Shown: piece by piece, positions 1 to 64,000 of the stretch
Layout of the letters: every line of letters begins with the position of its first letter
How positions within the stretch are numbered: the stretch's first letter is position 1
Assembly: GCA_014649555.1 (NCBI GenBank)
Contig: BMTG01000014.1
Coordinates: 124,001-188,000 of the forward strand
DNA length: 64,000 nt
From: Streptomyces globisporus
GTDB lineage: Bacteria; Actinomycetota; Actinomycetes; Streptomycetales; Streptomycetaceae
Direction: 5' to 3'
Notes under the pieces: generated by a model
Seen by the model: the letters and a program-made list of their open reading frames with translations, nothing else
Told to the model about the DNA's origin: nothing
The model's database searches: none
Made by a program: the position numbers and the translations under genes

Positions 1-163
1 ACAGCACCAGACCCATCGCGCCCGTGGACACCTCCAACGCGTCCCGGACGGCCGGGGTCCTGGCCACCCAGGACGCCATGCTCACCCCCGTGGCGAGCAT
101 GAAGAGAAAGAGCGCCGCGCGCCAGCGGCGGGTGACGGCGTCCACGACCTGCGGGTTCTTCAT
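1..163 (-). CDS. MFS transporter, N-terminal part (cut by window edge)
   Basis: About 54 residues are readable from an ATG at 163..161 before the frame leaves the window. A basic start (VTRRWR, residues 10-15) leads into a hydrophobic helix (17-30), then ARTPAVRDAL (34-43), the loop usual after helix 1 in major facilitator exporters. The gene is divergent from a TetR regulator 122 bp away with a palindrome between them, the classic layout of a regulated drug exporter. The substrate cannot be read from this fragment. No strong ribosome-binding site lies before the ATG. The family call is fairly safe from the divergent pairing and sequence style. Confidence 0.7.
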   Translation of the reverse strand, partial: MKNPQVVDAVTRRWRAALFLFMLATGVSMASWVARTPAVRDALEVSTGAMGLVL

Positions 164-166
164 GGG

Positions 167-199
167 GTACGAGCGTACGCCTGGAGCGTACGTCCGTAC
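167..199. promoter_or_regulatory. Imperfect palindrome between MFS and TetR genes, probable operator
   Basis: A 33-bp imperfect dyad runs between two GTAC ends and contains two copies of GAGCGTACG 13 bp apart. It ends 3 bp from the MFS start codon and sits upstream of a TATGCT box (217-222) that could be the -10 of the TetR gene. The position fits an operator by which the TetR protein represses both genes. This is inferred from layout. Confidence 0.5.
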
Positions 200-285
200 A
201 CTCTCCGTCCGCGTTCTATGCTGCGCGGAGAATCCGGCAGACCGACACCGAGGCCGACCCCGAGGCCGACCCGAGGAGGCACCGC

Positions 286-834
286 GTGGCGACCGGGCGC
301 ACCGACCCCGAGCGGCGGGACCGCATCATCGACGCGGCACTCGACCTCATCGTCGACGAGGGCGTCGCGGGCGTCTCGCACCGCAAGGTCGCCGCCCGCG
401 CGGGCGTGCCGCTGGGCTCGATGACGTACCACTTCTCCGGCATGGACGAGCTGCTGCACGAGGCGTTCACCCGGTTCTCCGGGACGATCGTCGCCGTCTT
501 CGAGGAGCGCCTCGGCGCGGCGACCACCCCCGACGAGGCCCGCGAGGCCGTCGCCGACCTCGTCCACCACCTTTCCGGCGGCAACCAGCGCGAGCTGATC
601 CTCACCCACGAGCTCTACACCCTCGCCGCCCGCCGGCCCGCCTACCGCGAGCTCACCCGCACCTGGATGGGGCGCAGCCGCCGGGCCCTGGAATGGCACT
701 TCGACCCGGCCACCGCCCGCCAGCTCGACGCGCTCATCGAGGGCCTGTCCATCCACCGCGCCCTGGAGACCGAACCCCACGAGCGCGCCCTCACGGTCGA
801 GGCGATCGCCCGCATCACCGCGCCGCGCCCGTAG
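286..834 (+). CDS. TetR/AcrR family transcriptional regulator
   Basis: A 182-residue one-component repressor. Residues 9-55 form the TetR DNA-binding domain, with RDRIIDAALDLIVDEGVAGVSHRKVAARAGVP-type spacing and the recognition end SMTYHF near 45-50. The rest is a helical ligand and dimerisation domain. The GTG start at 286 is chosen because GAGGAGG lies just upstream and the TetR motif starts at the usual distance. It is divergent from the MFS exporter and most likely represses it and itself through the dyad at 167-199. The ligand is unknown. Confidence 0.9.
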   Translation: MATGRTDPERRDRIIDAALDLIVDEGVAGVSHRKVAARAGVPLGSMTYHFSGMDELLHEAFTRFSGTIVAVFEERLGAATTPDEAREAVADLVHHLSGGNQRELILTHELYTLAARRPAYRELTRTWMGRSRRALEWHFDPATARQLDALIEGLSIHRALETEPHERALTVEAIARITAPRP

Positions 835-867
835 AGGCTGTTCTGTCGCAGTCCGGCCGCCCGCCCG

Positions 868-1212
868 TCACGTCACGCCCGTCACGGTCACGATGATCCG
901 GAACTCGTCGCCGGGGTGCCGGGTGGTGAGGTGGTGGTCCACCGCCTCACGGACGGCGCGGGTGGTGTCGAGGGTCCGTCTGTCGGAGCGGCAGATCAGG
1001 CGGATCTCCACGGTGGTAGCGGAGGTACGGCCTTCCCCGCTGGGTGCGGAGACGGTGATGCCGGGGGTGTCGTCGCCCGGGCGGGCCAGGGGCGAGGTGG
1101 CACGCAGGGCGCGCAGGCGGCTGCGGAGGCCGGGCGCGAGGAACGCCACTCCAGGGACCTCCCGGACCACGTGGGCCAGTTCGCTGTGCATGGTGTCGGC
1201 GGAGGCACTCAT
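868..1212 (-). CDS. Small Asp23-like protein of the ECF sigma/Asp23 locus
   Basis: A 114-residue protein without membrane segments or signal peptide. The pattern HSELAHVVREVPGVAFLAPGL and the following strand-rich half (ITVSAPSGEG, TVEIRLICRSD, FRIIVTVTG) resemble a stripped-down Asp23/Gls24 domain, as in its neighbours. Its start codon overlaps the stop of the upstream gene (ATGA at 1209-1212), so it is the third gene of the sigma factor operon and probably translationally coupled. A role in envelope stress with the other Asp23 proteins is inferred. Family membership is by resemblance only. Confidence 0.6.
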   Translation of the reverse strand: MSASADTMHSELAHVVREVPGVAFLAPGLRSRLRALRATSPLARPGDDTPGITVSAPSGEGRTSATTVEIRLICRSDRRTLDTTRAVREAVDHHLTTRHPGDEFRIIVTVTGVT

Positions 1213-1841
1213 CAGGGGGCGCTCCCTTCCTGCGCGGATCGCGGTGCGGCTTCGTCTTCGTCTTCGGAGACCAGGTCGGTGATACGGACGTCGATCTCGC
1301 CTAGGTGAAGTCCCAGGCGTTCATGGGCGGTTACGCCGACCCGGTCGCGGATCTCCTGTGCCAGGGCCTGTACGTCGGGTGTCGTGAGCGGCACGTGCAC
1401 GGACAGGTCGACGTTCACCGGCGTGCCACCGGGAGCATCCGCGAGGGTGAGGCGGCAGGACCCCGCCCGGACCCCGGGGACCTCTTCGGCGGCCTGACGC
1501 AGGGTGCGGGCGGCCACGTTCTCCATGATCCGCAGGTCCTCGTCCGCCTCGCCCAGCGGCAGGGGCCGGCCGGGGCGCAGTTCGAGTCGGACCACGTCCA
1601 TCACCCGGTCGATGAAGGAGGCCGCGTCGACGGGCTGCTGCGCGGGGTCGGAGTCCAGGGCGCGCACCTGGGACTCCAGGCGCTCCAGGTCGGCGACCGC
1701 GAGCCGGCAGTGGGCGCACTGCGCGGTGTGCTCGTCGTGAACGCCCTCCTCCCAGTCGGCCCAGACCTGGGAGAGGAGGCGGCCGCAGGGAAGCGTCTCG
1801 TCGTCGGGGTCGGTGCGGGTCTCGGGTGGCGGGTTGTTCAT
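1212..1841 (-). CDS. Zinc-finger anti-sigma-like protein with Asp23/Gls24-like C-terminal half
   Basis: A 209-residue protein. Near the N-terminus H38-x3-C42-x2-C45, with C19 before it, is the ZAS zinc-binding pattern of anti-ECF-sigma factors. Residues about 95-195 look like an Asp23 domain (IMENVAARTLRQAAEEVPGV, then VNVDLSVHVPL). No transmembrane helix is visible. It overlaps the ECF sigma gene by four bases (ATGA, 1838-1841). It is most simply the cognate anti-sigma factor, with the Asp23 half as sensor or partner-binding part. The domain fusion is visible; the function is inferred. Confidence 0.7.
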   Translation of the reverse strand: MNNPPPETRTDPDDETLPCGRLLSQVWADWEEGVHDEHTAQCAHCRLAVADLERLESQVRALDSDPAQQPVDAASFIDRVMDVVRLELRPGRPLPLGEADEDLRIMENVAARTLRQAAEEVPGVRAGSCRLTLADAPGGTPVNVDLSVHVPLTTPDVQALAQEIRDRVGVTAHERLGLHLGEIDVRITDLVSEDEDEAAPRSAQEGSAP

Positions 1842-2443
1842 TGCCAGGCCCCCAGGGAGTGAGTCAGTTGGCGGCGAGCTCTGAAAACACGGGCGCGTAC
1901 GGCTTGTTCACTGATGCCGACGGTCTTCGCGATGAAGGCGTACGACCGGCCGTCGAGCGTGCGCAGCGTCCAGCAGATGCGTTGTTCGGGTGAGAGCGTG
2001 GACAGCGCCTCCTGTACGTCGTGGAGCGCCGCGCGCCCCTCGGTGATGCGGTCCGGCGCGGTGGTGTACGCCGGGGCCGGCAGGTCGGGCAGTTCGTTGA
2101 GCGGTGCCTGCGGGCGCCGGGCGCGCAGGGTGTTGAGGCACCGGTTGGTGACGATGCGGTACATCCAGGTGCCGAAGGAGGATCTGCCCTGGAACTCCGG
2201 CAGGCTGCGCCAGGCGCCGACGAAGGCCTCCTGAACGGCGTCCTCGGCCTCGGCCCGGTCGCCGAGCAGACGAGTGGCCAGACGCAGCAAGGCGGGGGCG
2301 TGCCGACGCACCAGTACGGCGAAGGCGTCCTCGTCGCCTTCGGCCGCGCGCTCCGTCATCAGGGTGTCGTCGGACCGTTCGCCCTCGACGTCGGGCGGCT
2401 CGCCCGGCGGGGGATTCCCCGTCACAGTCTCGCTCCTCCTCAT
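1838..2443 (-). CDS. ECF-type RNA polymerase sigma factor (sigma-70 family)
   Basis: 201 residues. Region 2 is clear: DAFAVLVRRHAPALLRLATRLLG, then AEDAVQEAFVGAWRSL and FGTWMYRIVTNRCLNTLR (about 40-108). Region 4 follows a short linker (LSPEQRICWTLRTLDGRSYAFIAKTVGISEQAVRARVFRARRQL, about 150-195). There is no region 1 or 3, as usual for ECF factors. First gene of a three-gene overlapping operon whose next member carries the ZAS motif. It faces the Asp23 genes divergently, so it probably directs transcription of that locus and itself. Confidence 0.92.
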   Translation of the reverse strand: MRRSETVTGNPPPGEPPDVEGERSDDTLMTERAAEGDEDAFAVLVRRHAPALLRLATRLLGDRAEAEDAVQEAFVGAWRSLPEFQGRSSFGTWMYRIVTNRCLNTLRARRPQAPLNELPDLPAPAYTTAPDRITEGRAALHDVQEALSTLSPEQRICWTLRTLDGRSYAFIAKTVGISEQAVRARVFRARRQLTHSLGAWQ

Positions 2444-2564
2444 GCGGTACGCGCCCGCTGGTCGTCCGGTCGTGGTGGTCTCACCCGTTCTGACACGGGC
2501 GCCGGTGCGCTGTGACGCGTACCCGCGAGATGAACCGGAATCGCACGACTTCCAGGAGTAAGTG

Positions 2565-2631
2565 CACGAATTTCGGGGGTAGGTGCAGGCGGCTCGCCGG
2601 AGTCCGAAAAATTCGTGCGTCTTCGTGCGTC
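2565..2631. promoter_or_regulatory. Divergent regulatory region: inverted repeat and tandem 10-mer between ECF sigma and Asp23 genes
   Basis: CACGAATTTCGG (2565-2576) is mirrored by CCGAAAAATTCGTG (2604-2617). The second arm runs into a perfect tandem repeat of TTCGTGCGTC (2612-2621 and 2622-2631). The region is less GC-rich than its surroundings and lies between the two divergent operons. A regulator or the ECF sigma itself probably acts here. No promoter element could be assigned with confidence. Confidence 0.5.
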
Positions 2632-2734
2632 ACAGAACCCCGGGAGCGGAGTCGAACGTGATGAAGGACCACACAGAACACAGAACACAGCACACAGCGA
2701 CGCACGCCCAGCGCTGACGACATCGAAGGAGCAC

Positions 2735-3277
2735 ATGGTGGCTACCGACACGAAGACGACCCCCTCCACCGACAGCGTGACGAACAGCGGCAAGGCGGCC
2801 CGCTTCGAGCAGCCCGGCGGAACGGTCCGGTCGGCCGGGACGAGCCTGTCCGCCGGGGCGACCGGGGCGGAGGCTCCGGCCGGCGACCGCGGCCGCACCT
2901 CCATCGCGGACGTCGTGGTCGTCAAGATCGCCGGCATGGCGGCGCGGGAGATCCCCGGCGTCCACGACATGGGCGGCGGCCTCTCGCGCACCCTCGGCGC
3001 CGTCCGCGACCGGGTGCCCGGCGGCCGTCCCAACGTGGGCCGGGGAGTAAAGGTCGAGGTCGGTGAGCGGCAGACCGCTATCGACCTGGAGCTCGTCGTG
3101 GAGTACGGGGTGTCCATCAAGGAACTGGCCTCCGAGGTCCGGGAGAACGTGATCCTGGCCGTGGAACGGATCACCGGCCTGGAGGTCGTCGAGGTCAACA
3201 TCGCCATCGACGACGTCCGCCTCCCCGACGACGAGGACTCCTCCGCGTCCGGCGGCGAACAGACCAGGGTCGCGTAA
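2735..3277 (+). CDS. Asp23/Gls24 family envelope stress response protein
   Basis: 180 residues from the ATG at 2735 (a GTG at 2738 is equally possible; GAAGGAG lies just upstream). After a variable N-terminus, residues about 55-165 form the Asp23 domain: TSIADVVVVKIAGMAAREIPGVHDMG, then VKVEVGERQTAIDLELVVEYGVSI and VIGEITGLEV-like text (VERITGLEVVEVNIAIDDV). Asp23 proteins gather at the cell membrane through an AmaP-type anchor, and an AmaP-like gene lies 1.3 kb downstream on the same strand. Lead gene of the Asp23 operon. Confidence 0.88.
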   Translation: MVATDTKTTPSTDSVTNSGKAARFEQPGGTVRSAGTSLSAGATGAEAPAGDRGRTSIADVVVVKIAGMAAREIPGVHDMGGGLSRTLGAVRDRVPGGRPNVGRGVKVEVGERQTAIDLELVVEYGVSIKELASEVRENVILAVERITGLEVVEVNIAIDDVRLPDDEDSSASGGEQTRVA

Positions 3278-3287
3278 TCCCTGACCG

Positions 3288-3326
3288 CCGTCCCCGGCCC
3301 GTGGCACGGTTCCGGGCCGGGGACGG
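3288..3326 (+). terminator. Strong hairpin after the first Asp23 gene
   Basis: Perfect 13-bp stem CCGTCCCCGGCCC / GGGCCGGGGACGG with a 13-nt loop, 10 bp after the Asp23 stop and before the small membrane gene. No T-run follows. It may partly terminate, leaving the first gene more strongly expressed than the rest, or protect mRNA ends. Just after it the 12-mer CGACCACCCGGT appears twice. Confidence 0.6.
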
Positions 3327-3419
3327 CTCGACCACCCGGTTCACCACGACGACTCGACCACCCGGTCGACCACTGGAGAGCGGGCGCGCGTGCGCCCCGA
3401 GACGAAGAGGAGGGGGCCT

Positions 3420-3602
3420 GTGAACGGCCGGTCCATGGGTCTGTTGGTAGGAGTCGCGCTCGGCTTCGCCGCCTACTTCGGCGGGTTCGCCGCGTTCCTG
3501 CTCGTCGGCTCTCTCGGGGCGGTGGGCTGGGGAGTGGGGGCCTGGCTGGACCGGGAAGGGGCCGCGCACCTGCGTGACCTGTTCGACCGGGAACGGCGGT
3601 GA
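3420..3602 (+). CDS. Small membrane protein of the Asp23 operon (DUF2273-like)
   Basis: 60 residues from the GTG at 3420, chosen over the GTG at 3390 because AGGAGGGGG immediately precedes it. Two hydrophobic stretches (MGLLVGVALGFAAYFGGFAAF and LLVGSLGAVGWGVGAWL) are followed by a charged tail (DLFDRERR). Small two-helix proteins of this kind (DUF2273) accompany Asp23/AmaP genes in Gram-positive bacteria. Its stop overlaps the next start (GTGA, 3599-3602), indicating coupled translation. Function unknown; probably helps anchor the Asp23 assembly. Confidence 0.7.
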   Translation: MNGRSMGLLVGVALGFAAYFGGFAAFLLVGSLGAVGWGVGAWLDREGAAHLRDLFDRERR

Positions 3603-4594
3603 TCCCCGCCGCCGCGCGGGGCACCACCACCGTTTCCGCGCGGGCCGTCGCCAGGATCGCCCAGCAGGCCGCCACCGAGACCCCGAACGCGGTCGGCACG
3701 GTGCGTGGCACGGCGACCGTACGGGGGCAGCGTGCCGAGGTCTCCGTACGGCTCGGCCTGCCCTGGCCGGCCGACCTGGGCCGCCGGGCCGGAGAAGTGC
3801 AGCGGCACGTGGCTTCCCGTACCGGCGAGCTGACCGGGCTGTCCGTGCGGGTGGCGCGGCTCCGGGTCGTCCGGCTGCAACGCCCCACGGGCGGCACGGC
3901 GGTGTTCGAGACCACCGCACCGGCCACCACCGAAGGCCGTGTTCCCCGGCGCTGGTGGTCCGCGCGTCCCACGCCCGTCGTGGTGGCAGCCCTCCTGGGC
4001 GCGGCGGCCGCGGGGCTCCTGACCGCCGACATGGCCTCGGTCCGCCTCTTCGGCAACGCTCCGGCCGCGTGGCGCACCGGCCTCGTCGACCGGCTCGCCG
4101 CGACGAGCCCGGCCGCCGGGTCGGTGACGGTCACGGCGGCCGCCATGGCCGTGGCCGGTCTCTGGCTGCTCCTGCTGGCCTGCACACCGGGTCTGCGCAA
4201 GCGCTACGTGGTCGCGGGCTTCGGCGCCGGGCGGTCCATCGCGCTCGACCGGGCGGCGGTCGCCTCCGTGGTCCGCGACCATGTCCTCGACACGGACGGC
4301 GTCGACTCCGTACGGGTCAGGGTCGGCCGACGGCGGGTCCGCGTCCGGGCCGACCTCGCCTTCGGCGACCGGGCAGCCGCCCGCGAGCAGGCGGGTGCCG
4401 CCGCGCGGGCAGCCCTCGCCGACTGCCGGCTGAACCGGCCCCTGCGGGTGGGGCTGAGATTGCGTACCACCAGCACCTGGGACCCGTCACCGCCCGTCCC
4501 CGGTGCTCCGTCCGCCGACGCACCCGACTCCGTACCCGTACCGGTGCCCGCCGGGGGAGCAGACGGTGGAGCAGAGCGTAAGGAGAGCCCGTGA
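3599..4594 (+). CDS. Asp23-domain membrane protein with DUF6286-like C-terminus
   Basis: 331 residues. The N-terminal ~100 residues read as an Asp23-like domain (ARGTTTVSARAVARIAQQAA, then VSVRLGLPWPADL). Two membrane segments follow (VVVAALLGAAAAGLLTAD near 120-138 and AAAMAVAGLWLLLLACTPGL near 180-200). The C-terminal part, about 215-305, repeats an Asp23-like strand pattern (VDSVRVRVGRRRVRVRADLAFG). It probably links Asp23 complexes to the membrane. Overlaps both neighbours by four bases, so it is translated with them. The DUF6286 name is from memory of the family. Confidence 0.7.
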   Translation: MIPAAARGTTTVSARAVARIAQQAATETPNAVGTVRGTATVRGQRAEVSVRLGLPWPADLGRRAGEVQRHVASRTGELTGLSVRVARLRVVRLQRPTGGTAVFETTAPATTEGRVPRRWWSARPTPVVVAALLGAAAAGLLTADMASVRLFGNAPAAWRTGLVDRLAATSPAAGSVTVTAAAMAVAGLWLLLLACTPGLRKRYVVAGFGAGRSIALDRAAVASVVRDHVLDTDGVDSVRVRVGRRRVRVRADLAFGDRAAAREQAGAAARAALADCRLNRPLRVGLRLRTTSTWDPSPPVPGAPSADAPDSVPVPVPAGGADGGAERKESP

Positions 4595-5172
4595 ACTCCC
4601 GGAGCGCACTGAACAGGACGCTCATCGCCCTGGCCGGAATCGCGCTGCTGGCCGCGGGGCTCTGGCTCCTCGGCGCGACCCGTGCGGTCGCGGACCACCT
4701 GCCCGCCTGGTGGCCCGCTCCCCCGGCCGACGGCGTTCTCCTCGACCGGGAAGGGCTGGCCTCGCTGCGCGAGACGGGCTGGTGGGCCCCTGCCGTGATG
4801 GCCGCCGGGACGGTCCTCACCCTCCTGTGCCTGGCCTGGGCCGTGACCCGGACACCCGTACGCGGCCTTCGCCCGACCGGGCCGCTGTCCACCACCCGTG
4901 CCGACCTCAGGATCACCGCACTGGAGGACACGGTGTGCGCCGACGCGCGCCGCATCGAGGGCGTCGCACGGGCCCGTTGCCGTATCGCGCTGCGCCGCAC
5001 GTCCGCCCGCCTGACCCTGCGGGTCTGGACCCTGCCCGGGTACACCGCGAAGGACGTCCTCGACGGCCTCGGCGCCGTGTCGACGACCGTCGAGCACGCT
5101 CTCCACCCACGCGGTCTGGACACGCGCACTCGCGTCAGCGCGCAGCGCCACTCAGCTCCGCACGTCCGCTGA
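4591..5172 (+). CDS. AmaP-like alkaline shock response membrane anchor protein
   Basis: 193 residues from a GTG start within the GTGA overlap with the preceding gene. Two transmembrane helices, LIALAGIALLAAGLWLLGA (about 11-29) and APAVMAAGTVLTLLCLAWAV (about 66-85), flank an exposed loop. A C-terminal domain with ADLRITALEDTVCADA follows, matching the topology of AmaP, which tethers Asp23 at the membrane. Last gene of the Asp23 operon, with MarR 80 bp downstream. Identification rests on topology and operon position. Confidence 0.72.
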   Translation: MNSRSALNRTLIALAGIALLAAGLWLLGATRAVADHLPAWWPAPPADGVLLDREGLASLRETGWWAPAVMAAGTVLTLLCLAWAVTRTPVRGLRPTGPLSTTRADLRITALEDTVCADARRIEGVARARCRIALRRTSARLTLRVWTLPGYTAKDVLDGLGAVSTTVEHALHPRGLDTRTRVSAQRHSAPHVR

Positions 5173-5201
5173 GGCGACTGAGGCCTCGCAGCCCAGATGC
5201 T

Positions 5202-5215
5202 TGCATGGACATGTA
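5202..5215. promoter_or_regulatory. Inverted repeat TGCATG-GA-CATGTA upstream of the MarR gene
   Basis: A 14-bp dyad with one mismatch lies 38 bp upstream of the MarR start codon. The TTGCATG core recurs in both boxes before the SMR exporter operon (8017-8033 and 8085-8098). The likeliest reading is the MarR protein's autoregulatory operator. Confidence 0.5.
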
Positions 5216-5252
5216 TCTTGTTGAGTATCGTCGTCGACAAGGGGAGCCCTCC

Positions 5253-5696
5253 ATGACGGTCAAGCAGCAGCCGCGTGCCGCCTCCGATCCGGCCATGTGG
5301 GACTCCGTCCTCGGTCTGCACACCTTCGTGGAGCGGCAGCTCGCGCACGCCCTGCAGCGCCGCTTCGGCGTCGGCCTGTCCGAGTACCGGGCCCTGGAGG
5401 TGCTCACCCAGGCCGAGAAGGGCGAGCACCGGATGCAGGAGCTGGCGGACCGCATCGGGCTGGGGCAGAGCTCGGTGACCCGGCTCGTGGGGCGGCTGGA
5501 GAGCGCCGGGTACGCCTACAAGGACACCTGCGACGACGACAGACGCGGCGTCTACGCCGTCATCACCGACGAGGGCCGCAAGCACTACCAGGACGCCCGG
5601 TCCACCTACGCCGACGTCCTCGGCGCGGCCCTCGACACCGCGAGCACCGACGACCAGCTCACCCGTGCGGTGCGGGCGCTGCGCGGCGCCGCCTGA
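5253..5696 (+). CDS. MarR family transcriptional regulator
   Basis: 147 residues from the ATG at 5253 with GGGGAG upstream. A winged helix spans about 45-115: LSEYRALEVLTQAEKGEHRMQELADRIGLGQSSVTRLVGRLESAGY (recognition helix QSSVTRLVGRLE), then the wing DDDRRGVYAVITDEGRK. Helices at both ends would dimerise. The shared TTGCATG boxes suggest it controls the SMR exporter operon about 2 kb away as well as itself. Effector unknown. Confidence 0.88.
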   Translation: MTVKQQPRAASDPAMWDSVLGLHTFVERQLAHALQRRFGVGLSEYRALEVLTQAEKGEHRMQELADRIGLGQSSVTRLVGRLESAGYAYKDTCDDDRRGVYAVITDEGRKHYQDARSTYADVLGAALDTASTDDQLTRAVRALRGAA

Positions 5697-6049
5697 CGCC
5701 CGAAGCTCGGCACCCGGGACGCGAGCGGCGGAGCTCCGCGTTCACTCTTGCGGGGGTACGTGAACGGGGCTTCGGCCCGAAGCTCGGGCGCCGGGATCCG
5801 GGCGTCGGGATACGAGCCCCGGGACACGAGCGCCTTCTTTAACCGGGAGGGAAAAGAGGGAGGTTGGGAAAACCACCCCCACCTCCCTACCCCGTCACGG
5901 CCAGCCAGTATGACTAATCGTGACAGCTTGCGGCGCAGCGTGACGGCCGCTTACGGTGCGAGAACTAGAGAACTAAGCGACCCCGACGCGGTGTTCACAG
6001 CACCAGGCCGGGGTCTCACCACAAGATCGATACCCAGAAAGCCGATCCC
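5697..6049. other. Gene-free stretch between MarR and the HTH protein
   Basis: No convincing gene in 353 bp. It holds imperfect direct repeats around GAAGCTCGG and CGGGACRCGAGCG, and a hairpin GTTCAC...GTGAAC (about 5740-5765) that could end the MarR transcript. A purine-rich block GGGAGGGAAAAGAGGGAGG (5845-5863) precedes a lower-GC patch around 5905-5990 that may contain the promoter of the next gene. Confidence 0.5.
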
Positions 6050-7075
6050 ATGGTTACCCAGCACCATAGCTCTGCCCTGGCCGCCCTCGCAGTCTCCGCC
6101 GCGTACCCGATGGCCAAGCCCGGCTACGGCAAACGCTCCGCGCCCGGCCAACAACCCCGCACGCGCGATGACTTCGCCTTGCTGCCGACTCGCGAGCGGT
6201 ACGTCGCCGGGTTCGTCGACCACCTCCCCGACGGGGCCGCGATGAGCGTGAAACAGCTCGCCAAGCAACTCCCGCTCTACGGGCAGCAGGCCATCTCCAC
6301 CGCCCTGAAGGCCTTGTCCGTCGCCGGGCACCTGCGGCGCGTCCGGTGCGCTGTCGGCGCGGGCGACGAAACCCGGTGGGTCTTCCGCACCTTCTGGTCC
6401 CGCACCGCCCGCGACAACGAGTGGTGGACCACCTACCTCGCCACCGAAACCGCCTCCCGAAGCGCCGGCTCGCCCCCGCCCGCCCCGGCCTCCGTCGCCG
6501 TACCGCAGCAGCGCACCGCATCCGAGGCCACTCCGGACCCGGCACACGCACCGGAACCACCGGCACCGGCGACGACGCTGACGGCCCGGACGGCACCACC
6601 GGCAGCCCGGCCCGCAGCCCTCTCCCCCGCCTATCTCGCCCTGGCCGAACTCGGCCGCAAGGACATCCGGCTGACGCTGTCCGCCGACGACTGCGCCTCC
6701 CTCGAACCACAAGCCGCGGAATGGCTCGCCCGGGGCGTGACCACCGATTACCTGATCGCCGCCCTCACCTCAGGACTCCCCGCCCAGGTCGACTGCCCGC
6801 CCCGCTTCGTCCGCCGCCGCCTCACCGACAAGATCCCGCCGCAACTGCCCACCACCCCGAGCCCCTCCCCCAGCGTCGACACCCCAGCCCCTCGCCTCCT
6901 GATGGAGTGCACCGACTGCGGCCGCCCCGGCCAGCCCGAAGCCCTCCCCGACGGCCTCTGCCGCCCCTGCCGCGCCGCCCACTCCGCAGGGGGCCGACCC
7001 ACACCCGACCCCACCGAGATCGCCGCCGTGAAGGCGCACATGGCCAACCTCCGCGACCTGCTCAAAGCACCCTAG
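6050..7075 (+). CDS. Winged-helix DNA-binding protein with C-terminal zinc ribbon
   Basis: 341 residues. A winged-helix segment (about 50-110) reads FVDHLPDGAAMSVKQLAKQLPLYGQQAISTALKALSVAGHLRRV, followed by FRTFWSRTARDNEWW. A long Pro/Ala-rich linker follows, then LAELGRKDIRLTLSADDC (about 195-215). Near the C-terminus a CxxC...CxxC pair (CTDC and CRPC) looks like a zinc ribbon. Such proteins recur in streptomycetes and their mobile elements and are often loosely labelled MarR- or replication-related. Start codon uncertain: ATG 6050 has no clear ribosome site, and ATG 6110 is an alternative. Role unknown. Confidence 0.6.
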   Translation: MVTQHHSSALAALAVSAAYPMAKPGYGKRSAPGQQPRTRDDFALLPTRERYVAGFVDHLPDGAAMSVKQLAKQLPLYGQQAISTALKALSVAGHLRRVRCAVGAGDETRWVFRTFWSRTARDNEWWTTYLATETASRSAGSPPPAPASVAVPQQRTASEATPDPAHAPEPPAPATTLTARTAPPAARPAALSPAYLALAELGRKDIRLTLSADDCASLEPQAAEWLARGVTTDYLIAALTSGLPAQVDCPPRFVRRRLTDKIPPQLPTTPSPSPSVDTPAPRLLMECTDCGRPGQPEALPDGLCRPCRAAHSAGGRPTPDPTEIAAVKAHMANLRDLLKAP

Positions 7076-7145
7076 GAAGCCCCACCCCCCCCCTCCGGAC
7101 CTGGAGGGGGGGGCGGCCGTGCCGTGGGACGAGCGGTCGAGGGCG

Positions 7146-7592
7146 TCAGGCCCGGACCGCGTCGGCCGGTCCCGCGATGCGCTCGGTCGCCTGCGCCGGA
7201 GCCGCCGCCCCGGCCGGCTTCGTACGGTCGGCGAGCTTCAGCCAGATGACACCGACGATGATGACCGCCAGCCAGACGCCCTTGGCCACGGTGAGGGTCT
7301 CGTCGAAGAAGAGCGGGCCGAGAACGGCGGCGCCGACCGCGCCGATGCCCGCCCAGACGGCATAGCCGATGCTCACGTCGATGGTGCGCAGGGCGAGGCT
7401 CAGCGCGTAGAGCGTCAGCAGGAAGAAGACCACGGCGACCAGGGACCAGGTCAGGACGGTGAAGCCTTCGCTGCCGCCGACGGCGAGGGCGTACCCGATC
7501 TCGAAGACTCCGGCGAGGAGGAGCGAGAGCCAGGCGTTGGTGGAGGAGTTCTTGCTGGCGGCGGCGGTGGAGTTCTGGGCAACGTTCGGCAT
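7146..7592 (-). CDS. SMR family exporter subunit, SugE/Gdx-like
   Basis: 148 residues with four transmembrane helices in about 20-125. The essential membrane glutamate is in AGVFEIGYALA, and GSEGFT and GYAVWAGIGAVGAAVLG are close to the signature of guanidinium-type (Gdx/SugE) small multidrug resistance proteins. The C-terminus is extended by about 25 polar residues. It follows a second SMR gene after 69 bp on the same strand, so the two probably form a heterodimeric exporter. The substrate (guanidinium or small quaternary cations) is family knowledge. Confidence 0.85.
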   Translation of the reverse strand: MPNVAQNSTAAASKNSSTNAWLSLLLAGVFEIGYALAVGGSEGFTVLTWSLVAVVFFLLTLYALSLALRTIDVSIGYAVWAGIGAVGAAVLGPLFFDETLTVAKGVWLAVIIVGVIWLKLADRTKPAGAAAPAQATERIAGPADAVRA

Positions 7593-7661
7593 GGGAGATG
7601 AACCTCTCTCTCGGGGAAGGGGAAGTCGTCAGGTGCTGTGCGGGAGGGGTACGTGTGCGGA

Positions 7662-7982
7662 TCAGGCCGAACCGCTCAGCTGCAGGCCCACCACCCCGCC
7701 GATGACGAGGACGATGCCGATCGCCTTGTGCAGGTTCAGGCGCTGGCCGAAGAACAGCGCGCCGAGCACGGTGATGCCGACACCCGCGACCGACGTCCAC
7801 AGCGCGTAGCCGACGCCGACGTCGAAGGTCAGCAGCGCCTTGCTGAGGAAGAAGGTCGCGGCCGCCCCGCTGGCCAGGGTGATGGACGTCCACTTGCGGT
7901 TCTTGAAGCCCTCGGCCTTCCCGGCGGCGATGGCGACCAGGATTTCGAAGGCGACGGCGACGGCGAGGTAGAGCCAGTGCAT
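7662..7982 (-). CDS. SMR family exporter subunit, first gene of the pair
   Basis: 106 residues, the standard SMR length, from the ATG at 7982 (CTCCC gap after GGAAGGACC). Four helices. The key glutamate is E13 in AVAFEILVAIAAGKAEGF, and GVGYALWTSVAGVGITVLGALFF is helix 3 with the conserved GYALW. It is less Gdx-like than its downstream partner. Paired, unequal SMR genes usually make a heterodimer with fixed topology. Two dyads with TTGCATG cores lie upstream and probably bind the MarR protein. Confidence 0.85.
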   Translation of the reverse strand: MHWLYLAVAVAFEILVAIAAGKAEGFKNRKWTSITLASGAAATFFLSKALLTFDVGVGYALWTSVAGVGITVLGALFFGQRLNLHKAIGIVLVIGGVVGLQLSGSA

Positions 7983-8016
7983 GGGAGGTCCTTCCATGGA
8001 GTGCGCTTGACTGATG

Positions 8017-8098
8017 CTTGCTCGTACATGCAATTGAGTGCCGGCACTGATCCGCTTCGGTGCGCCGCCCTCACGTCGCAGACTCTTGCATGTGCAAG
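8017..8098 (-). promoter_or_regulatory. Two TTGCATG-type dyads upstream of the SMR operon
   Basis: CTTGCATGTGCAAG (8085-8098) is a dyad with 6-bp arms. CTTGCTCGTACATGCAA (8017-8033) is a looser version. Both share TTGCATG (on one strand) with the box before the MarR gene. They bracket the likely promoter of the SMR operon, the arrangement expected for MarR repression. Confidence 0.55.
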
Positions 8099-8147
8099 TA
8101 AGGACTGTCAATCACGACCCCGCGCCCCCATGGGCGACCCCGGATGC

Positions 8148-8555
8148 TCAACTCAGTAACGCGTACGCCGCGTTGAACAGGATCAACGTGTGCACGAACC
8201 GCCCCGCACGCGTGGGCGGGTACCGCCACATCAGCGGCCAGGTGTCACCCCCGAGCGCCGGTACCGGTACGTAACTGATTCGGCCGGTCGCCGAGTTGAA
8301 CGTCGTCACCTCACGCGGCCACGGCCGCCCCGCCGTCGACCCGGGCGGCACGAGGAAGTACACCCCGCGCCGGCCGTTCGACTCGCTGACGACGGGCCCG
8401 GGTTCGCCGCCGACCAGCCCCTCCATCAGGTCGGCCAGTCGCCGCCCCGCGTCACCGTCCACGCGGATCGCGTCGAATTGCACGCCCGCCTTGCGGAGAT
8501 GGAATCCGCACTCCGGAATCCAGTCCGCCGTCACACCGCCATTGGTTGCGTTCAC
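8148..8555 (-). CDS. Conserved hypothetical protein near XRE/DUF397 pair
   Basis: 135 residues from a GTG at 8555; no clear ribosome site. Soluble, Trp/Pro-rich, with ADWIPECGFHLRKAGVQFDAIRVDG at the start and GRRGVYFLVPPGST in the middle. Proteins of this style are commonly found beside XRE/DUF397 regulators in Streptomyces and are sometimes compared with the N-terminal part of primase-polymerase domains; no catalytic residues can be assigned here. Divergent from the XRE gene with a 156-bp spacer. Function unknown. Confidence 0.55.
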   Translation of the reverse strand: MNATNGGVTADWIPECGFHLRKAGVQFDAIRVDGDAGRRLADLMEGLVGGEPGPVVSESNGRRGVYFLVPPGSTAGRPWPREVTTFNSATGRISYVPVPALGGDTWPLMWRYPPTRAGRFVHTLILFNAAYALLS

Positions 8556-8711
8556 GGGACGATTGTGACCCTGATCACCTAGCGTTATCCATGTCTGCCG
8601 AGGTGCGTCGCAAAGCCGTTGACCTGCACGAACTTCGCTGGAGCCGCGTTGAGTTCGACGGCATCAAGTAGTGACCGGTTGAGTTCGGTTGAGTCGAAAA
8701 GAGATCGCGTA

Positions 8712-9548
8712 ATGGCGAGTGCGGAGAACAAGGAAACGGCGAGTCCGATGGCCCGGATGGTGGCCGAGATGGCCCGGACGCTCCGCGTCCAGCGCGGGTG
8801 GACCCAGGAGCAGGAAGGCAAGGAGATCGGCTACTCGGCGGCGGCGATCAGCGCGATGGAGACGTGCGCGCAGCCCGCCAGCGACGCCATGCTGGTCGAG
8901 CTGAACCCGGTCCTGGGGAACGGCACGCCCATCTTCGAGACGGCACGGAAGTACATGCGGATGGAGCGGCTGCCCGAGCAGTTCAAGGACTACGCACTCC
9001 TGGAGGAGGCCGCGCTCAGCCTCCAGTTGTTCGCCACGAACGTCGTCCACGGGCTGTTCCAGACGGAGGCGTACGCGCGGGCGCTGATCGGGGGCGGATA
9101 CCCGCCGCTCGCCGACGAGCGCGTGAAGGAGCTGGTCCAGCTCCGGATGGCGCGGAAGGCCCTCTTCGACCGGGACCCGCTGCCGATGATCGAGGTCATC
9201 CTCGACGAGGCCGTCCTGCGCCGGGTCATCGGCAACGATGAAATCATGCGGGAACAGTTGCTCCATCTCGTGGAGTGCGCCCGGCGGCGTAATGTCACGC
9301 TGCTGGTGCTGCCCCTGGACGCAGGGAAGGACGGGGAGTACGCGGGCGCTCACGGCGAGATGAACCTGCTGGAGACCCCGGAGCACGAGCGCCTCGTCTA
9401 TCTGGACCCTCAGGACGAGAGCCTGCTGATCAGCGACCCCACAAAGGTGAGCACGTATACCCAGCGCTATGCGAAGATCCGGTCACAGGCCCCGGGTCCT
9501 CGTGAATCGCTGGACCTCATCAAGCGGTTGGCAGGAGTGAAGGAATGA
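8712..9548 (+). CDS. XRE-family helix-turn-helix regulator with DUF5753-type domain
   Basis: 278 residues from the ATG at 8712. The HTH is at about 18-70 (RTLRVQRGWTQEQEGKEIGYSAAAISAMETCAQPASD). The remainder is the DUF5753 domain: LEEAALSLQLFATNVVHGLFQTEAYARAL, ILDEAVLRRVIG and LLVLPLDAGKDGEYAGAHGEMNLLE. Its stop overlaps the start of a DUF397 gene (ATGA, 9545-9548). Such pairs are very common in Streptomyces, resemble the BldB/WhiJ-type developmental systems, and may work like toxin-antitoxin or signalling pairs. The role here is unknown. Confidence 0.88.
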   Translation: MASAENKETASPMARMVAEMARTLRVQRGWTQEQEGKEIGYSAAAISAMETCAQPASDAMLVELNPVLGNGTPIFETARKYMRMERLPEQFKDYALLEEAALSLQLFATNVVHGLFQTEAYARALIGGGYPPLADERVKELVQLRMARKALFDRDPLPMIEVILDEAVLRRVIGNDEIMREQLLHLVECARRRNVTLLVLPLDAGKDGEYAGAHGEMNLLETPEHERLVYLDPQDESLLISDPTKVSTYTQRYAKIRSQAPGPRESLDLIKRLAGVKE

Positions 9549-9781
9549 GCAGCACCCTCCGGTGGTTCAAGTCCAGCTACAGCAACTCCAGCGGCGGCAA
9601 CTGCATCGAGGTCGCCTTCGACTGGCGTACGTCCTCCTACAGCAGCGGCAGCGGCGGTGACTGCGTCGAGGTCGCCGCCTGCCCCCACTCCGTCCACGTC
9701 CGTGACTCCAAGGTCTCCGACGGGCCCGTCTTCACCGTCGCGCCCGACGCCTGGTCGGCGTTCGTCACCTGGGCGGAGTGA
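9545..9781 (+). CDS. DUF397 protein with duplicated signature
   Basis: 78 residues, overlapping the XRE gene by four bases. The DUF397 core WFKSSYSNSSGGNCIEVA appears near the start, and a second, very similar block WRTSSYSSGSGGDCVEVA follows at about residue 27. The normal C-terminal half then comes (VRDSKVSDGPVFTVAPDAWSAFV). Standard DUF397 proteins have the first block once, so this one carries a partial internal duplication. Acts with the upstream XRE partner by family knowledge. Confidence 0.88.
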   Translation: MSSTLRWFKSSYSNSSGGNCIEVAFDWRTSSYSSGSGGDCVEVAACPHSVHVRDSKVSDGPVFTVAPDAWSAFVTWAE

Positions 9782-9878
9782 GCCGGGCGCGCACCCCGAC
9801 CGGACCGCCGCTCCCCCGCCCACGGGAACCGGCGGTCCTGCCGTATCAGCTGGTGGGGACCGTGTTAGCGTCGGAATC

Positions 9879-10532
9879 ATGGCAGTACAGCGTGCTGGTG
9901 ACGCGAAACCGGAACCCGAATCGGCGCACCCCACACCACCAGAAGGCCTCAAGAGCCGGGACCGGATCCTGTGGGCCGCCTCGACCATGCTCGGCGAGGG
10001 TGCGGGGGCGGCGCTGAGCGTGCGCGCCGTGGCCGAGCGGGCGCGGGTGAGCACGGGGTCCCTGCGGCACCACTTCCCCACGCAACGCGCGCTCATGGAC
10101 GCCATGTTGAAGGTCGTCTTCGACCTCGTCCTGCCTGAGACCAGCTTCCGCGATACGTCCATTTCTCCGCGTGACCGCCTGCTCGGCTGCGTACAGGGCC
10201 TGCTCGTACCGCCGGACAGCACGCGGGGTGCACGCGAGGCGTGGCTCACGGTGCACGAGCGGTACATCGCCCAGGAGCCCACCCAGGCGATGCGGGCCGA
10301 GTACCAGGCCATGCAGCGCGAGGTGACCCGCCGCGTCGAGGAGTGCCTGAACGTGCTCGTCGAGGAAGGGGCGCTGGCCCCCGGGGACACCACACGGCGC
10401 GCGCGGTTCCTGCTGACGCTGGCCAACGGCGTAGCGATCGAGCAGGTGCTGCCGAGCGAGGACGCCCACATCGCCACCGAGCTGGACATGCTCCGCACGG
10501 GTGTCGACCTCGTGCTGGACAACCGGGTCTGA
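9879..10532 (+). CDS. TetR family transcriptional regulator
   Basis: 217 residues from the ATG at 9879. The TetR DNA-binding domain spans about 25-72 (SRDRILWAASTMLGEGAGAALSVRAVAERARVSTGSLRHHF). The rest is helical, ending LTLANGVAIEQVLPSEDAHIATELDMLRTGVDLVL. It converges on a membrane protein gene on the opposite strand (stops 19 bp apart). The membrane gene's upstream region carries GTGTTAG, a motif also present just before this TetR gene, so a regulatory link is possible but weak. Confidence 0.88.
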   Translation: MAVQRAGDAKPEPESAHPTPPEGLKSRDRILWAASTMLGEGAGAALSVRAVAERARVSTGSLRHHFPTQRALMDAMLKVVFDLVLPETSFRDTSISPRDRLLGCVQGLLVPPDSTRGAREAWLTVHERYIAQEPTQAMRAEYQAMQREVTRRVEECLNVLVEEGALAPGDTTRRARFLLTLANGVAIEQVLPSEDAHIATELDMLRTGVDLVLDNRV

Positions 10533-10550
10533 TCCGGCGCCCCGCGTGCG

Positions 10551-11207
10551 TCAGGTACCGGCTCCGCCGTCCAGGAGCCAGTGGTAACGCATCCGCATGG
10601 CCCGTTCGGTCGCGCCGAGCGCCGCGCCGACGCCTAGCGTGACGTTCAGCCACACCGGCAGCCGCAACGGCGACTCGAAGGTGCCCAACGACTCCGCGAT
10701 GGCCGGGATTTCGGAGATCGGCTGCGCGGCCTGGAGCAGGTTGAGGCCGACCCCGATGAGCAGGAGCACCACGGACACGGCCCCGATGAGAGCGCTGGCA
10801 CCCGGATGCTCGCGGGCGAAGTTCATGCGCCGCCCCTCAGCCGACCGGGGGTCGGGGGCGAGCCGCGTCTCCCTGCCGTCGTCCGCGACGAAGTGGCAGC
10901 GGCGCATGCCCACTTCGCTCCTGCGGACCTCGATGGTCCCGCCGGGGACGGGGAAGCGGGCCGGGAGCTTGGACTCGGCCTCGCAGATCCCGTCCCGGTA
11001 CAGCCGCGCCCGGACCACACCCGACTCGGGGTCGCCGCCGTGCTTGACCTCCACCGTGTACGTCGCGGAGAGGCCGCCGCCCACCGGCAGCGCGATGGAG
11101 AGGAGCGAGCGCCGGGTCATCTGCCACCAGCGGAAGGGCTTCAGCGGCTTCCCGTCGCCCGGCTTCACGCGGCGCTCAATTCGTCGGTCGTTCCAGCTCA
11201 ACCCCAT
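10551..11207 (-). CDS. Two-helix membrane protein of unknown function
   Basis: 218 residues from the ATG at 11207, preceded by GGGAGGG. The first ~135 residues are soluble and strand-rich (ATYTVEVKHGG, GVVRARLYRDGICEAESKLPARF, GGTIEVRRSEVGMRRCHFV). Two transmembrane helices follow (SALIGAVSVVLLLIGVGLNLL and VWLNVTLGVGAALGATE). No family recognised. Upstream AT-rich text with TACTAGTA and GTGTGTTAG (about 11255-11285) may be its promoter and operator; the TetR gene next to it is the obvious candidate regulator. Confidence 0.7.
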   Translation of the reverse strand: MGLSWNDRRIERRVKPGDGKPLKPFRWWQMTRRSLLSIALPVGGGLSATYTVEVKHGGDPESGVVRARLYRDGICEAESKLPARFPVPGGTIEVRRSEVGMRRCHFVADDGRETRLAPDPRSAEGRRMNFAREHPGASALIGAVSVVLLLIGVGLNLLQAAQPISEIPAIAESLGTFESPLRLPVWLNVTLGVGAALGATERAMRMRYHWLLDGGAGT

Positions 11208-11384
11208 GGTGACGCCCTCCCTGATCGTGACCAACACGGTGTGCTACTTCAACCTCCCGATCCAAACTAACACACTGTACTAGTAACGTACGGTGATCAG
11301 AGGGCCCCCGCGTGACAGCAGCGCGAGGGCTTGTGGCTCAATACCTCCATACGGCAGCAACTCAGGGGTGGGGGCACCACGCAC

Positions 11385-12812
11385 ATGACCGGACACACCG
11401 CTCGGACCAGACGTTTCGCGGCACTGGCCGCGACCGCCGCGATGACCGTCGCCGCGACCACGCTCTCCGGGTCGACAGCGGGGGCCACGGCGCTGCCGGT
11501 CCCGCGCGACATCAACGGGGACGGGTACGGGGACATCGTCCTCCCGGCGCCCGGAGCCACCGTCGCGGGCAAGGCGTACGCCGGGGCCGTCGTCGTGCTC
11601 TACGGGTCGGCCAAGGGCGTCTCCGCCGCCAAGCGGGCCGTGATCACGCAGAACTCGCCGGGCGTTCCGGGGACGGCCGAGGAGGGCGACGCCTTCGGCG
11701 CGTCGATCGCCCTCGCGGACCTCGACAAGGACGGGTTCGCGGACATCGTGGTCGGATCGCCGCAGGAGAAGATCGGCTCCAAGCAGTCGGCCGGCGCGGT
11801 CACCGTCCTCTGGGGCGGGAAGAAGGGCCCGGTGTCCGGCGTCGCGCTGCCGACCCTGCTGGAGAGCCAGGGGCAGGCGGGGCGGGACGTCGCCGCCTGG
11901 TCCGGTTCCGACGGGGCACAGGTCCTCGTCGTGAACAACAACAACGCCACCCGCCTGACCGGGCCGTTCAAGCGCTCGGGGAAGATCGTCGCCTCGTCCT
12001 ATCTGCACGACGAGACCGGCTACATGAACGCCGCCGCCTTCGGGGACCTGAACGGTGACAAGGCCGCCGACCGCGTCCTCGTCAACGGCCGCATGGGCGG
12101 TCTGAGCGGCGGAGCCGTCTACGTCAACTCGACGTGGGAGGAGCTCAACCGACTGCACGGCGGCGACGGCCTCTTCGCGGCGGTCGGGGACGTCAACGGG
12201 GACGGTTACGGGGACGTCGTGCTCGGCGACCCCGACGACCCGCACCCGGTGGAGGGGCCCATCGGTCACCTCGGCGGGGCGGTGCACGTGTGGTTCGGGT
12301 CGAAGACGGGTGTGGCGTACGACAAGGCGCCGATGACCATCCACCAGGACACGGCGGGAGTGCCCGGCGGCGGGGAGCGCGACGACGCGTTCGGGGCTTC
12401 GGTCGCGGTCGCGGACCTGAACAAGGACGGGGCGGCCGAGATCATCGTCGGGGCGCCCGGCGAGGCGGTCGGCAAGAAGGCGGACGCCGGGGGCGTCGTG
12501 GTCGTACCCGGTCGGCGTACGGGTCAACTCGGTTCCGGCTCGTACGCGTTCACGCAGGACACCGCCGGGGTGCCGGGCGGGGTGGAGGCCGGGGACCGGT
12601 TCGGCGCGACGGTGAGCGCCGGGGACCTGGACAAGAACGGGCGGCCCGACCTCGTGGTGGGCGCGGCGCAGGAGAACGGCCAGGGCTCGGTGTGGGTTCT
12701 GCCCGGCGGCGCGTCCGGGCCGCTCTACACGTCGTCGGTCTCCTTCGGCCCGGGCTCTCTCGGGCTGTCGAAGAACGACTGGCTGCTGCTGGGCGGCGAC
12801 CACCGGCAGTGA
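11385..12812 (+). CDS. Secreted FG-GAP repeat (integrin-like beta-propeller) protein
   Basis: 475 residues. Residues 1-36 are a signal peptide (ARTRRFAALAATAAMTVAATT...AGA). The rest is a propeller with at least six calcium-binding DxNxDG-type blades: DINGDGYGDIVL, DLDKDGFADIVVG, DLNGDKAADRVLV, DVNGDGYGDVVLG, DLNKDGAAEIIVG and DLDKNGRPDLVVG. Each is followed by an FGASVA-type loop in the complete blades. No enzyme domain is attached. Such proteins are common exported proteins in Streptomyces, probably binding surfaces or ligands. ATG 11385 is chosen because it begins the signal peptide. Confidence 0.88.
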   Translation: MTGHTARTRRFAALAATAAMTVAATTLSGSTAGATALPVPRDINGDGYGDIVLPAPGATVAGKAYAGAVVVLYGSAKGVSAAKRAVITQNSPGVPGTAEEGDAFGASIALADLDKDGFADIVVGSPQEKIGSKQSAGAVTVLWGGKKGPVSGVALPTLLESQGQAGRDVAAWSGSDGAQVLVVNNNNATRLTGPFKRSGKIVASSYLHDETGYMNAAAFGDLNGDKAADRVLVNGRMGGLSGGAVYVNSTWEELNRLHGGDGLFAAVGDVNGDGYGDVVLGDPDDPHPVEGPIGHLGGAVHVWFGSKTGVAYDKAPMTIHQDTAGVPGGGERDDAFGASVAVADLNKDGAAEIIVGAPGEAVGKKADAGGVVVVPGRRTGQLGSGSYAFTQDTAGVPGGVEAGDRFGATVSAGDLDKNGRPDLVVGAAQENGQGSVWVLPGGASGPLYTSSVSFGPGSLGLSKNDWLLLGGDHRQ

Positions 12813-12918
12813 CCCGTACCGCCGTGAGGCACGGAAAGGCGGCGCAGGACCTCGGATATCGTCGAGACCCCGCGCCGCCGCGTGACGTCGCCGGTGTCAC
12901 CCGGCCGGTGTCACCTGA

Positions 12919-13605
12919 CCCCGCGCCGAACTGTCCGCCTGCTTCGGGCAGCGCACGCCGTCCTCATGGCTCCGGCGGCTCGCGGAGGGCGACCACGCCA
13001 CCCGGCAGGAGCTCGACGGCGCGGTCGCCACGTACTTCCGCGAACTCCTGGCGCCCCAGCTGCACGTGATCGACGCCGTGGTGCACACCGACCGCGCGCA
13101 CCACGGCCGGAACGTGCTGGAGGGCGGCTCCCGGCGGTTGCTGAGCACGCTGTCGCCGTCGATCCGCTGGGAGCCGCCGACGCTGGTCGCCGACCACCCG
13201 CGGGACGGCGACCTCCACCTGGGCGGGCGGGGCATCTCGCTGGTCCCGTCCTTCTTCTGCACGGGGCGCCCCATCACGCTCATCAACCCCGGCCTCCGAC
13301 CCGTACTCGTCTACCCCGCGAGCCGCCGCTCCGGACCCGCGGACACGCTCGACGGCCTGCCCGAGCTGCTGGGGCGGACCCGGGCCATGGTCCTGTGCGC
13401 GCTGGCCTCACCGTGCGCGACGGGCGAACTGGCCCGGCGGATCGGGGTGTCGATCGGGACGGCGAGCAAGCACGCGTCGGTGCTGCGCACCGCGAAGCTC
13501 ATCACCAGTACGCGCAGGGGCGGCGAGGTGGTGCACGCCCTGAACGCGCTCGGGCGGGAGCTGGCGCAGGGGCGGAGGGGCGGCTCGTGGTGCTGTGGGG
13601 AGTGA
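12919..13605 (+). pseudogene. ArsR-like winged-helix regulator missing its N-terminus
   Basis: The frame is open from a TGA at 12916-12918 and begins in mid-domain text (CFGQRTPSSWLRRLAEGDHA), with no ATG or GTG before 13066. The C-terminal winged helix is intact: RTRAMVLCALASPCATGELARRIGVSIGTASKHASVLRTAKLITSTRRGGEVV read as ArsR HTH and wing. Complete relatives carry about 100 more residues in front. The sequence before it contains only a direct repeat of GCCGGTGTCACC. It is probably a truncated gene; a short product from GTG 13066 is possible. Confidence 0.65.
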
Positions 13606-13694
13606 GAGCCGCTCCCGGCCTGCTGCCCGAGGCCGCCGGATCGCGGGCCCGCACGCTGCCGGCCGGCCGCAGGTCTGGCGCACGGACCGCCCCC

Positions 13695-14864
13695 TTAGGG
13701 ACGCTCGGGTACGGGGGTTACGGGGCCGCCCTGCTTCGGCACCGTTCCTCGCGGCGCCTCCGAGGCCTCGGGCGTCGCCGAGGTCTCCGGCACCGGCTGC
13801 GGCTCGACCGTACGTCCGAGCGCCCTCCGGGCCAGCCTTGCGGCCGCGGCCCAGAAGCGGTCCGGCAGGAACACCGCGTCGGCGATGATCATCGCGCCCG
13901 AGAACAGCGGCAGGCCCATGAGCACCGCGATGCCGATGTGCATGCCGAGCAGCATCGTCAGCACCGGGTACTTGAGCCTGCCGAACAGCACGAACGGGAA
14001 GGCGACCTGGAGGAGCACGGTCAGGTAGCCGACGACCGCGATGGCGAGCGCCTGCTCGTCCGCCCAGTGGGAGAGCACGGGCCACGGCTGGAAGAGGTCG
14101 AGGTTCAGGACGTAATGCAGCGCGGTTCCGGCTCCCCAGGTGCCGCCCTGCACCTTGTAGAGGCCCGCGGCGCCGTAGAGGAAGCAGACCTGGACACCGA
14201 TCACGAGGAGCCCGCAGTTGTGCACGGCCGTGACCAAGGTGTGTCGTGCGTCGCCGAGCCGCGGTGGGAGGGAGGGCAGCCACCGGCGGCCGGAGGCGCG
14301 GCCGGCTCTCCTGGCATCCAGGGACCACCGGCGGCCGGATGCGGTGAGGACGAGGTAGAGCGCCATCAGGAGGACGAGGTTGTCGCCGCCGTCCGTCATG
14401 AAGATCGACCGCGCGTGGAACGAGGCGACGACGACGGCGAAAAGCACGGAGACCGCGCGCGTCCGCCACCCCAGCAGGAACAGGACGCTGACGACGAGTG
14501 CCGCCGCGTAACAGAGTTCGAAGTACAGGCGGCTGTCGGAGAGGGTCAGCACACTGACCCAGCCGGTCTGGTCGAAGAGCTGCCGGACCAGGTCCGGGGT
14601 CCACGGCGAACCGGGCCCCCAGATCTCGTCGCGGTGCGGGAACTCCCGCAGCAGGAAGACGAGATAGAGCAACCCGTACCCGATGCGCAGCACCGCGATC
14701 GAGTAGAGGGAGAGGGGGCGTTCGGTCAGCAGCGCCCACGCGTGGCGTACCGCGCCCCTCACCCGTACCAGTGGACGGGTCGGGGCGGTGGCCGACTCGG
14801 GCGGACGGGTCGAGCTGTTGGCCGGCTCCGGTTGACGGGTCGAGCCGTTGGCCGTCTCAGGCAT
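13695..14864 (-). CDS. HTTM domain membrane protein
   Basis: 389 residues. After a repetitive N-terminus (NGSTRQPEPANSSTRPPESA) come several transmembrane helices and the horizontally transferred transmembrane (HTTM) domain text: YSIAVLRIGYGLLYLVFLLREFP, FLLGWRTRAVSVLFAVVVASFHARSIFMTDGGDNL. HTTM proteins are related to vitamin K-dependent gamma-carboxylase but usually lack proof of that activity. It overlaps the upstream DUF5819 gene by 8 bp, a pairing seen in other actinobacteria. The substrate is unknown. Confidence 0.85.
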   Translation of the reverse strand: MPETANGSTRQPEPANSSTRPPESATAPTRPLVRVRGAVRHAWALLTERPLSLYSIAVLRIGYGLLYLVFLLREFPHRDEIWGPGSPWTPDLVRQLFDQTGWVSVLTLSDSRLYFELCYAAALVVSVLFLLGWRTRAVSVLFAVVVASFHARSIFMTDGGDNLVLLMALYLVLTASGRRWSLDARRAGRASGRRWLPSLPPRLGDARHTLVTAVHNCGLLVIGVQVCFLYGAAGLYKVQGGTWGAGTALHYVLNLDLFQPWPVLSHWADEQALAIAVVGYLTVLLQVAFPFVLFGRLKYPVLTMLLGMHIGIAVLMGLPLFSGAMIIADAVFLPDRFWAAAARLARRALGRTVEPQPVPETSATPEASEAPRGTVPKQGGPVTPVPERP

Positions 14865-15486
14865 CGGAGGTCACCTTCCACCAGGGCAGGAGCCGCGTCT
14901 CGGCGTTCCTCGTGGCGGCGGTACGGCGGTCGTGGTCCGTACTGCCCTGAGCGGCCACGGGCAGGGTGACCACCCGGAGCTGGATGTTCTCGAACGGCTT
15001 GCCGTCCCGTTCGGCCATGCGGTCGGCGGCGATGTTGCGCAGGTAGCGCTGCATCATCACGGCCCGGTCCGAGCGCGAGAGGTCGTCGCCTCCGTGGAGT
15101 TCGGCGTACGACGTCCAGGACCGGCGCAGCATGTTCTGCGAGGTGTGGCTGGGGAAGGCGTTGTGCTTGATGTCGGAGGCGTCCACGGCGGTCAGGTCGA
15201 ACCAGTCGCTGACCTGGACGGAGCCGTCCGGGGCGGTGTGCGCGGTACGCGCGGAGATCTGCCGGTTGACGGAGTCCGGATCCGGTGCGAACAGCCGCCA
15301 GTTCTGCTCGAAGAAGGGGTAGATCCAGGCGTCCACCTGGGAGTTGAAGCGCTGCGACACCGTATTCGGCGGTGCCACGTGCAAGAACACCAGGCCGACG
15401 TGGGCCAGGGCCGTGGCCAGGCAGAGCGCCACGGCGGTGTTGAGGACTCTTCTGCGTACATGTTCCGTCGTGACTCCACCCAGCAC
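14857..15486 (-). CDS. DUF5819 family protein, partner of HTTM protein
   Basis: 209 residues from a GTG at 15486. One N-terminal membrane anchor (LNTAVALCLATALAHVGLVFLHV) is followed by an exported domain with NSQVDAWIYPFFEQNWRLFAPDPDSVNRQISART, the family's recognisable block. It overlaps the HTTM gene downstream by 8 bp, so both are made together and probably form one membrane unit. Function not known. The start codon is the only candidate that keeps the membrane anchor whole. Confidence 0.8.
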   Translation of the reverse strand: MLGGVTTEHVRRRVLNTAVALCLATALAHVGLVFLHVAPPNTVSQRFNSQVDAWIYPFFEQNWRLFAPDPDSVNRQISARTAHTAPDGSVQVSDWFDLTAVDASDIKHNAFPSHTSQNMLRRSWTSYAELHGGDDLSRSDRAVMMQRYLRNIAADRMAERDGKPFENIQLRVVTLPVAAQGSTDHDRRTAATRNAETRLLPWWKVTSDA

Positions 15487-15532
15487 GTGCCCCAGCCCCG
15501 CCCTGTTTCTTGTCGTCGTCCGTCTCGTGGAA

Positions 15533-15570
15533 GCGCGCGGCGGGGCAGGAGGACATGCCCCGCCGCGCGC
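15533..15570 (-). terminator. Hairpin after the ice-binding-like gene
   Basis: Perfect 15-bp stem GCGCGCGGCGGGGCA / TGCCCCGCCGCGCGC with an 8-nt loop, 30 bp downstream of the ice-binding-like gene's stop and upstream of the DUF5819 start. No T-run is visible, as usual in Streptomyces terminators. Confidence 0.7.
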
Positions 15571-15601
15571 CGGTCAGCCGGCGCGCGTGCCGCGCCGCCG
15601 G

Positions 15602-16852
15602 TCAGCCTTCGTGGTGCCCGGCGCCTTCCGGCTTGTCGCCGTAGCCGCCGTGCTCCTCACCGTGGCCGGGGCCCTGGTCGCCGGGGCGCCCGTCGCCGTA
15701 GCCGCCGCTGTCGTGACCACCGGAGTGGCCGCCGGAGTGGCCGCCGGTGCCGCCACCCTTGCCGCCACCCGTGTGGCCGCCGGTGCCGCCGCCCTTGTTG
15801 CCGCCGGTGACGCCGCCCTTGCCGCCGCCCGTGGTGTTGCCGGCGATGTTCCCGGACGTGTTGCCGACGGTGTTCCCCGTGGTGGTCCCGGTGGTGGTCG
15901 AGCCGCCCGGAGTGCCGCCGGTGGTGCCGCCCGTCAGAACGCCGCCGAGCACCCCGCCCAGCACACCGCCGGTGCCGCCGGTGGTGCCGCCGGTCAGGAC
16001 ACCGCCGAGCACCCCGCCCAGCACGCCGCCCGTGGTGCCGGTGGTGGTGCCCGTCGTGGTTCCTGTCGTCGTGCCCGTCGTGGTCCCGGTGGTCGTACCG
16101 GACGTGGTGCCGCCCGAGCAGGTGGACCGGGTGATGCGGTTGTTGTCCAGGGTGACCGAGCCGTTACGGGCCAGCGCGCGGCCCTCGATGGTCGCGCCGG
16201 TGGTCACGCTGATCGAGGTCAGGGCCAGGATGTTGCCGATGAAGGTCGAATCCGTGCCGAGCGTGGCCGAACTGCCGATCTGCCAGAACACATTGCACGG
16301 CTGCGCACCGTTGATGAGGTTGACGCGGCTGGCGGACGCCGTCGTCAGACCCGAGCCGACCTGGAAGACCCACACCGCGTTGGGGTCACCCTCCGCGTCG
16401 AGAGTGAGCGTGCCGGTGAGGCCCAGCGTCGAGGACGCCGTGTAGACGCCGGGCACCAGCGTCAGGCCTCCGGCGTCCGGCGGCAGCGCGGCGTCCGTGG
16501 CCTGGCCCGCCGCGTTGTTGTACGCCACCACCAGGTCGGACTTGGCCTGGAGCGCGACCGCGTTCGCCGAGTGCTGGACGCCGTTCACCAGGCCCGGAGG
16601 AAATCCGCTGATGGCCGTTCCTGGGCTGACGCCGACGTCCCCAGTGATCACCGTAGGCCCGGTGTTGGTGACCGACTCCCCTGCCAGCACGGCGAAACTG
16701 TCCGCCGTTCCGAGCGGCACCGGCGTGGCGATGGCGAACGCCGGTGACGACGTCACCGCGACCATCGTGGCAGCGACCGTCGCGGCGAGCGCGGCCGTGA
16801 TCCAGGAAGAAACAATGCGCCGAACTGCAAGGTCAGATTTTCTGAGCTTCAA
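15602..16852 (-). CDS. Ice-binding family (DUF3494) surface protein with repeat tail
   Basis: 416 residues. Signal peptide to about residue 40 (ITAALAATVAATMVAVTSSPAFA). The DUF3494 fold covers about 45-245: LGTADSFAVLAGESVTNTGPTVITGDVGVSPGTAI, GGLTLVPGVYTASS, AVWVFQVGSGLTTAS, NVFWQIGSSATLGTDSTFIGNILALTSIS. The tail has TGTT repeats, two blocks of GGVLGGVLGGVLTGGTTGGT, Gly/Asn/Thr text, and a Gly/His-rich end (HSGGHSGGHDSGG, HGEEHGG). In many bacteria this fold binds ice or acts as an adhesin. No LPXTG anchor was found. Confidence 0.85.
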   Translation of the reverse strand: MKLRKSDLAVRRIVSSWITAALAATVAATMVAVTSSPAFAIATPVPLGTADSFAVLAGESVTNTGPTVITGDVGVSPGTAISGFPPGLVNGVQHSANAVALQAKSDLVVAYNNAAGQATDAALPPDAGGLTLVPGVYTASSTLGLTGTLTLDAEGDPNAVWVFQVGSGLTTASASRVNLINGAQPCNVFWQIGSSATLGTDSTFIGNILALTSISVTTGATIEGRALARNGSVTLDNNRITRSTCSGGTTSGTTTGTTTGTTTGTTTGTTTGTTGGVLGGVLGGVLTGGTTGGTGGVLGGVLGGVLTGGTTGGTPGGSTTTGTTTGNTVGNTSGNIAGNTTGGGKGGVTGGNKGGGTGGHTGGGKGGGTGGHSGGHSGGHDSGGYGDGRPGDQGPGHGEEHGGYGDKPEGAGHHEG

Positions 16853-17148
16853 CAGAAATGGACTTTCTGTGCGAGGCGGCGACTTCCGAGCCGTTCACGG
16901 TTTCCCGGAAGCCCTCGTGTTGTCGGCAGCACATTACGCACAGAACCACCCTGAAAGTCCGGAGAAATGGCGCTAAATACGACGCTCTTTTCCGGGGCGA
17001 TCAAGGAGAACGCTTTTTTCGCACTACAGAATCCTTTCTCCGGAAGCATTCTCCCCGAACGCACGAACCGAATAGTAAATAATGCGTCACGCGTTCCTAT
17101 TAATTACCGGAATTCCCCGACCGCCGCCCTGTCGTCCCGTGGCGGTTC
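16853..17148. other. Lower-GC intergenic region upstream of the ice-binding-like gene
   Basis: No gene recognised. GC falls clearly, especially 17020-17110 (TAGTAAATAATGCG and CCTATTAATTACCGG). It must contain the promoter of the minus-strand surface protein gene and the 3' end region of the PucR-like gene. No -35/-10 pair was assigned with confidence. Confidence 0.45.
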
Positions 17149-18663
17149 CTACGCCGCCGCCAGGTCCCGGGACCTCAGCGCCAGCCACAGGTCGTAACGG
17201 GCGCTCGGAGGCCGCAGCAGCGAGCGCTGGAGCACCGTTTCGAGGCGGGTGAGGCGCTTGCGGGCGCCGGGTACGGAGATGCCCAGCTCGGCGGCGGCCG
17301 GGCCGATGCGGCCCTCGCACCGCACCCAGGTGCGCAGGGTCTCCTCGGCGCCGAGGACGGGGGCAAGTTGCTGGTCCGCCCAGTCGCGTACGGCGGGGCG
17401 GACCAGGATCGCGTCGAGACCGCCCGCCGCCTCCGACGTACCGGACGCCGACGATCCGGAATGCGCGGGCTCGGGGGTGCACGCCGGGGCGGGCGTGGAG
17501 CGGACGCGCAGGGCCAGATCGAGGGCGGCCTGGTCGGCCAGCCGGTGCAGGTCGAGGCCGAGCAGCTCGCCGATGAGCCGCAGCCGGGCGGCGAGGGTGT
17601 TGCGGTGGACCTTGAGATGCTCCGTCGCGTGGGACGAGAACGCCAGCCAGGAAGCGGCCGTGGCCAGGAGCTCCTGGCTCCCGGGGTCCTGCGCGCGGCG
17701 CGGAACATGGGTCAGGAGGGGGTTCAGCAGCTCGTCCGCCCACCGGTGGCCGGCCGGCCCGACGACGAGCGCGGAATCCGGCGAGACCCCGAACCGGGCG
17801 TGCCGGGTGGGCAGTTCACGGGCGGCGGCGAGGGCGTGGAAGGCCTGGCGGTAGCCGGTCGCGGTGTCGGCCAGCGGCACGGGCTCGCTGACGCCCACCA
17901 CGCAGTCGCCCACCCGGGCGGCGACGGTCTCGTCGGGCGGGACGGCTCCCGGCTCCGGCGTCTCCGCCTCCGCGGGCATGACCAGGATGAGGTGGCGGGC
18001 GTAGACGGGGCACCGCACGATCCAGGAACGACCGCCGTCCGCGTCCGCGCAGACCCGGGCCACCTCGTCGCGCCCGCCGCCGGAACACTCCACGACACAC
18101 ACCCGCACCGGATCGGGAAGCCGGGGGCGCAGCGCACCCGCTACCTGCTGGGCGATGGAGAGCTGACCCGTCATCAGCAGGTGCAGCACCGCCTCACGGC
18201 CCCGAGACTCGGCGAGGTCCACCCGGCGGCGCTTGCGCTCCAGCGTCTCGGCCTGGAGGCACAGGGACAGCGGCAGGACCACGTCCGCGAGCAGCGTGGC
18301 GAGCCCGGCGGCCACCGGCCGGGGCGTGACGACGGCGAGCACGGGAGCGCCGAGGTCGCCGACGCCCGGAGAGGAGCCGCCCAGAGGGAAGAGCAGGGCG
18401 GTGTACGCACCCGTGTCCACGGAATACGCCTGGACACCCCGCTCGGTGAGGGCGCTCGCGCCCTCGGCGACCAGGCCCGCGACATCGGGCACCATCGCCC
18501 CCGCCGTACGGGCCGCGGCGTGCAGCACCGTGCCGTCCGGCCCGACGAGCCCGGCCCAGCCCTCGGCCCGCCCGGCCAGCCAGCGCAGCAGCTCGGCCGT
18601 TCCGCCGGTGCGGGTCAGCCGGTGCATCCGCAGAAGATCGTCCGCACGCTCCCCTGATCGCAT
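17149..18663 (-). CDS. PucR-like helix-turn-helix transcriptional regulator
   Basis: 504 residues from an ATG at 18663 with GGGGGA upstream. The N-terminal ~200 residues form a sensory part (GWAGLVGPDGTVLHAAARTAG). A GGDEF/CdaR-like middle follows (PVRVCVVECSGGG ... RSWIVRCPVYARHLILVMP). The PucR C-terminal HTH is HATEHLKVHRNTLAARLRLIGELLGLDL (about 360-395). A second HTH-like segment ends the protein (AAELGISVPGARKRLTRLETVLQRSL). It is divergent from the clamp paralogue with 348 bp between. Target unknown. Confidence 0.85.
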   Translation of the reverse strand: MRSGERADDLLRMHRLTRTGGTAELLRWLAGRAEGWAGLVGPDGTVLHAAARTAGAMVPDVAGLVAEGASALTERGVQAYSVDTGAYTALLFPLGGSSPGVGDLGAPVLAVVTPRPVAAGLATLLADVVLPLSLCLQAETLERKRRRVDLAESRGREAVLHLLMTGQLSIAQQVAGALRPRLPDPVRVCVVECSGGGRDEVARVCADADGGRSWIVRCPVYARHLILVMPAEAETPEPGAVPPDETVAARVGDCVVGVSEPVPLADTATGYRQAFHALAAARELPTRHARFGVSPDSALVVGPAGHRWADELLNPLLTHVPRRAQDPGSQELLATAASWLAFSSHATEHLKVHRNTLAARLRLIGELLGLDLHRLADQAALDLALRVRSTPAPACTPEPAHSGSSASGTSEAAGGLDAILVRPAVRDWADQQLAPVLGAEETLRTWVRCEGRIGPAAAELGISVPGARKRLTRLETVLQRSLLRPPSARYDLWLALRSRDLAAA

Positions 18664-18803
18664 CAGTCCCCCGTTCCGCCCAGGACACAGCCGTGTCGCC
18701 GGTGACCGGGCCATTCTGACTGTGCGGACCGATACCCCGGCGGCCGCCCCATTGGGCGTATTGAATCTCCCGGTGCCCCTACCCTCCGATCTATCGTCCG
18801 AAC

Positions 18804-18845
18804 GTGTTCCGGCACGTCGGGGGACGACGGGGGAGGCCGGAACAC
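18804..18845. repeat. Inverted repeat between PucR-like and clamp genes
   Basis: GTGTTCCGG (18804-18812) is mirrored by CCGGAACAC (18837-18845) across 24 bp. It lies in the 348-bp divergent spacer, far from the clamp promoter, and may be an operator for the PucR-like gene. The rest of the spacer (18664-18943) shows nothing else recognisable. Confidence 0.45.
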
Positions 18846-18943
18846 GGGACCGCGGCAACGCGGCGGCAGCGGCTCACGGGGGTGGTCGCTGTCGCCGGTT
18901 GCCGCGCTTCCGCGCGTCAGTGCTGCGCTGTGGGCGCGCCTGA

Positions 18944-18966
18944 TTGTCAGTGGTGCCTCGTACCGT
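18944..18966 (+). promoter_or_regulatory. RecA-NDp/PafBC-type DNA damage promoter
   Basis: TTGTCAGTG, 8 bp, TACCGT matches exactly the LexA-independent actinobacterial damage promoter pattern TTGTCRGTG-N8-TANNNT. It lies 45 bp before the clamp paralogue's ATG, leaving a leader of about 40 nt. Confidence 0.8.
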
Positions 18967-19011
18967 CGGACGCAGGAGTCGGCTGACGACTTCGACCCGA
19001 GGAAGGCACCC

Positions 19012-20133
19012 ATGGAATTCCGCATCGAGCGCAGTGCCCTGACCGAGGCCGTGTCCTGGGCGGCCCGCGTCCTGCCCGTGCGCTCCCCCGTCCCCGTGCT
19101 GGGCGGACTGCTGCTGGACACGGAAGCCGGGTCCGGGGGCGGGCTGTTGCGCATCTCCGGGCTGGACTACGAGGCGTCCGCGCGCATCGACGTGGAGGCC
19201 GAGGTCCCGCGGCCCGGAAAGGTGCTCGTCATGGGGCGGCGGCTGCTGGACATCTGCAAGGTGCTGCCCGACGGCCCCGTGGAGTGCGCGGTGGAGGGGT
19301 CACGGTTCACCGTGTCGGGCGACGGGGCCCGGTTCGGCCTCTCCGTGCTGCCGTTGGACGACTACCCGGCCCTTCCCCCGCTCCCGCAGGTGCGGGGCGC
19401 GGTGGACGCGGAGCTGTTCGCGGCGGCGGTGGCCGATGTGGCGGTGGCGGCGGGGCGCGACGACACGCTGCCCGCGCTCACCGGGATCCGGCTGGGGCTC
19501 GACGGCGACACGATGACGCTCGCCGCGACCGACCGCTACCGCTTCGCCGTGCGGACCGTCCCGTGGAAGGCGGCCGCGCCCGGCGAGAGCGCCGACGTCC
19601 TCGTCTCCGCCCGCCGGCTCACCGAGATCGCCCGCTCGCTGGGCCGCTCCGGTCTGGTGAGCCTCGCCCTGGACGCCGGTTCGGCGGGCTTCGAGCACGC
19701 GGGCATGCGAACCACCGTCCGGCTCCTGGAGGGCCGACTGCCGCGCCACGAGAAGCTGTTCGCGCTGGAGGACCCGGCCCTGGCGGTGGTGGACCGGGCC
19801 CGGCTGGCGGAGGCGGTCAAGCGGGTCTCCGTCGTCGCCGACGGGGACAGCCCGGTGCAGATGACGTTCTCCCGCGCCGACGCCTCCGTGACGCTCCGGG
19901 CGGGCTACGAGGACGACGTGGCCTCCCAGCGGCTTCCGGCCACGCTGGAGGGGGCCGAGGAGCTGACGGTGGCCTTCAACCCCGCGTATCTGGCGGACGC
20001 CCTGGCCTCCTTCACGGGACCGGCCCTGCGGCTCCAGCTGCTGGGGGCGGGCCAGCGCGCGCTGATCACGGACGGGGCGGGCACGGGCACGCACCGGCAT
20101 CTGCTGATGTCGGTGCGGCCGCAGTTGGTGTGA
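19012..20133 (+). CDS. DNA polymerase III beta subunit (sliding clamp) paralogue
   Basis: 373 residues, the full length of a bacterial beta clamp, with all three clamp domains: FRIERSALTEAVSWAARVLPVRSPVPVLGGLLL (1-), then PALPPLPQVRGAVDAELFAAAVADVAVAAGRDDTLPALTGIRL with LAATDRYRFAVRTVPW, then EKLFALEDPALAVVDRARLAEAVKRVSVVADGD. The clamp encircles DNA and holds polymerases. The main dnaN normally sits beside dnaA, which is absent here, so this looks like a second clamp. Its damage-type promoter suggests use with repair polymerases. GAGGAAGG precedes the ATG. Confidence 0.9.
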   Translation: MEFRIERSALTEAVSWAARVLPVRSPVPVLGGLLLDTEAGSGGGLLRISGLDYEASARIDVEAEVPRPGKVLVMGRRLLDICKVLPDGPVECAVEGSRFTVSGDGARFGLSVLPLDDYPALPPLPQVRGAVDAELFAAAVADVAVAAGRDDTLPALTGIRLGLDGDTMTLAATDRYRFAVRTVPWKAAAPGESADVLVSARRLTEIARSLGRSGLVSLALDAGSAGFEHAGMRTTVRLLEGRLPRHEKLFALEDPALAVVDRARLAEAVKRVSVVADGDSPVQMTFSRADASVTLRAGYEDDVASQRLPATLEGAEELTVAFNPAYLADALASFTGPALRLQLLGAGQRALITDGAGTGTHRHLLMSVRPQLV

Positions 20134-20153
20134 CGGGGGCCGGATGCCGAAAC

Positions 20154-20190
20154 GGGGGGTGCGCTCCGGCTCGCGCCGGACGCACCCCCC
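20154..20190. terminator. Bidirectional terminator between clamp and chitinase genes
   Basis: A stem of about 16 bp, GGGGGGTGCG...TCCGGC against GCCGGA.CGCACCCCCC, with loop TCGC, between convergent genes. Confidence 0.75.
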
Positions 20191-20230
20191 GCTCGGGTGG
20201 GGTTCTCAGGCCCTCACGAGGACCTTCGGG

Positions 20231-21121
20231 TCAGCAGCTCAGGTTCGAGCCGGTGGTGGTGCCGAGAACCTGGGTGAACTGCGTGAACTTGTCGATCCGG
20301 CTCTGGACCTGGGCCGGGTTGCCGCCGTTGCACTCGATCGCGCCGTTGATCGAGCGGATGGTCTCGCCGAAGCCGGCGTTGTTCACGATGGCGTTGTGGC
20401 CGGTCATGGTGCCGGGGCCGGACTGGGTGTTCCAGTACCAGAGGCCGGTCTTCCAGGCGATGGCGGCGTTCTGCTCGACCAGGTAGGGGTTGTTCAGCAG
20501 GTCGATGCCGAGCGCGTCACCGGCGGCCTTGTAGTTGAAGTTCCAGCTCAACTGGATCGGGCCCTTGCCGTAGTACGCGGACTGGCCGGCCGGGCAGCCG
20601 TAGGGCTGGCTCGCGTCGCAGTAGTGCGGGTAGTTCGCCTCGTTGACTTCCTTGATGTACACCAGCCCGCCGGTCTCGTGGCTGACGTTGGCGAGGAAGG
20701 CGGCCGCCTCGCGCTTCTTGATCTCGTCGCTGCCGGTGTTGGCGAAGGCCGGGTAGGCGCTGAGGGCGTCGGTCAGGCCCTGGTAGGTGTAGAAGGGGTT
20801 CCGGTTCGGGAACATCTGGTTGAACTGGGCCTCGCTGACGACGAATCCGTTGCTCTGGCCCGGGTCCTCACCGCCCCCGCCGGTGCCGCAGGCGCCCTTG
20901 TCGGCCCACACGTCCGACGAACCCGGACGCTCGTTCTGGGTCCACCACTTGGCCGTGTAGTTACGGCCGTTGTACGAGACCGAGCCACCGTTCGTGTAGA
21001 CGGCGGAGGAGCTCCAGGCCGTGGCGCAGGTGGCGGCCTGAGCGGTGGCGGCGGGAAGGACGACGAGCGCCGCGACGACCGCGCCGAGCGCGACCAGCAG
21101 GCTCATGACACGTCGGATCAC
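20231..21121 (-). CDS. Secreted chitinase, GH19 with CBM5/12 chitin-binding module
   Basis: 296 residues. Signal peptide 1-30 (ending ATAQAA), chitin-binding module about 32-78 (WSSSAVYTNGGSVSYNGRNYTAKWWTQNERPG), Gly-rich linker, then GH19 catalytic domain 92-296. Catalytic glutamates are E149 in HETGG and E158 in YIKEVN. YYGKGPIQLSWNFNY matches the family's second signature. It hydrolyses chitin outside the cell. GTG start with AGGAG upstream; ATG six codons later is possible. A 40-bp palindrome with two DasR-like boxes lies upstream, so induction by chitin breakdown products is likely. Confidence 0.93.
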   Translation of the reverse strand: MIRRVMSLLVALGAVVAALVVLPAATAQAATCATAWSSSAVYTNGGSVSYNGRNYTAKWWTQNERPGSSDVWADKGACGTGGGGEDPGQSNGFVVSEAQFNQMFPNRNPFYTYQGLTDALSAYPAFANTGSDEIKKREAAAFLANVSHETGGLVYIKEVNEANYPHYCDASQPYGCPAGQSAYYGKGPIQLSWNFNYKAAGDALGIDLLNNPYLVEQNAAIAWKTGLWYWNTQSGPGTMTGHNAIVNNAGFGETIRSINGAIECNGGNPAQVQSRIDKFTQFTQVLGTTTGSNLSC

Positions 21122-21190
21122 GTGATCACACTCCTAGGACGCGGCGCGACGTCCGGCCGTGCGCCGCTGTGGGGGTGCCCGACACTCAAG

Positions 21191-21230
21191 CGAGGATGGT
21201 CTGGACCTGTCAAGGTCTAGACCATCCTCG
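21191..21230 (-). promoter_or_regulatory. DasR-like double box upstream of the first chitinase
   Basis: Two 18-bp arms separated by GTCA form a 40-bp palindrome with one mismatch. Each arm holds a box, TGGTCTGGACCT and AGGTCTAGACCA, matching the DasR consensus (TGGTCTAGACCA type) and the known chitinase promoter repeats of Streptomyces. Confidence 0.82.
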
Positions 21231-21457
21231 AAATGAGCGGAGGTCGCGCCGGTGACGGACCCCGGCCACCTGCGGCAAGGGCGTCAAGTGCGCTCTCAAC
21301 AGCCGCTATTCCGGAAGGAGTCCATCCGGATCGCCCGCGGACGGGAGCGGAGGCGAAAGTAAAATCTTCCGCCCCGCCCACCATGCGGACAGCACTCGCT
21401 CCCCCTCCGGACAGCCTCGGGGCGCAGGATCCCCTCCGGGCAGTCCCGGGCGCGGGC

Positions 21458-22342
21458 TCAGCAGGTGAGCCCGGACCCCGGGGCCACCCCGACGATGCCG
21501 GTGATGCGTTCGTACCGCTCCACCCGCGCGGCCACCGACGCCGGGTTGCCGCCGTCGCACTCCAGGGCCCCGTTGAGCGAACGGATCGTCTCGCCGAAGC
21601 CCGCGCCGCCGACCATCGCATCGTGCGAGGTCATGGTGCCGGGGCCGTTCTGGGTGTTCCAGTACCAGAGGGCGGTGGCCCAGGCGACGGACGGATCCCG
21701 CTCGACCAGCCAGGGATCGTTCAGCAGATCGACCCCGAGGGCGTCCCCGGCGGCCTTGTAGTTGAAGTTCCAGCTGAACATGATCGGGCCGCGCCCGTAG
21801 TAGGCCTCACGCCCCGCCGGGCAGCCGAAGGGCTGGGTGTCGTCGCACTTGCGCCAGTAGTTGGCCTCGTTGATCTCCTTGACGTACTTCAGCCCCACCG
21901 ACTCGAAGTCCGCGTGCGTCAGGAACGCCGCCGCTTCCCGGGCCCGCGTCTGCGGCGTGCCCACGTTGGCGAAGCGCGGGTAGGCGTGGAGCGCGTCGAT
22001 CAGGCCCTGGTACGTGTAGAAGGGGTCGCGGTCCGGGAAGATCGCGTCGAACTCCTCCTCGCCGATGACGAAGTCGGAGACCCCTCCCGTACAGGCACCC
22101 CGGTCGGCCCAGGCGGACCCGGCGCCCGGATTCTCCCCGCGCGTCCACCACTTGGCGCTCCAGTTGCGGCCGTGGTGGGAGACGGTGTCCCCGGCGCGGT
22201 AGTCGGCCGTGGGGCTGTGGAGCGGCGCGCAGGGCTGGGTGGCGGGCGTGGCGGCCGAGGCGGCGGGGGCCACCGTGACGAGGACGGCGGCCAGAGCGGC
22301 CGGCACGGTCAGGAGCTTCGTGAAGCGGTCGATGCGAGACAG
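21458..22342 (-). CDS. Second secreted GH19 chitinase, divergent active site, CTG start
   Basis: 294 residues if read from CTG at 22342. No ATG or GTG fits upstream, a TGA precedes in frame at 22351..22349, and GAAGGAG sits 9 nt before the CTG. This start gives a proper signal peptide (SRIDRFTK, then a hydrophobic core), while GTG 22306 would lack its basic end. CBM5/12-like segment about 40-85, then GH19. Both catalytic glutamates remain (E147 in DFESVG, E156 in YVKEIN), but HETGG has become FESVG and the signature Gln is Met (GPIMFSW). A DasR-like box lies upstream. Confidence 0.85.
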   Translation of the reverse strand: MSRIDRFTKLLTVPAALAAVLVTVAPAASAATPATQPCAPLHSPTADYRAGDTVSHHGRNWSAKWWTRGENPGAGSAWADRGACTGGVSDFVIGEEEFDAIFPDRDPFYTYQGLIDALHAYPRFANVGTPQTRAREAAAFLTHADFESVGLKYVKEINEANYWRKCDDTQPFGCPAGREAYYGRGPIMFSWNFNYKAAGDALGVDLLNDPWLVERDPSVAWATALWYWNTQNGPGTMTSHDAMVGGAGFGETIRSLNGALECDGGNPASVAARVERYERITGIVGVAPGSGLTC

Positions 22343-22425
22343 AGCGGCTCACTCCTTCGGCGGGGCACACCGAGCGCCGGAGCGCCCCGGTGGGCCGACA
22401 TGGGGGGGAGCCACAGCCAAACCGC

Positions 22426-22446
22426 ATTGGTCTGGACCTGTCAAGG
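22426..22446 (-). promoter_or_regulatory. Single DasR-like box upstream of the second chitinase
   Basis: TGGTCTGGACCT (22428-22439) followed by GTCAAGG repeats the left half of the double box at 21191-21230. The second half has been lost. The nearby placement relative to the start matches the other chitinase. Confidence 0.75.
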
Positions 22447-22467
22447 CGGCGACCGGCCAGGAAAACC

Positions 22468-22515
22468 CGTGGGGCCCGGGATGCGGATCATTCCGATCCG
22501 GTCCCGGGCCCCACG
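22468..22515 (-). terminator. Terminator after purA
   Basis: 14-bp stem CGTGGGGCCCGGGA / TCCCGGGCCCCACG with an inner GGATC/GATCC stem, starting 14 bp after the purA stop. Confidence 0.8.
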
Positions 22516-22528
22516 GCCGCAGCACCGC

Positions 22529-23812
22529 CTACAGGAACGAGTTGATCTCGATCGTCTCGGTCCGGCCGGGGCCGACGCCGATCGCGGAGATCGGGGCGCC
22601 CGACATCTCCTCCAGGGCCTTCACGTAACCCTGCGCGTTCTTCGGCAGGTCGGAGAAGGTCTTGGCCTTGGTGATGTCCTCGGACCAGCCCGGGAGGGTC
22701 TCGTAGATCGGCTTCGCGTGGTGGAAGTCGGTCTGGTTGTACGGGAGCTCCTCGACGCGCTTGCCGTCGATCTCGTACGCCACACAGACCGGGATCCGCT
22801 CCCAGCCGGTGAGGACGTCCAGCTTGGTGAGGAAGAAGTCGGTCAGGCCGTTCACCCGGGTCGCGTACCGCGCGATCGGGGCGTCGAACCAGCCGCAGCG
22901 GCGGTCACGGCCGGTGGTGACACCGCGCTCGCCGCCGATGCGCCGCAGCGCCTCGCCGTCCTCGTCGAACAGCTCGGTCGGGAACGGACCGGCGCCGACA
23001 CGCGTCGTATAGGCCTTGAGGATGCCGATGACGCGGCTGATCTTCGTCGGGCCGACACCGGCGCCGGTGCAGGCGCCGCCCGCCGTCGGGTTCGACGAGG
23101 TGACGAAGGGGTACGTGCCGTGGTCGACGTCGAGCAGGGTGCCCTGGCCGCCCTCGAAGAGCACGACCTTGCCGTCGTCGATGGCATCGTTCAGGATCAG
23201 GGTCGTGTCGGCGACGAACGGCTTGATCTGCTCCGCGTACTGGAGCATGTCCTCGACGACCTTGCCGGCCTCGATGGCCCGGCGGTTGAAGACCTTGGCC
23301 AGGAGCTGGTTCTTCTGCTCCAGGGCCGCCTCCACCTTCTGCTCCAGGATCGACTCGTCGTAGAGGTCCTGGACGCGGATCCCCACCCGGTTGATCTTGT
23401 CGGCGTACGTCGGGCCGATGCCCCGGCCCGTCGTGCCGATCTTGCGCTTCCCGAGGAAGCGCTCGGTCACCTTGTCGAGCGTGACGTTGTACGGAGTGAT
23501 CAAATGAGCGTTGCCGCTGATCAGAAGCTTGGACGTGTCGACGCCTCGCTCGTTCAGACCGCTCAGCTCGGAGAGCAGGACCGCCGGGTCGACCACGACA
23601 CCGTTCCCGATGACCGGGGTACAACCCGGCGACAGGATTCCGGAGGGGAGGAGATGAAGTGCGTACTTCTGGTCGCCTACGACGACCGTGTGACCGGCGT
23701 TGTTACCGCCCTGGTATCGCACGACATAGTCCACGGATCCACCGAGGAGATCGGTGGCCTTCCCCTTGCCCTCGTCACCCCACTGAGCACCGAGCAGCAC
23801 AAGTGCGGGCAC
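22529..23812 (-). CDS. purA: Adenylosuccinate synthetase
   Basis: 427 residues, standard length. It joins IMP and aspartate using GTP in AMP synthesis. The P-loop-like [11 protein letters not shown] (8-18) opens the protein. [39 protein letters not shown] and [38 protein letters not shown] are all family signatures. GTG start. Single-gene unit with its own terminator. A leader dyad (23868-23886) and a hairpin (23937-23964) lie before it. Divergent from a DAGK-like gene. Confidence 0.97.
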
Positions 23813-23867
23813 AGGCGTACACCCCTTCCGGGCGGGGCATGTCCAAGGTCAGGGGGCGTACGTCAAG

Positions 23868-23886
23868 GTCGTACCTGCCGTACGAC
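23868..23886. promoter_or_regulatory. Perfect dyad upstream of purA
   Basis: GTCGTAC-CTGCC-GTACGAC, 7-bp arms, 56 bp before the purA start. It may be an operator or leader hairpin; no known purine regulator site of this sequence is known to me. Confidence 0.4.
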
Positions 23887-23936
23887 GATGTACGGCAAAG
23901 CCTGAGCCGTCGAACCGGGTGCCCCGGAATAGACGA

Positions 23937-23964
23937 AGCCCCTGGCGCAATAGCGCAAGGGGCT
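23937..23964. other. Hairpin in the purA/DAGK divergent spacer
   Basis: AGCCCCT.GCGC-AAT-AGCGC..AGGGGCT forms a stem of about 11 bp with one mismatch, 125 bp upstream of purA and 35 bp before the DAGK-like gene. It looks like a terminator but ends no visible gene, so it may be a leader structure of the plus-strand transcript. Confidence 0.45.
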
Positions 23965-23998
23965 CTTGCACCAAGATGCTACCCGAGGAAGGACCGAG

Positions 23999-24883
23999 GT
24001 GTCGGCTGCAGAGCCCCCCGGCGACGGCGACGACCAGCTCCTGGTGGTCATCGACCCGGTCGCCCGCCGGAGTGACGGCGAGTCCGTCCGTATCGCCAAG
24101 GACGTGCTGAGCGCCGGTGCGCACGCCAAGATCTGCCTTCCGGACACCCCCGAGGAGTTCGCCCGGGCCCTGTCCCGGCGGGGTGCGCGCAGGCCCGTCG
24201 TCGTCGGTGACGACCATGCGCTGCTGCGCGCCGTCGCCCAGCTGCACCGCGAACGGGAGCTGGCCGCCGGCGTCCTCTCCCTGATCCCCGTCGGCGCCGC
24301 GCACGCGCTGGAGGTCGCCCACGCCCTCGGCGTCCCCCGGGGCGCGGTGGCGGCCGCCCGGACCGCGCTGGACGGTGCGGTGCGCCGCCTGGACCTGCTG
24401 GTCGACGACAGCGACGGCGTGGTCCTGGGCCGCCTGCGCATCCCGGCCCCGCCGCCCCCGCCGCCCGGCTCCGGAACCCCGCACACGAACATCACGGCCA
24501 TGTGGGACACCTGCCGCTCGCTGGTCACCTCCCTGGTCCGCCCGGCCCCCGTCGCCGCCACGACGAACCCGGGCACGCACCGCCTGCGCATCGAGGCGGA
24601 CGGGGTGCTGCTGAGCGACCTGGACACGCCGGTCCGGGACCTCTCGGTCACCTCCCAGGGCGACGGGGGCCTCGCCGACGTCGTCGTCCGCACCGGTTCC
24701 GGCGAGGACGTCACGGCGGAGGCCAAGGCCGTCACAGTCTCCGGCGCGGACTTCCGCTACCGGGCCGACATACAGACCGGGGGGCCCGTGCGGACCCGGA
24801 CCTGGACGGTCCGGGCGGGCGCCTGGGGGCTGATGCTGCCGGGCCCGGCGAGCGCGGACGCGGCGGCGGGCGCACGCTGGTAG
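23999..24883 (+). CDS. Diacylglycerol kinase catalytic-domain-like protein
   Basis: 294 residues from the GTG at 23999 (GAGGAAGGA upstream). The N-terminal half has DAGK-like text: LLVVIDPVARRSDGESVRIAKDVLSAGAHAKICLPDTPEEFARAL, then RRPVVVGDDHALLRAVAQL and GVLSLIPVGAAHALEVAHALGVPRGAVAAARTAL, with VGDDHAL in place of the usual GGDGT. The C-terminal half matches the beta-rich part (HRLRIEADGVLLSDLDTPVRDLSV). The altered GGDGT makes catalysis doubtful. No signal peptide. Fairly sure of fold, not of activity. Confidence 0.65.
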   Translation: MSAAEPPGDGDDQLLVVIDPVARRSDGESVRIAKDVLSAGAHAKICLPDTPEEFARALSRRGARRPVVVGDDHALLRAVAQLHRERELAAGVLSLIPVGAAHALEVAHALGVPRGAVAAARTALDGAVRRLDLLVDDSDGVVLGRLRIPAPPPPPPGSGTPHTNITAMWDTCRSLVTSLVRPAPVAATTNPGTHRLRIEADGVLLSDLDTPVRDLSVTSQGDGGLADVVVRTGSGEDVTAEAKAVTVSGADFRYRADIQTGGPVRTRTWTVRAGAWGLMLPGPASADAAAGARW

Positions 24884-24937
24884 GAGACGGCCCGGAGCCG
24901 TCCCTTTGCCCGCCCCCCGGTCCCGGAGGTGACCGTC

Positions 24938-25210
24938 ATGACCAGGATCGCTGTCGGATGGCACATCGAGCTCGAATTCGAGGAGGACACGCATCGCACG
25001 CGCGCGGCGGCGCTCGTCCGCCTCTCCGACGGAACAGAGGTACGCGCCCACGGCTACGCCAGCCGCCATCCCTCGGACGCCGACCAGCAGCGGGTCGGCG
25101 AGGAGATCGCGGGGGCGAGGGCGCTCAACGAACTGGCAATGAAACTGCTGACCAAGGCGCACGACGAGATCGACGAGGCGTCGGGGCGGCACTCGTACCC
25201 GCTGACCTGA
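24938..25210 (+). CDS. DUF1876 (dsRBD-like fold) protein
   Basis: 90 residues from the ATG at 24938, preceded by GGAGGT at 7 nt. MTRIAVGWHIELEFEEDTHRTRAAALVRLSDGTEVRAHGYASRHPSDADQQRVGEEIAGARAL-type text is characteristic of the DUF1876 family, small actinobacterial proteins with a double-stranded-RNA-binding-like fold and no settled function. It ends just before an intergenic repeat. No operon partner is evident; the DAGK-like gene ends 54 bp upstream. Confidence 0.82.
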   Translation: MTRIAVGWHIELEFEEDTHRTRAAALVRLSDGTEVRAHGYASRHPSDADQQRVGEEIAGARALNELAMKLLTKAHDEIDEASGRHSYPLT

Positions 25211-25230
25211 CACCGGGGCTCCGCCCCGGA

Positions 25231-25259
25231 CCCCGCTCCTCCATCGCCGGAGGGGCTTG
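25231..25259. repeat. REP-like intergenic repeat, copy 1
   Basis: 29-bp element CCCCGCTCCTC-N-ATCGCCGG followed by AGGGGCTTG, identical to 35431-35459 except for one base. Preceded by a GGGGCTCCGCCCC hairpin that may end the DUF1876 transcript. Confidence 0.75.
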
Positions 25260-25341
25260 AAAAGAACCCCCGGAGGGGCCTTGACAGGCGCCCTCGGCAA
25301 GGAAAGGAACCGGGCCCGCGCCCGCCTGCGTCTCCCCCCGC

Positions 25342-25683
25342 ATGGAGATCCAGAACTCGCGCCGCGAAGCCGTCACCGGCACCGTCGGCTGCGTGACCGC
25401 CTTCGCCGGAGCGCTCGCGGGCATCGTGCTCTGGGCGCCGCACGGCAAGGGCGGTCTCCTGGACGGGTTCGAGGGCGCCTCCAACTGGAACGTGCTCCGG
25501 GTCGGCCTGCCCCTCATGATCCTCGGCGGGATCGCGGCGGCCCTGGCCGTGTTCTTCCTGGTCCGGAGGGACTGGAAGCGGGCGCTCGGGTGCGTCGCGG
25601 CCATCGGCGTCCTCTTCGCGCTCGGCGTCGCCGTGGACGCGCTGGCCGGGGCGCCGAGGCCGGAGTGCCACGACCCCTGCTGA
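25342..25683 (+). CDS. Small three-helix membrane protein, unknown function
   Basis: 113 residues. Three hydrophobic segments: GCVTAFAGALAGIVLWAP (16-33), VGLPLMILGGIAAALAVFFLV (54-74) and ALGCVAAIGVLFALGVAVDAL (81-101), with a short Cys-ending tail (ECHDPC). No family recognised. It stands alone between the intergenic repeat and the P450 gene on the other strand. The ATG at 25342 lacks a strong ribosome site. Confidence 0.65.
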   Translation: MEIQNSRREAVTGTVGCVTAFAGALAGIVLWAPHGKGGLLDGFEGASNWNVLRVGLPLMILGGIAAALAVFFLVRRDWKRALGCVAAIGVLFALGVAVDALAGAPRPECHDPC

Positions 25684-25702
25684 GTCCGCCCCGGCCGGGG
25701 GC

Positions 25703-26908
25703 CTACACCTCCGCCCGCAGCTCCTTCAGCCCCCGGATCACATACCCCGGCTGCCACTCCGGCTCCGCCGTCATCCGCAGCGCGGGCGCCTTCCGCAGCA
25801 GCTCCCCGAAGGACGCGGCCAGCTCCAGGCGGGCCAGCGGGGCGCCCAGGCAGAAGTGGATGCCCGCGCCGAAGGTGATGTGCGGGTTGTCCGTACGGGA
25901 CAGATCCAGGACGTCCGGGCGCGCGAACCGTTCCGGGTCCCGGTTGGCCGAGCCGAACAGCAGCGCCACCTCCGCGCCCCGCCCGATCACCTGGCCGTCG
26001 ATCTCGATGTCGTCCAGCACCCAGCGCTCGAACATCTGCAACGGGGTGTCGTAGCGCAGCAGCTCCTCGATCGCGGTCGGCAGCAGCGCGGGGTCGGCGC
26101 GCAGGGCGGCCAGCTGCTCGGGGTGGTGGAAGAGGGTCCGCCAGCCGTTGACGGTGGTGTTCACCGTCGCCTCGTGGCCCGCGTTCAGCAGCAGCACACA
26201 GGTGGAGATCATCTCCTGCTCGGTCAGCCGCTCGCCCTCGTCGTGGGCGGCGATGAGTGCCGAGATCAGGTCGTCGCCGGGGTTCGCCCGCCGCTCGGTG
26301 ATCAACCCGCGCAGATACGCGGAGAAGTCCACGGAGGCGGAGACGGCGGCGGCCGCCGTCTCCGCCTCCGGGTTCAGCTCGAACATTCCGCAGATCGCCG
26401 CCGACCAGGGCCGCAGCAGCCCCCGGTCCGCCTCCGGGACGCCCAGCATCTCCGCGATGACGGCGACCGGCAGCGGCTCCGCGACCTCCGCCAGCAGGTC
26501 CCCGCCGCCCTTCGCCACGAACGCGTCGACCAGCTCGGCCGCCAGCCGCCGCACCGTCGGGGCGAGGTTCTCGACCGTACGCGGGGTGAACGCCTTGGAG
26601 ATCAGCCGCCGGATCCGGGGGTGGTCGGGGGCCTCCAGGTCGAGGATGCCCTGCCCGTTGAGCGTGGTGAACGGCTCGTGCTCGGGCGGCGGCGGGGTGC
26701 GCCCGAACTCCTCGTGGCTGAAGCGGTGCAGATACGTACGCCCGAGGCGCCGGTCGCGCAGCAGGGCCGATACGTCGGAGTGGTGCGGGATCAGCCACTG
26801 CCCCGTCGGCTCGAACCAGTGCGCCCGGCCGGCGGCGCGCAGCGCGGTGTAGGCGGGGTAGGGATCGGCGACGAACGCGGGCGACCAGGGATCGAAGGAC
26901 ACGTGCAT
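25703..26908 (-). CDS. Cytochrome P450 (bacterial class)
   Basis: 401 residues, usual length. The I-helix oxygen-binding motif is AGHEAT (243-248), the ExxR pair is E282/R285, and the heme loop is FGAGIHFCLG (346-355) with ligand C353. A soluble monooxygenase needing ferredoxin partners, none of which is adjacent. Residues about 178-192 are encoded by a 39-nt perfect stem-loop. Substrate unknown; the overall style is close to the CYP107/CYP105 groups. Single gene, not obviously in a pathway. Confidence 0.93.
   Translation of the reverse strand: MHVSFDPWSPAFVADPYPAYTALRAAGRAHWFEPTGQWLIPHHSDVSALLRDRRLGRTYLHRFSHEEFGRTPPPPEHEPFTTLNGQGILDLEAPDHPRIRRLISKAFTPRTVENLAPTVRRLAAELVDAFVAKGGGDLLAEVAEPLPVAVIAEMLGVPEADRGLLRPWSAAICGMFELNPEAETAAAAVSASVDFSAYLRGLITERRANPGDDLISALIAAHDEGERLTEQEMISTCVLLLNAGHEATVNTTVNGWRTLFHHPEQLAALRADPALLPTAIEELLRYDTPLQMFERWVLDDIEIDGQVIGRGAEVALLFGSANRDPERFARPDVLDLSRTDNPHITFGAGIHFCLGAPLARLELAASFGELLRKAPALRMTAEPEWQPGYVIRGLKELRAEV
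26332..26370. repeat. Perfect 18-bp inverted repeat inside the P450 gene
   Basis: CGGAGGCGGAGACGGCGG and its complement are separated by 3 nt within the coding frame, at the EAETAAAAVSASV segment. Confidence 0.7.
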
Positions 26909-27006
26909 GGCCCGACGCTACCCTCGCCCGCGCTCGCCGCAAGGGGTCCGGCACAGGTCCGGCCACCCGCGGTCGCGCTCGCCGTCAGGCCCCCGCCGAG
27001 GTCTGC

Positions 27007-27675
27007 CTACCCCGGGGTGACCAGCCGCGCCTCGTACGCGAACACCGCCGCCTGGGTCCGGTCGCGCAGCCCCAGCTTCACCAGGATGCGGCTCACATGC
27101 GTCTTGATCGTGGACTCGGCGACGATCAGGTGCGAGGCGATCTCCGCGTTGGAGAGACCCTGCGCGATGAGGACGAGCACCTCCGTCTCCCGCTCGGTGA
27201 GATCCCCGATCCGGGCCAGCGCGGGCGGCCGCGGGGTCTCCGCGAGCTTGGAGAACTCGGTGATGAGGCGCCGGGTGACCGTCGGCGCGAGCAGCGCCTC
27301 GCCCGAGGCCACCACCCGAACCCCGTCGGCGAGCTGCCGGGCCGAGGCGTCCTTGAGGAGGAAGCCCGAGGCCCCGGCCCGCAGCGCCTGGTAGACGTAC
27401 TCGTCGAGGTCGAAGGTCGTCAGCACCAGGACCTTGGCGTCGGCGTCCCGGGCGACGATCTCGCGGGTCGCCTCGATGCCGTTCATCTCCGGCATGCGGA
27501 TGTCCATCAGGACGACGTCCGGGCGCAGGGCGGCGACCTGGTCGAGCGCCTGCCTGCCGTCCAGCGCCTCGCCCACGACGGTGATCCCGGGCATCGCGTT
27601 GAGCAGGACCGAGAAGCCCTCGCGGACCATCATCTGGTCGTCGACGATCAGGACCCGGATGTCGGTGTCGCTCAT
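27007..27675 (-). CDS. Two-component response regulator, NarL/LuxR type
   Basis: 222 residues. Receiver domain 6-120 with acidic pocket DD12-13, phospho-acceptor D58 in VVLMDIRMPE and K near 108. LuxR-type HTH 150-215: LTERETEVLVLIAQGLSNAEIASHLIVAESTIKTHVSRILVKLGLRDRTQAAVFAYE. Its start overlaps the stop of the sensor kinase gene by four bases, so the pair is made together. Targets unknown; the neighbours suggest no specific regulon. Confidence 0.95.
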   Translation of the reverse strand: MSDTDIRVLIVDDQMMVREGFSVLLNAMPGITVVGEALDGRQALDQVAALRPDVVLMDIRMPEMNGIEATREIVARDADAKVLVLTTFDLDEYVYQALRAGASGFLLKDASARQLADGVRVVASGEALLAPTVTRRLITEFSKLAETPRPPALARIGDLTERETEVLVLIAQGLSNAEIASHLIVAESTIKTHVSRILVKLGLRDRTQAAVFAYEARLVTPG

Positions 27676-29012
27676 GCCCGGCCGTCCCGGTCGATGACGA
27701 CGGTGTCGGCGTTGCCTTCGGCCGCTTCCCGGGACTCCGGGCGCTCCGGCTGCTCGGACAGCGGCACGGGGAGGAACACCGCGACCTCGTACCCGCCGTC
27801 GGCCGTCGGCCCGGCCGTCATCTCGCCGTTAAGCATCGCGACCCGCTCCCGCATCCCGGTGATCCCGTGCCCGGCGCCGGGCGAGGGCTTGACCAGGCCC
27901 CGCGCGGGTCCGTTGACCACGCGCAGCCCGAGCCCGCCGAGGACGTAGCCGAGCTCGACCCGGGCCGTGGAGCCGGGCGCGTGCCGCAGGCTGTTGCTCA
28001 GGGCCTCCTGGACGATCCGGTACGCCGACAGCTCGACGCCCTGCGGCAGTTCGCGGACGGCCCCGGTGATCACCTTCTCCGTCTCCAGGCCCGTCTCGCG
28101 GACGTTGTCCAGGAGCCCGTCGAGCGCGGCGAGGGTGGGCTGCGGGGCGTCGGGGGCCTCGTAGTCCTCCGCGCGGACGACCCCGAGGACGCGGCGCAGC
28201 TCGGTGAGGGCGGCCACGGCGTTCTCCCGGATGGTGACGAAGGCCTGTTCCAGCTCGGGCGGCGGGTTCTCCACCCGGTAGGGGGCGGCCTCGGCCTGGA
28301 TCGCGACGACCGACATGTGGTGGGCGACCACGTCGTGCAGCTCCCGGGCGATGGTGGTGCGCTCCTCCAGCAGCGTGCGCCGGTCGCGCTCGACGGCGGT
28401 GACGGTGCGCTGCACGGTGACCTCGCGTTCGGCGTCGCGCCGGATCTGGACCACGGCGACGACGAGCAGCGCGAGGGCGGAGAGGGTGACCACGGGCGCG
28501 GTGATCGACGGGTCGCCGCCCTCCAGCAGCATCCCGAAGAACAGGGTCAGCAGCCACATCCAGGCCGCCGCACGGGGGCGGGTCCGGGCGGCCACGACCA
28601 CCAGGACCACCACCTGGGCCATGAAGGCGCTCGGCCCCCACAGCCCGTCGGTGCCGAGGACGGCGCAGAAGACGGTCGTCACCATGGACGCCCAGAACGC
28701 GGCGACCGGCCTGATGAGGGTCATCGCCACCGGGATCGCCGGCACCACGCCCATCAGGAAGCGGTACTCCCACTCGGCGAACCCGGCCATCATCACGAGG
28801 AACGCGGCGAACAGCACCACGGCGTGCGGGGTCCAGACGACGAACTTGCGCAGCCCCTCGGGCAGCCGCCGGACGACCCGCCCGTCGGGGTTGAGCGGCG
28901 GCAGCGGCCGGTAGGCGAACACGTTGCGCAGGAGGTCGTCCCGCAGGCCGTCTATCGCCCCTGCGGCTGCCCGGAACTCCGGGCTACTGGTCTTCGTCTG
29001 GGTCTCGGTCAC
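27672..29012 (-). CDS. Two-component sensor histidine kinase
   Basis: 446 residues. N-terminal sensor with about six membrane helices (60-190: VVWTPHAVVLFAAFLVMMAGF, FLMGVVPAIPVAMTLI, MAQVVVLVVVAAR, APVVTLSALALLVVAVVQI), a coiled linker, then the HisKA_3 dimerisation segment with H226 in IARELHDVVAHHMSVVAIQAE and an HATPase domain (AYRIVQEALSNSLRHAPGS, GHGITGMRERV). It phosphorylates the overlapping response regulator. No periplasmic ligand domain is visible, so it probably senses a membrane signal. Confidence 0.94.
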   Translation of the reverse strand: MTETQTKTSSPEFRAAAGAIDGLRDDLLRNVFAYRPLPPLNPDGRVVRRLPEGLRKFVVWTPHAVVLFAAFLVMMAGFAEWEYRFLMGVVPAIPVAMTLIRPVAAFWASMVTTVFCAVLGTDGLWGPSAFMAQVVVLVVVAARTRPRAAAWMWLLTLFFGMLLEGGDPSITAPVVTLSALALLVVAVVQIRRDAEREVTVQRTVTAVERDRRTLLEERTTIARELHDVVAHHMSVVAIQAEAAPYRVENPPPELEQAFVTIRENAVAALTELRRVLGVVRAEDYEAPDAPQPTLAALDGLLDNVRETGLETEKVITGAVRELPQGVELSAYRIVQEALSNSLRHAPGSTARVELGYVLGGLGLRVVNGPARGLVKPSPGAGHGITGMRERVAMLNGEMTAGPTADGGYEVAVFLPVPLSEQPERPESREAAEGNADTVVIDRDGRA

Positions 29013-29120
29013 GCTTCCACGGTAGGCGGCGGCGGACGGCCGGTCGTCACCATCGCTACGGATCCCGGAGCATCCCTCTCAAGGACTACCCGCCTCCGCC
29101 GTGCAGTCCCGCAGGTCCGG

Positions 29121-29960
29121 TCAGGCCTCCGGTGAGGCCTCCGCGCGGAAGGCGTGCGCGTGCTCCTCGGCCCACTGGGCGAAGCTCCGCGCCGGCCGCC
29201 CGGTGACCTTCTCCACCGTGTCGAGCACGGTCCGGCCCTCCGGCGGCGTGTCCCGGTAGACGTCGATCAGGAACGCGATCACGTCCTCCGGCATGCCCTG
29301 GCCCCGCCAGGTCTCCAGCGCCTGCTCCTCCGTGAGCTCGACCAGCTCCACGTCCGCGCCCCGCGCCGCGCCGATGGCCGTCGTCTTGTCGCGGACGGTC
29401 AGCGCCTGCGGTCCGGTGACCAGGTACTCCTGGCCGCCGTGACCGTCCTCGGTGAGGGCGACGGCCGCCACCGCACCGATGTCCGACTCGTGGACCATGG
29501 CGCTCAGCCGGTCCACGAACGGCTCGCGCACCACGCCCTCGCTCCGGATGCCGGGCGCCCACTCCAGGGCGTTCGCCATGAACTCCACCGGCATCACGAC
29601 CGTCCACGCGAAGTCGCTCGCGCGCACCGCCGTCTCCATCGGGGTCTCCCCGCCGCCGTGCAGCACGGTCACCCGCCGCACGCCCGCCTCCTCGGCCAGG
29701 GCGAGGATCTCGTCGGCGGTCTCCAGCGGGGCGAAGAGGGCCCCGCCGAAGGTGATGAGGTGCAGCCCGGTCGCCCCGCGCAGCGCGGGAGCCAGCGACG
29801 CCGGGTCTTCCAGGTCGCCGCCGACCACCTCGACCCCGGCCGGGAACTCCGCCCGCTCCGGGTCGCGGGTCAGGGCCCGGACGTGCTCACCGCGCTCCAG
29901 CAGCTGCTCGACCACGCGGCGGCCGACCGTTCCCGTGGCTCCGGTCACCAGGATCGTCAT
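29121..29960 (-). CDS. NmrA-like NAD(P)-binding atypical SDR protein
   Basis: 279 residues. Rossmann start MTILVTGATGTVGRRVVEQLLERGEHVRALTRDPERAEFPAGVEVVGGDLEDPASL, GxxGxxG at 7-13, then VTVLHGGGETPMETAVRASDFAWTVVMPVEFMANAL. No Tyr-x3-Lys catalytic pair is obvious, as in the NmrA branch, whose members act as redox sensors or reductases such as quinone reductase. AGGAGACC precedes the start. It is followed on the same strand by the sensor kinase operon 108 bp later. Substrate not predictable. Confidence 0.88.
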   Translation of the reverse strand: MTILVTGATGTVGRRVVEQLLERGEHVRALTRDPERAEFPAGVEVVGGDLEDPASLAPALRGATGLHLITFGGALFAPLETADEILALAEEAGVRRVTVLHGGGETPMETAVRASDFAWTVVMPVEFMANALEWAPGIRSEGVVREPFVDRLSAMVHESDIGAVAAVALTEDGHGGQEYLVTGPQALTVRDKTTAIGAARGADVELVELTEEQALETWRGQGMPEDVIAFLIDVYRDTPPEGRTVLDTVEKVTGRPARSFAQWAEEHAHAFRAEASPEA

Positions 29961-30080
29961 GAGGTCTCCTTCGTCGGTTCCGACTCCGTCTGAGCGGCAA
30001 CACGACCAAGGTAGGGACCGTTGAGGACAGCTTCAGTCCTCTATTCCAGGTCTCTTCCGGGTCCTCCCTTCGGGAAGGGT

Positions 30081-31004
30081 TCACCAGGCGAGCTGGGTGA
30101 TCTCCTCGGCGACGACGGCGCAGGCGTCGGCGGCCGGGTCGATCAGCTGGAAGTGCCCGACGCCGCCGAGCAGCGTCAGCCCGACCGTCTCGCCGGCCAG
30201 GGCCGCCGCGTCGACGTACGCCTCGGAGACGGCCTGCGGGACGACGATGTCGTCGACTCCCTGCACGATCGCGGTGGCGATCCCGGTCGGCAGCAGCACC
30301 CCGGGGTCGGCGTGCGCCGCCCGGTCCGCGAAGTCGGCCTCCCCGCCCAGGAGCTGGGTGACCGCGCCGCCGCACACCCCCAGCCGGACCGCCGCCGCGA
30401 AGTCCGCGATCGGAGCCAGGGCGACGACCCCGCGCAGCTGCGGCGGGGCGGGCAGCCGCCACGGCGACCCCTCGGGCAGGACGTGACGCGCCGCCGCCCA
30501 CAGGGCGAGGTGCCCGCCCGCCGAGTGCCCGGTGACCACGATCCGCCGCACATCGGCGCCCGGCAGCTCGCGGGCGGCCAGCACGGGCATCGCGTCCAGG
30601 GCCGCGGCCACGTCGTCGAAGGTCTCCGGCCAGCGCCCCGCGACCGGGTCCGCACCGGCGGGCGCCGGCCCGCTCCCGCCGCCGCGCTGCTGCGGGATGT
30701 CGTCGCCGCCGCGCCGGTACTCCACATTGGCCACGGCGAAGCCCCGGCGGGCCAGGAAGTCCGCGAGCGGGGAGGCGTGGACCCGGTCGTAGCGGGAGCG
30801 CCAGGCGCCGCCGTGCAGGAAGACGACGAGCGGGGCTCCGGTGCGGCCGTCGCGCGGGGCGTAGAAGTCGACGACCTGGTCGGGGTGGTCCCCGTAGGCG
30901 GCGGTGGCGTCGGGGGCGACGGGAGGGTGGGCGAACGCCGACGCGCTCTCCGCCTCGTCCCGATCACGCGCCGCAGAGTCCGGGAAACCCGGGGAATCCG
31001 ACAT
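30081..31004 (-). CDS. Alpha/beta hydrolase, probable kynurenine formamidase
   Basis: 307 residues from the ATG at 31004. HGGAW (64-68) is the oxyanion motif of the esterase-type kynurenine formamidases. The nucleophile elbow GHSAGG is near 160, and GVDDIVV and GGVGHFQLIDP supply acid and histidine. It lies 121 bp after kynureninase and the dioxygenase gene on the same strand. The missing step of that pathway is N-formylkynurenine hydrolysis, which this fold performs in eukaryotes. Assignment rests on motif plus context; a general esterase is the alternative. Confidence 0.72.
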   Translation of the reverse strand: MSDSPGFPDSAARDRDEAESASAFAHPPVAPDATAAYGDHPDQVVDFYAPRDGRTGAPLVVFLHGGAWRSRYDRVHASPLADFLARRGFAVANVEYRRGGDDIPQQRGGGSGPAPAGADPVAGRWPETFDDVAAALDAMPVLAARELPGADVRRIVVTGHSAGGHLALWAAARHVLPEGSPWRLPAPPQLRGVVALAPIADFAAAVRLGVCGGAVTQLLGGEADFADRAAHADPGVLLPTGIATAIVQGVDDIVVPQAVSEAYVDAAALAGETVGLTLLGGVGHFQLIDPAADACAVVAEEITQLAW

Positions 31005-31125
31005 GCTGCTCAACCGTCCTCTGCCCGTGGCCTGTGCCTGTGTGCTGCCCAACTGGGTTGACCTGCGGGGACGGTACCAGCACTCGGTACCGTCCCCGTC
31101 CGGCCGCACACGTATTGACGGCCTG

Positions 31126-32370
31126 TCAGGCCACCGAACCGGACGGCGGGATCTCCGCCAGCACCTCGGCCAGCACCCGCGCCGCCCGTTCCACGTCGGC
31201 GAATCCGACGTACAGCGGGGTGAAGCCGAACCGCAGCACGCCCGGCCGGCGCAGGTCGCCGACGACGCCCCGCTCGATGAGGCGCCGCATCACGGGCTCG
31301 GCGTCCTCACAGCGCAGGGCGACCTGACTGCCGCGCTCGGCATGCGCGGCCGGGGTGACGGAGGTGACCCGGCCTGCCGGAACGTACGCCTCGACGCACT
31401 CCAGGAAGAAGTCCGTCAGCGCCAGTGACTTGGCCCGTACGGTGTCCACCGACACCCCGTCCCACACATCGAGCGCCGCATCCAGCGTCAGCATGGAGAC
31501 GATGTCGGGGGTGCCGACCCGGCCCCGTACGGAACCGTCCGCCGGGACGTAGTCGGGGGTCATGCCGAACGGGTCGGCGTGCGAGTTCCAGCCCGGCAGC
31601 GGCGAGTCGAAGGCGGCCTGGTGGCGCTCGGCGACGTACAGGTACGCGGGCGAACCGGGGCCGCCGTTGAGGTACTTGTACGTACAGCCGACCGCCAGGT
31701 CCACCCCGTGCTCGTCGAGCCCGACGGGCAGCGCGCCCGCGGTGTGGCAGAGGTCCCACACCGCGACCGCGCCCGCCGCGTGGACGGCGGCGGTCAGCCC
31801 GGGCAGGTCGTGCAGCCGGCCGAAGCGGTAGTCGACGTGGTTGAGCAGGGCCACGGCGGTACGGGGACCGAGCGCGGCCGGTACGTCGGCCGGATCCACG
31901 GGCACCAGCCGGTGGCCGGTGAGCCGGGCGGCGGCCGCCGCGATGTACCCGTCCGTGGGAAAGGTCGTCGCGTCAACCAGGATCTCGTCGCGTCCCTCGC
32001 CCGCGATCCGGGCCGCGGCGACGACGGCCTTGAAGACGTTCACGCTGGTCGAGTCCCCGACGACGATCTGCCCGGCGGCGGCCCCGACGAGCGGGGCGAT
32101 CCGGTCGCCGATCCGCTCGGGCGCGGTCCACCAGCCGCTCTCGTCCCAGGACCGGATGCGCAGCTCGCCCCACTGGCGGGTGAGGACGTCCTGCACCCGG
32201 GCGGGGACATGGACGGGCAGCGCGCCCAGCGAGTTGCCGTCGAGGTAGACGCCGTCGTCGAGCGCGAAGAGCTCGCGGCGGCCGGCGAGCGGATCGGTGG
32301 CGTCGAGCTTCAGCGCCCGCGCGCGGAGGTCTTCCGCCGTGGTCGTGGCGGTGGTCGTGGTCTCAGACAT
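31126..32370 (-). CDS. kynU: Kynureninase
   Basis: 414 residues from the ATG at 32370, overlapping the end of the dioxygenase gene by 8 bp. PLP enzyme cutting kynurenine to anthranilate and alanine. Seen: VYLDGNSLGALP near the start, DSTSVNVFKAVVAAARIA, VWDLCHTAGALPVGL (PLP Asp), then CTYKYLNGGPGSPAYLYV with the PLP lysine near 230, WNSHADPFGM and RVGTPDIVSMLTLDAAL. All are kynureninase signatures. Second gene of the tryptophan degradation operon; anthranilate could feed metabolism or natural product synthesis. Confidence 0.95.
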   Translation of the reverse strand: MSETTTTATTTAEDLRARALKLDATDPLAGRRELFALDDGVYLDGNSLGALPVHVPARVQDVLTRQWGELRIRSWDESGWWTAPERIGDRIAPLVGAAAGQIVVGDSTSVNVFKAVVAAARIAGEGRDEILVDATTFPTDGYIAAAAARLTGHRLVPVDPADVPAALGPRTAVALLNHVDYRFGRLHDLPGLTAAVHAAGAVAVWDLCHTAGALPVGLDEHGVDLAVGCTYKYLNGGPGSPAYLYVAERHQAAFDSPLPGWNSHADPFGMTPDYVPADGSVRGRVGTPDIVSMLTLDAALDVWDGVSVDTVRAKSLALTDFFLECVEAYVPAGRVTSVTPAAHAERGSQVALRCEDAEPVMRRLIERGVVGDLRRPGVLRFGFTPLYVGFADVERAARVLAEVLAEIPPSGSVA

Positions 32371-33211
32371 GGCTACGCGCCGTCCACAGCTCGGGGAACA
32401 CGTTCTTCGTGGCGCGCTTCTCCAGCCACGCGACCCCGGCGGAACCGCCGGTGCCGGTCTTGGAGCCCATCGCGCGGCGGGTGGCGACGAGGTGGTCGTT
32501 GCGCCATCGCCACACCAGCTCGCCGACGTCGGTGAGCAGCTCACCGAGGCGGACCAGCTCGTCGTTCTGGTCGTCGGAGGCGTAGATCTCCGCCCACACG
32601 GCCTCGACCTCGGGCGACGGCTCGTACCGCTTGGTCAGGTCCCGGGTGGTGACGGCCTCGGGAATGGCGTACCCGCGCCGGGCCAGCAGGGCGAGGGTCT
32701 CGTCGTACAGGCTGGGCTCGCCGAGCGCCTTCTCCAGCTCGGCGTACACGCGGGGCGCGCCCCGGTGCGGCACCAGCATGGAGGCGGACTTGTCGCCGAG
32801 CAGGAACTCCATCCGCCGGTACATCGCGGACTGGAATCCGGACCCCTCGCCGAGGGAGCCCCGGTAGGAGTTGAACTGGGCGGGGGTGAGCCCGGCGAGC
32901 GGCCGCCAGGACTCGTTGAGCGCCTCCAGCTCGCGCAGCGAACGCTTCAGGGCGTCGCGCGCGACGGGTATGCGGTCCTCGCGCAGGGCGCGGGTGGCGG
33001 TCTCCCACTCATGGACGATGACCGTGAACCACAGCTCCATGACCTGGGTGGTGACCAGGAAGACCATCTCGCCGGGATCGTCCGAGCGCAGGTGCTGGAG
33101 GTGGGTCAGGACATCCGCCTGGACGTAGTCCTCGTACGGAGTCGTGCCCGCGAAGTCGAGGTACGGGGTGTCCGCACCGGTGGCTTCGGGGTCGGGGTGG
33201 TTGGTCGACAT
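32363..33211 (-). CDS. kynA: Tryptophan 2,3-dioxygenase
   Basis: 282 residues. Heme enzyme opening the indole ring of tryptophan. Numbering matches the Xanthomonas enzyme: R117 in SYRGSLGEGSGFQS, heme ligand H240 in WRWRNDHLVATRRAMGSKTGTGGS and T254 in that loop. The usual active-site His55 is Thr here (LVTTQVMELW, residue 55). First gene of the operon with kynureninase and the probable formamidase. ATG start preceded by GGAGACAGCG. Confidence 0.95.
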   Translation of the reverse strand: MSTNHPDPEATGADTPYLDFAGTTPYEDYVQADVLTHLQHLRSDDPGEMVFLVTTQVMELWFTVIVHEWETATRALREDRIPVARDALKRSLRELEALNESWRPLAGLTPAQFNSYRGSLGEGSGFQSAMYRRMEFLLGDKSASMLVPHRGAPRVYAELEKALGEPSLYDETLALLARRGYAIPEAVTTRDLTKRYEPSPEVEAVWAEIYASDDQNDELVRLGELLTDVGELVWRWRNDHLVATRRAMGSKTGTGGSAGVAWLEKRATKNVFPELWTARSHV

Positions 33212-33299
33212 CGCTGTCTCCTCGACACGAGCTTCCGGGTAGCGGTCCGCCCCTTCCGTGAGGTGGTGGAGCTCCGGTCCCCTGCTCGCATACTAAGCC

Positions 33300-33330
33300 G
33301 CTCCCCGCCCGGTGCGCGTGGGCGGGGAGC
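33300..33330 (-). terminator. Terminator between DUF3151 and the kyn operon
   Basis: Perfect 11-bp stem GCTCCCCGCCC / GGGCGGGGAGC, loop 9 nt, 10 bp after the DUF3151 stop. Confidence 0.8.
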
Positions 33331-33340
33331 GCCGAGAAGG

Positions 33341-33754
33341 TCAGCTGAGGATGTCGGCGGCGGTCGGCGAGGAGTCGCGCAGGAACGTCGAGCAGCGCTC
33401 GTGCTCCTCGGTCTCGCCGATCGCGCCCGCGGCCCTGGCGAGGGCGTGCAGGGCGCGCAGGAAGCCGCGGTTCGGCTCGTGCTCGAACGGGACGGGCCCG
33501 TGGCCCTTCCAGCCGGCCCGGCGCAGGGAGTCGAGGCCGCGGTGGTAGCCGGTGCGGGCGTACGCGTACGACTCGACGACCCGGCCGCCCTCGTACGCCT
33601 CGTCGGCGAGCTGCGCCCAGGCGAGGGAGGAGGTGGGGTACTTCGCGGCGACCTCGGCGGGCGGGGTGCCGGCGGCGAGCAGCTCGCGCGGCTCGGGGTC
33701 GTCGGGGAGGTGGGTCGGGGCGGGGCCCCCGAGCAGGTTCTCGTGGATGGACAT
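33341..33754 (-). CDS. DUF3151 family protein (TPR-like)
   Basis: 137 residues. Helical protein with SSLAWAQLADEAYEGGRVVESYAYARTGYHRGLDSLRRAGWKGHGPVPFEHEPNRGFLRALHALARAAGAIGE-type text, the hallmark of DUF3151, a small conserved actinobacterial family with no established function. The N-terminal MSIHENLLGGPAPTHLP is also typical. Monocistronic: it has its own terminator before the kynurenine operon. In Streptomyces it is normally found at this chromosomal position. Confidence 0.88.
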   Translation of the reverse strand: MSIHENLLGGPAPTHLPDDPEPRELLAAGTPPAEVAAKYPTSSLAWAQLADEAYEGGRVVESYAYARTGYHRGLDSLRRAGWKGHGPVPFEHEPNRGFLRALHALARAAGAIGETEEHERCSTFLRDSSPTAADILS

Positions 33755-33854
33755 GGTTCAAGTGTGCCTGCCGTCACGTCCCGGTGGGACCACGGCCCCG
33801 GCCCGCCATGCGGGCCGTCGCCCGCCCCCCGCGGCACCGCGGCCCCGGCGGGTC

Positions 33855-35363
33855 TCACCCTTCCCGCCGCTCCGGCTCCAGCGGCGGGGCGGTGACCCCG
33901 CAGTGCACCGCGCACTCGGGCCGCTCGCTCCGGACGGCGGCGGTCGCGGCCGGGGTGCGCACCGTCCACCAGGCGAGGACGGCACCGGCGACCAGCAGAC
34001 CCGCACACATCGGCATCGCCCGCCGGAAGGTCGTGGCGAACTCACCCGCGTCCCGGTACGCCTCGGGCCCCATCCCGGCGAGCAGCGGCAGGGCGGCCAC
34101 GGCGATGAGCCCGGCGGCCCGGGCTGCGGCGTTGTTGATGCCGCTGGCCAGCCCGGCCCGCCCGGCGTCCACGGCGGCCAGGACGGTCGCGGTGAGCGGC
34201 GCGACGACCACGACGAGCCCGGCGCCGAGCACCAGGACGGCGGGCAGCACCTCGGTGACGTACCCGCCGAAGGAGGCGCTGCCCGGCCCCACCCGCAGCA
34301 TCAGGAGCATCCCGGCGGCGGCCAGCAGCGGACCCACGGTGAGCGGGATCCGGGGTCCGATGCGCCGCCCCAGCTCACCGGCCTGGGCGGAGAAGAGCAG
34401 CATCAGCACGGTGGTGGGCAGCAGGGCTGTACCGGCCCCCAGCGCCGAGTACCCGGCGACGACCTGGAGCTGGATCGCGGAGAGGAAGAAGAAGCCGCCG
34501 AGGGCCGCGTAGACGCAGAAGGTCACCAGGTTGACCGAGGTGAACAGCCGGGAGCGGAAGATCGACGGCGGCAGCATGGGGTCGGCCCGCCGCCGCTCGA
34601 CCCGCACGAAGGCGGCCCCCAGCAGCAGCCCGCCGACGGCCGACCCGATCACGAGCGGCGAGGCACCCTGCTCCGGGGCCTCGATCAGCGCGTATGTCAC
34701 CCCGGCGAGCGCCAGCGCCCCGAGGGCGGCCCCCAGCACGTCGAACCGCCCGTGCGCCGCCGGATCCCGCGACTCCGGTACGTGCCGGAGCGCGACGGGT
34801 ACGCAGATCGCGGCGAGCGGCAGATTCAGCAGGAACACCCACCGCCAGCCGGGCCCGTCGACGAGCCAGCCGCCCACGAACGGCCCCACGGCCGCCCCGA
34901 CCCCGCCGAAGCCGGACCAGAGCCCCACGGCCCGCGCCCGGTCGTCCGGATGGAAACTGGCCTGGATGAGCGCGAGGGACCCCGGCGTGAGCAGCGCCCC
35001 GCCGACGCCCTGGAGCGCCCGGGCGGCGATGAGGACACCCGCGTTCGGCGCGATCCCGCAGAGCAGGGAGGCCACCGCGAACCACACCACCCCGACGACG
35101 AACACCCGCCGCCGCCCGTACCGGTCCCCGAGCGCCCCGCCGAGGAGGATCAGCCCGGCGAGCGTGAGCATGTAGGCGTTGACGGTCCACTGGAGGGCGG
35201 CCATATCGGTGCCGAGGTCCTCGCCGATACGGGGCAGGGCGACGTTGATGACGGTGGAGTCGAGCATCGCCATCCCGGACCCGAGCACGGTGGTCAGCAC
35301 GACCCAGCGCCCGACGGGCGAGGCGACCCGGATCTCCCCGGGGGCGGAGCCAGCAGCAGCCAT
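33855..35363 (-). CDS. MFS drug exporter, DHA2 (EmrB/QacA) type
   Basis: 502 residues, 14 predicted helices. Motif A GGALGDRYGRRRVFV lies between helices 2 and 3. The start text TTVLGSGMAMLDSTVINVALPRIGEDLG is the DHA2 opening with conserved Asp. Motif C GFGGVGAAVGPFVGGWLVD is the antiporter signature. Proton-driven export of hydrophobic or cationic compounds is the family role; the specific substrate is unknown. No regulator is adjacent. The ATG is chosen because it places the first helix about 18 residues in. Confidence 0.92.
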   Translation of the reverse strand: MAAAGSAPGEIRVASPVGRWVVLTTVLGSGMAMLDSTVINVALPRIGEDLGTDMAALQWTVNAYMLTLAGLILLGGALGDRYGRRRVFVVGVVWFAVASLLCGIAPNAGVLIAARALQGVGGALLTPGSLALIQASFHPDDRARAVGLWSGFGGVGAAVGPFVGGWLVDGPGWRWVFLLNLPLAAICVPVALRHVPESRDPAAHGRFDVLGAALGALALAGVTYALIEAPEQGASPLVIGSAVGGLLLGAAFVRVERRRADPMLPPSIFRSRLFTSVNLVTFCVYAALGGFFFLSAIQLQVVAGYSALGAGTALLPTTVLMLLFSAQAGELGRRIGPRIPLTVGPLLAAAGMLLMLRVGPGSASFGGYVTEVLPAVLVLGAGLVVVVAPLTATVLAAVDAGRAGLASGINNAAARAAGLIAVAALPLLAGMGPEAYRDAGEFATTFRRAMPMCAGLLVAGAVLAWWTVRTPAATAAVRSERPECAVHCGVTAPPLEPERREG

Positions 35364-35430
35364 GGGGCCAGGGTGCCCCGACGCGCCCTTCCCCGCACCC
35401 CTGCCCGTTACGGGGGCGCTGCCCCCGCAC

Positions 35431-35459
35431 CCCCGCTCCTCAATCGCCGGAGGGGCTTG
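35431..35459. repeat. REP-like intergenic repeat, copy 2, overlapping a stop codon
   Basis: Same 29-bp element as at 25231-25259 with one base changed. Here it begins in the spacer and supplies the last codons (SPSGD) and the TGA of the MalY-like gene. Confidence 0.75.
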
Positions 35460-36621
35460 TTCTCAGGCTCTCCACCGCCCGCACCAACGCCTCCACCCCC
35501 CGCACAACCTTCTCCCGAGGACACCCCACGTTCAGCCGCACGCACCCCGGCGCCCCGTAGACGGAACCCCCCATCACCGCCACCCGCTCCCGCTCCACCA
35601 GCACCCGCTGCAACGCCGGCTCCTCCACCCCCAGCGGCCGCAGGTCGATCCACGCCAGGTATCCGGCCTGCGGCGGCTCCCACCCCAGCTCGGGGAACGC
35701 CGCCCCCAGCCGCTCCGCGACGTACCCCAGGTTCCCCGCCACATACGCCCGCACCGCGTCCAGCCACGCCGCCCCCTCCCGGTACGCCGCGATGTGCGCG
35801 GTCAGCGACAGGACGGCCGGTGACGCCAGCCCCTCCGCCGTCTCCATCCGCCGCAGGAACTCCGCCCGGTCGGCGGGGTCCCCGATGAACCCGTACGAAC
35901 CGGTCAGCGCCGGAAAGTTGAACGCCTTCGACCCGGAGGTGATGAGCGCCCACCGGCCGTCACCCGCCACCCGCGTCCACGGCACATGGACGCGCCCCGC
36001 ACCGTCGTCGTGCACGAAGTCGGCGTGGATCTCGTCGCTGATCACCGCGACCCCGTACCGCTCGGCGAGCGCCGCCGTCCGGGCCAGTTCGTCGGCCGTC
36101 CACACCCGGCCGGTCGGGTTGTGGGGCGAGCACAACACCAGCACCTTCGCGTCGCCCCGCGAAAGCTCCCTCTCCAGCGCCTCGTCGTCCCCCACCGGCA
36201 CGCCGCGCAGCTCCCGCCCGAGCCCGGTGATCGCCTTGCGGAAGCCGTCGTACACAGGGGTGTGGACGACGACGCCGTCCCCTTCCACCGTCCACATCTG
36301 GAGCAGCTGGGAGAGCTGGCTGAGCACGGACGGCCCGTAGACGAGCTGCCCGGTGTCGATCTCGGCGCCGTACCGCGTGGCGTACCAGTGGGCGATCGCC
36401 GAGCGGAAGTCGTCCTGCCACCAGGTGGTGTAGCCGAACACCCCGTGGTCCAGGCGGGCCCGGAGCGCGGCCAGGACCTCGGGGGCGGTGGCGAAGTCCA
36501 TGTCGGAGATGGTGAACGGCAGCAGGCCGTCGACGCCGAACCGGTCGGCGACCCCGTCCCACTGGACGCACCAGGTGCCCCGGCGGTCGACGGCGGTATC
36601 GAAGTCGTAGGGCGCGCCCAC
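35440..36621 (-). CDS. MalY/PatB-type PLP C-S lyase or aminotransferase
   Basis: 393 residues from a GTG at 36621 (AGAGGAT upstream). Fold-type I PLP enzyme: FTISDMDFATAPEVLAALRARLDHGVFGYT is the MalY/PatB opening, LCSPHNPTGRVW the cofactor Asn region, VISDEIHADF the PLP Asp, and ITSGSKAFNFPALTGSYGFI holds the Schiff-base lysine. MalY-type enzymes cleave cystathionine or other cysteine conjugates. The final residues SPSGD and the stop lie in an intergenic repeat, so the C-terminus may have been remodelled. Confidence 0.9.
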   Translation of the reverse strand: MGAPYDFDTAVDRRGTWCVQWDGVADRFGVDGLLPFTISDMDFATAPEVLAALRARLDHGVFGYTTWWQDDFRSAIAHWYATRYGAEIDTGQLVYGPSVLSQLSQLLQMWTVEGDGVVVHTPVYDGFRKAITGLGRELRGVPVGDDEALERELSRGDAKVLVLCSPHNPTGRVWTADELARTAALAERYGVAVISDEIHADFVHDDGAGRVHVPWTRVAGDGRWALITSGSKAFNFPALTGSYGFIGDPADRAEFLRRMETAEGLASPAVLSLTAHIAAYREGAAWLDAVRAYVAGNLGYVAERLGAAFPELGWEPPQAGYLAWIDLRPLGVEEPALQRVLVERERVAVMGGSVYGAPGCVRLNVGCPREKVVRGVEALVRAVESLRTSPSGD

Positions 36622-36653
36622 AGCAGATCCTCTTCTCTCTCCCGGCACAGCGA

Positions 36654-36721
36654 CGGGCCCGGCCCCCCGAGGGAGGACCGGGCCCGGCACCGTGCGTCGT
36701 CACGTCCGTGCGGACGGGTGA
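36654..36721 (-). terminator. Two hairpins after fba
   Basis: GTCAC.TCCG / CGGA.GTGAC (36698-36721) touches the fba stop. A second, CGGGCCCGG / CCGGGCCCG (36654-36687), follows. Together they should end transcription before the MalY-like gene. Confidence 0.7.
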
Positions 36722-37753
36722 CTACTTCAGCTTCGTGCCCGTGGAGCGCAGGTTCGCGCAGGCCTCGGTGACGCGCGCGGCCATGCCGGCCTCGGCGAGC
36801 TTGCCCCAGGTGCGGGGGTCGTAGGTCTTCTTGTTGCCGACCTCGCCGTCGACCTTCAGGACACCGTCGTAGTTGCGGAACATGTGGTCCGCGACCGGGC
36901 GGGTGAAGGCGTACTGGGTGTCGGTGTCGAGGTTCATCTTCACGACGCCGTTCTCCAGCGCGGTGGCGATCTCCTCGGCGGTGGAGCCCGAACCGCCGTG
37001 GAAGACGAAGTCGAACGGCTGGCTGCCGGCCGGCTTGCCGTACTTCTCGGAGACGCCCGCCTGGAGGTCCTTCAGCAGCTCGGGGCGGAGCACGACGTTG
37101 CCCGGCTTGTAGACACCGTGGACGTTGCCGAAGGAGGCGGCCAGCAGGTAGCGGCCCTTCTCGCCCAGGCCGAGCGCCTCGGCGGTACGCAGCGCGTCGT
37201 CGACGGTCGTGTACAGCTCGTCGTTGATCTCGTGCGTGACGCCGTCCTCCTCACCGCCGGTCGGGGTGATCTCGACCTCAAGGATGATCTTGGCGGCGGC
37301 GGCCTTGGCCAGCAGCTCCTGGCCGATGGCCAGGTTGTCGGCGAGGGTCTCGGCCGAACCGTCCCACATGTGGGACTGGAACAGCGGGTTGAGGCCCTTG
37401 GCGACGCGCTCGGCGGAGACGTCGAGCAGCGGACGTACGTACCCGTCCAGCTTGTCCTTGGGGCAGTGGTCGGTGTGCAGCGCGATGGTGACGTCGTACT
37501 TCGCGGCGACGATGTGCGCGAACTCGGCCAGGGCGACCGCGCCCGTGACCATGTCCTTGTTGTACTGGCCGCCCAGGAACTCCGCACCACCGGTGGAGAT
37601 CTGGACGATGCCGTCGCTCTCGGCCTCCGCGAAGCCGCGCAGCGCGGCGTGCAGGGTCTGGGACGAGGTCACGTTGATGGCCGGGTAGGCGAACTTGCCC
37701 GCCTTTGCCCGGTCGAGCATCTCGGCGTAAGCCTCGGGGGTTGCGATGGGCAT
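36722..37753 (-). CDS. fbaA: Fructose-bisphosphate aldolase, class II
   Basis: 343 residues. Zinc-dependent aldolase of glycolysis and gluconeogenesis. Seen: FAYPAINVTSSQTLHAALRGFAE, zinc and catalytic region ALHTDHCPKDKLD, GLNPLFQSHMWDGS, EVEITPTGGEEDGV, SFGNVHGVYKPGNV (zinc His) and VFHGGSGSTAEEI (phosphate loop), ending MNLDTDTQYAFTRP. All class IIA signatures. CAAGGAGCGG precedes the ATG. Single gene, ended by two hairpins; pyrE lies upstream beyond the parS-like palindrome. Confidence 0.97.
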   Translation of the reverse strand: MPIATPEAYAEMLDRAKAGKFAYPAINVTSSQTLHAALRGFAEAESDGIVQISTGGAEFLGGQYNKDMVTGAVALAEFAHIVAAKYDVTIALHTDHCPKDKLDGYVRPLLDVSAERVAKGLNPLFQSHMWDGSAETLADNLAIGQELLAKAAAAKIILEVEITPTGGEEDGVTHEINDELYTTVDDALRTAEALGLGEKGRYLLAASFGNVHGVYKPGNVVLRPELLKDLQAGVSEKYGKPAGSQPFDFVFHGGSGSTAEEIATALENGVVKMNLDTDTQYAFTRPVADHMFRNYDGVLKVDGEVGNKKTYDPRTWGKLAEAGMAARVTEACANLRSTGTKLK

Positions 37754-37860
37754 CTGACCGCTCCTTGGGATGTGCGGGTGTGCAGGCTGTGAGTCCCTGA
37801 CCTGGGGGCGACGTCATCGTCGCCCCCATCTTCCCAGACTTGCCATCCGGCTCCACCCGG

Positions 37861-37890
37861 CGGACCCGGTTTCACGTGAAACCGGGTCCG
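37861..37890. promoter_or_regulatory. parS: parS-like ParB binding site inside a 30-bp perfect palindrome
   Basis: GTTTCACGTGAAAC (37869-37882) is identical to the Streptomyces parS consensus. It is the centre of a 30-bp perfect palindrome whose outer arms are CGGACCCG and CGGGTCCG. It sits 9 bp after the pyrE stop, so the same sequence may also act as the pyrE terminator. ParB bound to parS organises the chromosome near the origin. Confidence 0.88.
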
Positions 37891-37898
37891 GGGAGGGT

Positions 37899-38438
37899 TC
37901 AGCCCAGGTCGAGATCGGCCACCGAGTAGACGTGGACGTACGGCAGACCGGCCTCGGCGACGGCCGGGGCGGCACCGCGCTCGACGATCACGGCGACGGC
38001 GACGACCTCGCCACCCGCCTCACGGACCGCCTCGACGGCGGTCAGCGGCGAGCCGCCCGTGGTGGAGGTGTCCTCGACGACCAGGCAGCGGCGGCCCTTG
38101 ACGTCCGTGCCCTCGATCCGGCGCTGCATCCCGTGGGCCTTCTGCGCCTTGCGGACGACGAACGCGTCCAGGCTCTGCCCCCGGGCGGCGGAGGCGTGCA
38201 GCATCGAGGTAGCGACCGGGTCGGCGCCGAGCGTCAGCCCGCCGACGCAGTCGTAGTCCAGCTCGGCGGTGGCGTCGAGCATGACCTGCCCGACCAGCGG
38301 CGCGGCCTTGCCGTCCAGCGTGATCCGGCGCAGGTCGATGTACCAGTCGGCTTCCAGACCCGAGGAGAGGGTCACCTTGCCGTGCACCACGGCCTTGTCC
38401 TTGATCTGCTGGAGCAGGTCAGCGCGTACGTCAGTCAT
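37899..38438 (-). CDS. pyrE: Orotate phosphoribosyltransferase
   Basis: 179 residues from the ATG at 38438 (an in-frame GTG at 38444 is possible; no strong ribosome site). Converts orotate and PRPP to OMP in pyrimidine synthesis. Seen: KVTLSSGLEADWYIDLRRITLDGKAAPLVG, VVRKAQKAHGMQRRIEGTDVKGRRCLVVEDTSTTGGS with the PRPP loop VVEDTSTTGGS. It follows the aldose-epimerase-like gene on the same strand after a short tandem repeat. Confidence 0.95.
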   Translation of the reverse strand: MTDVRADLLQQIKDKAVVHGKVTLSSGLEADWYIDLRRITLDGKAAPLVGQVMLDATAELDYDCVGGLTLGADPVATSMLHASAARGQSLDAFVVRKAQKAHGMQRRIEGTDVKGRRCLVVEDTSTTGGSPLTAVEAVREAGGEVVAVAVIVERGAAPAVAEAGLPYVHVYSVADLDLG

Positions 38439-38462
38439 GTCCACGAGGGTAAGCGGTGCCGC

Positions 38463-38506
38463 ACGGGCCCACGCCCGGGCCCACGTCCAGGCCCACGCCC
38501 GGGCAC
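38463..38506. repeat. Short tandem repeat upstream of pyrE
   Basis: Four imperfect copies of an 11-bp unit CGGGCCCACGC between the epimerase-like gene and pyrE, just before the pyrE start. Confidence 0.65.
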
Positions 38507-38510
38507 CGGC

Positions 38511-39317
38511 TCAGAGCCGCGTCCAGCTCCAGGTCGTGGTCATCTCCAGCGGGTCGATCGGGGTCACCAGGCGGGGCGTGGTGTTCAGCCCGTTCGGCGG
38601 ACCGGACTGCGGTTCCACGCAGACGGCCTCGTCCTGCTCGTCGTAGACCACCACCCACTCGCTGCGGCTCTTCACCGTCAGCTCCAGCCGCTCCGGCCAG
38701 GTGATCTTCACGTCCACACCGTCGGGCATCCCGAAGCAGTCGTCCCACGGGCCGGGCTGCGGGTCGATGCGCCGCCCGGTCGGCAGATGGTCCCCGCCCC
38801 GCTCCTCCTGCCAGGCGGCGTCGAAGGACAGCTCGGCGTCCCGGCCGTCGAGGGTGCGGTGGAACCAGGGGTGCCAGCCGGCCTGGGCCGGGAAGGAGTC
38901 GCCGTACGTCTCGACGGCCAGGCCCAGCGTGAGCGTGTCCTCCGTCAGCTCGAAGGTCTGCGTCACCCGGCCCTCGTACGGCCAGGGCTTCGCGAGGTCG
39001 TAGTAGAAGGCCGCCCGGCCCTCGGCCAGGTCGGCGGCCGTGTGCGCGGGGTGCCAGGAGGTGTCCCGGCCGGTGCCGTGGATGGCGTGCGGCGGGGAGT
39101 TCAGCGGCAGTTCGTGGAGCTCGTCGCCGTTGCGGAACTGCCCGTACCCCGTACGCCCGCACCAGGGGACCATCGGGAAGCAGCCGTACCGATCGCCCTG
39201 GCGGAGCAGTTCGGTGGACCCGATCCGCAGGCTGCTGATCCGGCAGCCGTGCACGGGGTCGACGGTCAACTCGGCCGCGCCGACGGTCAGCCTGACGTTC
39301 TCTTCGCTGCTGCTCAC
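38511..39317 (-). CDS. Aldose 1-epimerase family protein
   Basis: 268 residues, galactose mutarotase-like fold. Seen: VHGCRISSLRIGSTELLRQ near the start, FPMVPWCGRTGYGQFRNGDELHELPLNSPPHAIHGTGRDTSWH with HAIHG carrying a catalytic His, and QAGWHPWFHRTL with the second. The terminal VCVEPQSGPPNGLNT includes the expected Glu. Interconverts anomers of sugars or hexose phosphates; the exact sugar is unknown. Same strand as pyrE and the CoxG-like gene. Confidence 0.9.
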   Translation of the reverse strand: MSSSEENVRLTVGAAELTVDPVHGCRISSLRIGSTELLRQGDRYGCFPMVPWCGRTGYGQFRNGDELHELPLNSPPHAIHGTGRDTSWHPAHTAADLAEGRAAFYYDLAKPWPYEGRVTQTFELTEDTLTLGLAVETYGDSFPAQAGWHPWFHRTLDGRDAELSFDAAWQEERGGDHLPTGRRIDPQPGPWDDCFGMPDGVDVKITWPERLELTVKSRSEWVVVYDEQDEAVCVEPQSGPPNGLNTTPRLVTPIDPLEMTTTWSWTRL

Positions 39318-39337
39318 CCGACGACCCTACTGGCGGC

Positions 39338-40246
39338 TCACGGCCTGCGGCGCCGCAACGCCCGGCCCAGCACCACGGCGGAGGCGAGCGCGAGGGCGGC
39401 GGCGGGGGCGACCCACCGCAGCGTGGTGCTCGCACCACCCGCCTCCGGGGAGGGCACGGGGGCGTAGCGGCCGCGCGGGGGCGCGTGGTCGACCTCCTCG
39501 GCGCTGCGCCCGATCATGGTGCGGCGGGCGTGCGCGGCCTCGGCGGGCGGTTCGTCCGGAACGGTGAACTCCACCCCGGCGACGGGGTCGAGCGAGGGCG
39601 GCGGCACGGGGGAGTCGTAGAGGGACCCGGGGTCGTCACCGCCCGGGCCGCCCACGTCGTCCGCATCGTCCGCGCGGATCCCGTCGCCCGAGGCGTCCGC
39701 GCCATCCGCGCCGTCCGCGCCCTCCTCGTCGCCCGCAAGCCCCTCCGCGGCCACGGCGTCGTCCACATCGGCGTCGGCTTCCGCGTCCCCGTCGGCGTCC
39801 CCGCCCTCCCGCGCCGCCAGCGACTCCGTCACCAGTTGCTGGGTGAAGCGGTCCAGGAGCCGGTGGGCGGCCGCGAGCGCCGCGCCCTCCTCCAGCTCGA
39901 CCAGCCGTCCGTCCCCGTCGGCCGTACCGCTGTAGGCGATCGTCGTCCCGCCGTCCGCCGCCGTGAGGCCGATGGTCAGGGCCAGCTCGACCGCGCCGGT
40001 GCCCCGGGCCTCCACGCCCTTGCCCGTGACGGAGAAGCGGCCTCTCTCCGGGCCGGTGAGCCGCAGCTCGCCCCGGTAGGTGATGGTGTGGCCGCCGGCC
40101 CGCAGCTTCAGCCGGCCCGCCAGGGGCGACGCCGACGCGTCGGCGTCCTGCTGGAGGCCGGGGACACAGCGGGCGACCCGGGCGGGATCGCCCAGGGTGC
40201 GCAGCAGGGTCGGGACGGGAACCGGAACGAACACCTCATGCTCCAT
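39338..40246 (-). CDS. CoxG-like SRPBCC protein with acidic linker and C-terminal membrane anchor
   Basis: 302 residues from the ATG at 40246. Residues 1-145 are the SRPBCC/CO dehydrogenase subunit G domain (MEHEVFVPVPVPTLLRTLGDPARVARCVPGLQ ... GTGAVELALTIGL). Next comes a 90-residue acidic, Ala/Asp/Gly-rich linker (DADGDAEADADVDD, GADGADGADASGDG), then [23 protein letters not shown] as a tail anchor. CoxG proteins recruit molybdenum hydroxylases to membranes. No such enzyme is nearby. Ends 20 bp before the epimerase-like gene begins. Confidence 0.82.
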   Translation of the reverse strand: MEHEVFVPVPVPTLLRTLGDPARVARCVPGLQQDADASASPLAGRLKLRAGGHTITYRGELRLTGPERGRFSVTGKGVEARGTGAVELALTIGLTAADGGTTIAYSGTADGDGRLVELEEGAALAAAHRLLDRFTQQLVTESLAAREGGDADGDAEADADVDDAVAAEGLAGDEEGADGADGADASGDGIRADDADDVGGPGGDDPGSLYDSPVPPPSLDPVAGVEFTVPDEPPAEAAHARRTMIGRSAEEVDHAPPRGRYAPVPSPEAGGASTTLRWVAPAAALALASAVVLGRALRRRRP

Positions 40247-40356
40247 GGAAACCGAGCCTAATCGGCCACGGCCCCGGACGTCAGCGCTTCCGCCCGCCGA
40301 GGAACCGCCGAAGACCGCCGAAGAACGCCGAAGGCCGACGGCCGCACCCAGCCGGC

Positions 40357-41955
40357 TCACGCGTCCTCCCAGTACCTCGGGTGGATCAGCGTCGACGGGA
40401 GCAGCCCCGGCAGCCGGGCCTCGGCCGCGGCCCGCGCCCCCTCGCGCAGCTCCCGGCCCCGCAGCGAGCGCGGTTCGGGCCCTCCGGCGGCCAGCGCGGC
40501 CTGCGGCGCCCGGCCCGCCGCGGCGAGGAGGAACCCCCAGTCCTCCCGCTCCCGGCCCTCCCCACCGCCCCGGTCCGGGCTGGCGGCGAAGCCCGCGTAC
40601 CGGCCGGTGACGCGATAGGGACGGGTCGCGAGGCCGCCCGCGCGCACCGACGCCTCCACCGTCCAGAAGGTCTGCGGCCGGGCCCCCAGCGGTCCGGCGT
40701 GCACCACGAGCCGCCCGTCCGGGGCCAGGGCCTCCCCGATCAGCCCGTAGAACTCGGCCGAATACAGCTTCGTACTGGCGGTGATGCCCGGGTCCGGGAG
40801 GTCGGAGATCACCACGTCGTAGCGGCCGTGGTCGGCCCGGAGCCAGGGGAACGCGTCCGCCCCGACCAGAGTGAGGCGGGGGTCGCGGAAGGCGTGGCCG
40901 TTCAGTTCGGAGAGGGCGGGGTCGGTACGGGCCAGTCGGGTGACGGCGGGGTCCAGCTCGACGACGGTGACCGCGCGGACGTCCTCGTAACGCAGCACCT
41001 CGCGGGCGGCGAGCCCGTCGCCGCCACCGAGGATGAGCACACGGGCGCGGGGCCCGTTCATCGCGGGGTGCACCAGCGCCTCGTGGTAGCGGTACTCGTC
41101 GCGGGCGCTGACCCGCAGCCGGCCGTCCAGATAGAGGCCGAGGGAGTCCCGGTCGGTGCCGGTCACCACGACCTCCTGCACCCCGGTCTGCACGGCGACC
41201 CGCACCTGGTCCCCGTACACCGCCCGGCGCGCCGCCCGCTCGAAGTCGTCGACCAGCACCGTGGCGGTGGCCAGCACCGCGATCACCGAGACGTTGGCCA
41301 GGACGAGGAGCCAGCGGGACCGGGGGCTCAGGTCGCTCCGGAACACCCACAGGACGAGCGCCCCGCCCGCCGCCGCGTTGACCGCGCCGGTGAACAGCGC
41401 ACCGGTCAACTGCCCCAGCATCGGCAGCAGCAGAAAGGGGAACGCGAGCCCGCCGACCAGCGCGCCCACGTAGTCGGCGGCGAAGAGATCGGCGACGGCC
41501 CCGCCCGCGTCCTGCCGGTCGACGCGCTGGATCAGCGTCATCAGCAGCGGGATCTCCGCGCCGATCAGCACTCCGATCGCCAGCGAGAACCCGACCAGGG
41601 CGTACTGCGAATCGCCGAGCCAGGCGAACGAGGCGTAGAGGACCAGCGCGGATGAGCCGCCGATCAGGGCGAGAGCCGCCTCGATCATCCCGAAACCGAC
41701 GGCGGCACGGCAGCGCAAACGTTTCGCGAGAAGGGATCCGATGCCCATCGCGAACACCATCACGGAGAGCACGACGGACGCCTGGGTGACCGAATCGCCG
41801 ATGAGATACGAGGCGAGCGCGACCAGTTCGAGCTCGTAGACGAGACCGCAGGCGGCGCAGACGAAGACCGCGGCCAGCACGAGGAACCGGCCGGTCCTCG
41901 GCCGTACGGGGAGCCGCGCCGCGCCCCCTCGCAGCGACATCTGCTGGTCGATCAT
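40357..41955 (-). CDS. Membrane-linked polyamine aminopropyltransferase (spermidine synthase-like)
   Basis: 532 residues. Seven or so membrane helices in residues 20-225 ([39 protein letters not shown] and following) precede a spermidine-synthase fold: [55 protein letters not shown] (nucleotide site) and [11 protein letters not shown]. Many actinobacterial and proteobacterial genes have this fused form; substrates need not be polyamines. DUF2617 lies 67 bp upstream on the same strand, its usual partner in Streptomyces. Confidence 0.9.
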
Positions 41956-42022
41956 GACGCGAACGCTACGTCACGACACGGTCGCACCTTGTCACCCACA
42001 CGGGTGTAAGTGCCCCTGCCAC

Positions 42023-42544
42023 TCAGGCCGCGGGAGCCGGAATCCGCACGCCCACCCGGGTCCGGGTCACCACCAACTGCCCCTCCTGCGGGTACGCGTG
42101 CCAGGTGCGCCACCGCACCTGGCCCTCGGTGCGCTGGGCGAGCATCGCGGTGAAGGCGTACGGGCTGCCGGGGAAGGTGCCCACCAGGCCGTGCGGGTGG
42201 TCGCTCACCAGGGCGAGCAGCTCCTGCGCGCGCCCGGCGAACTGCCCCTGGGTCAGGGTCTCCACCCGCGCCGCGAATTCGTACTCCCGGTCCCCGAGGC
42301 GCTTCGAGACACCGAGGGGCAGGGGGGTGCTGCTGCCGGGCATACAGGCCACGGTCTCGGAACAGACCCCGTGCTCCTCCTGGAGGAGCACCTGGTGGGA
42401 GGCGCCGAGCAGCCTCAACTGGAGTTCGGCGCCGTCGAACCGGAGGTCGAGGACCGCCAGGGCGGGCAGCGGCTCCCGCCCCAGCATCCAGGCCAGGTCG
42501 GCGGCGCGGGTATCGGAATAGGCCGTCTGGAGGGTGGTGAGCAT
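42023..42544 (-). CDS. DUF2617 family protein
   Basis: 173 residues from the ATG at 42544. Recognisable text: LQTAYSDTRAADLAWMLGREPLPALAVLDLRFDGAELQLRLLGASHQVLL, then GSPYAFTAMLAQRTEGQVRWRTWHAYPQEGQLVVTRTRV. Soluble, no catalytic motif. DUF2617 genes lie beside the membrane-linked aminopropyltransferase in many Streptomyces, as here, so a linked role is likely, but the function is unknown. The 317-bp region upstream holds only a terminator and a likely promoter. Confidence 0.85.
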   Translation of the reverse strand: MLTTLQTAYSDTRAADLAWMLGREPLPALAVLDLRFDGAELQLRLLGASHQVLLQEEHGVCSETVACMPGSSTPLPLGVSKRLGDREYEFAARVETLTQGQFAGRAQELLALVSDHPHGLVGTFPGSPYAFTAMLAQRTEGQVRWRTWHAYPQEGQLVVTRTRVGVRIPAPAA

Positions 42545-42784
42545 GGGTGGGCTCCGCAAACACACATGGACACCGGGACAGCGGAACGCCCCCTGCATGA
42601 CTGCGCGTGGGAGGTGAGGGCGCCCGATCTGGTCCAACTGGGGTCCGAGGGCTGAATGTTCTCTTCGACGAGGGAATCACGAAGTACGCCGCACTCACAG
42701 CGTTTTCGCCCAACTTGCCGTGGTTTCCATCCCCTCGGGGGCCCCACGGTTCAACTGTTCAAACGAAAACGTCCGCGTCGCTCA

Positions 42785-42824
42785 ACAAAAAGGCGCCCGG
42801 AGGGAGTTCACCCTCCGGACGCCC
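42785..42824 (-). terminator. Rho-independent terminator after the first small Gly/Ser-rich gene
   Basis: Stem of 12 paired bases GGCG.CCGGAGGG / CCCTCCGG.CGCC with loop AGTTCA, followed on the minus strand by TTTTTG. The best T-run terminator of the window. The rest of 42545-42861 shows nothing recognisable. Confidence 0.88.
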
Positions 42825-42861
42825 GGCGTCAGGTCACTGTCGGTGACCCTCGGCGGCCGGG

Positions 42862-43107
42862 TCAGTCACCGCCGCCCCCACCGCTGCACGAATACCCTCC
42901 GGAGCTCCGGCTCCCTCCGGAGCGCCGGCTCCCGCCCGAAGACCGCGTGCCTCCGCTGCCGGAAGACCGCGTGCCTCCACCGCTGTAAGGAGGCGTGCCT
43001 CCTCCCCGGCCGGCATCCCGGCGGCTGTCGCGCACCATCCCCCACACGAGCCAGACGACGCCCGCCACCGGCGCCCCCAGCAACAGCACCGTCAAGACGA
43101 TCTCCAT
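42862..43107 (-). CDS. Small membrane-anchored Gly/Ser-rich protein (copy A)
   Basis: 81 residues from the ATG at 43107 with GGAAGGCGG upstream. A single N-terminal membrane helix (EIVLTVLLLGAPVAGVVWLVWGMV) is followed by RDSRRDAG and a low-complexity tail of GGGTRSSG-type repeats ending YSCSGGGGGD. It shares architecture and a 36-bp leader element with the gene just upstream. No family recognised. A terminator with a T-run follows it. The pair is probably one transcription unit with two separate leaders. Confidence 0.68.
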   Translation of the reverse strand: MEIVLTVLLLGAPVAGVVWLVWGMVRDSRRDAGRGGGTPPYSGGGTRSSGSGGTRSSGGSRRSGGSRSSGGYSCSGGGGGD

Positions 43108-43127
43108 GCGCTCACCCGCCTTCCTGG

Positions 43128-43163
43128 CCCCCGAAGCGAGGTCCCCCGTCGCTTCCCCGTTGT
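43128..43163 (-). repeat. 36-bp leader element, copy A
   Basis: Perfect 36-bp repeat of 43547-43582, 20 bp upstream of small gene A. On the gene's strand it contains a hairpin GAAGCGA...TCGCTTC with a 9-nt loop. Confidence 0.85.
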
Positions 43164-43219
43164 CGCGAACGCCCCCCAGGCCCGTGGCCCCGTCAGCTGC
43201 CACCGGCGGGGTGGCCCCG

Positions 43220-43525
43220 TCAGCTGCTGCTCCCGCCGCAGCCACCCCCGCCGCCCCCGCACGACGAGCCGCCGCCGCAGGAGTGGCCGCCGGAGTGCCC
43301 GCCCGAGCCGGAGTCGCCGCCGGACCCGGAGTCGCCCCACGACGACCACCAGCCGCCGCCGGAGTCGCCGCCGCCGAAGCTGTCGCCGCCCCCCGATGCC
43401 ACGCTCGACGAACGCCGGCTTCCCTTGCGCTTGCTCGACGGCCGGCTCCCGCCGGTGGCCCGCAGAACGGCCAGCAGTCCTCCGACGACGACCGCGGCGA
43501 TCACTATCGCGATGAAGACGCCCAT
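43220..43525 (-). CDS. Small membrane-anchored Gly/Ser/His/Cys-rich protein (copy B)
   Basis: 101 residues from the ATG at 43525 with GGTGGGGG upstream. N-terminal helix (GVFIAIVIAAVVVGGLLAVL), then a basic patch SSKRKGSRRSSS, then Gly/Ser/Asp-rich text with two Trp (GGGWWSSWGD). The end is Gly-rich with His and Cys (GGHSGGHSCGGGSSCGGG, then GGCGG). The C-x6-C-x6-C spacing and His may bind metal. Same layout and leader element as copy A. Unknown function. Confidence 0.68.
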   Translation of the reverse strand: MGVFIAIVIAAVVVGGLLAVLRATGGSRPSSKRKGSRRSSSVASGGGDSFGGGDSGGGWWSSWGDSGSGGDSGSGGHSGGHSCGGGSSCGGGGGGCGGSSS

Positions 43526-43546
43526 GGCCCCCACCCGCCCTTCTCT

Positions 43547-43582
43547 CCCCCGAAGCGAGGTCCCCCGTCGCTTCCCCGTTGT
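43547..43582 (-). repeat. 36-bp leader element, copy B
   Basis: Perfect repeat of 43128-43163, 21 bp upstream of small gene B, with the same GAAGCGA/TCGCTTC hairpin. The reading frame relation to the following gene differs between copies, so it is not conserved as protein. Confidence 0.85.
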
Positions 43583-43655
43583 TGTGTGACAGGGGGATTC
43601 CCCAGGCCGTCGCGCGCCAAAGCGGACTTGAGCAACTCCAGAGCTTCGGCCCAGG

Positions 43656-44831
43656 ATGGCGCCCATGACACAGGGACGACCGCTGCTCAACCGCCGCCTC
43701 GCCGCGTTCGGCACGACGATCTTCGCCGAGATGTCGGCGCTGGCCGTGCGGACCGGCTCCATCAACCTCGGCCAGGGCTTCCCCGACACCGACGGGCCCG
43801 AGGAGATCCGGGAGGCGGCGGTCCGGGCGCTGCGCGCCGGCCACGGCAACCAGTACCCGCCCGGCCCCGGCGTCCCGGAGCTCCGGAACGCCGTCGCCGC
43901 CCACCAGGAGCGCTTCTACGGCCTGACCTGGTCCCCGGAGACGGAGGTCCTGGTGACGACCGGGGCCACGGAGGCGATCGCAGCATCACTGCTCGCCCTC
44001 CTCGAACCGGACGACGAGGTCATCGCGTTCGAGCCGTACTACGACTCGTACGCCGCCTGCATCGCCATGGCGGGCGCCAAGCGCGTACCGCTCACCCTGC
44101 GCGCCCCGGGCTTCCGCCCCGACCTCGATGAACTGCGCACCCTGATCACCCCGCGCACCCGCCTCCTGCTGCTGAACACCCCGCACAACCCGACCGGCAC
44201 GGTCCTCACCCCCGATGAACTGGCCGGGATCGCCGCCCTCGCGGTGGAGCACGATCTCCTGGTGGTGACCGACGAGGTGTACGAGCACCTGGTCTTCACC
44301 GGGGCGCACCACCCGATCGCCGCGCTCCCCGGGATGCGCGAGCGCACGGTGTCCATCTCGTCGTCGGGGAAGACGTTCTCGTACACCGGCTGGAAGATCG
44401 GCTGGGTGACCGGTGACGCGCCGCTGGTGGCGGCGGTGCGGTCGGCGAAGCAGTATCTGACCTTCGTCAGCGGGGGCCCGTTCCAGTACGCGATCGCCGA
44501 GGCGCTCGCCCTGCCGGACACGTTCTTCACCGGCTTCCGCGCGGACATGCACCGCAAGCGGGATCTGCTGGCGAAGGGGCTGCGCGCCGCGGGCTTCCGG
44601 GTGTACGAGCCGGAGGGGACGTACTTCATCACCACCGACATCTCCCCGTTCGGCGACGAGGACGCCTACGCGTTCTGCCGCGCGCTGCCGGAGCGCTGCG
44701 GGGTGGCGGCGGTGCCGGTCTCGGTCTTCTACGACGACCCGGAGGCGGGCCGCAGCCAGGTCCGGTTCACGTTCTGCAAGAGGGACGACGTGCTGGAGGA
44801 GGCGGTGGAGCGGCTGGCCCGGCTGGGCTGA
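43656..44831 (+). CDS. Class I/II aminotransferase, kynurenine/methionine aminotransferase-like
   Basis: 391 residues. PLP fold-type I: FAEMSALAVRTGSINLGQGFPDTDGPEEIREAA, GATEAIAASLLALLEPDDEVIAFEPYYDSY, NTPHNPTGTVL, VTDEVYEHLVFTG and SSSGKTFSYTGWKIGWV with the PLP lysine, ending RSQVRFTFCKRDDVL. The INLGQGFPD opening and Y..Y region place it with kynurenine/glutamine transaminase-like and YbdL-type methionine aminotransferases rather than aspartate aminotransferase. ATG 43656 or 43665. Convergent with YbjN. Confidence 0.92.
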   Translation: MAPMTQGRPLLNRRLAAFGTTIFAEMSALAVRTGSINLGQGFPDTDGPEEIREAAVRALRAGHGNQYPPGPGVPELRNAVAAHQERFYGLTWSPETEVLVTTGATEAIAASLLALLEPDDEVIAFEPYYDSYAACIAMAGAKRVPLTLRAPGFRPDLDELRTLITPRTRLLLLNTPHNPTGTVLTPDELAGIAALAVEHDLLVVTDEVYEHLVFTGAHHPIAALPGMRERTVSISSSGKTFSYTGWKIGWVTGDAPLVAAVRSAKQYLTFVSGGPFQYAIAEALALPDTFFTGFRADMHRKRDLLAKGLRAAGFRVYEPEGTYFITTDISPFGDEDAYAFCRALPERCGVAAVPVSVFYDDPEAGRSQVRFTFCKRDDVLEEAVERLARLG

Positions 44832-44846
44832 TCCCCCCAGAGGTAC

Positions 44847-44895
44847 GGGAACGGCCCGGGCAGCGGTCGCGATGACCGCTGCCCGGGCCGTTCCC
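44847..44895. terminator. Bidirectional terminator with perfect 22-bp stem
   Basis: GGGAACGGCCCGGGCAGCGG plus TC pairs perfectly with its complement across GCGAT, between convergent genes. Confidence 0.88.
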
Positions 44896-44908
44896 GATGG
44901 GTCGGAGA

Positions 44909-45454
44909 CTAGGCGCCCGCGGGCTCCTCGCCGTCCGTCTTGCCCTCGGCGGGCTGGATGCCGAGGCGCTCGATGAGCCACTTGTCGAACTCGATCGAGG
45001 CACGCACCCAGCTCACCGTCGAGGAGACGAAGTGCTCCAGGCTGACGCCGGTGCCGATGAGCATCTGCGCCTCACCGATCAGCCGGACGGAACCCGTCTC
45101 GCCCTCCTCGCCCTCGTGGGCGTGGGTGTAGACCTTGGGCCACAGGGTGCGGCGGTTCCAGTCGTCGATGGCGTCCAGCAGGACGGGACGCTGGTCCAGG
45201 TCGTGCGGGCGGTCGTAGAACGTACGGACCGAGAAGACCTGCTGCTCCGCCTCGCCGCGGAACATGAAGTACGTCCGGAACTCTTCCCACGGCGCCGCGA
45301 GGTCGCCCTCGTCGTCGACGACGTACTTCAGCTCCATCTGGTCGAGGAGCTGCTTGACGAGGTCCTGGTCAGGGACGACGGGGCCCTCCGGTCCTGCCGC
45401 CTGCGGTTCGGGCTGGCCCCCGAAATTAGGAATCGAGGACGGATCGATGCTCAC
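44909..45454 (-). CDS. YbjN domain protein
   Basis: 181 residues from the GTG at 45454 (AAGGGAAATAACG upstream). YbjN/sensory-transduction-like fold: LVKQLLDQMELKYVVDDEGDLAAPWEEFRTYFMFRGEAEQQVFSVRTFYDRPHDLDQRPVLLDAIDDWNRRTLWPKVYTH, then LIGEAQMLIGTGVSLEHFVSSTVSWVRASIEFDKWL. YbjN proteins resemble type III secretion chaperones and often act in regulation; the role in Streptomyces is unknown. Acidic N- and C-terminal tails. Monocistronic between its terminator and clpB. Confidence 0.85.
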   Translation of the reverse strand: MSIDPSSIPNFGGQPEPQAAGPEGPVVPDQDLVKQLLDQMELKYVVDDEGDLAAPWEEFRTYFMFRGEAEQQVFSVRTFYDRPHDLDQRPVLLDAIDDWNRRTLWPKVYTHAHEGEEGETGSVRLIGEAQMLIGTGVSLEHFVSSTVSWVRASIEFDKWLIERLGIQPAEGKTDGEEPAGA

Positions 45455-45612
45455 CGTTATTTCCCTTCGTGCGGTTGCGGCCATCCTCTCCCATGGCGGG
45501 CGGGGCATGGCAAGCCCCGGCGGCCCCGATCAGCCACAAGCTGACAGACAGCGGGTGGAGACGGGGCTCGCCGGGCATTCGCTGACAGCGTGCGACGCTC
45601 CGTGACCGGCGG

Positions 45613-48204
<2,592 letters not shown>

Positions 48205-48277
48205 GTGTGGTTACTCCTCCTCGCAGCTGGGGGCGTGCGTGCCTACGTCTCACATTGACTTAATCAACGTGCACAAA

Positions 48278-48298
48278 GTTGAGTCTATTCCACTCAAG
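48278..48298. promoter_or_regulatory. HAIR box (HspR operator) upstream of clpB
   Basis: GTTGAGT-N7-ACTCAAG differs from the HspR consensus CTTGAGT-N7-ACTCAAG by one base. It lies in the clpB promoter region next to a TTGA-N5-TCAA dyad (48255-48267). Confidence 0.9.
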
Positions 48299-48364
48299 GC
48301 AGTGATCGCACGCGCCCCGGGCCTCGGAGCCGGGTTCGTTCGCGGGCTCTCGTACGCTGCCCCC

Positions 48365-48766
48365 ATGGCAGACGTACGCAACCCCTCCCCCGAATACGTC
48401 GCGTTCTGGCGCGAGAGCCACCTGTCCACGCTGACGACGCCCCGCCCGGACGGCACGCCGCACGTGGTGCCGGTCTGTGTGACGTACGACCCGGAGGCCG
48501 GGATCGCGCGCGTGATCACCGACGGCGGCAGCCGCAAGGTCGCCCACATCCGCGCGGCCGGCCCCGACGGGGCGCGCGTGGCCGTCTGCCAGATCGACCG
48601 GGCCCGCTGGGCGACCCTGGAGGGCCGCGCTGTGATCCGTACCGAGCCGGAGACCGTCAGGGACGCCGAGGCCCGCCACGAGGAGCGCTACGGCCGTCCG
48701 CCGCGGATCAACCCGACCCGGGTCGTCATCGAGATCACCCTCGACCGGGCGCTCGGCAAGGCCTGA
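48365..48766 (+). CDS. PPOX-class F420-dependent oxidoreductase
   Basis: 133 residues, split-barrel flavin-binding fold. SPEYVAFWRESHLSTLTTPRPDGTPHVVPVCVTYDPE is the hallmark opening of actinobacterial PPOX/F420-binding proteins. RVAVCQIDRARWATLEGRAVI and YGRPPRINPTRVVIEITLDRALGKA complete it. It probably reduces small molecules such as quinones or biliverdin-like substrates with F420H2. The start lies 67 bp from the HAIR box, on the other side from clpB; heat-shock control of this gene too is possible but unproven. Confidence 0.88.
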   Translation: MADVRNPSPEYVAFWRESHLSTLTTPRPDGTPHVVPVCVTYDPEAGIARVITDGGSRKVAHIRAAGPDGARVAVCQIDRARWATLEGRAVIRTEPETVRDAEARHEERYGRPPRINPTRVVIEITLDRALGKA

Positions 48767-48798
48767 CCCCGCCGCGCAGAGCTGCGGAGACAGCACAA

Positions 48799-48831
48799 CG
48801 GCGCCACCGTGTTCAGGTCACGGTGGCGCCG
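48799..48831. terminator. Bidirectional terminator
   Basis: Perfect 13-bp stem CGGCGCCACCGTG / CACGGTGGCGCCG with loop TTCAGGT, between the convergent PPOX and Rieske-like genes. Confidence 0.88.
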
Positions 48832-48879
48832 CTGTGTGGGGGAAGCGCCTGGAGCGACAGGTGACGACGGGGGAATCGC

Positions 48880-49200
48880 TCAGGCACTGCGGGGGGTGGC
48901 GGAAAGGGGTTCTGCGTCGAACAGCTCGTGGTCGCGCTGATCGAGATTGACGAAGATCATGCCGTACCTGACGGCACAGCGAACCGGCTGCGGGGCGCCG
49001 CGGGGCCGACGGAGGCAGCGATAGGCGCGGACGTCCTCGTCCTCTTCCATCACCACGACGATCGGCTCTCCGAACAGGGTGACCATCAACGAGTCGCCAC
49101 GGCGGGGGAGGGCCGTGAGCAGATCGATGAAATGCCACCCTGAGCGATAGGCGGTTGCCATCTCGCGCCGGAAGGTGCGGTCGTCCGGCGGGGTGCTCAT
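48880..49200 (-). CDS. Small Rieske-like protein with both ligand histidines replaced
   Basis: 106 residues from the ATG at 49200. The text SGWHFIDLLTALPRRGDSLMVTLFGEPIVVVMEEDEDVRAYRCLRRPRGAP follows the start of a Rieske oxygenase domain (GEPVVVxRDEDGxVRAFxNxCRHRGAP). The cluster motif C-x-H...C-x2-H reads C62-L-R64 and C75-AV-R78, with only 10 residues between instead of about 16. A classical [2Fe-2S] centre is therefore unlikely. Its start overlaps the repeat-peptide gene (ATGA, 49197-49200), so the two are made together. Fold call is inference; no other family was recognised. Confidence 0.5.
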   Translation of the reverse strand: MSTPPDDRTFRREMATAYRSGWHFIDLLTALPRRGDSLMVTLFGEPIVVVMEEDEDVRAYRCLRRPRGAPQPVRCAVRYGMIFVNLDQRDHELFDAEPLSATPRSA

Positions 49201-49517
49201 GCGACCGTACGGGCCGGAGCGACCCAAGCGATGTCGCCGTCGGCGGGCGACATCGACCAGGCGATGTCACTCGGCGCCGCTGCCGGTACGACCCAGGCGA
49301 TGTCCCCGGGTGCAGCCGCTCCCTCGGCCCCCCAGGCGATGTCTCCGGGCGCAGCTGCCACTTCGACACCCCAGGCGATGTCCCCGGGAACGGACACCGC
49401 CTCGGCACTCGAAGCTATTCCGCTACCGCCCAGCGCACCGAAAGCCACGGCTGCGACGAACGAGGCGGCAAGCGCCGAGCGAAGCATTCGCTTGTACATA
49501 GTCGGCTTCGTCCTCAC
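49197..49517 (-). CDS. Secreted repeat peptide with five GDIAW-type units
   Basis: 106 residues from GTG 49517 (GGGGAGAAG upstream; ATG 49499 also possible). Residues 1-40 are a Sec signal peptide (basic KRMLR, core SALAASFVAAVAFGALGG, likely cut near ASSAEA). The rest is five repeats with Trp at 49, 62, 75, 87 and 98: PGDIAWG, PGDIAWG, PGDIAWV, PSDIAWS, DGDIAWV, separated by Ala/Glu/Val spacers. No other domain and no Cys. It is coupled to the Rieske-like gene. Possibly a multi-core precursor, signal peptide or wall-binding repeat protein; function unknown. Confidence 0.72.
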   Translation of the reverse strand: MRTKPTMYKRMLRSALAASFVAAVAFGALGGSGIASSAEAVSVPGDIAWGVEVAAAPGDIAWGAEGAAAPGDIAWVVPAAAPSDIAWSMSPADGDIAWVAPARTVA

Positions 49518-49590
49518 TTGTGGATTCTTCTCCCCCGCACATAAGACGATGTCCTACCTGGGCACTCGAACACCACTGAGTCGATGCATC

Positions 49591-49614
49591 ATGTTCCTGA
49601 ATGTTCAGGAACAT
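49591..49614. promoter_or_regulatory. 24-bp palindrome just before the LuxR-type regulator
   Basis: Arms ATGTTCCTGAA and TTCAGGAACAT flank TG. The right arm ends directly before the GGGGGGTGGAG ribosome site of the regulator gene. It is a strong candidate autoregulatory operator, or a hairpin limiting translation. It also lies 74 bp from the repeat-peptide start on the other strand, so one protein could control both. Confidence 0.75.
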
Positions 49615-49627
49615 GGGGGGTGGAGAT

Positions 49628-50611
49628 ATGCCTACAAGCGACACAAAGCCGACACATCCTCACGGGATAACCGAACTATGTGCGGCGGGAGGCAACCTCT
49701 ACGCCAGTGCGCTGCGTTCCGGCCGCATCGCACGCGCAGAAGTCGCACCAGCACCTTGCCTGATGGAGTTCGCCCTACTCCACCCCGATCCCGATGATCC
49801 GGAATGGCTCCGGCCCGTACCGCCGTCCGCCGCTCTGGCACAACATCTGCACCCCATAGAACGCGAGATACAGGAACGGCGACGGCACTCCGTCGAACTG
49901 ACCGAATCCTTCGAGCCTTTCATGGACATCAGCGCTCAGGATCCGCCGACCACCCATGCCATAACGGTGCTGGAAGGCGTCAACCGGATCAACGCGGCGC
50001 TCGATCTCGCAACAGCGGAGTGCCGCACCGAGGTTCTCACCGTGCAGCCCGGGGGCGGCCGCAGCGAGGACCGGCTCAGCGAGGCGCTGGAGCGCGGCAT
50101 GTCCGTGGTGGACCGGGGTGTCAGCATCCGTACGCTCTATCAGCACACCGTGCGCCACAGTCCCGGCACACTCGCCTACGCGGAGCGCATGGCAGACACA
50201 CATGTGGAGATCCGGACTCTCGAGGAACTCATCGAGCGCCTGATCATCTTCGATCGCACGGTGGCCTTCATCCCCGCACAGGACGACCGCCAAGTCGCCC
50301 TGGAGCTCCGCCATCCGGGGCTCGTGGAATACCTGGTGAAAGTCTTCGAACAGCTCTGGACCCGCGCCGCCCCCCTCATGGAAGAGGTCAAGTACGACCC
50401 GACCCCGCAGGGTGTCAGCGGTGTCCAGCGCTCCATCGCACAACTCCTGGTCGAAGGCCACGTGGATGACTCCATCGCCCGCAGGCTCGGTATGAACGTC
50501 CGCACCTGCCGCGCCCATGTGGCCAAGCTCTCCGCCGCCCTGGGCAGCAGCAGCCGGGCCCAACTCGGCTACCTGATCGCCCGGTCCGGAATCCTCGAAT
50601 CGGATTCCTGA
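49628..50611 (+). CDS. LuxR-type HTH regulator with phospholipase D-like middle domain
   Basis: 327 residues from the ATG at 49628 (GGTGGAG upstream). N-terminal part: HPHGITELCAAGGNLYASALRSGRIARAEVAPAPCLMEFALLHPDP. The middle, about 110-245, resembles the TrmB/PLD-like module (NAALDLATAECRTEVLTVQPGG, IRTLYQHTVRHSPGTLAYAERM, DRTVAFIPAQDD). C-terminal LuxR HTH, about 265-325 (SIAQLLVEGHVDDSIARRLGMNVRTCRAHVAKLSAALGSSSRAQLGYLIARSG). No receiver or phospho-site. Divergent from the GDIAW peptide operon and probably its regulator. Confidence 0.8.
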   Translation: MPTSDTKPTHPHGITELCAAGGNLYASALRSGRIARAEVAPAPCLMEFALLHPDPDDPEWLRPVPPSAALAQHLHPIEREIQERRRHSVELTESFEPFMDISAQDPPTTHAITVLEGVNRINAALDLATAECRTEVLTVQPGGGRSEDRLSEALERGMSVVDRGVSIRTLYQHTVRHSPGTLAYAERMADTHVEIRTLEELIERLIIFDRTVAFIPAQDDRQVALELRHPGLVEYLVKVFEQLWTRAAPLMEEVKYDPTPQGVSGVQRSIAQLLVEGHVDDSIARRLGMNVRTCRAHVAKLSAALGSSSRAQLGYLIARSGILESDS

Positions 50612-50630
50612 CCGAACCTCCCGCCCAGGG

Positions 50631-50678
50631 GTACGGGCGTGACTGCACAACAAGGGGAGAGCACAGCCACGCCCGTAC
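50631..50678 (+). terminator. Inverted repeat after the LuxR-type regulator
   Basis: GTACGGGCGTG (50631-50641) pairs with CACGCCCGTAC (50668-50678) across 26 nt, 20 bp after the stop. Long loop, but well placed to end transcription. Confidence 0.6.
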
Positions 50679-50782
50679 ACGTCGAGGAAGTTCCCGGCTC
50701 CCTCGACGCGTACAGAATCCCCCGGACGCCCACAGTCGTACCACCATCCACTTGTTGCAGTGCACAAAGCAGGGGGGTACCA

Positions 50783-51234
50783 ATGGGAACAGAAGGCATC
50801 GAAACACCCCATCCGCACGCGAACACCGAAGTGTGCGAGCCGGCGTTGCACCTGTACCGCGAAGCCCTGCACACCGGGCGAGTCGCGCGAGCCGAACTCG
50901 GCGCCGTCCCCTGCCTCATCGACATGGCTCTGCTCCACCCCGACCCGTGGGACGGCCGGTGGATGCGCCCGGTACCGCCTTCGGCCGCCCTGGCCAACGC
51001 GCACACGGCCATCCGGCGCGGAACCAGGATCCGGCACATCTACCAGCACCCGGCCCGGTACAGCAGCTCCGTCAGAAGCTATCTGTCCCAGATACCGGTC
51101 CAGCATCTTCAGGTACGCACGACCGAGCCCACATCGCCAAACTCATGCAGGCACTCGGCGCCACCAGCCGCACCCACCTCGGCGCACTCCTCGTCCGGTC
51201 CGGCATCGTGGAAGCCGACCGGCGCGAGCAGTGA
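50783..51234 (+). pseudogene. Decayed paralogue of the LuxR-type regulator
   Basis: From ATG 50783 the text parallels the intact regulator upstream: HPHANTEVCEPALHLYREALHTGRVARAELGAVPCLIDMALLHPDP and PVPPSAALA. It then jumps to RGTRIRHIYQHPARYSSSVRSYLSQIPVQHLQVRT, matching a block about 75 residues further on. After that the frame is lost. The matching C-terminus RAHIAKLMQALGATSRTHLGALLVRSGIVEADR continues in another frame up to 51234. Two internal deletions and a frameshift therefore separate it from a working gene. Confidence 0.82.
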
Positions 51235-51263
51235 CACGGTGGAAGCGGTGGACGCACGGCAGC

Positions 51264-51301
51264 GGGGCGTGACCGCACGCAGAAATGCGCGGCCACGCCC
51301 C
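51264..51301 (-). terminator. Terminator after the ABC permease gene
   Basis: Nested stem GGGGCGTG.CCGC / GCGG.CACGCCCC around AAATG, 15 bp after the permease stop; the likely end of the lanthipeptide operon. Confidence 0.72.
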
Positions 51302-51315
51302 GGCGGGGGTCGTTC

Positions 51316-52062
51316 TCAGACGTCGCGGTGGGTGAAGAGGCGGGTGCCCGCCAGGGACATGGCTGCCGTCCAGCCCACGAGCAGGAGCAGACCGTACGGT
51401 GCCGCCAGCGCGTCCGGGAAGCCGGAGGCGTCCCCGAGCAGGGCGAACTGGGCGCCCTCGGGGAGGAAGCGGCCCAGCTCGGGGAGCTGCCCCAGCACCA
51501 GTACCTGGCCCAGCGTGCCCCAGACGACCAGGCCGAGGACCGCGGCGAGCCGGTTGCGGACGACGAAGCCGATCGCCGCGCCCCACGGACCGGCCAGGGT
51601 GCAGATCGTCAGGACGGCGGCGGCGGTCGTCCACGTGGAGCCGTCGACGGTCAGCCCGGAATCCTTCGCCGCGAGCGCCGCGTAACCGACGGCCAGCGAG
51701 CAGACCACGGCCGCGACGCCGAAGACCAGGCCCGACACCGTCGTGGCCAGCAGCTTGGCGCCCACGACCGCCGAACGCCCGGGGGCGTACAGCACGGTGC
51801 GGCCGATCGAGCCGGAGCTGAACTCGCCTGTCACGTGCAGCGCCCCGAGCAGCGTCGCGAAGAGCGCGGCGGACGCACCGAGCCCGACGATGTTCGCCGT
51901 CAGCTCCGCACCGGCGGACGCGGGGTCCGACTCCGCGTACACCAGGCCCAGTTGACCCAGCGCGCAGAAAGCAAGAGCCACCAGGAGCAGCGCCGGGAGG
52001 GCCAGCCCCGTGCGCAGTTTCAGAAGTTCGGCGGAGAGCTGGTTGCGCAGGACCTCAGGCAC
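51316..52062 (-). CDS. ABC-2 type transporter permease
   Basis: 248 residues, six hydrophobic segments: LALPALLLVALAFCALGQLGLV, ANIVGLGASAALFATLLGALHVTGEFSSGSIGRTVLYAPGR (typical ABC-2 loop), LLATTVSGLVFGVAAVVCSLAVGYAAL and others. Overlaps its ATPase gene by 8 bp. The pair lies 71 bp after the last lanthipeptide gene on the same strand, so it probably serves self-protection or export of the peptide (LanFE-like). An independent housekeeping transporter is the alternative. Confidence 0.88.
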   Translation of the reverse strand: MPEVLRNQLSAELLKLRTGLALPALLLVALAFCALGQLGLVYAESDPASAGAELTANIVGLGASAALFATLLGALHVTGEFSSGSIGRTVLYAPGRSAVVGAKLLATTVSGLVFGVAAVVCSLAVGYAALAAKDSGLTVDGSTWTTAAAVLTICTLAGPWGAAIGFVVRNRLAAVLGLVVWGTLGQVLVLGQLPELGRFLPEGAQFALLGDASGFPDALAAPYGLLLLVGWTAAMSLAGTRLFTHRDV

Positions 52063-52819
52063 GGGTGACCTCCGGACGCGGCGCGGCGTCCGCGCCCTCG
52101 ACGAGTGCGAAGTAGGCGTCTTCCAGGCGGCCGCCGCCGCGCCGCACCAGCTCCTGCAGCGAGCCCGTGAACAGCACCGAGCGGCGCAGCACGACCACGT
52201 CGTCCACGCTCTGCTCGACCTCGGAGAGCATGTGGCTGGCGATCAGCACCGTCCGCCCCTCGTCGGCGGAGCGCTCGACCAGACGCCGCATCCAGCGGAT
52301 CCCGTCCGGGTCGAGGCCGTTCAACGGCTCGTCCAGGATGAGGAGTTCGGGGTCGGGAAGCAGGGCGACGGCCAGCGCCAAGCGCTGCCGCATGCCCGTC
52401 GAGCACGCCTTGACCCGCTTGCGCTCCGCACCGTCCAGGCCGACCTGCCCGATCACCTCGGCGATACGCGAGGACGGCAGACCCAGCGAACGGGCGGATA
52501 TCTCCAGCTGGCGGCGGACCGTCACCCGAGGGTGGAAACCGATCGCGTCCATGACCACGCCGACCCGCTGCGCCCGCTCGGGGGCGGACAGCGGCTCCCC
52601 GCCCAGGACCTCGGCGCTCCCCGCGTCGGGTCGGGCCAGCCCGAGCAGAATTCTCAACAGGGTGCTCTTGCCCGCCCCGTTGGGCCCCAGCAAGCCGGTG
52701 ACCTTGCCCGGCCGCAGCGCGAAGCTCACGTCGTCGAGGGCCTGATGGTCGCCGAACCTCTTGCTCACGCCGTCGAAGACGACGCTTCCCCCTGCCCGGG
52801 GCGGATGCTCTGGTCGCAC
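52055..52819 (-). CDS. ABC transporter ATP-binding protein
   Basis: 254 residues from the GTG at 52819 (AGGAAG at 5 nt). Walker A GPNGAGKST near 42-50, Q-loop region, signature replaced by CSTGMRQRLALAVALL, Walker B LLILDEPLNGLD, switch His in IASHMLSE. Group resembles drug- and lantibiotic-resistance ATPases (CcmA/BcrA). Works with the overlapping permease. Likely the last two genes of the lanthipeptide operon. Confidence 0.92.
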   Translation of the reverse strand: MRPEHPPRAGGSVVFDGVSKRFGDHQALDDVSFALRPGKVTGLLGPNGAGKSTLLRILLGLARPDAGSAEVLGGEPLSAPERAQRVGVVMDAIGFHPRVTVRRQLEISARSLGLPSSRIAEVIGQVGLDGAERKRVKACSTGMRQRLALAVALLPDPELLILDEPLNGLDPDGIRWMRRLVERSADEGRTVLIASHMLSEVEQSVDDVVVLRRSVLFTGSLQELVRRGGGRLEDAYFALVEGADAAPRPEVTRA

Positions 52820-52890
52820 GTGTTCTTCCTGTCCTGCCGTTCGGTCACTGCGGTCCGCACCGACGCCGGTCACGCGTCGGCGGGTGTTTC

Positions 52891-53925
52891 TCAGCCAACC
52901 AGCCGGCCAGGCCGCTCCCCCGGCTCCACGGACGCAGCTTCCTGCCGATCGCCGGGCAGGAAGCTGCGGCAGGCGGCGAGGATCTCCTCCAGGTCCTCCA
53001 CGGCCGCGTGCAACCCCTCACCGAGCAGCACCCCCGTGGGGTTGAGCAGCACCTCGTCCACCCCGCTGCGGCGGTACGCGTCCAGCGCGCCCGCGATCTC
53101 CTGCGCACTGCCCGCCACGACCACCCGGTGCCGCAGCAGGGCGTCCGCGCTGCCCGCCGGATCGTGCGGGTCGAGGGTGAGACCGGCCGCCCGCAGCATC
53201 GCCGCGTAGTGCGGGGCCTCGCGGTGCCCGGCGGTCGCCGCGAGCGCCAGGGCGCGTACGTCACGTCCCGGCCGGTCGAGGACGACGTGGACGGCGGTGG
53301 CGATCCGGGGCGCGCGTGACCGGCCGGCCGCTGCCGCCCCCTCCTCCAGCGCGCGCCGCAGCGTCCCCGCCACATACCCCGGAGGCGTCATCCAGGTGAT
53401 CGCGACGTCCGCGGCCTCCCCCGCCGTCCGCGCCATCCCGGGCCGCAGCACGCCCGCCCCCACCTCCACGCGCGGCGCGTGCGGGAGCAGCGGCAGTGCG
53501 CCGTCGAGGTGGTGGTACGGGCCGCCGGCCTCGACCCGCTCCCCGTCCAGCAGGGCGCGTACGGAACGCAGGTAGTCGCGGACCGCCGTACGCGGACTGT
53601 CGTACGGGCGCCCCGTCAGGCCCGCCACGAAGTCCGGGTTGCCGATGCCGAAGCCCGCGACGACCGGTTCGCCGGTGAGCAGCGCCAGCGAACGGGCCTG
53701 GAGCGCCGCCTCGTACGGGTGCCGCAGCGGAAGCAGGGTCACACTCGTCCCGACCGGCACGGTGTGCCCCGCGCCCGCCAGATACGCCAGCACCTGGTGC
53801 GTCTCGGCCTGGAAGGACTGGCACATCCACAGCCGGCGGGCCCCGGTGCGCCGGACCAGCGCCGCGAAGGGGGCGACGAGTTCGGGGTGGTCGGGCTGGA
53901 GAGGGTAGAGGACGGCCGGGTTCAC
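52891..53925 (-). CDS. LLM-class F420-dependent oxidoreductase of the lanthipeptide cluster (LxmJ-like)
   Basis: 344 residues from a GTG in the GTGA overlap with the M16 gene. Luciferase-like TIM barrel: FAALVRRTGARRLWMCQSFQAETHQVLAYLAGAGHTVPVGTSVTLLPLRHPYEAALQARSLALLTGEPVVAGFGIGNP, then HLDGALPLLPHAPRVEVGAGVLRPGMARTAGEAADVAITWMTPPGYV. In the lexapeptide pathway an F420H2-dependent reductase turns dehydroalanine into D-alanine. This enzyme sits in the same kind of cluster and may do the same. Specificity is inferred from context. Confidence 0.8.
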   Translation of the reverse strand: MNPAVLYPLQPDHPELVAPFAALVRRTGARRLWMCQSFQAETHQVLAYLAGAGHTVPVGTSVTLLPLRHPYEAALQARSLALLTGEPVVAGFGIGNPDFVAGLTGRPYDSPRTAVRDYLRSVRALLDGERVEAGGPYHHLDGALPLLPHAPRVEVGAGVLRPGMARTAGEAADVAITWMTPPGYVAGTLRRALEEGAAAAGRSRAPRIATAVHVVLDRPGRDVRALALAATAGHREAPHYAAMLRAAGLTLDPHDPAGSADALLRHRVVVAGSAQEIAGALDAYRRSGVDEVLLNPTGVLLGEGLHAAVEDLEEILAACRSFLPGDRQEAASVEPGERPGRLVG

Positions 53926-55460
53926 GGGTGAGCACCCTTCTGGTCGTGGGGAACGGCGGGGGCGAGGGTCCGCGTTGCGGCGGGGGCAGGGGCGTGGGCG
54001 GGCAGGCGTGGGCTCGTGTGCGCCGGGGCCGCGGTGGGAGCGGAGGCGTACGGGCCCGTGCGCGCCGGGACCGCCGTGGGAGCGGAGGCGTACGAGCCCG
54101 TGGGCATCGCAGCCGCCGTGGGCCCCGGCTCGTACGTCGCCACCACGGCCCGGTCCGGGGCCAGATGGCGGGCGGCCGCCTCCGCCACCTGCTCGGGCGT
54201 GACGGCGGCGAGCCGGTCCCGGTAGCCGTCCAGCCAGTCCGGCTCCAGGCCCGCCGCGGCGAACCCGGCCAGCGCGCTCGCCTCCTCCGCGCGGGTCGCG
54301 AGGGCGAAGCGGGTGAAGCCGGCCGCGTAGGCGCGGGCGCGGTCCACCTCCGCCCGGGACGGACCGCCCTCGGCGAGGTCCCGGAGGCATCGGGTGATCT
54401 CGGCGGCGATCCGGCCCGCGCCGCCCGGCGCTCCCGCGCACGCGATCTCCAGCCAGCTGCCCGCCCCGTTCTCGCGGAGGCCGGCGGAGACGTCGTACGC
54501 GAGCCCGTACCGGTCGCGCACCTGCCGGGCGAGCCGGGCGGAGGCGTACCCGCCCAGCAGCAACTGGGCCAGGTGGAAGGGGGCGTGCAGCGGATCGGCG
54601 GTGGGGACGCCGGGCCCGACCGTCAGGACGAGGGACTGCTCCCCGACGGCGTCGCCCCGCCAGGCCCCCGAGGCACCCGGCTCCGTGAGATCCACCGTGC
54701 CCGGACGCGGGACCGGGCGTGCGAACGACGGGAGCGTGAGCCCCGACGGGCCCCCCGACCAGGGTGCGAGCCGTTCGCCGACCAGGCGCAGCACGGCGTC
54801 CGGCTCGTCGCCCGCGAGGACGACCAGCGACGAGCCGCCGGGGACGACGGCGCGGGCGTGAAGATCCAGGAGGGCGTCGGGAAGCAGGGAGACCACGTCC
54901 AGGAGCGGTGCCGCTCCCCCGGACTCCGAGGACAACGGGTGCGGGCCGAACCCGTGCGTGAGCGCCGCGCGGCGCAGCCGTACCCGGGGCGCGGGCGCGC
55001 GCGGCGCGGCGGCCGCCCGGCGCTGGGCGAGGGCCACCTCGCCCTCCTCGTAACGCGGTCGCAGCAGCAGTTCGGCCAGCAGGTCCAGCGCACCGGGCAG
55101 GCCCGGGGCCAGCACGCTGACGGAGAGGATCAGGGACTCGGCGGTGACGACGGTGCTGAGCTCCGCCCCGAGGTCGGCGGCCCGGTCGGCGATGCCCTGC
55201 CGGGTACGGTCCCGGCTGCCCGTTCCGAGACAGGCGGCCAGCAGTTCCTGGGCGGCGGCGAGCCCCGGTTCGGTGCGCGCGTAGGGGATGACGAGGCGCA
55301 GTTCCGCGAGCGGGGCGGCGGCAGCATGCGCCGCGAGAACGCGCAGCCCGGTGGGGAGAACGGCGGAGAGGGTGGTGCGGGGCGCGGTGGAGGGCGGTGG
55401 GGGCGGGGGCAGGGTGAGGGGAACTCCGGTCGGGAGTGCGGCGGTACGGGCCCGGGTCAT
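53922..55460 (-). CDS. M16-type peptidase subunit, catalytically inactive partner
   Basis: 512 residues from an ATG in the ATGA overlap with the active M16 gene. M16 fold: LPTGLRVLAAHAAAAPLAELRLVIPYARTEPGLAAAQELLAACLGTG, where the zinc motif HxxEH is absent. The C-terminal half is intact (LLLGGYASARLARQVRDRYGLAYDVSAGLRENGAGSWLEI, the R..Y substrate-binding pair). Such partners are needed by heterodimeric M16 proteases. The tail has repeats of YASAPTA-type text reflecting a DNA tandem repeat. It probably helps remove the leader peptide. Confidence 0.85.
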   Translation of the reverse strand: MTRARTAALPTGVPLTLPPPPPPSTAPRTTLSAVLPTGLRVLAAHAAAAPLAELRLVIPYARTEPGLAAAQELLAACLGTGSRDRTRQGIADRAADLGAELSTVVTAESLILSVSVLAPGLPGALDLLAELLLRPRYEEGEVALAQRRAAAAPRAPAPRVRLRRAALTHGFGPHPLSSESGGAAPLLDVVSLLPDALLDLHARAVVPGGSSLVVLAGDEPDAVLRLVGERLAPWSGGPSGLTLPSFARPVPRPGTVDLTEPGASGAWRGDAVGEQSLVLTVGPGVPTADPLHAPFHLAQLLLGGYASARLARQVRDRYGLAYDVSAGLRENGAGSWLEIACAGAPGGAGRIAAEITRCLRDLAEGGPSRAEVDRARAYAAGFTRFALATRAEEASALAGFAAAGLEPDWLDGYRDRLAAVTPEQVAEAAARHLAPDRAVVATYEPGPTAAAMPTGSYASAPTAVPARTGPYASAPTAAPAHTSPRLPAHAPAPAATRTLAPAVPHDQKGAHP

Positions 55461-56902
55461 CCCACGGTTCCTTTCTGCGGGGCGAGTTCGGTGCCTGCCC
55501 GCGCGATCGGGACGGTGCGTGCCTGCGGGGCGAGTTCGGTGCCTGCCCGCGCGGTCAGGACGGTGTGTGCCCGCGCGGTCGGGACGGTGCGTGCCTGGGG
55601 GGCGAGTTCGGTCACGGTGGCCGGTCCTTCGAGCAGCGCACGGGCCGCCGCCGCCACCTCGGCGGGTGTGGTGCGGCGCAGTTCGGCGGGGAGGGCGTCG
55701 GGGCCCGCCGAGCCCGGCAGGAGCAGGGCGTCGCGGCCGAGAGCGACGGCCCGGGTGGGGAGCGAGTCGGCCTGCCGGTGCCAGGCGACGAGCAGGGAGT
55801 TCACCGCACGCCGGTGCTCGGCCTCCGGCAGGGGTCCTTCGGCCACGGCCCGCAGGACCGACCGCCAGATGCCGACGGCCGCATCGACCTCGGTACCGGG
55901 CGCCCGGCCGAGCACCGCGAGGATCAGGTCGGGCGCGGCGGAGGCGAGCCACTGGCCGTGGTAGCCGCAGGTGACGGTGGCGGAGGTGAGGCGGTGCCCG
56001 TCCCGCGCGGACCGGGCCAGCGCGGGCAGCCGGGACCGGCCGAGCACCTGGGCGAGCACGGCCTGGGCGAGGTACGCGGGGCGGTCGGCGACCGGGTCGG
56101 GCAGCGGATGCCCGACCGCGACGCCGGGACGCCCCGAGGGGAGGGGCGCGGTGTGGATCTCCCTCGCGGTGCGGGGCTCCCCTGCGGCGCGGGGCTCCCC
56201 TGCGGCGCGGGCCTCCCCCGCAGCGCGGATCCCCTCGGCAGCACCGGCCTCCCCCGCAACGCGGATCACCCCCACCCCCGCGAACACCGCACGCACCACC
56301 GCCATGACCCCCGCCGGGTCCACATCCCCCACGACCGACAGCACCATCCGCCGTGCCGTGTAGTGCGCCCGGAAGAACGCCTCCACCTCACCGGCCGTGA
56401 TGCCCGCCAGCTCCGCCGCCGTACCGAAGCTGTCCCTGCTGCCCGGGTACAGCGCACCCAGCGCCGATTCCCAGGAGCGGCCTGCGTCCCCCGCTCCGCG
56501 GATCTCCTCGCCGATGACGTCGGTCTCCGTGCGGATCACGTCCTCCGTGGGCGCGAAGCCGAGCAGGCGGCGGGCCTCCCAGGCCAGGGCGTCGGGCAGC
56601 GACTCGGCGGGGACCGTGGTGTGGAAGACCGTGTGGTCCCGGTGGGTCTCGGCGTTGCAGACCCCGCCCGCGCCCGCGACCAGCGCCGCGTAGCCCTCCC
56701 CGGTGGGGTCGGCCGAACCCCCGCCGGAGCGCGGGAACATCAGGTGCTCGACGAGATGCGCCGTACCGTGGCGTCCGGCCGGGTCGTCGTCGCCGCCCGC
56801 CGCGACGGTGAGCGCGACGGCGGCGAGGCCCCGCCCGTACTGCGGGACCGACTCGACGCACACCCGCAGCCCGCCGGGGAGCACGGACACGCTCGGGCTC
56901 AT
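55457..56902 (-). CDS. M16 zinc peptidase, active subunit, likely leader protease
   Basis: 481 residues. Zinc site HLVEH (49-53) with the distal Glu in RTETDVIGEEIRG (near 132), both intact. GGVCNAETHRDHTVFHTTVPAESLPDALAWEA follows as in the mitochondrial processing peptidase family. A repetitive segment (AGEARAAGEPRAAGEPRT) sits mid-protein and the C-terminus holds three copies of a GTELAPQARTVP-like unit. Paired with the inactive M16 subunit downstream. The cluster position points to lanthipeptide leader removal. Confidence 0.9.
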   Translation of the reverse strand: MSPSVSVLPGGLRVCVESVPQYGRGLAAVALTVAAGGDDDPAGRHGTAHLVEHLMFPRSGGGSADPTGEGYAALVAGAGGVCNAETHRDHTVFHTTVPAESLPDALAWEARRLLGFAPTEDVIRTETDVIGEEIRGAGDAGRSWESALGALYPGSRDSFGTAAELAGITAGEVEAFFRAHYTARRMVLSVVGDVDPAGVMAVVRAVFAGVGVIRVAGEAGAAEGIRAAGEARAAGEPRAAGEPRTAREIHTAPLPSGRPGVAVGHPLPDPVADRPAYLAQAVLAQVLGRSRLPALARSARDGHRLTSATVTCGYHGQWLASAAPDLILAVLGRAPGTEVDAAVGIWRSVLRAVAEGPLPEAEHRRAVNSLLVAWHRQADSLPTRAVALGRDALLLPGSAGPDALPAELRRTTPAEVAAAARALLEGPATVTELAPQARTVPTARAHTVLTARAGTELAPQARTVPIARAGTELAPQKGTVG

Positions 56903-56903
56903 C

Positions 56904-57737
56904 TCAACCGGCCTGGTTCAGCGGGCGGAACACGGAGACGCACATCTTGCGGCTGTCGCCCCCGTCGAAGGGCTGCTCGCGCCAGCCCGCGTACCGGCCG
57001 ACGAGCTCCAGCCCGGCGATCGCACCGAGCAGGTCCAGCTCGCCCGGCCACACGTAACGCATCACGGTCGTCGCGGACTTGGGGGCGTCGCCGTCCAGGA
57101 ACAGGGTGCTCTGCAGCATCATGTTCTGCGAGGCGGGCAGCACCCCCACCGACTCGATGAGCGCTCCGCGCGCCCCGATCGGATAGGTGTTGACCTCGTT
57201 CTTCTTCTGTACGTGGTAGTCGCTCGGGTCGAACGTCTCGATGACCACATGCCCCTCCGACGTGACGTGCCGGGCCATGGCGTGCATCAGCGCGATCTGC
57301 TCGTCGACCGCCATCGCGCAGCACAGCACGTTGAACGGGGCGAGGACGACGTCGAAGGAACGGCCGAGGTCGAGCCCGGCGAAGTCGCCGTGCAACGGGG
57401 TGATACGGCCCTCGGGGTCCTTCTCCGCGAGGCGGGCCAGCATCCCTTCGGAGGACTCGACACCGGTGACGTCGAAGCCGCGTTCGGCGAGCGGAAGCGC
57501 CACCCGGCCGGTCCCGACGCCGAGTTCGAGGACGCTCGCGCCCGGTTCGGCGAGGGTGAGCAGGTACGTCGCGATGTCGTCGAGGTCCGGGGTGCTCGGG
57601 TAGATGTCGTCGTAGACACCGGCCAGCGCGTCGCTGTAGGCGACGGTGATCGCCGCACCGAACCCTCCTGCCGCCTCGGGAACCTCCGTGGTCGCCACGG
57701 TCTCGGGGTTCTCCGTCGTCTCGGTCGTCGTGGTCAT
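56904..57737 (-). CDS. SAM-dependent methyltransferase of the lanthipeptide cluster (LxmM-like)
   Basis: 277 residues from the ATG at 57737. Class I methyltransferase: ASVLELGVGTGRVALPLAERGFDVTGVESSEGMLARL (motif I and acidic loop), FDVVLAPFNVLCC (motif II region), HVVIETFDPSDYH. Low-complexity N-terminus (TTTTETTENPETVATTEVPEAA). In lexapeptide-type clusters the matching enzyme methylates the N-terminus of the mature peptide. Lies 6 bp after LanY and 1 bp before the M16 gene. Confidence 0.85.
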   Translation of the reverse strand: MTTTTETTENPETVATTEVPEAAGGFGAAITVAYSDALAGVYDDIYPSTPDLDDIATYLLTLAEPGASVLELGVGTGRVALPLAERGFDVTGVESSEGMLARLAEKDPEGRITPLHGDFAGLDLGRSFDVVLAPFNVLCCAMAVDEQIALMHAMARHVTSEGHVVIETFDPSDYHVQKKNEVNTYPIGARGALIESVGVLPASQNMMLQSTLFLDGDAPKSATTVMRYVWPGELDLLGAIAGLELVGRYAGWREQPFDGGDSRKMCVSVFRPLNQAG

Positions 57738-57742
57738 CGGGC

Positions 57743-58750
57743 TCACACTCCAGCGGTCGCGGTCGAGGGGGTTCCGGCAAGGTTGTTCTCGGGGTGCTCC
57801 GGGTCGATCCCCGCCGCGCGGAAGGCCCGTACGACGTGATCGGCGAGGCCGTCGCCGGGGCCGGCCCCCTGCGCGTGGTCGACCAGCGCGGTGGCCAGCG
57901 CGAAGCTGCGGTGCTGCCCGAAGCTCATGCCGTCGCGGCCGGGGCGCGGGTCGCGCGGGTCCCAGGCGGCGGCGACGCCGGGGGCGAGGCGGGCGGTGAA
58001 CAGCGAGGTGTCGCCGCCGAGCCCCGGCAGGTCCCGTACGGCGGCGGCCACCGCGCGTTCGGCCGGTGCGTGGTCGCCGTGCAGATAGACGACGACGCTG
58101 TCGCGGCGCGGGTAGTCGTCCTCGTCGGACAGGACCTTGGCGTGGTACCGCGCCCCGGCGTCCTCGAGGGCGGCCAGCGCGACGGCCCACAGCCCGACGG
58201 CCGCGGCCGCGTCGCGGGCGTGCAGGAAGAGGCGGCGGACCGGGCCCGCGGGGACCGGCAGGGGCCGCGAGCCCATCACGTAGAAGAAGCCGGGCGAGAG
58301 GGCGGGCCGTGCCGCCTCCAGGGCGACCTGGACCAGCTCGCCCGGCACGGGCGCGGCGGGGCCGATGAGCCGGTCGGCGGCGATCCGGGCGGTGATCTCC
58401 GGCAGCCGTACGACCAGTTCGCCGCCCTCCCCGACCTCCAGGAGCCGTCCGGTGACCGGGGTCGTGGGGTGCGGCACGGCCGCGGCGAGGCGGCGTTCCA
58501 GCGCGGAGTCGCGCAAGGTGCGGCGGGGAGCGGCGTCCGCGTCCCGGCGGTGCGCCCCGTTCCCGGCGTGGAACTCCTCGTACAGCGCGTTGGTGAGGCG
58601 GCCGCGCAGATCCCGCGGGCTGTCCGCGGTCAACGTACGCCCGGCGACCCGCGCTTCGAGACCGTCGGAGCGTACGTCCACGAGGTCGAGCGCTGCGGCG
58701 AGCCGCGGAGCGAGCCCGGCCGGCCGGGCCGGGGCGGGGGTGAGGGTCAT
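57743..58750 (-). CDS. HopA1-family lanthionine synthetase lyase component (LanY, class V)
   Basis: 335 residues. HopA1/T3-effector-like fold: LRGRLTNALYEEFHAGNGAHRR near the start, VRLPEITARIAADRLIGPAAPVPGELVQVALEAARPALSPGFFYVMGSRP, RLFLHARDAAAAVGLWAVALAALEDAGARYHAKVLSDEDDYPRRDSVVVYLHGD and DGMSFGQHRSFALATALVDHAQG. In class V lanthipeptide synthesis LanY eliminates phosphate from phospho-Ser/Thr, giving dehydro-residues. Overlaps the kinase gene (ATGA, 58747-58750). Confidence 0.85.
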   Translation of the reverse strand: MTLTPAPARPAGLAPRLAAALDLVDVRSDGLEARVAGRTLTADSPRDLRGRLTNALYEEFHAGNGAHRRDADAAPRRTLRDSALERRLAAAVPHPTTPVTGRLLEVGEGGELVVRLPEITARIAADRLIGPAAPVPGELVQVALEAARPALSPGFFYVMGSRPLPVPAGPVRRLFLHARDAAAAVGLWAVALAALEDAGARYHAKVLSDEDDYPRRDSVVVYLHGDHAPAERAVAAAVRDLPGLGGDTSLFTARLAPGVAAAWDPRDPRPGRDGMSFGQHRSFALATALVDHAQGAGPGDGLADHVVRAFRAAGIDPEHPENNLAGTPSTATAGV

Positions 58751-60114
58751 CGGGGGCTCCCTGAAGGGGCGTCGGCGGGGTGCGGCTGAGCGGGATGCGC
58801 CACAGCAGTAGGCAGCACAGCGGCAGGCACCACAGCGGCAGGCGTCACAGCGGGGTGCGGCACGGCAGGGTCGGCCAGGCGCAGAGTGGCCACCGCACCC
58901 GCCGGGTTCAGCAGCAGCGTCCGCCCGATCCCGGCGGCGGCACGCGCCACCGGGTTGAGAACGGCGTGCGCCTGCGCCGTGGCGATGAGCCGGTCGTACA
59001 AGTGCCAGCCCGCGAACCCGACGGCCCGCTCGGCGAGTTCGGGGTCCGGGGTGCGGCACTCGGTGTAGCCCTGCCAGAAGGCCGCGATACGGGGGATGTG
59101 GTGGCGCAGTCCGGCCGCGCCGCGCTCCACGATCTCCTCGTGGGACAGGTCGAAGCCGGGCGCGACGGCGTCCTTCGCCGAGGTGGGCTCGCCCGTCGGC
59201 GCGAAGACGGAGTACGTGGCCTGGAAGAGCCATTCGCCGACGAACGCGCCGACGTCGCGGGCCGGGTCGGCGAGCCGGAACTCCTCCCAGTCGCACAGGA
59301 AGAGCTGCCCGTCGTGGACGAGGAACTGGTCGAAGCGCAGGTCGCAGTGGGCGGGGGTGTGCGGTGCCGTACGCTCCCGCTCCCGCAGCCGGTGGAGCGC
59401 GGCGACGACCTCCGTGTCGTCCTGGACGAGCTTCCAGGCGGCGATCTGCGCCATGCTGCGGTCCTGGACCTCGCTCCAAGGGAACGCCCGGAGCCAGCGC
59501 ATCGGCGGCAGCGGGGCCTCGCCGGTGTCGATGGCGGGCGCCGAAGCCGGGTCCGGAGCCTCGCCGCCCGACGTGCCGCCCGACGCGCCGTCCGCCGTCC
59601 CCAGCGTGTGCAGGGTGGCGACGGCCCGCCCGGCTTCCCGGCACAGCGCCTCGTCGAAGTCGCCGTCCAACGCGACCTCCGAGCCCGAACGGGACCCGGG
59701 CAGCAGCCGGAAGGCGCTGACGGCCGATTCCCGGTCGGTGCCGAGGTGTTCGGGGGTACGGAGCGGCGAACCGGCCGGCAGCCGGGCGGCCGTCGCCTCG
59801 AAGGCGAGGGCGCGGTCGATCTCGGGCCGGCTGCCGTCGGGGGCCCGGGCGACGGTCTTGACGAAGACCTGCCGGCCACGGGTGGTCGTCCCGGCCCAGT
59901 TGTCGTTGCGGCCGCCGAAGGCGGTCAGCCCGTCCGGCGCGAAGGGCCCGAGGCCCAGCCGCTCCAGCAGCGCGTTCACCTCCGGCGCCGTGTCGAGTCC
60001 GGTCGGCCGGAACCTGATCAGCGCGGGCGCGTCCGCCGTGCTCGCCGTGGCTGCCGTGCTCGCCGTGGCCACCGCCTCCGTCGGGGCGGCCGTCGTACTC
60101 GTCGTGGTCGTCAT
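58747..60114 (-). CDS. APH-type peptide kinase (LanK, class V)
   Basis: 455 residues. Aminoglycoside phosphotransferase fold: Lys86 in VFVKTV, catalytic loop H256-C-D258-LRFDQ263FLV, metal Asp D275 in LCDWEEFRLADPARDVG. RIAAFWQGYTECR and WHLYDRLIATAQAHA are helical end parts. Low-complexity Thr/Ala head (1-30) and Ala/Pro/Val repeat tail. In class V clusters this enzyme phosphorylates Ser and Thr of the precursor. Overlaps LanX and LanY by four bases on each side. Confidence 0.87.
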   Translation of the reverse strand: MTTTTSTTAAPTEAVATASTAATASTADAPALIRFRPTGLDTAPEVNALLERLGLGPFAPDGLTAFGGRNDNWAGTTTRGRQVFVKTVARAPDGSRPEIDRALAFEATAARLPAGSPLRTPEHLGTDRESAVSAFRLLPGSRSGSEVALDGDFDEALCREAGRAVATLHTLGTADGASGGTSGGEAPDPASAPAIDTGEAPLPPMRWLRAFPWSEVQDRSMAQIAAWKLVQDDTEVVAALHRLRERERTAPHTPAHCDLRFDQFLVHDGQLFLCDWEEFRLADPARDVGAFVGEWLFQATYSVFAPTGEPTSAKDAVAPGFDLSHEEIVERGAAGLRHHIPRIAAFWQGYTECRTPDPELAERAVGFAGWHLYDRLIATAQAHAVLNPVARAAAGIGRTLLLNPAGAVATLRLADPAVPHPAVTPAAVVPAAVLPTAVAHPAQPHPADAPSGSPR

Positions 60115-61190
60115 GACACTCCTCGGGGGACCGCCCGGCGGCCCTCCTCATCGATCAACTCGGCAGTGAAGGCGAGGTAGTCGAGCAGTTCGTCGCTCCA
60201 CTCGCAGTAGGTGGCGAAGTCCCGCATGTGCGTGACGACGCGGAGCACGGCGCAGCGCCCGACGGCCACCGGGTCGTACACCGGTCCCGCCGGCCCGTGG
60301 TCACCGTCCTCACGGACGCCGGCGTCGTGACTGCCGCCCTCGCGGCCGTCCGTGTCGCTCCCGTCGGCTTCGTACGCACCGAGGAACACCCGCTGAAGGT
60401 CCGTGACGGACAGCAGCCCCGGGCTCTCCGCCACCGCCCGGTGGAGCGGCGAGGACCAGGCCAGCTCGACGAGGTCGCCCAGCATCCAGCCCAGGTCCAG
60501 CTCCCGGCGGCCCGCGCCCAGGTCCTCACCGGTGAGCAGCACAACGCGGCCCCGGCTCCGGGGCGGTACGAGCGAACCGGTCGACGCCCAGCCGTGCAGC
60601 GGCACGACCGGGGCTCCGGTGCCCGAGGCACGTACGGCCTCGTCCGCCCAGCCCAGCAGGCGTTCCGTGCGGCCCTCGCCCCACACCTCCCGCGCACGCC
60701 GCCGCAGCCGCGCGGCCGCCGGGGCGAGCGGCGCGGTCCCGGACGCCCACTCCCGCAGTCGCCGCACCCCCGGGGGCGGGAGAGGCTGCGGACCGGGGGG
60801 CAGGGAGACCCCGTGCAGGGCCCGGAGCGCACGCGCGGCGGCGGCGAGGGAGTGGGCGACGAGCCGCCCGGCCTGCGGGCGGGGGTCCCGCAGCCAGGCG
60901 GCGGCCGACGCGGACCCGGCGGCCCGGTGGAGCAGCCCGTCCCCGTACGGCGTGCCGGTGGCCAGCAACGCGGCCCCCTCGGCAGATCCTAGATCCGGCA
61001 CGAGGGCGGCCGACCGGGCGGGCACGCGGAGCGGGCCGCCGCGCCGGGGCCCCGGCCCGTGCCACCACAGGAAGTCACCGGCACCGCCGAGGTCGCCGTC
61101 GGCCCCCCGGTGAACCCGCGTGATCTGAAGGCCGGTTCCGTACTCGGCGACCGGAACACCCAGCTCCGGAGATGGACTTGCCACGTTCAC
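60111..61190 (-). CDS. LanX-like protein, apparently a degenerate APH pseudokinase
   Basis: 359 residues from a GTG in the GTGA overlap with the decarboxylase gene. It resembles the C-lobe of an APH kinase (VAHSLAAAARALRALHGVSLPPG, then HGWASTGSLV at 199-208, then LLTGEDLGAGRRELDLGWMLGDLVELAWSS). The catalytic Asp of HGD is Trp and the metal-binding DFD/DWE is TGED, so it should not catalyse. In lexapeptide-type clusters LanX is required with LanK and LanY but its role is unclear. The pseudokinase reading is mine. Confidence 0.65.
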   Translation of the reverse strand: MNVASPSPELGVPVAEYGTGLQITRVHRGADGDLGGAGDFLWWHGPGPRRGGPLRVPARSAALVPDLGSAEGAALLATGTPYGDGLLHRAAGSASAAAWLRDPRPQAGRLVAHSLAAAARALRALHGVSLPPGPQPLPPPGVRRLREWASGTAPLAPAAARLRRRAREVWGEGRTERLLGWADEAVRASGTGAPVVPLHGWASTGSLVPPRSRGRVVLLTGEDLGAGRRELDLGWMLGDLVELAWSSPLHRAVAESPGLLSVTDLQRVFLGAYEADGSDTDGREGGSHDAGVREDGDHGPAGPVYDPVAVGRCAVLRVVTHMRDFATYCEWSDELLDYLAFTAELIDEEGRRAVPRGVS

Positions 61191-61876
61191 GACGACCCTC
61201 CGGCCACGCCCGTGCCGACACGGTCCCCGGCCGCACCCGCGCCGACACGGTCCCCGGCCACGTCCGTGCCGACGCGGCTCCTGGCCCCATCTGTACCGAC
61301 GCCCGCATCGCCCTTCCGGTACGCGACGCACAGGTCGTACAGCTCGTTCAACGGTGCCGAGCCCCCGTCCTCCACCTCACCCGTACGCGCGCTCCGCGCG
61401 GGGATCGTCGGCGCGAGCACCACTCCGGGCCGCTCGCGCAGCGCCGCCAGATGCCCCTGGACGACCGGGCTCCCGAGCGCTCCGGGCGGCAGCGACGGTG
61501 CGACGCCGACCAGGGCGCGGGTGGTCTGCAGGGCGACCATCAGCGGGGTGTCGGCGACCCCGAGGGCGAAGCGGCCGACGAAATTCAGGGTGGCGGGATG
61601 GACGAGAATCAGATCCGCCCATTCCGCGATGTCCACATGGGGCACATCGACACCGGAGAAAGCATTCCAGTCGTCGATGAAGACTTCTTCTCCGGAGAGC
61701 ACGGCCACCGCGTCCGGCGACACGAACCGGCATGCGGAACGGGTCAGCGCGAACCGCTTCTCCATATCGGGAAAGGAATTCCCGAGCCAGTTGATCCAGA
61801 ACGGCAGGAAGGCGACGCCGAGGGCTCCCGTCCCCACGACGAGGATGCGCTCGAAGTCCCGTTGCTGTTCCTCCAC
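61187..61876 (-). CDS. HFCD-family flavoprotein, peptidyl-cysteine decarboxylase (LanD)
   Basis: 229 residues from the GTG at 61876 (AGGAGG at 4 nt). ERILVVGTGALGVAFLPFWINWL opens the flavodoxin-like fold. The active His is in VPHVDIAEWADLILVHPATLNFVGR, where HPATLNFVG stands for the PASANT motif. The C-terminus holds three repeats of about nine residues (VGTDVAGDR type). It should oxidatively decarboxylate the precursor's C-terminal Cys to the aminoenethiol of an AviMeCys/AviCys ring. First enzyme gene after the precursor. Confidence 0.9.
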   Translation of the reverse strand: MEEQQRDFERILVVGTGALGVAFLPFWINWLGNSFPDMEKRFALTRSACRFVSPDAVAVLSGEEVFIDDWNAFSGVDVPHVDIAEWADLILVHPATLNFVGRFALGVADTPLMVALQTTRALVGVAPSLPPGALGSPVVQGHLAALRERPGVVLAPTIPARSARTGEVEDGGSAPLNELYDLCVAYRKGDAGVGTDGARSRVGTDVAGDRVGAGAAGDRVGTGVAGGSS

Positions 61877-61902
61877 GACGCCTCCTGTTGTGCGTTGGGG
61901 CC

Positions 61903-61946
61903 GGGGGCCGGCCGGAGCATGCACACCGCATCTCCGGCCGACCCCC
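61903..61946 (-). terminator. Hairpin between the precursor and modification genes (attenuator)
   Basis: 15-bp stem with one mismatch (GGGGG.CGGCCGGAG / CTCCGGCCG.CCCCC), loop 14 nt, 26 bp after the precursor stop and 26 bp before the decarboxylase start. Such hairpins let precursor mRNA exceed that of the enzymes. Confidence 0.72.
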
Positions 61947-61971
61947 GCGGCTCACAGCGAAGAGTCGCTGG

Positions 61972-62187
61972 TCAGCACTTGTTCTCGACGGTCTTCGCGG
62001 CGAGCGAGCCGAGAGCGGCGGCGCACTGCTGCGAGGAACGCGCGGTGATGATCGTGGCGCGGATGGCCCACGGGATGGTGGGGCTGAACGCCGGCGCGGC
62101 CTCCTGGCCGTCGTGCAGGCCGAGCTCCTCGGCGGAGGTGTAGGCGGTGTAGCCGTCGAACAGGTCCTTCTCGGTGACGTTCTGCAT
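61972..62187 (-). CDS. Class V lanthipeptide precursor peptide (LanA)
   Basis: 71 residues from the ATG at 62187 (GAAGGAAAT upstream). Leader about 1-33: TEKDLFDGYTAYTSAEELGLHDGQEA, similar to class V leaders. The core, roughly 33-71, contains FSPTIPWAIRATIITAR, then SSQQC and AAALGSLAA, ending KTVENKC. C55 can pair with Ser51 or Ser52. The terminal Cys71 with Thr66 fits the C-terminal avionin ring made by the decarboxylase. The exact cleavage site is not known. First gene of the operon, followed by a hairpin. Confidence 0.88.
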   Translation of the reverse strand: MQNVTEKDLFDGYTAYTSAEELGLHDGQEAAPAFSPTIPWAIRATIITARSSQQCAAALGSLAAKTVENKC

Positions 62188-62380
62188 GAGATTTCCTTCG
62201 TGTGATGAAAGGGAATTGACGACCGGCCACGTCGCGCATCTCTCCGATGCCTGGTTTACCGGCGTCCGTTGCGGACAGAAAGAATGGTGACCCACGCCGC
62301 CAGGTCCGCACCATTGGCTCTTACGGCATTGCCGCAAACGACAGTTCCCCGCGCGGATGGAAGAGGATAGAACTACGGGT
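62188..62380. promoter_or_regulatory. Divergent promoter region of the lanthipeptide cluster
   Basis: 193 bp of lower GC between precursor and exporter genes. It must contain two promoters. No clear -35/-10 pair or operator palindrome was found by eye, and no pathway regulator gene lies within the window. Confidence 0.5.
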
Positions 62381-64000
62381 GTGAACACACCTGACGCAGA
62401 ACAGTCTCCGGCGGAGCGGCCCGCACTGCGGGCGCTGCTCTCGTACGCGCGTCCGCACCGCGGCATCCTCCTCACGGTGCTGGCTCTGACCCTGGCGGGC
62501 AGCGCCGCCGGCCTCGCGCAGCCGCTGGTCATCCAGTCGGTGCTGGCCAAGCTCATGACGGGTGAAGGACTGCGGGAGGACATCCTGCTGCTGACCGGCC
62601 TGCTGCTCGCCTCCATCGGGCTGACCTGGCTGCAGTCCTGGCTCAGCGAGCGGACCGCCGAACGCGTCGTGCTCCAGGTCCGGCGCGGGCTGATCGCCCG
62701 TCTCATCAGGCTGCGTACTGCCGAGTTGGACCGCACCGAGCCGGGCGGCCTGACCACGCGCGTCACCTCCGACAGCACGCTGGTGCAGCACGCGGCGACG
62801 GGCGGTCTCATTCAGCTCGTCGACGGGTCGATCCACCTGCTGGCCACGATCGTGCTGATGGGCATCGTCAGCCTGCCGCTGCTCGGCATCACCTCCGCCG
62901 TGCTGGTGGTCGTCGGCATCGCGATGGGCGTCGTCATGCCCCGGATCAAGCGGGTCACCACCGAGGCGCAGACCTCCGTCGGCGAGATCGGCGCGGCGCT
63001 CGACCGCTCGCTCGGCGCGGCCCGCACCGTCAAGGCCAACGGCGGTGAGGCGAAGGAGACCGAGCGGGCGACCGAGGCCGCGACACGCGCCTACCGGGCG
63101 GGTCTCAAGGGCGCCCGGTACCACGCGCTGATCGCCGTGCTGGCCGGGCTGATCGTCCAGGCCTCGTTCCTCGCCGTGATCGGCTTCGGCGGTGCGCTGG
63201 TCGCCATGGGCACCCTCGAACTGGCCGCGCTGATCGGCTTCCTGCTCTACCTGTTCAACCTGGGCGGCCCGGTCCTCTCCCTGGTCGGCGGCACCACCGC
63301 CCTGCAGCAGGGGCTCGGCGCCCTGGCCCGGATCGAGGAGGTGCGGTCCATGGCGGCGGAGGACGATGTGGACGGTACGCCGCCGGCGCCCTCCGGCCCG
63401 CCGCCCGCCGTCACGGTCGACGGGCTGACCTTCGGCTACGAGGGCCGCACGCCCGTCCTGCACGGCACGAGCTTCGTCGCGCCGGCCGGGAAGGTCACCG
63501 CGATCGTCGGCCCGTCCGGCTCCGGCAAGACCACGGTCTTCTCGCTGATCCAGCGGTTCTACGACACCGAGGGCGGCCGCATCCTGCTGGACGACACCGA
63601 CATCCGCTCCCTGGGCCGGGCCGAACTGCGGCGCCGGATCGCCTACGTCGAGCAGGACTCCCCGATGCTCGCGGGCACACTCCGCGAAAACCTTCTCTAC
63701 TCCGCGCCGGACGCGAGCGACGAGGCCGTGGCCGACGTGCTCCGCCGCACCCTCCTCGACGGCTTCGTGGCCTCCCTCCCGGACGGCCTCGACACGGCTG
63801 TCGGCGCCCGCGGCCTGGCCCTCTCCGGCGGCGAACGCCAACGCCTCGCCATCGCCCGGGCCTTGCTGCGCCGCCCGCAGGTCCTGCTCCTGGACGAGGT
63901 CACCGCGCATCTCGACGGGCTCAGCGAGACCGCGCTGCGCCGGACGGTGGAGGAGGCCGCGCGGAACTGCACGGTTCTCCTCATCGCGCACCGGCTCTCG
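62381..64000 (+). CDS. ABC transporter with fused permease and ATPase (LanT-like), cut by window edge
   Basis: 540 codons are open from GTG 62381 to the window end. Six-helix ABC exporter domain (about 25-310: LLTVLALTLAGSAAGLAQPLVIQSVLA, LLTGLLLASIGLTWLQSWL and others), then ATPase with Walker A GPSGSGKTT (about 372), signature LALSGGERQRLAIARALL, Walker B VLLLDEVTAHLD, and switch LLIAHRLS at the edge. No peptidase C39 domain is present, so leader removal is left to the M16 pair. Divergent from the precursor; likely exports the lanthipeptide. Confidence 0.93.
   Translation, partial: MNTPDAEQSPAERPALRALLSYARPHRGILLTVLALTLAGSAAGLAQPLVIQSVLAKLMTGEGLREDILLLTGLLLASIGLTWLQSWLSERTAERVVLQVRRGLIARLIRLRTAELDRTEPGGLTTRVTSDSTLVQHAATGGLIQLVDGSIHLLATIVLMGIVSLPLLGITSAVLVVVGIAMGVVMPRIKRVTTEAQTSVGEIGAALDRSLGAARTVKANGGEAKETERATEAATRAYRAGLKGARYHALIAVLAGLIVQASFLAVIGFGGALVAMGTLELAALIGFLLYLFNLGGPVLSLVGGTTALQQGLGALARIEEVRSMAAEDDVDGTPPAPSGPPPAVTVDGLTFGYEGRTPVLHGTSFVAPAGKVTAIVGPSGSGKTTVFSLIQRFYDTEGGRILLDDTDIRSLGRAELRRRIAYVEQDSPMLAGTLRENLLYSAPDASDEAVADVLRRTLLDGFVASLPDGLDTAVGARGLALSGGERQRLAIARALLRRPQVLLLDEVTAHLDGLSETALRRTVEEAARNCTVLLIAHRLS

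What the first reader, a model, noticed from the sequence alone, without database searches (positions are those of the whole stretch)
49197..49517. Secreted peptide built of five GDIAW repeats, of unknown kind
After a Sec signal peptide the mature part is almost only repeats with Trp at 49, 62, 75, 87 and 98 and Asp-Ile-Ala-Trp before each. The spacing (13, 13, 12, 11) and Ala/Val/Pro spacers look like a multi-unit precursor or a wall-binding repeat. I know of no described family with this unit. Coupled translation to a possible modifying protein strengthens the case for a peptide product.
Basis: partly seen in the sequence, partly recalled or inferred. Interest (0 to 1): 0.88.

Follow-up and report, generated by a model that had tools for sequence, protein, structure and literature searches.

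The report
Streptomyces tandem-repeat signal peptide precursor
A small, probably exported protein made of repeated four-letter units ending in tryptophan sits beside a gene regulator in most Streptomyces sampled, and many related regulators have a similar peptide next door, so it looks like the raw material for a peptide message sensed by that regulator.

Summary
The ORF is real, on the minus strand, single-copy and under protein-level selection: in 18 close pairs of relatives, motif codons show 19 synonymous and 0 amino-acid differences, spacer codons 58 and 77. It probably starts at ATG 49499, not GTG 49517. In 74 of 74 Streptomyces loci it lies between a cluster-less Rieske-like gene and a divergent regulator with a TrmB/PLD-type domain and a LuxR-type HTH. 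The unit is [DE]xxW. Each genome repeats one 'dialect' (DIAW, DIGW, DSGW, DTGW...): motif pairs agree in 601 of 606 cases within genomes, 7,218 of 42,465 between. Four deep relatives keep one unit at the extreme C-terminus. Paralogous regulators often sit beside other small signal-bearing peptides ending in a similar motif (DLPWTR, DSINWD, DMGWQ...): 15 of 30 loci against 1 of 226 control pieces; 6 of 12 plasmid loci. Most likely it is a multi-copy precursor of short exported signal peptides sensed by the adjacent regulator: a candidate peptide-signalling family outside RRNPP. Export, processing and binding are untested; many paralogous regulators show no such peptide. The coupled Rieske-like protein cannot be a normal Rieske enzyme.

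The parts
49197..49499 (-). peptide precursor ORF, probable real extent (ATG start, 100 aa, stop included)
49500..49517 (-). ultraconserved 5' leader GTGAGGACGAAGCCGACT with SD-like GAGGA; read as VRTKPT if GTG is taken as start
49371..49382 (-). DIAW unit 1
49332..49343 (-). DIAW unit 2
49293..49304 (-). DIAW unit 3
49257..49268 (-). DIAW unit 4 (SDIAW)
49224..49235 (-). DIAW unit 5
48880..49200 (-). small Rieske-like protein without cluster ligands, overlapping the peptide stop (ATGA)
49628..50611 (+). divergent regulator: TrmB/PLD-like domain plus LuxR-type HTH (probable start ATG 49628, inferred; listed ORF from 49601)
49586..49611 (.). conserved element in the divergent promoter region: palindrome TTCCTGAACATTCAGGAA followed by CATGATGC on the peptide strand; candidate operator
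50783..51234 (+). broken tandem paralogue of the regulator (mainly the N-terminal part matches)

Best explanation
The ORF encodes a Sec-type exported precursor of a short linear signal peptide whose core is [DE]-x-x-W-x (here DIAW plus neighbours), in tandem copies. The peptide is most likely cut out of the Ala/Pro/Gly spacers outside the cell, taken up by an oligopeptide permease, and bound by the TrmB/PLD-like sensory domain of the divergent LuxR-type regulator, which controls at least the divergent promoter of its own locus. Shown here: conservation of the three-gene unit, protein-level selection on the motif, one motif per genome, a single-unit C-terminal form, recurrent pairing of paralogous regulators with Trp-motif peptides, and a conserved promoter palindrome. 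Inferred: export, cleavage, uptake, binding and regulation.
For: Locus: regulator and Rieske-like homologues in 74 of 74 loci, and in the four deep relatives L134-L137 (58% and 37-44% identity); Rieske-like gene in 255 of 295 Streptomyces genomes at E <= 0.01, about a dozen of these weak; ClpB and the PNPOx-like gene beside it in 74 of 74. Motif: 295 of 296 Trp after residue 25 lie in [DE]xxW; of 74 sequences with two or more units 70 use one motif only (75 sequences with the window). Selection: motif 19 synonymous and 0 amino-acid differences in 192 codons, spacer 58 and 77 in 838, over 18 non-independent pairs. Dialect changes on the regulator tree: 14, against 46-49 in the 5 shuffles printed of 30 run. 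One unit at the C-terminus in L134-L137; precursors that end DLGWD in L050 and L066. Pairing: 15 of 30 paralogous regulator loci against 1 of 226 pieces upstream of long ORFs from 20 stretches of 17 genomes, Fisher p 3e-15; with the discovery locus and a chance-looking hit removed 13 of 29, p 4e-13. Plasmids: 6 of 12 fetched loci. Outside Streptomyces e.g. L195 DGIIWD, L207 STIWG. Receptor candidate: PDB matches are TrmBL2, PLD-fold proteins and TrmB, with no HxK motif. Physiology: insertion in SCO3664 ('regulator') raised actinorhodin more than 50-fold (PMC6585502, passages); SCO3665 and SCO3666 are LuxR-family (PMC3282765, passage); clpB is SCO3661 (PMC2687793, passage). SCO3664 is therefore probably the orthologue, by gene order; its sequence was not in hand.
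Against: No export, processing, uptake or binding was measured; the signal sequence was judged by eye and a hydrophobicity rule. The candidate operator has no good second site in the genome, so no wider direct regulon was found. Pairing is far from universal: 1 of 7 other paralogue loci examined in the own genome, about half of the 30 loci, half of the 12 plasmid loci, and none of 13 loci in two other families, f20 and f21. The rule for pairing was written after the first examples; 15 of 30 includes the discovery locus L160 and the chance-looking L184. Four of the six plasmid peptides are close relatives of each other. The regulator is 66-95% identical across loci while the dialect changes, which a strict lock-and-key receptor would have to tolerate. 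Tandem paralogues of the regulator at the ClpB locus have no peptides of their own.
Confidence: 0.6

Rival explanations
1. Regulated secreted effector: the peptide acts outside as a whole (surface-active coat, metal binder, antimicrobial), and the adjacent regulator merely controls its production.
For: Mature parts are acidic (D+E 551, K 94, R 67 in 5,030 residues after residue 25); up to 11 units in one protein; a secreted product next to a regulator is a common arrangement.
Against: Spacers change freely while the motif is fixed in close pairs; single-unit forms end right after the motif; similar motifs recur beside many paralogous regulators in otherwise dissimilar peptides.
Confidence: 0.2
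2. Modified peptide (RiPP): the Asp...Trp unit is a core that is cross-linked or oxidised, possibly with the Rieske-like protein.
For: Conserved leader, variable repeated core and a coupled oxygenase-like gene look RiPP-like.
Against: Rieske ligands absent in 19 of 19 aligned homologues; the other genes that I found constant at the locus are the regulator, ClpB and a PNPOx-like gene.
Confidence: 0.1
3. Wall- or surface-binding repeat protein.
For: Tandem aromatic repeats behind a signal-like N-terminus.
Against: No constant unit length, no fixed number, down to one unit at the C-terminus; no convincing Pfam or NCBIfam match.
Confidence: 0.05
4. Regulatory leader ORF: translation of the peptide controls the coupled Rieske-like gene, the product itself being unimportant.
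For: Stop and start overlap or lie a few bases apart in the 74 loci; nearly frozen 5' DNA.
Against: Protein-level selection on the motif; signal-like N-terminus; comparable peptides at paralogous loci beside other third genes.
Confidence: 0.05

Closest known systems
RRNPP peptide signalling (Phr/PapR/NprX/AimP with TPR receptors), Bacillota
   Same: small propeptide with export signal beside a 250-500 aa regulator gene; short signal unit, C-terminal in the single-unit forms (features from PMC10075063, passages; member names recalled)
   Different: candidate receptor is TrmB/PLD-like with a LuxR-type HTH and no TPR seen; Actinomycetota; mostly tandem units; Trp-centred motif
TrmB / TrmBL2 (archaeal regulators)
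   Same: closest solved folds of the regulator model
   Different: the window's regulator has a C-terminal LuxR-type HTH; TrmB is a sugar-binding regulator by its PDB title
Rieske non-haem oxygenases
   Same: the coupled 106-aa protein matches their N-terminal domain weakly by sequence and fold
   Different: cluster ligands and the catalytic domain are missing
Gamma-butyrolactone signalling of Streptomyces (AfsA type)
   Same: intercellular control of antibiotic genes (recalled); four plasmid peptide/regulator pairs lie next to AfsA-type genes
   Different: enzyme-made small molecule with TetR-type receptors (recalled)
BldK-imported 655 Da signal of S. coelicolor
   Same: an extracellular peptide signal taken up by an oligopeptide permease in Streptomyces (PMC9640686, passage)
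   Different: its sequence was not found here; identity with these peptides is untested

Membership tests
RRNPP | small propeptide with export signal next to the receptor gene | tested here: inconclusive
   adjacency met in 74 of 74 loci; export judged from sequence only
RRNPP | receptor 250-500 aa | tested here: met
   336 aa as listed, 327 from the probable start
RRNPP | tetratricopeptide repeats in the receptor | tested here: not met
   no TPR match at E up to 1 in Pfam or NCBIfam; fold is TrmB/PLD-like
RRNPP | mature peptide binds the receptor | not testable with these tools
   -
TrmB-like regulators | TrmB/PLD-type sensory domain | tested here: met
   TrmBL2 E 5e-13, TrmB sugar-binding domain E 7e-6; TM-scores only about 0.34 over the whole query
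LuxR-type (GerE) HTH regulators | C-terminal GerE HTH | tested here: inconclusive
   P0004 E 0.003, below the Pfam cut-off; paralogue P0006 above it, E 2e-7
Rieske [2Fe-2S] proteins | CxH...CxxH cluster ligands | tested here: not met
   absent in 19 of 19 aligned sequences, by eye
Rieske [2Fe-2S] proteins | Rieske fold or sequence similarity | tested here: inconclusive
   Pfam E 0.13, NF058607 E 3e-6, both far below their score cut-offs; model pLDDT only 68; nearly all of the 50 PDB rows shown are Rieske proteins but none reaches E 0.001
RiPP precursor | conserved modifying enzyme at the locus | tested here: not met
   genes found constant beside the peptide are the regulator, the ligand-less Rieske-like protein, the PNPOx-like gene and ClpB; genes further out were tested only for the two ABC genes, found in 2 of 74

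The most novel reading that the evidence does not exclude
Streptomyces and some other actinobacteria use a large family of ribosomal peptide signals with a [DE]xxW-type core, made from single- or multi-copy precursors in species-specific dialects and sensed inside the cell by TrmB/PLD-LuxR regulators, a receptor class unrelated to RRNPP. The ClpB-linked copy would be a near genus-wide system with a hand in antibiotic production, and some plasmid copies are wired beside butyrolactone-synthase or peptide-synthetase genes.
Probability: 0.45. Interest if true: 0.95.

Novelty: new variant of a known kind. Interest (0 to 1): 0.85.

Why it matters
One paper states that signals of Actinomycetota typically are enzyme-made small molecules and that oligopeptide signals belong to Bacillota (PMC10075063, passage); a review does mention 'cyclic or modified peptides' beside butyrolactones for actinobacteria (PMC4748050, passage), and an unsequenced 655 Da peptide is known for BldK (PMC9640686, passage). 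A widespread, gene-encoded family of peptide/regulator pairs in Streptomyces would open a new layer of control over antibiotic production, and short synthetic peptides would be cheap inducers of silent gene clusters. The claim can be tested directly in model strains.

Tried and rejected
Wall-binding repeat, RiPP and leader-ORF readings: see the rivals. Rieske-like protein as a working Rieske enzyme: rejected, no ligands. GTG 49517 as start: rejected on L114 and L117. Tandem paralogues of the regulator inside the ClpB loci were scanned for peptides of their own: none convincing in the 25 loci scanned. Other genomic sites of the candidate operator: two poor matches only. A degenerate DNA pattern for the motif gave about as many matches in the genome (159 and 184 on the two strands) as its reversed control (126 and 167) and was useless. 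The window hit at 60363-60379 that resembles the leader DNA is not a second copy. No homologue of P0006 in the phage collection. My first control for the pairing (1 of 154) came mostly from the ClpB region of the same 74 loci, pieces that are homologous to each other; I replaced it by the control (1 of 226; random tiles 2 of 280). The operator control has the same weakness and was repeated on diverse stretches. Paper searches (DIGW with Streptomyces; secreted tryptophan-repeat peptides; SCO3663-3666; BldK; peptide pheromones with LuxR/TrmB; signalling peptides in actinobacteria; SCO3661; peptide-based quorum sensing) listed no description of this family that I could recognise from titles and abstract starts; the library is open-access only. 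I read passages only, of PMC6585502, PMC3282765, PMC10075063, PMC9640686, PMC4748050 and PMC2687793; all others were seen only as search listings. Co-variation between regulator residues and dialect was not tested.

Full report
Observation. The ORF lies on the minus strand. Five DIAW units occur at Trp 49, 62, 75, 87 and 98; four are GDIAW, one SDIAW. None of 20,000 residue shuffles of the mature part held even two. The stop overlaps the next start (ATGA). The genome holds no other strong copy.

Relatives. One scan of genome contigs with the 106-aa query gave 74 Streptomyces loci (L006-L079). All 74 share the leader DNA, a closely similar N-terminus (MYKRMLRS or close to it) and, with the window counted, one to eleven [DE]xxW units after residue 25. 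A homologue of the Rieske-like protein follows in 74 of 74 (77-100% identity) and a homologue of the divergent regulator precedes it in 74 of 74 (66-95%). Stop and start of peptide and Rieske-like gene overlap or lie a few bases apart. ClpB and a small PNPOx-like gene are next door in 74 of 74; the two ABC genes of the window are there in 2 of 74. A profile of the Rieske-like protein matched 255 of 295 Streptomyces genomes at E <= 0.01; about a dozen of these, counted by eye, are weak (worse than 1e-20). Ten weak matches from both draws were located and six read: four (L134-L137) are diverged forms of the same locus, two (L138, L140) are larger oxygenase-like proteins. In an order-wide draw 232 of 293 genomes matched, in 2 of 9 genera, but the second genus rests on L140, so the locus was seen in one genus only. 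The 46 loci kept from those searches (L088-L133) all hold a peptide with two or more [DE]xxW units, including lineages with a different signal sequence and motifs EPSW, EPTW, DPVW, DITW, DVSW and DLVW; some may be the same species as among the 74.

Start. In L114 and L117 the leader DNA is unchanged but one base shorter before the ATG, so the GTG frame cannot be the start there. In 18 close pairs, codons 7-25 show 0 synonymous and 2 amino-acid differences in 342 codons, while motif codons show 19 synonymous in 192: the 5' end is also constrained as nucleic acid, for a reason not established here.

Selection and dialects. In the same pairs the motif shows 0 amino-acid differences and the spacers 77 (pairs overlap and are not independent). 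Of 296 Trp after residue 25, 295 sit in [DE]xxW; the other is in the hydrophobic stretch of L065. Of 75 sequences 74 have two or more units, and 70 of those use a single motif. Motif pairs agree in 601 of 606 cases within genomes and 7,218 of 42,465 between. Eleven dialects among the 74 loci need 14 changes on the regulator tree; of 30 shuffles five were printed, with 46-49 changes. Homogenisation by tandem duplication can explain the uniformity within a genome; the fixed D/E and W need selection.

Minimal form. Four deep relatives (L134-L137; two pairs of near neighbours) have the regulator (58% identity to P0004), a diverged Rieske-like gene (37-44%) and a precursor with one unit at the very end...VQQDPAWD and ...AQQDPTWG. 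L050 and L066 also end in DLGWD.

Regulator. P0004 is modelled at mean pLDDT 83. Its PDB matches are TrmBL2 (E 5e-13), PLD-fold nucleases and phospholipases, the sugar-binding domain of TrmB (E 7e-6) and, lower down, LuxR-type quorum-sensing receptors such as VqmA, RhlR and LasR. No HxK motif is present, so PLD catalysis is unlikely. Between the two genes lies a palindrome; CAGGAACATGATGC at its peptide-side end is present with 0 mismatches in 95 and at most 2 in 124 of 124 loci (in 50 of them I took the best match in a 500-800 bp stretch). The first control, 71 pieces of 160 bp from one homologous region, gave 5-7 mismatches; 226 pieces of 780 bp upstream of long ORFs in diverse stretches gave 3-6. 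In the genome it has no good second site, so autoregulation is the simplest reading and no wider regulon was seen.

Paralogues. Eight further P0004-like places exist in the genome, one of them the broken tandem copy. I examined the other seven; one (L155, protein P0006) has a divergent small peptide with a signal-like N-terminus that ends GDLPWTR, with a second DLPWT inside. P0006 homologues at E <= 1e-60 occur in 24 of 61 Streptomyces genomes and gave 30 loci, the discovery locus among them. With a fixed rule (30-140 aa, basic start, hydrophobic stretch, Trp in the last six residues, divergent strand, within 1.3 kb upstream) 15 of 30 were positive. My first control, 1 of 154, came mostly from one homologous region and is weak. 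A better one, 226 pieces upstream of long ORFs from 20 stretches of 17 genomes, gave 1; 280 random tiles gave 2. Fisher p is 3e-15, or 4e-13 without the discovery locus and the chance-looking L184 (13 of 29). L166 and L169 have DSINWD and VIGWD peptides that the rule missed at the piece edge. The rule was written after seeing the first cases. Endings include DLPWTR, DSINWD, VIGWD, DAGWQ, DMGWQ, DLGWQ, DMSWQ, DFGWQ and GDVTWGG. 15 of the 30 loci share a small third protein family, many members of which begin MYLVH.

Breadth. In a class-wide draw the regulator family (profile A4, E <= 1e-50) occurs in 38 of 148 genomes and 16 of 81 genera. I scanned 30 loci of that draw; two (L193, L194) repeat loci already seen. 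Of the other 28, eight show a comparable peptide by eye (L191, L195, L196, L199, L207, L209, L216, L219; in L195, L209 and L219 it lies downstream) and L212 is doubtful; L195, L196 and L207 are not Streptomyces. None of six f20 and seven f21 loci has one. P0004-like regulators occur on 113 of 72,556 plasmid records. I fetched 12 loci from the 20 listed; six have a peptide of this type: GDSAWG (downstream of the regulator), four mutually similar ones with DDxW near the C-terminus beside AfsA-type genes, and three DTGWGAP units beside a peptide synthetase gene; the other six have none that I recognise.

Function. In S. coelicolor clpB is SCO3661, SCO3665 and SCO3666 are LuxR-family and transposon insertion in SCO3664, called a regulator, raised actinorhodin more than 50-fold. 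Gene order makes SCO3664 the probable orthologue of the window's regulator; I could not read that chromosome here. The paper lists a complementation plasmid for SCO3664; whether it restored the phenotype was not seen.

Conclusion. The most economical reading is a peptide signal/receptor pair that recurs in actinobacteria, of which the window holds the multi-copy, ClpB-linked member. It works like RRNPP systems but fails their defining TPR receptor, so it is not filed there. The Rieske-like protein is probably a cluster-less remnant of an oxygenase domain with an unknown, strongly conserved role.

Noticed in passing
window 48880-49200 (-): A Rieske-like domain without cluster ligands, 81% mean column identity among 19 aligned Streptomyces homologues, with an invariant ATPRSA C-terminus: perhaps an exapted oxygenase fragment; role unknown.
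   Followed up: partly
window 49440-49517 (-): First 25 codons show no synonymous difference in close relatives, with conserved codons CTT and AGA/CGA (rare in Streptomyces, recalled) and an inverted repeat AGCGAA-TGC-TTCGCT just after the ATG, imperfect in relatives with AGA.
   Followed up: partly
L160-L189, upstream of the regulators: A small protein family, many members beginning MYLVH, occurs in 15 of 30 paralogous regulator loci, apparently the third gene of those modules.
   Followed up: partly
L227, L228, L230, L232 (plasmids): Regulator, Trp-motif peptide and AfsA-type gene lie side by side, hinting at coupling of peptide and butyrolactone signalling.
   Followed up: no
L140 (G503, another genus of the family): A full-length ring-hydroxylating-oxygenase-like protein in which the Rieske cluster ligands also seem to be missing.
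   Followed up: no
window 50783-51234 (+): Broken tandem copy of the regulator; many relatives have one or two longer tandem paralogues there.
   Followed up: partly
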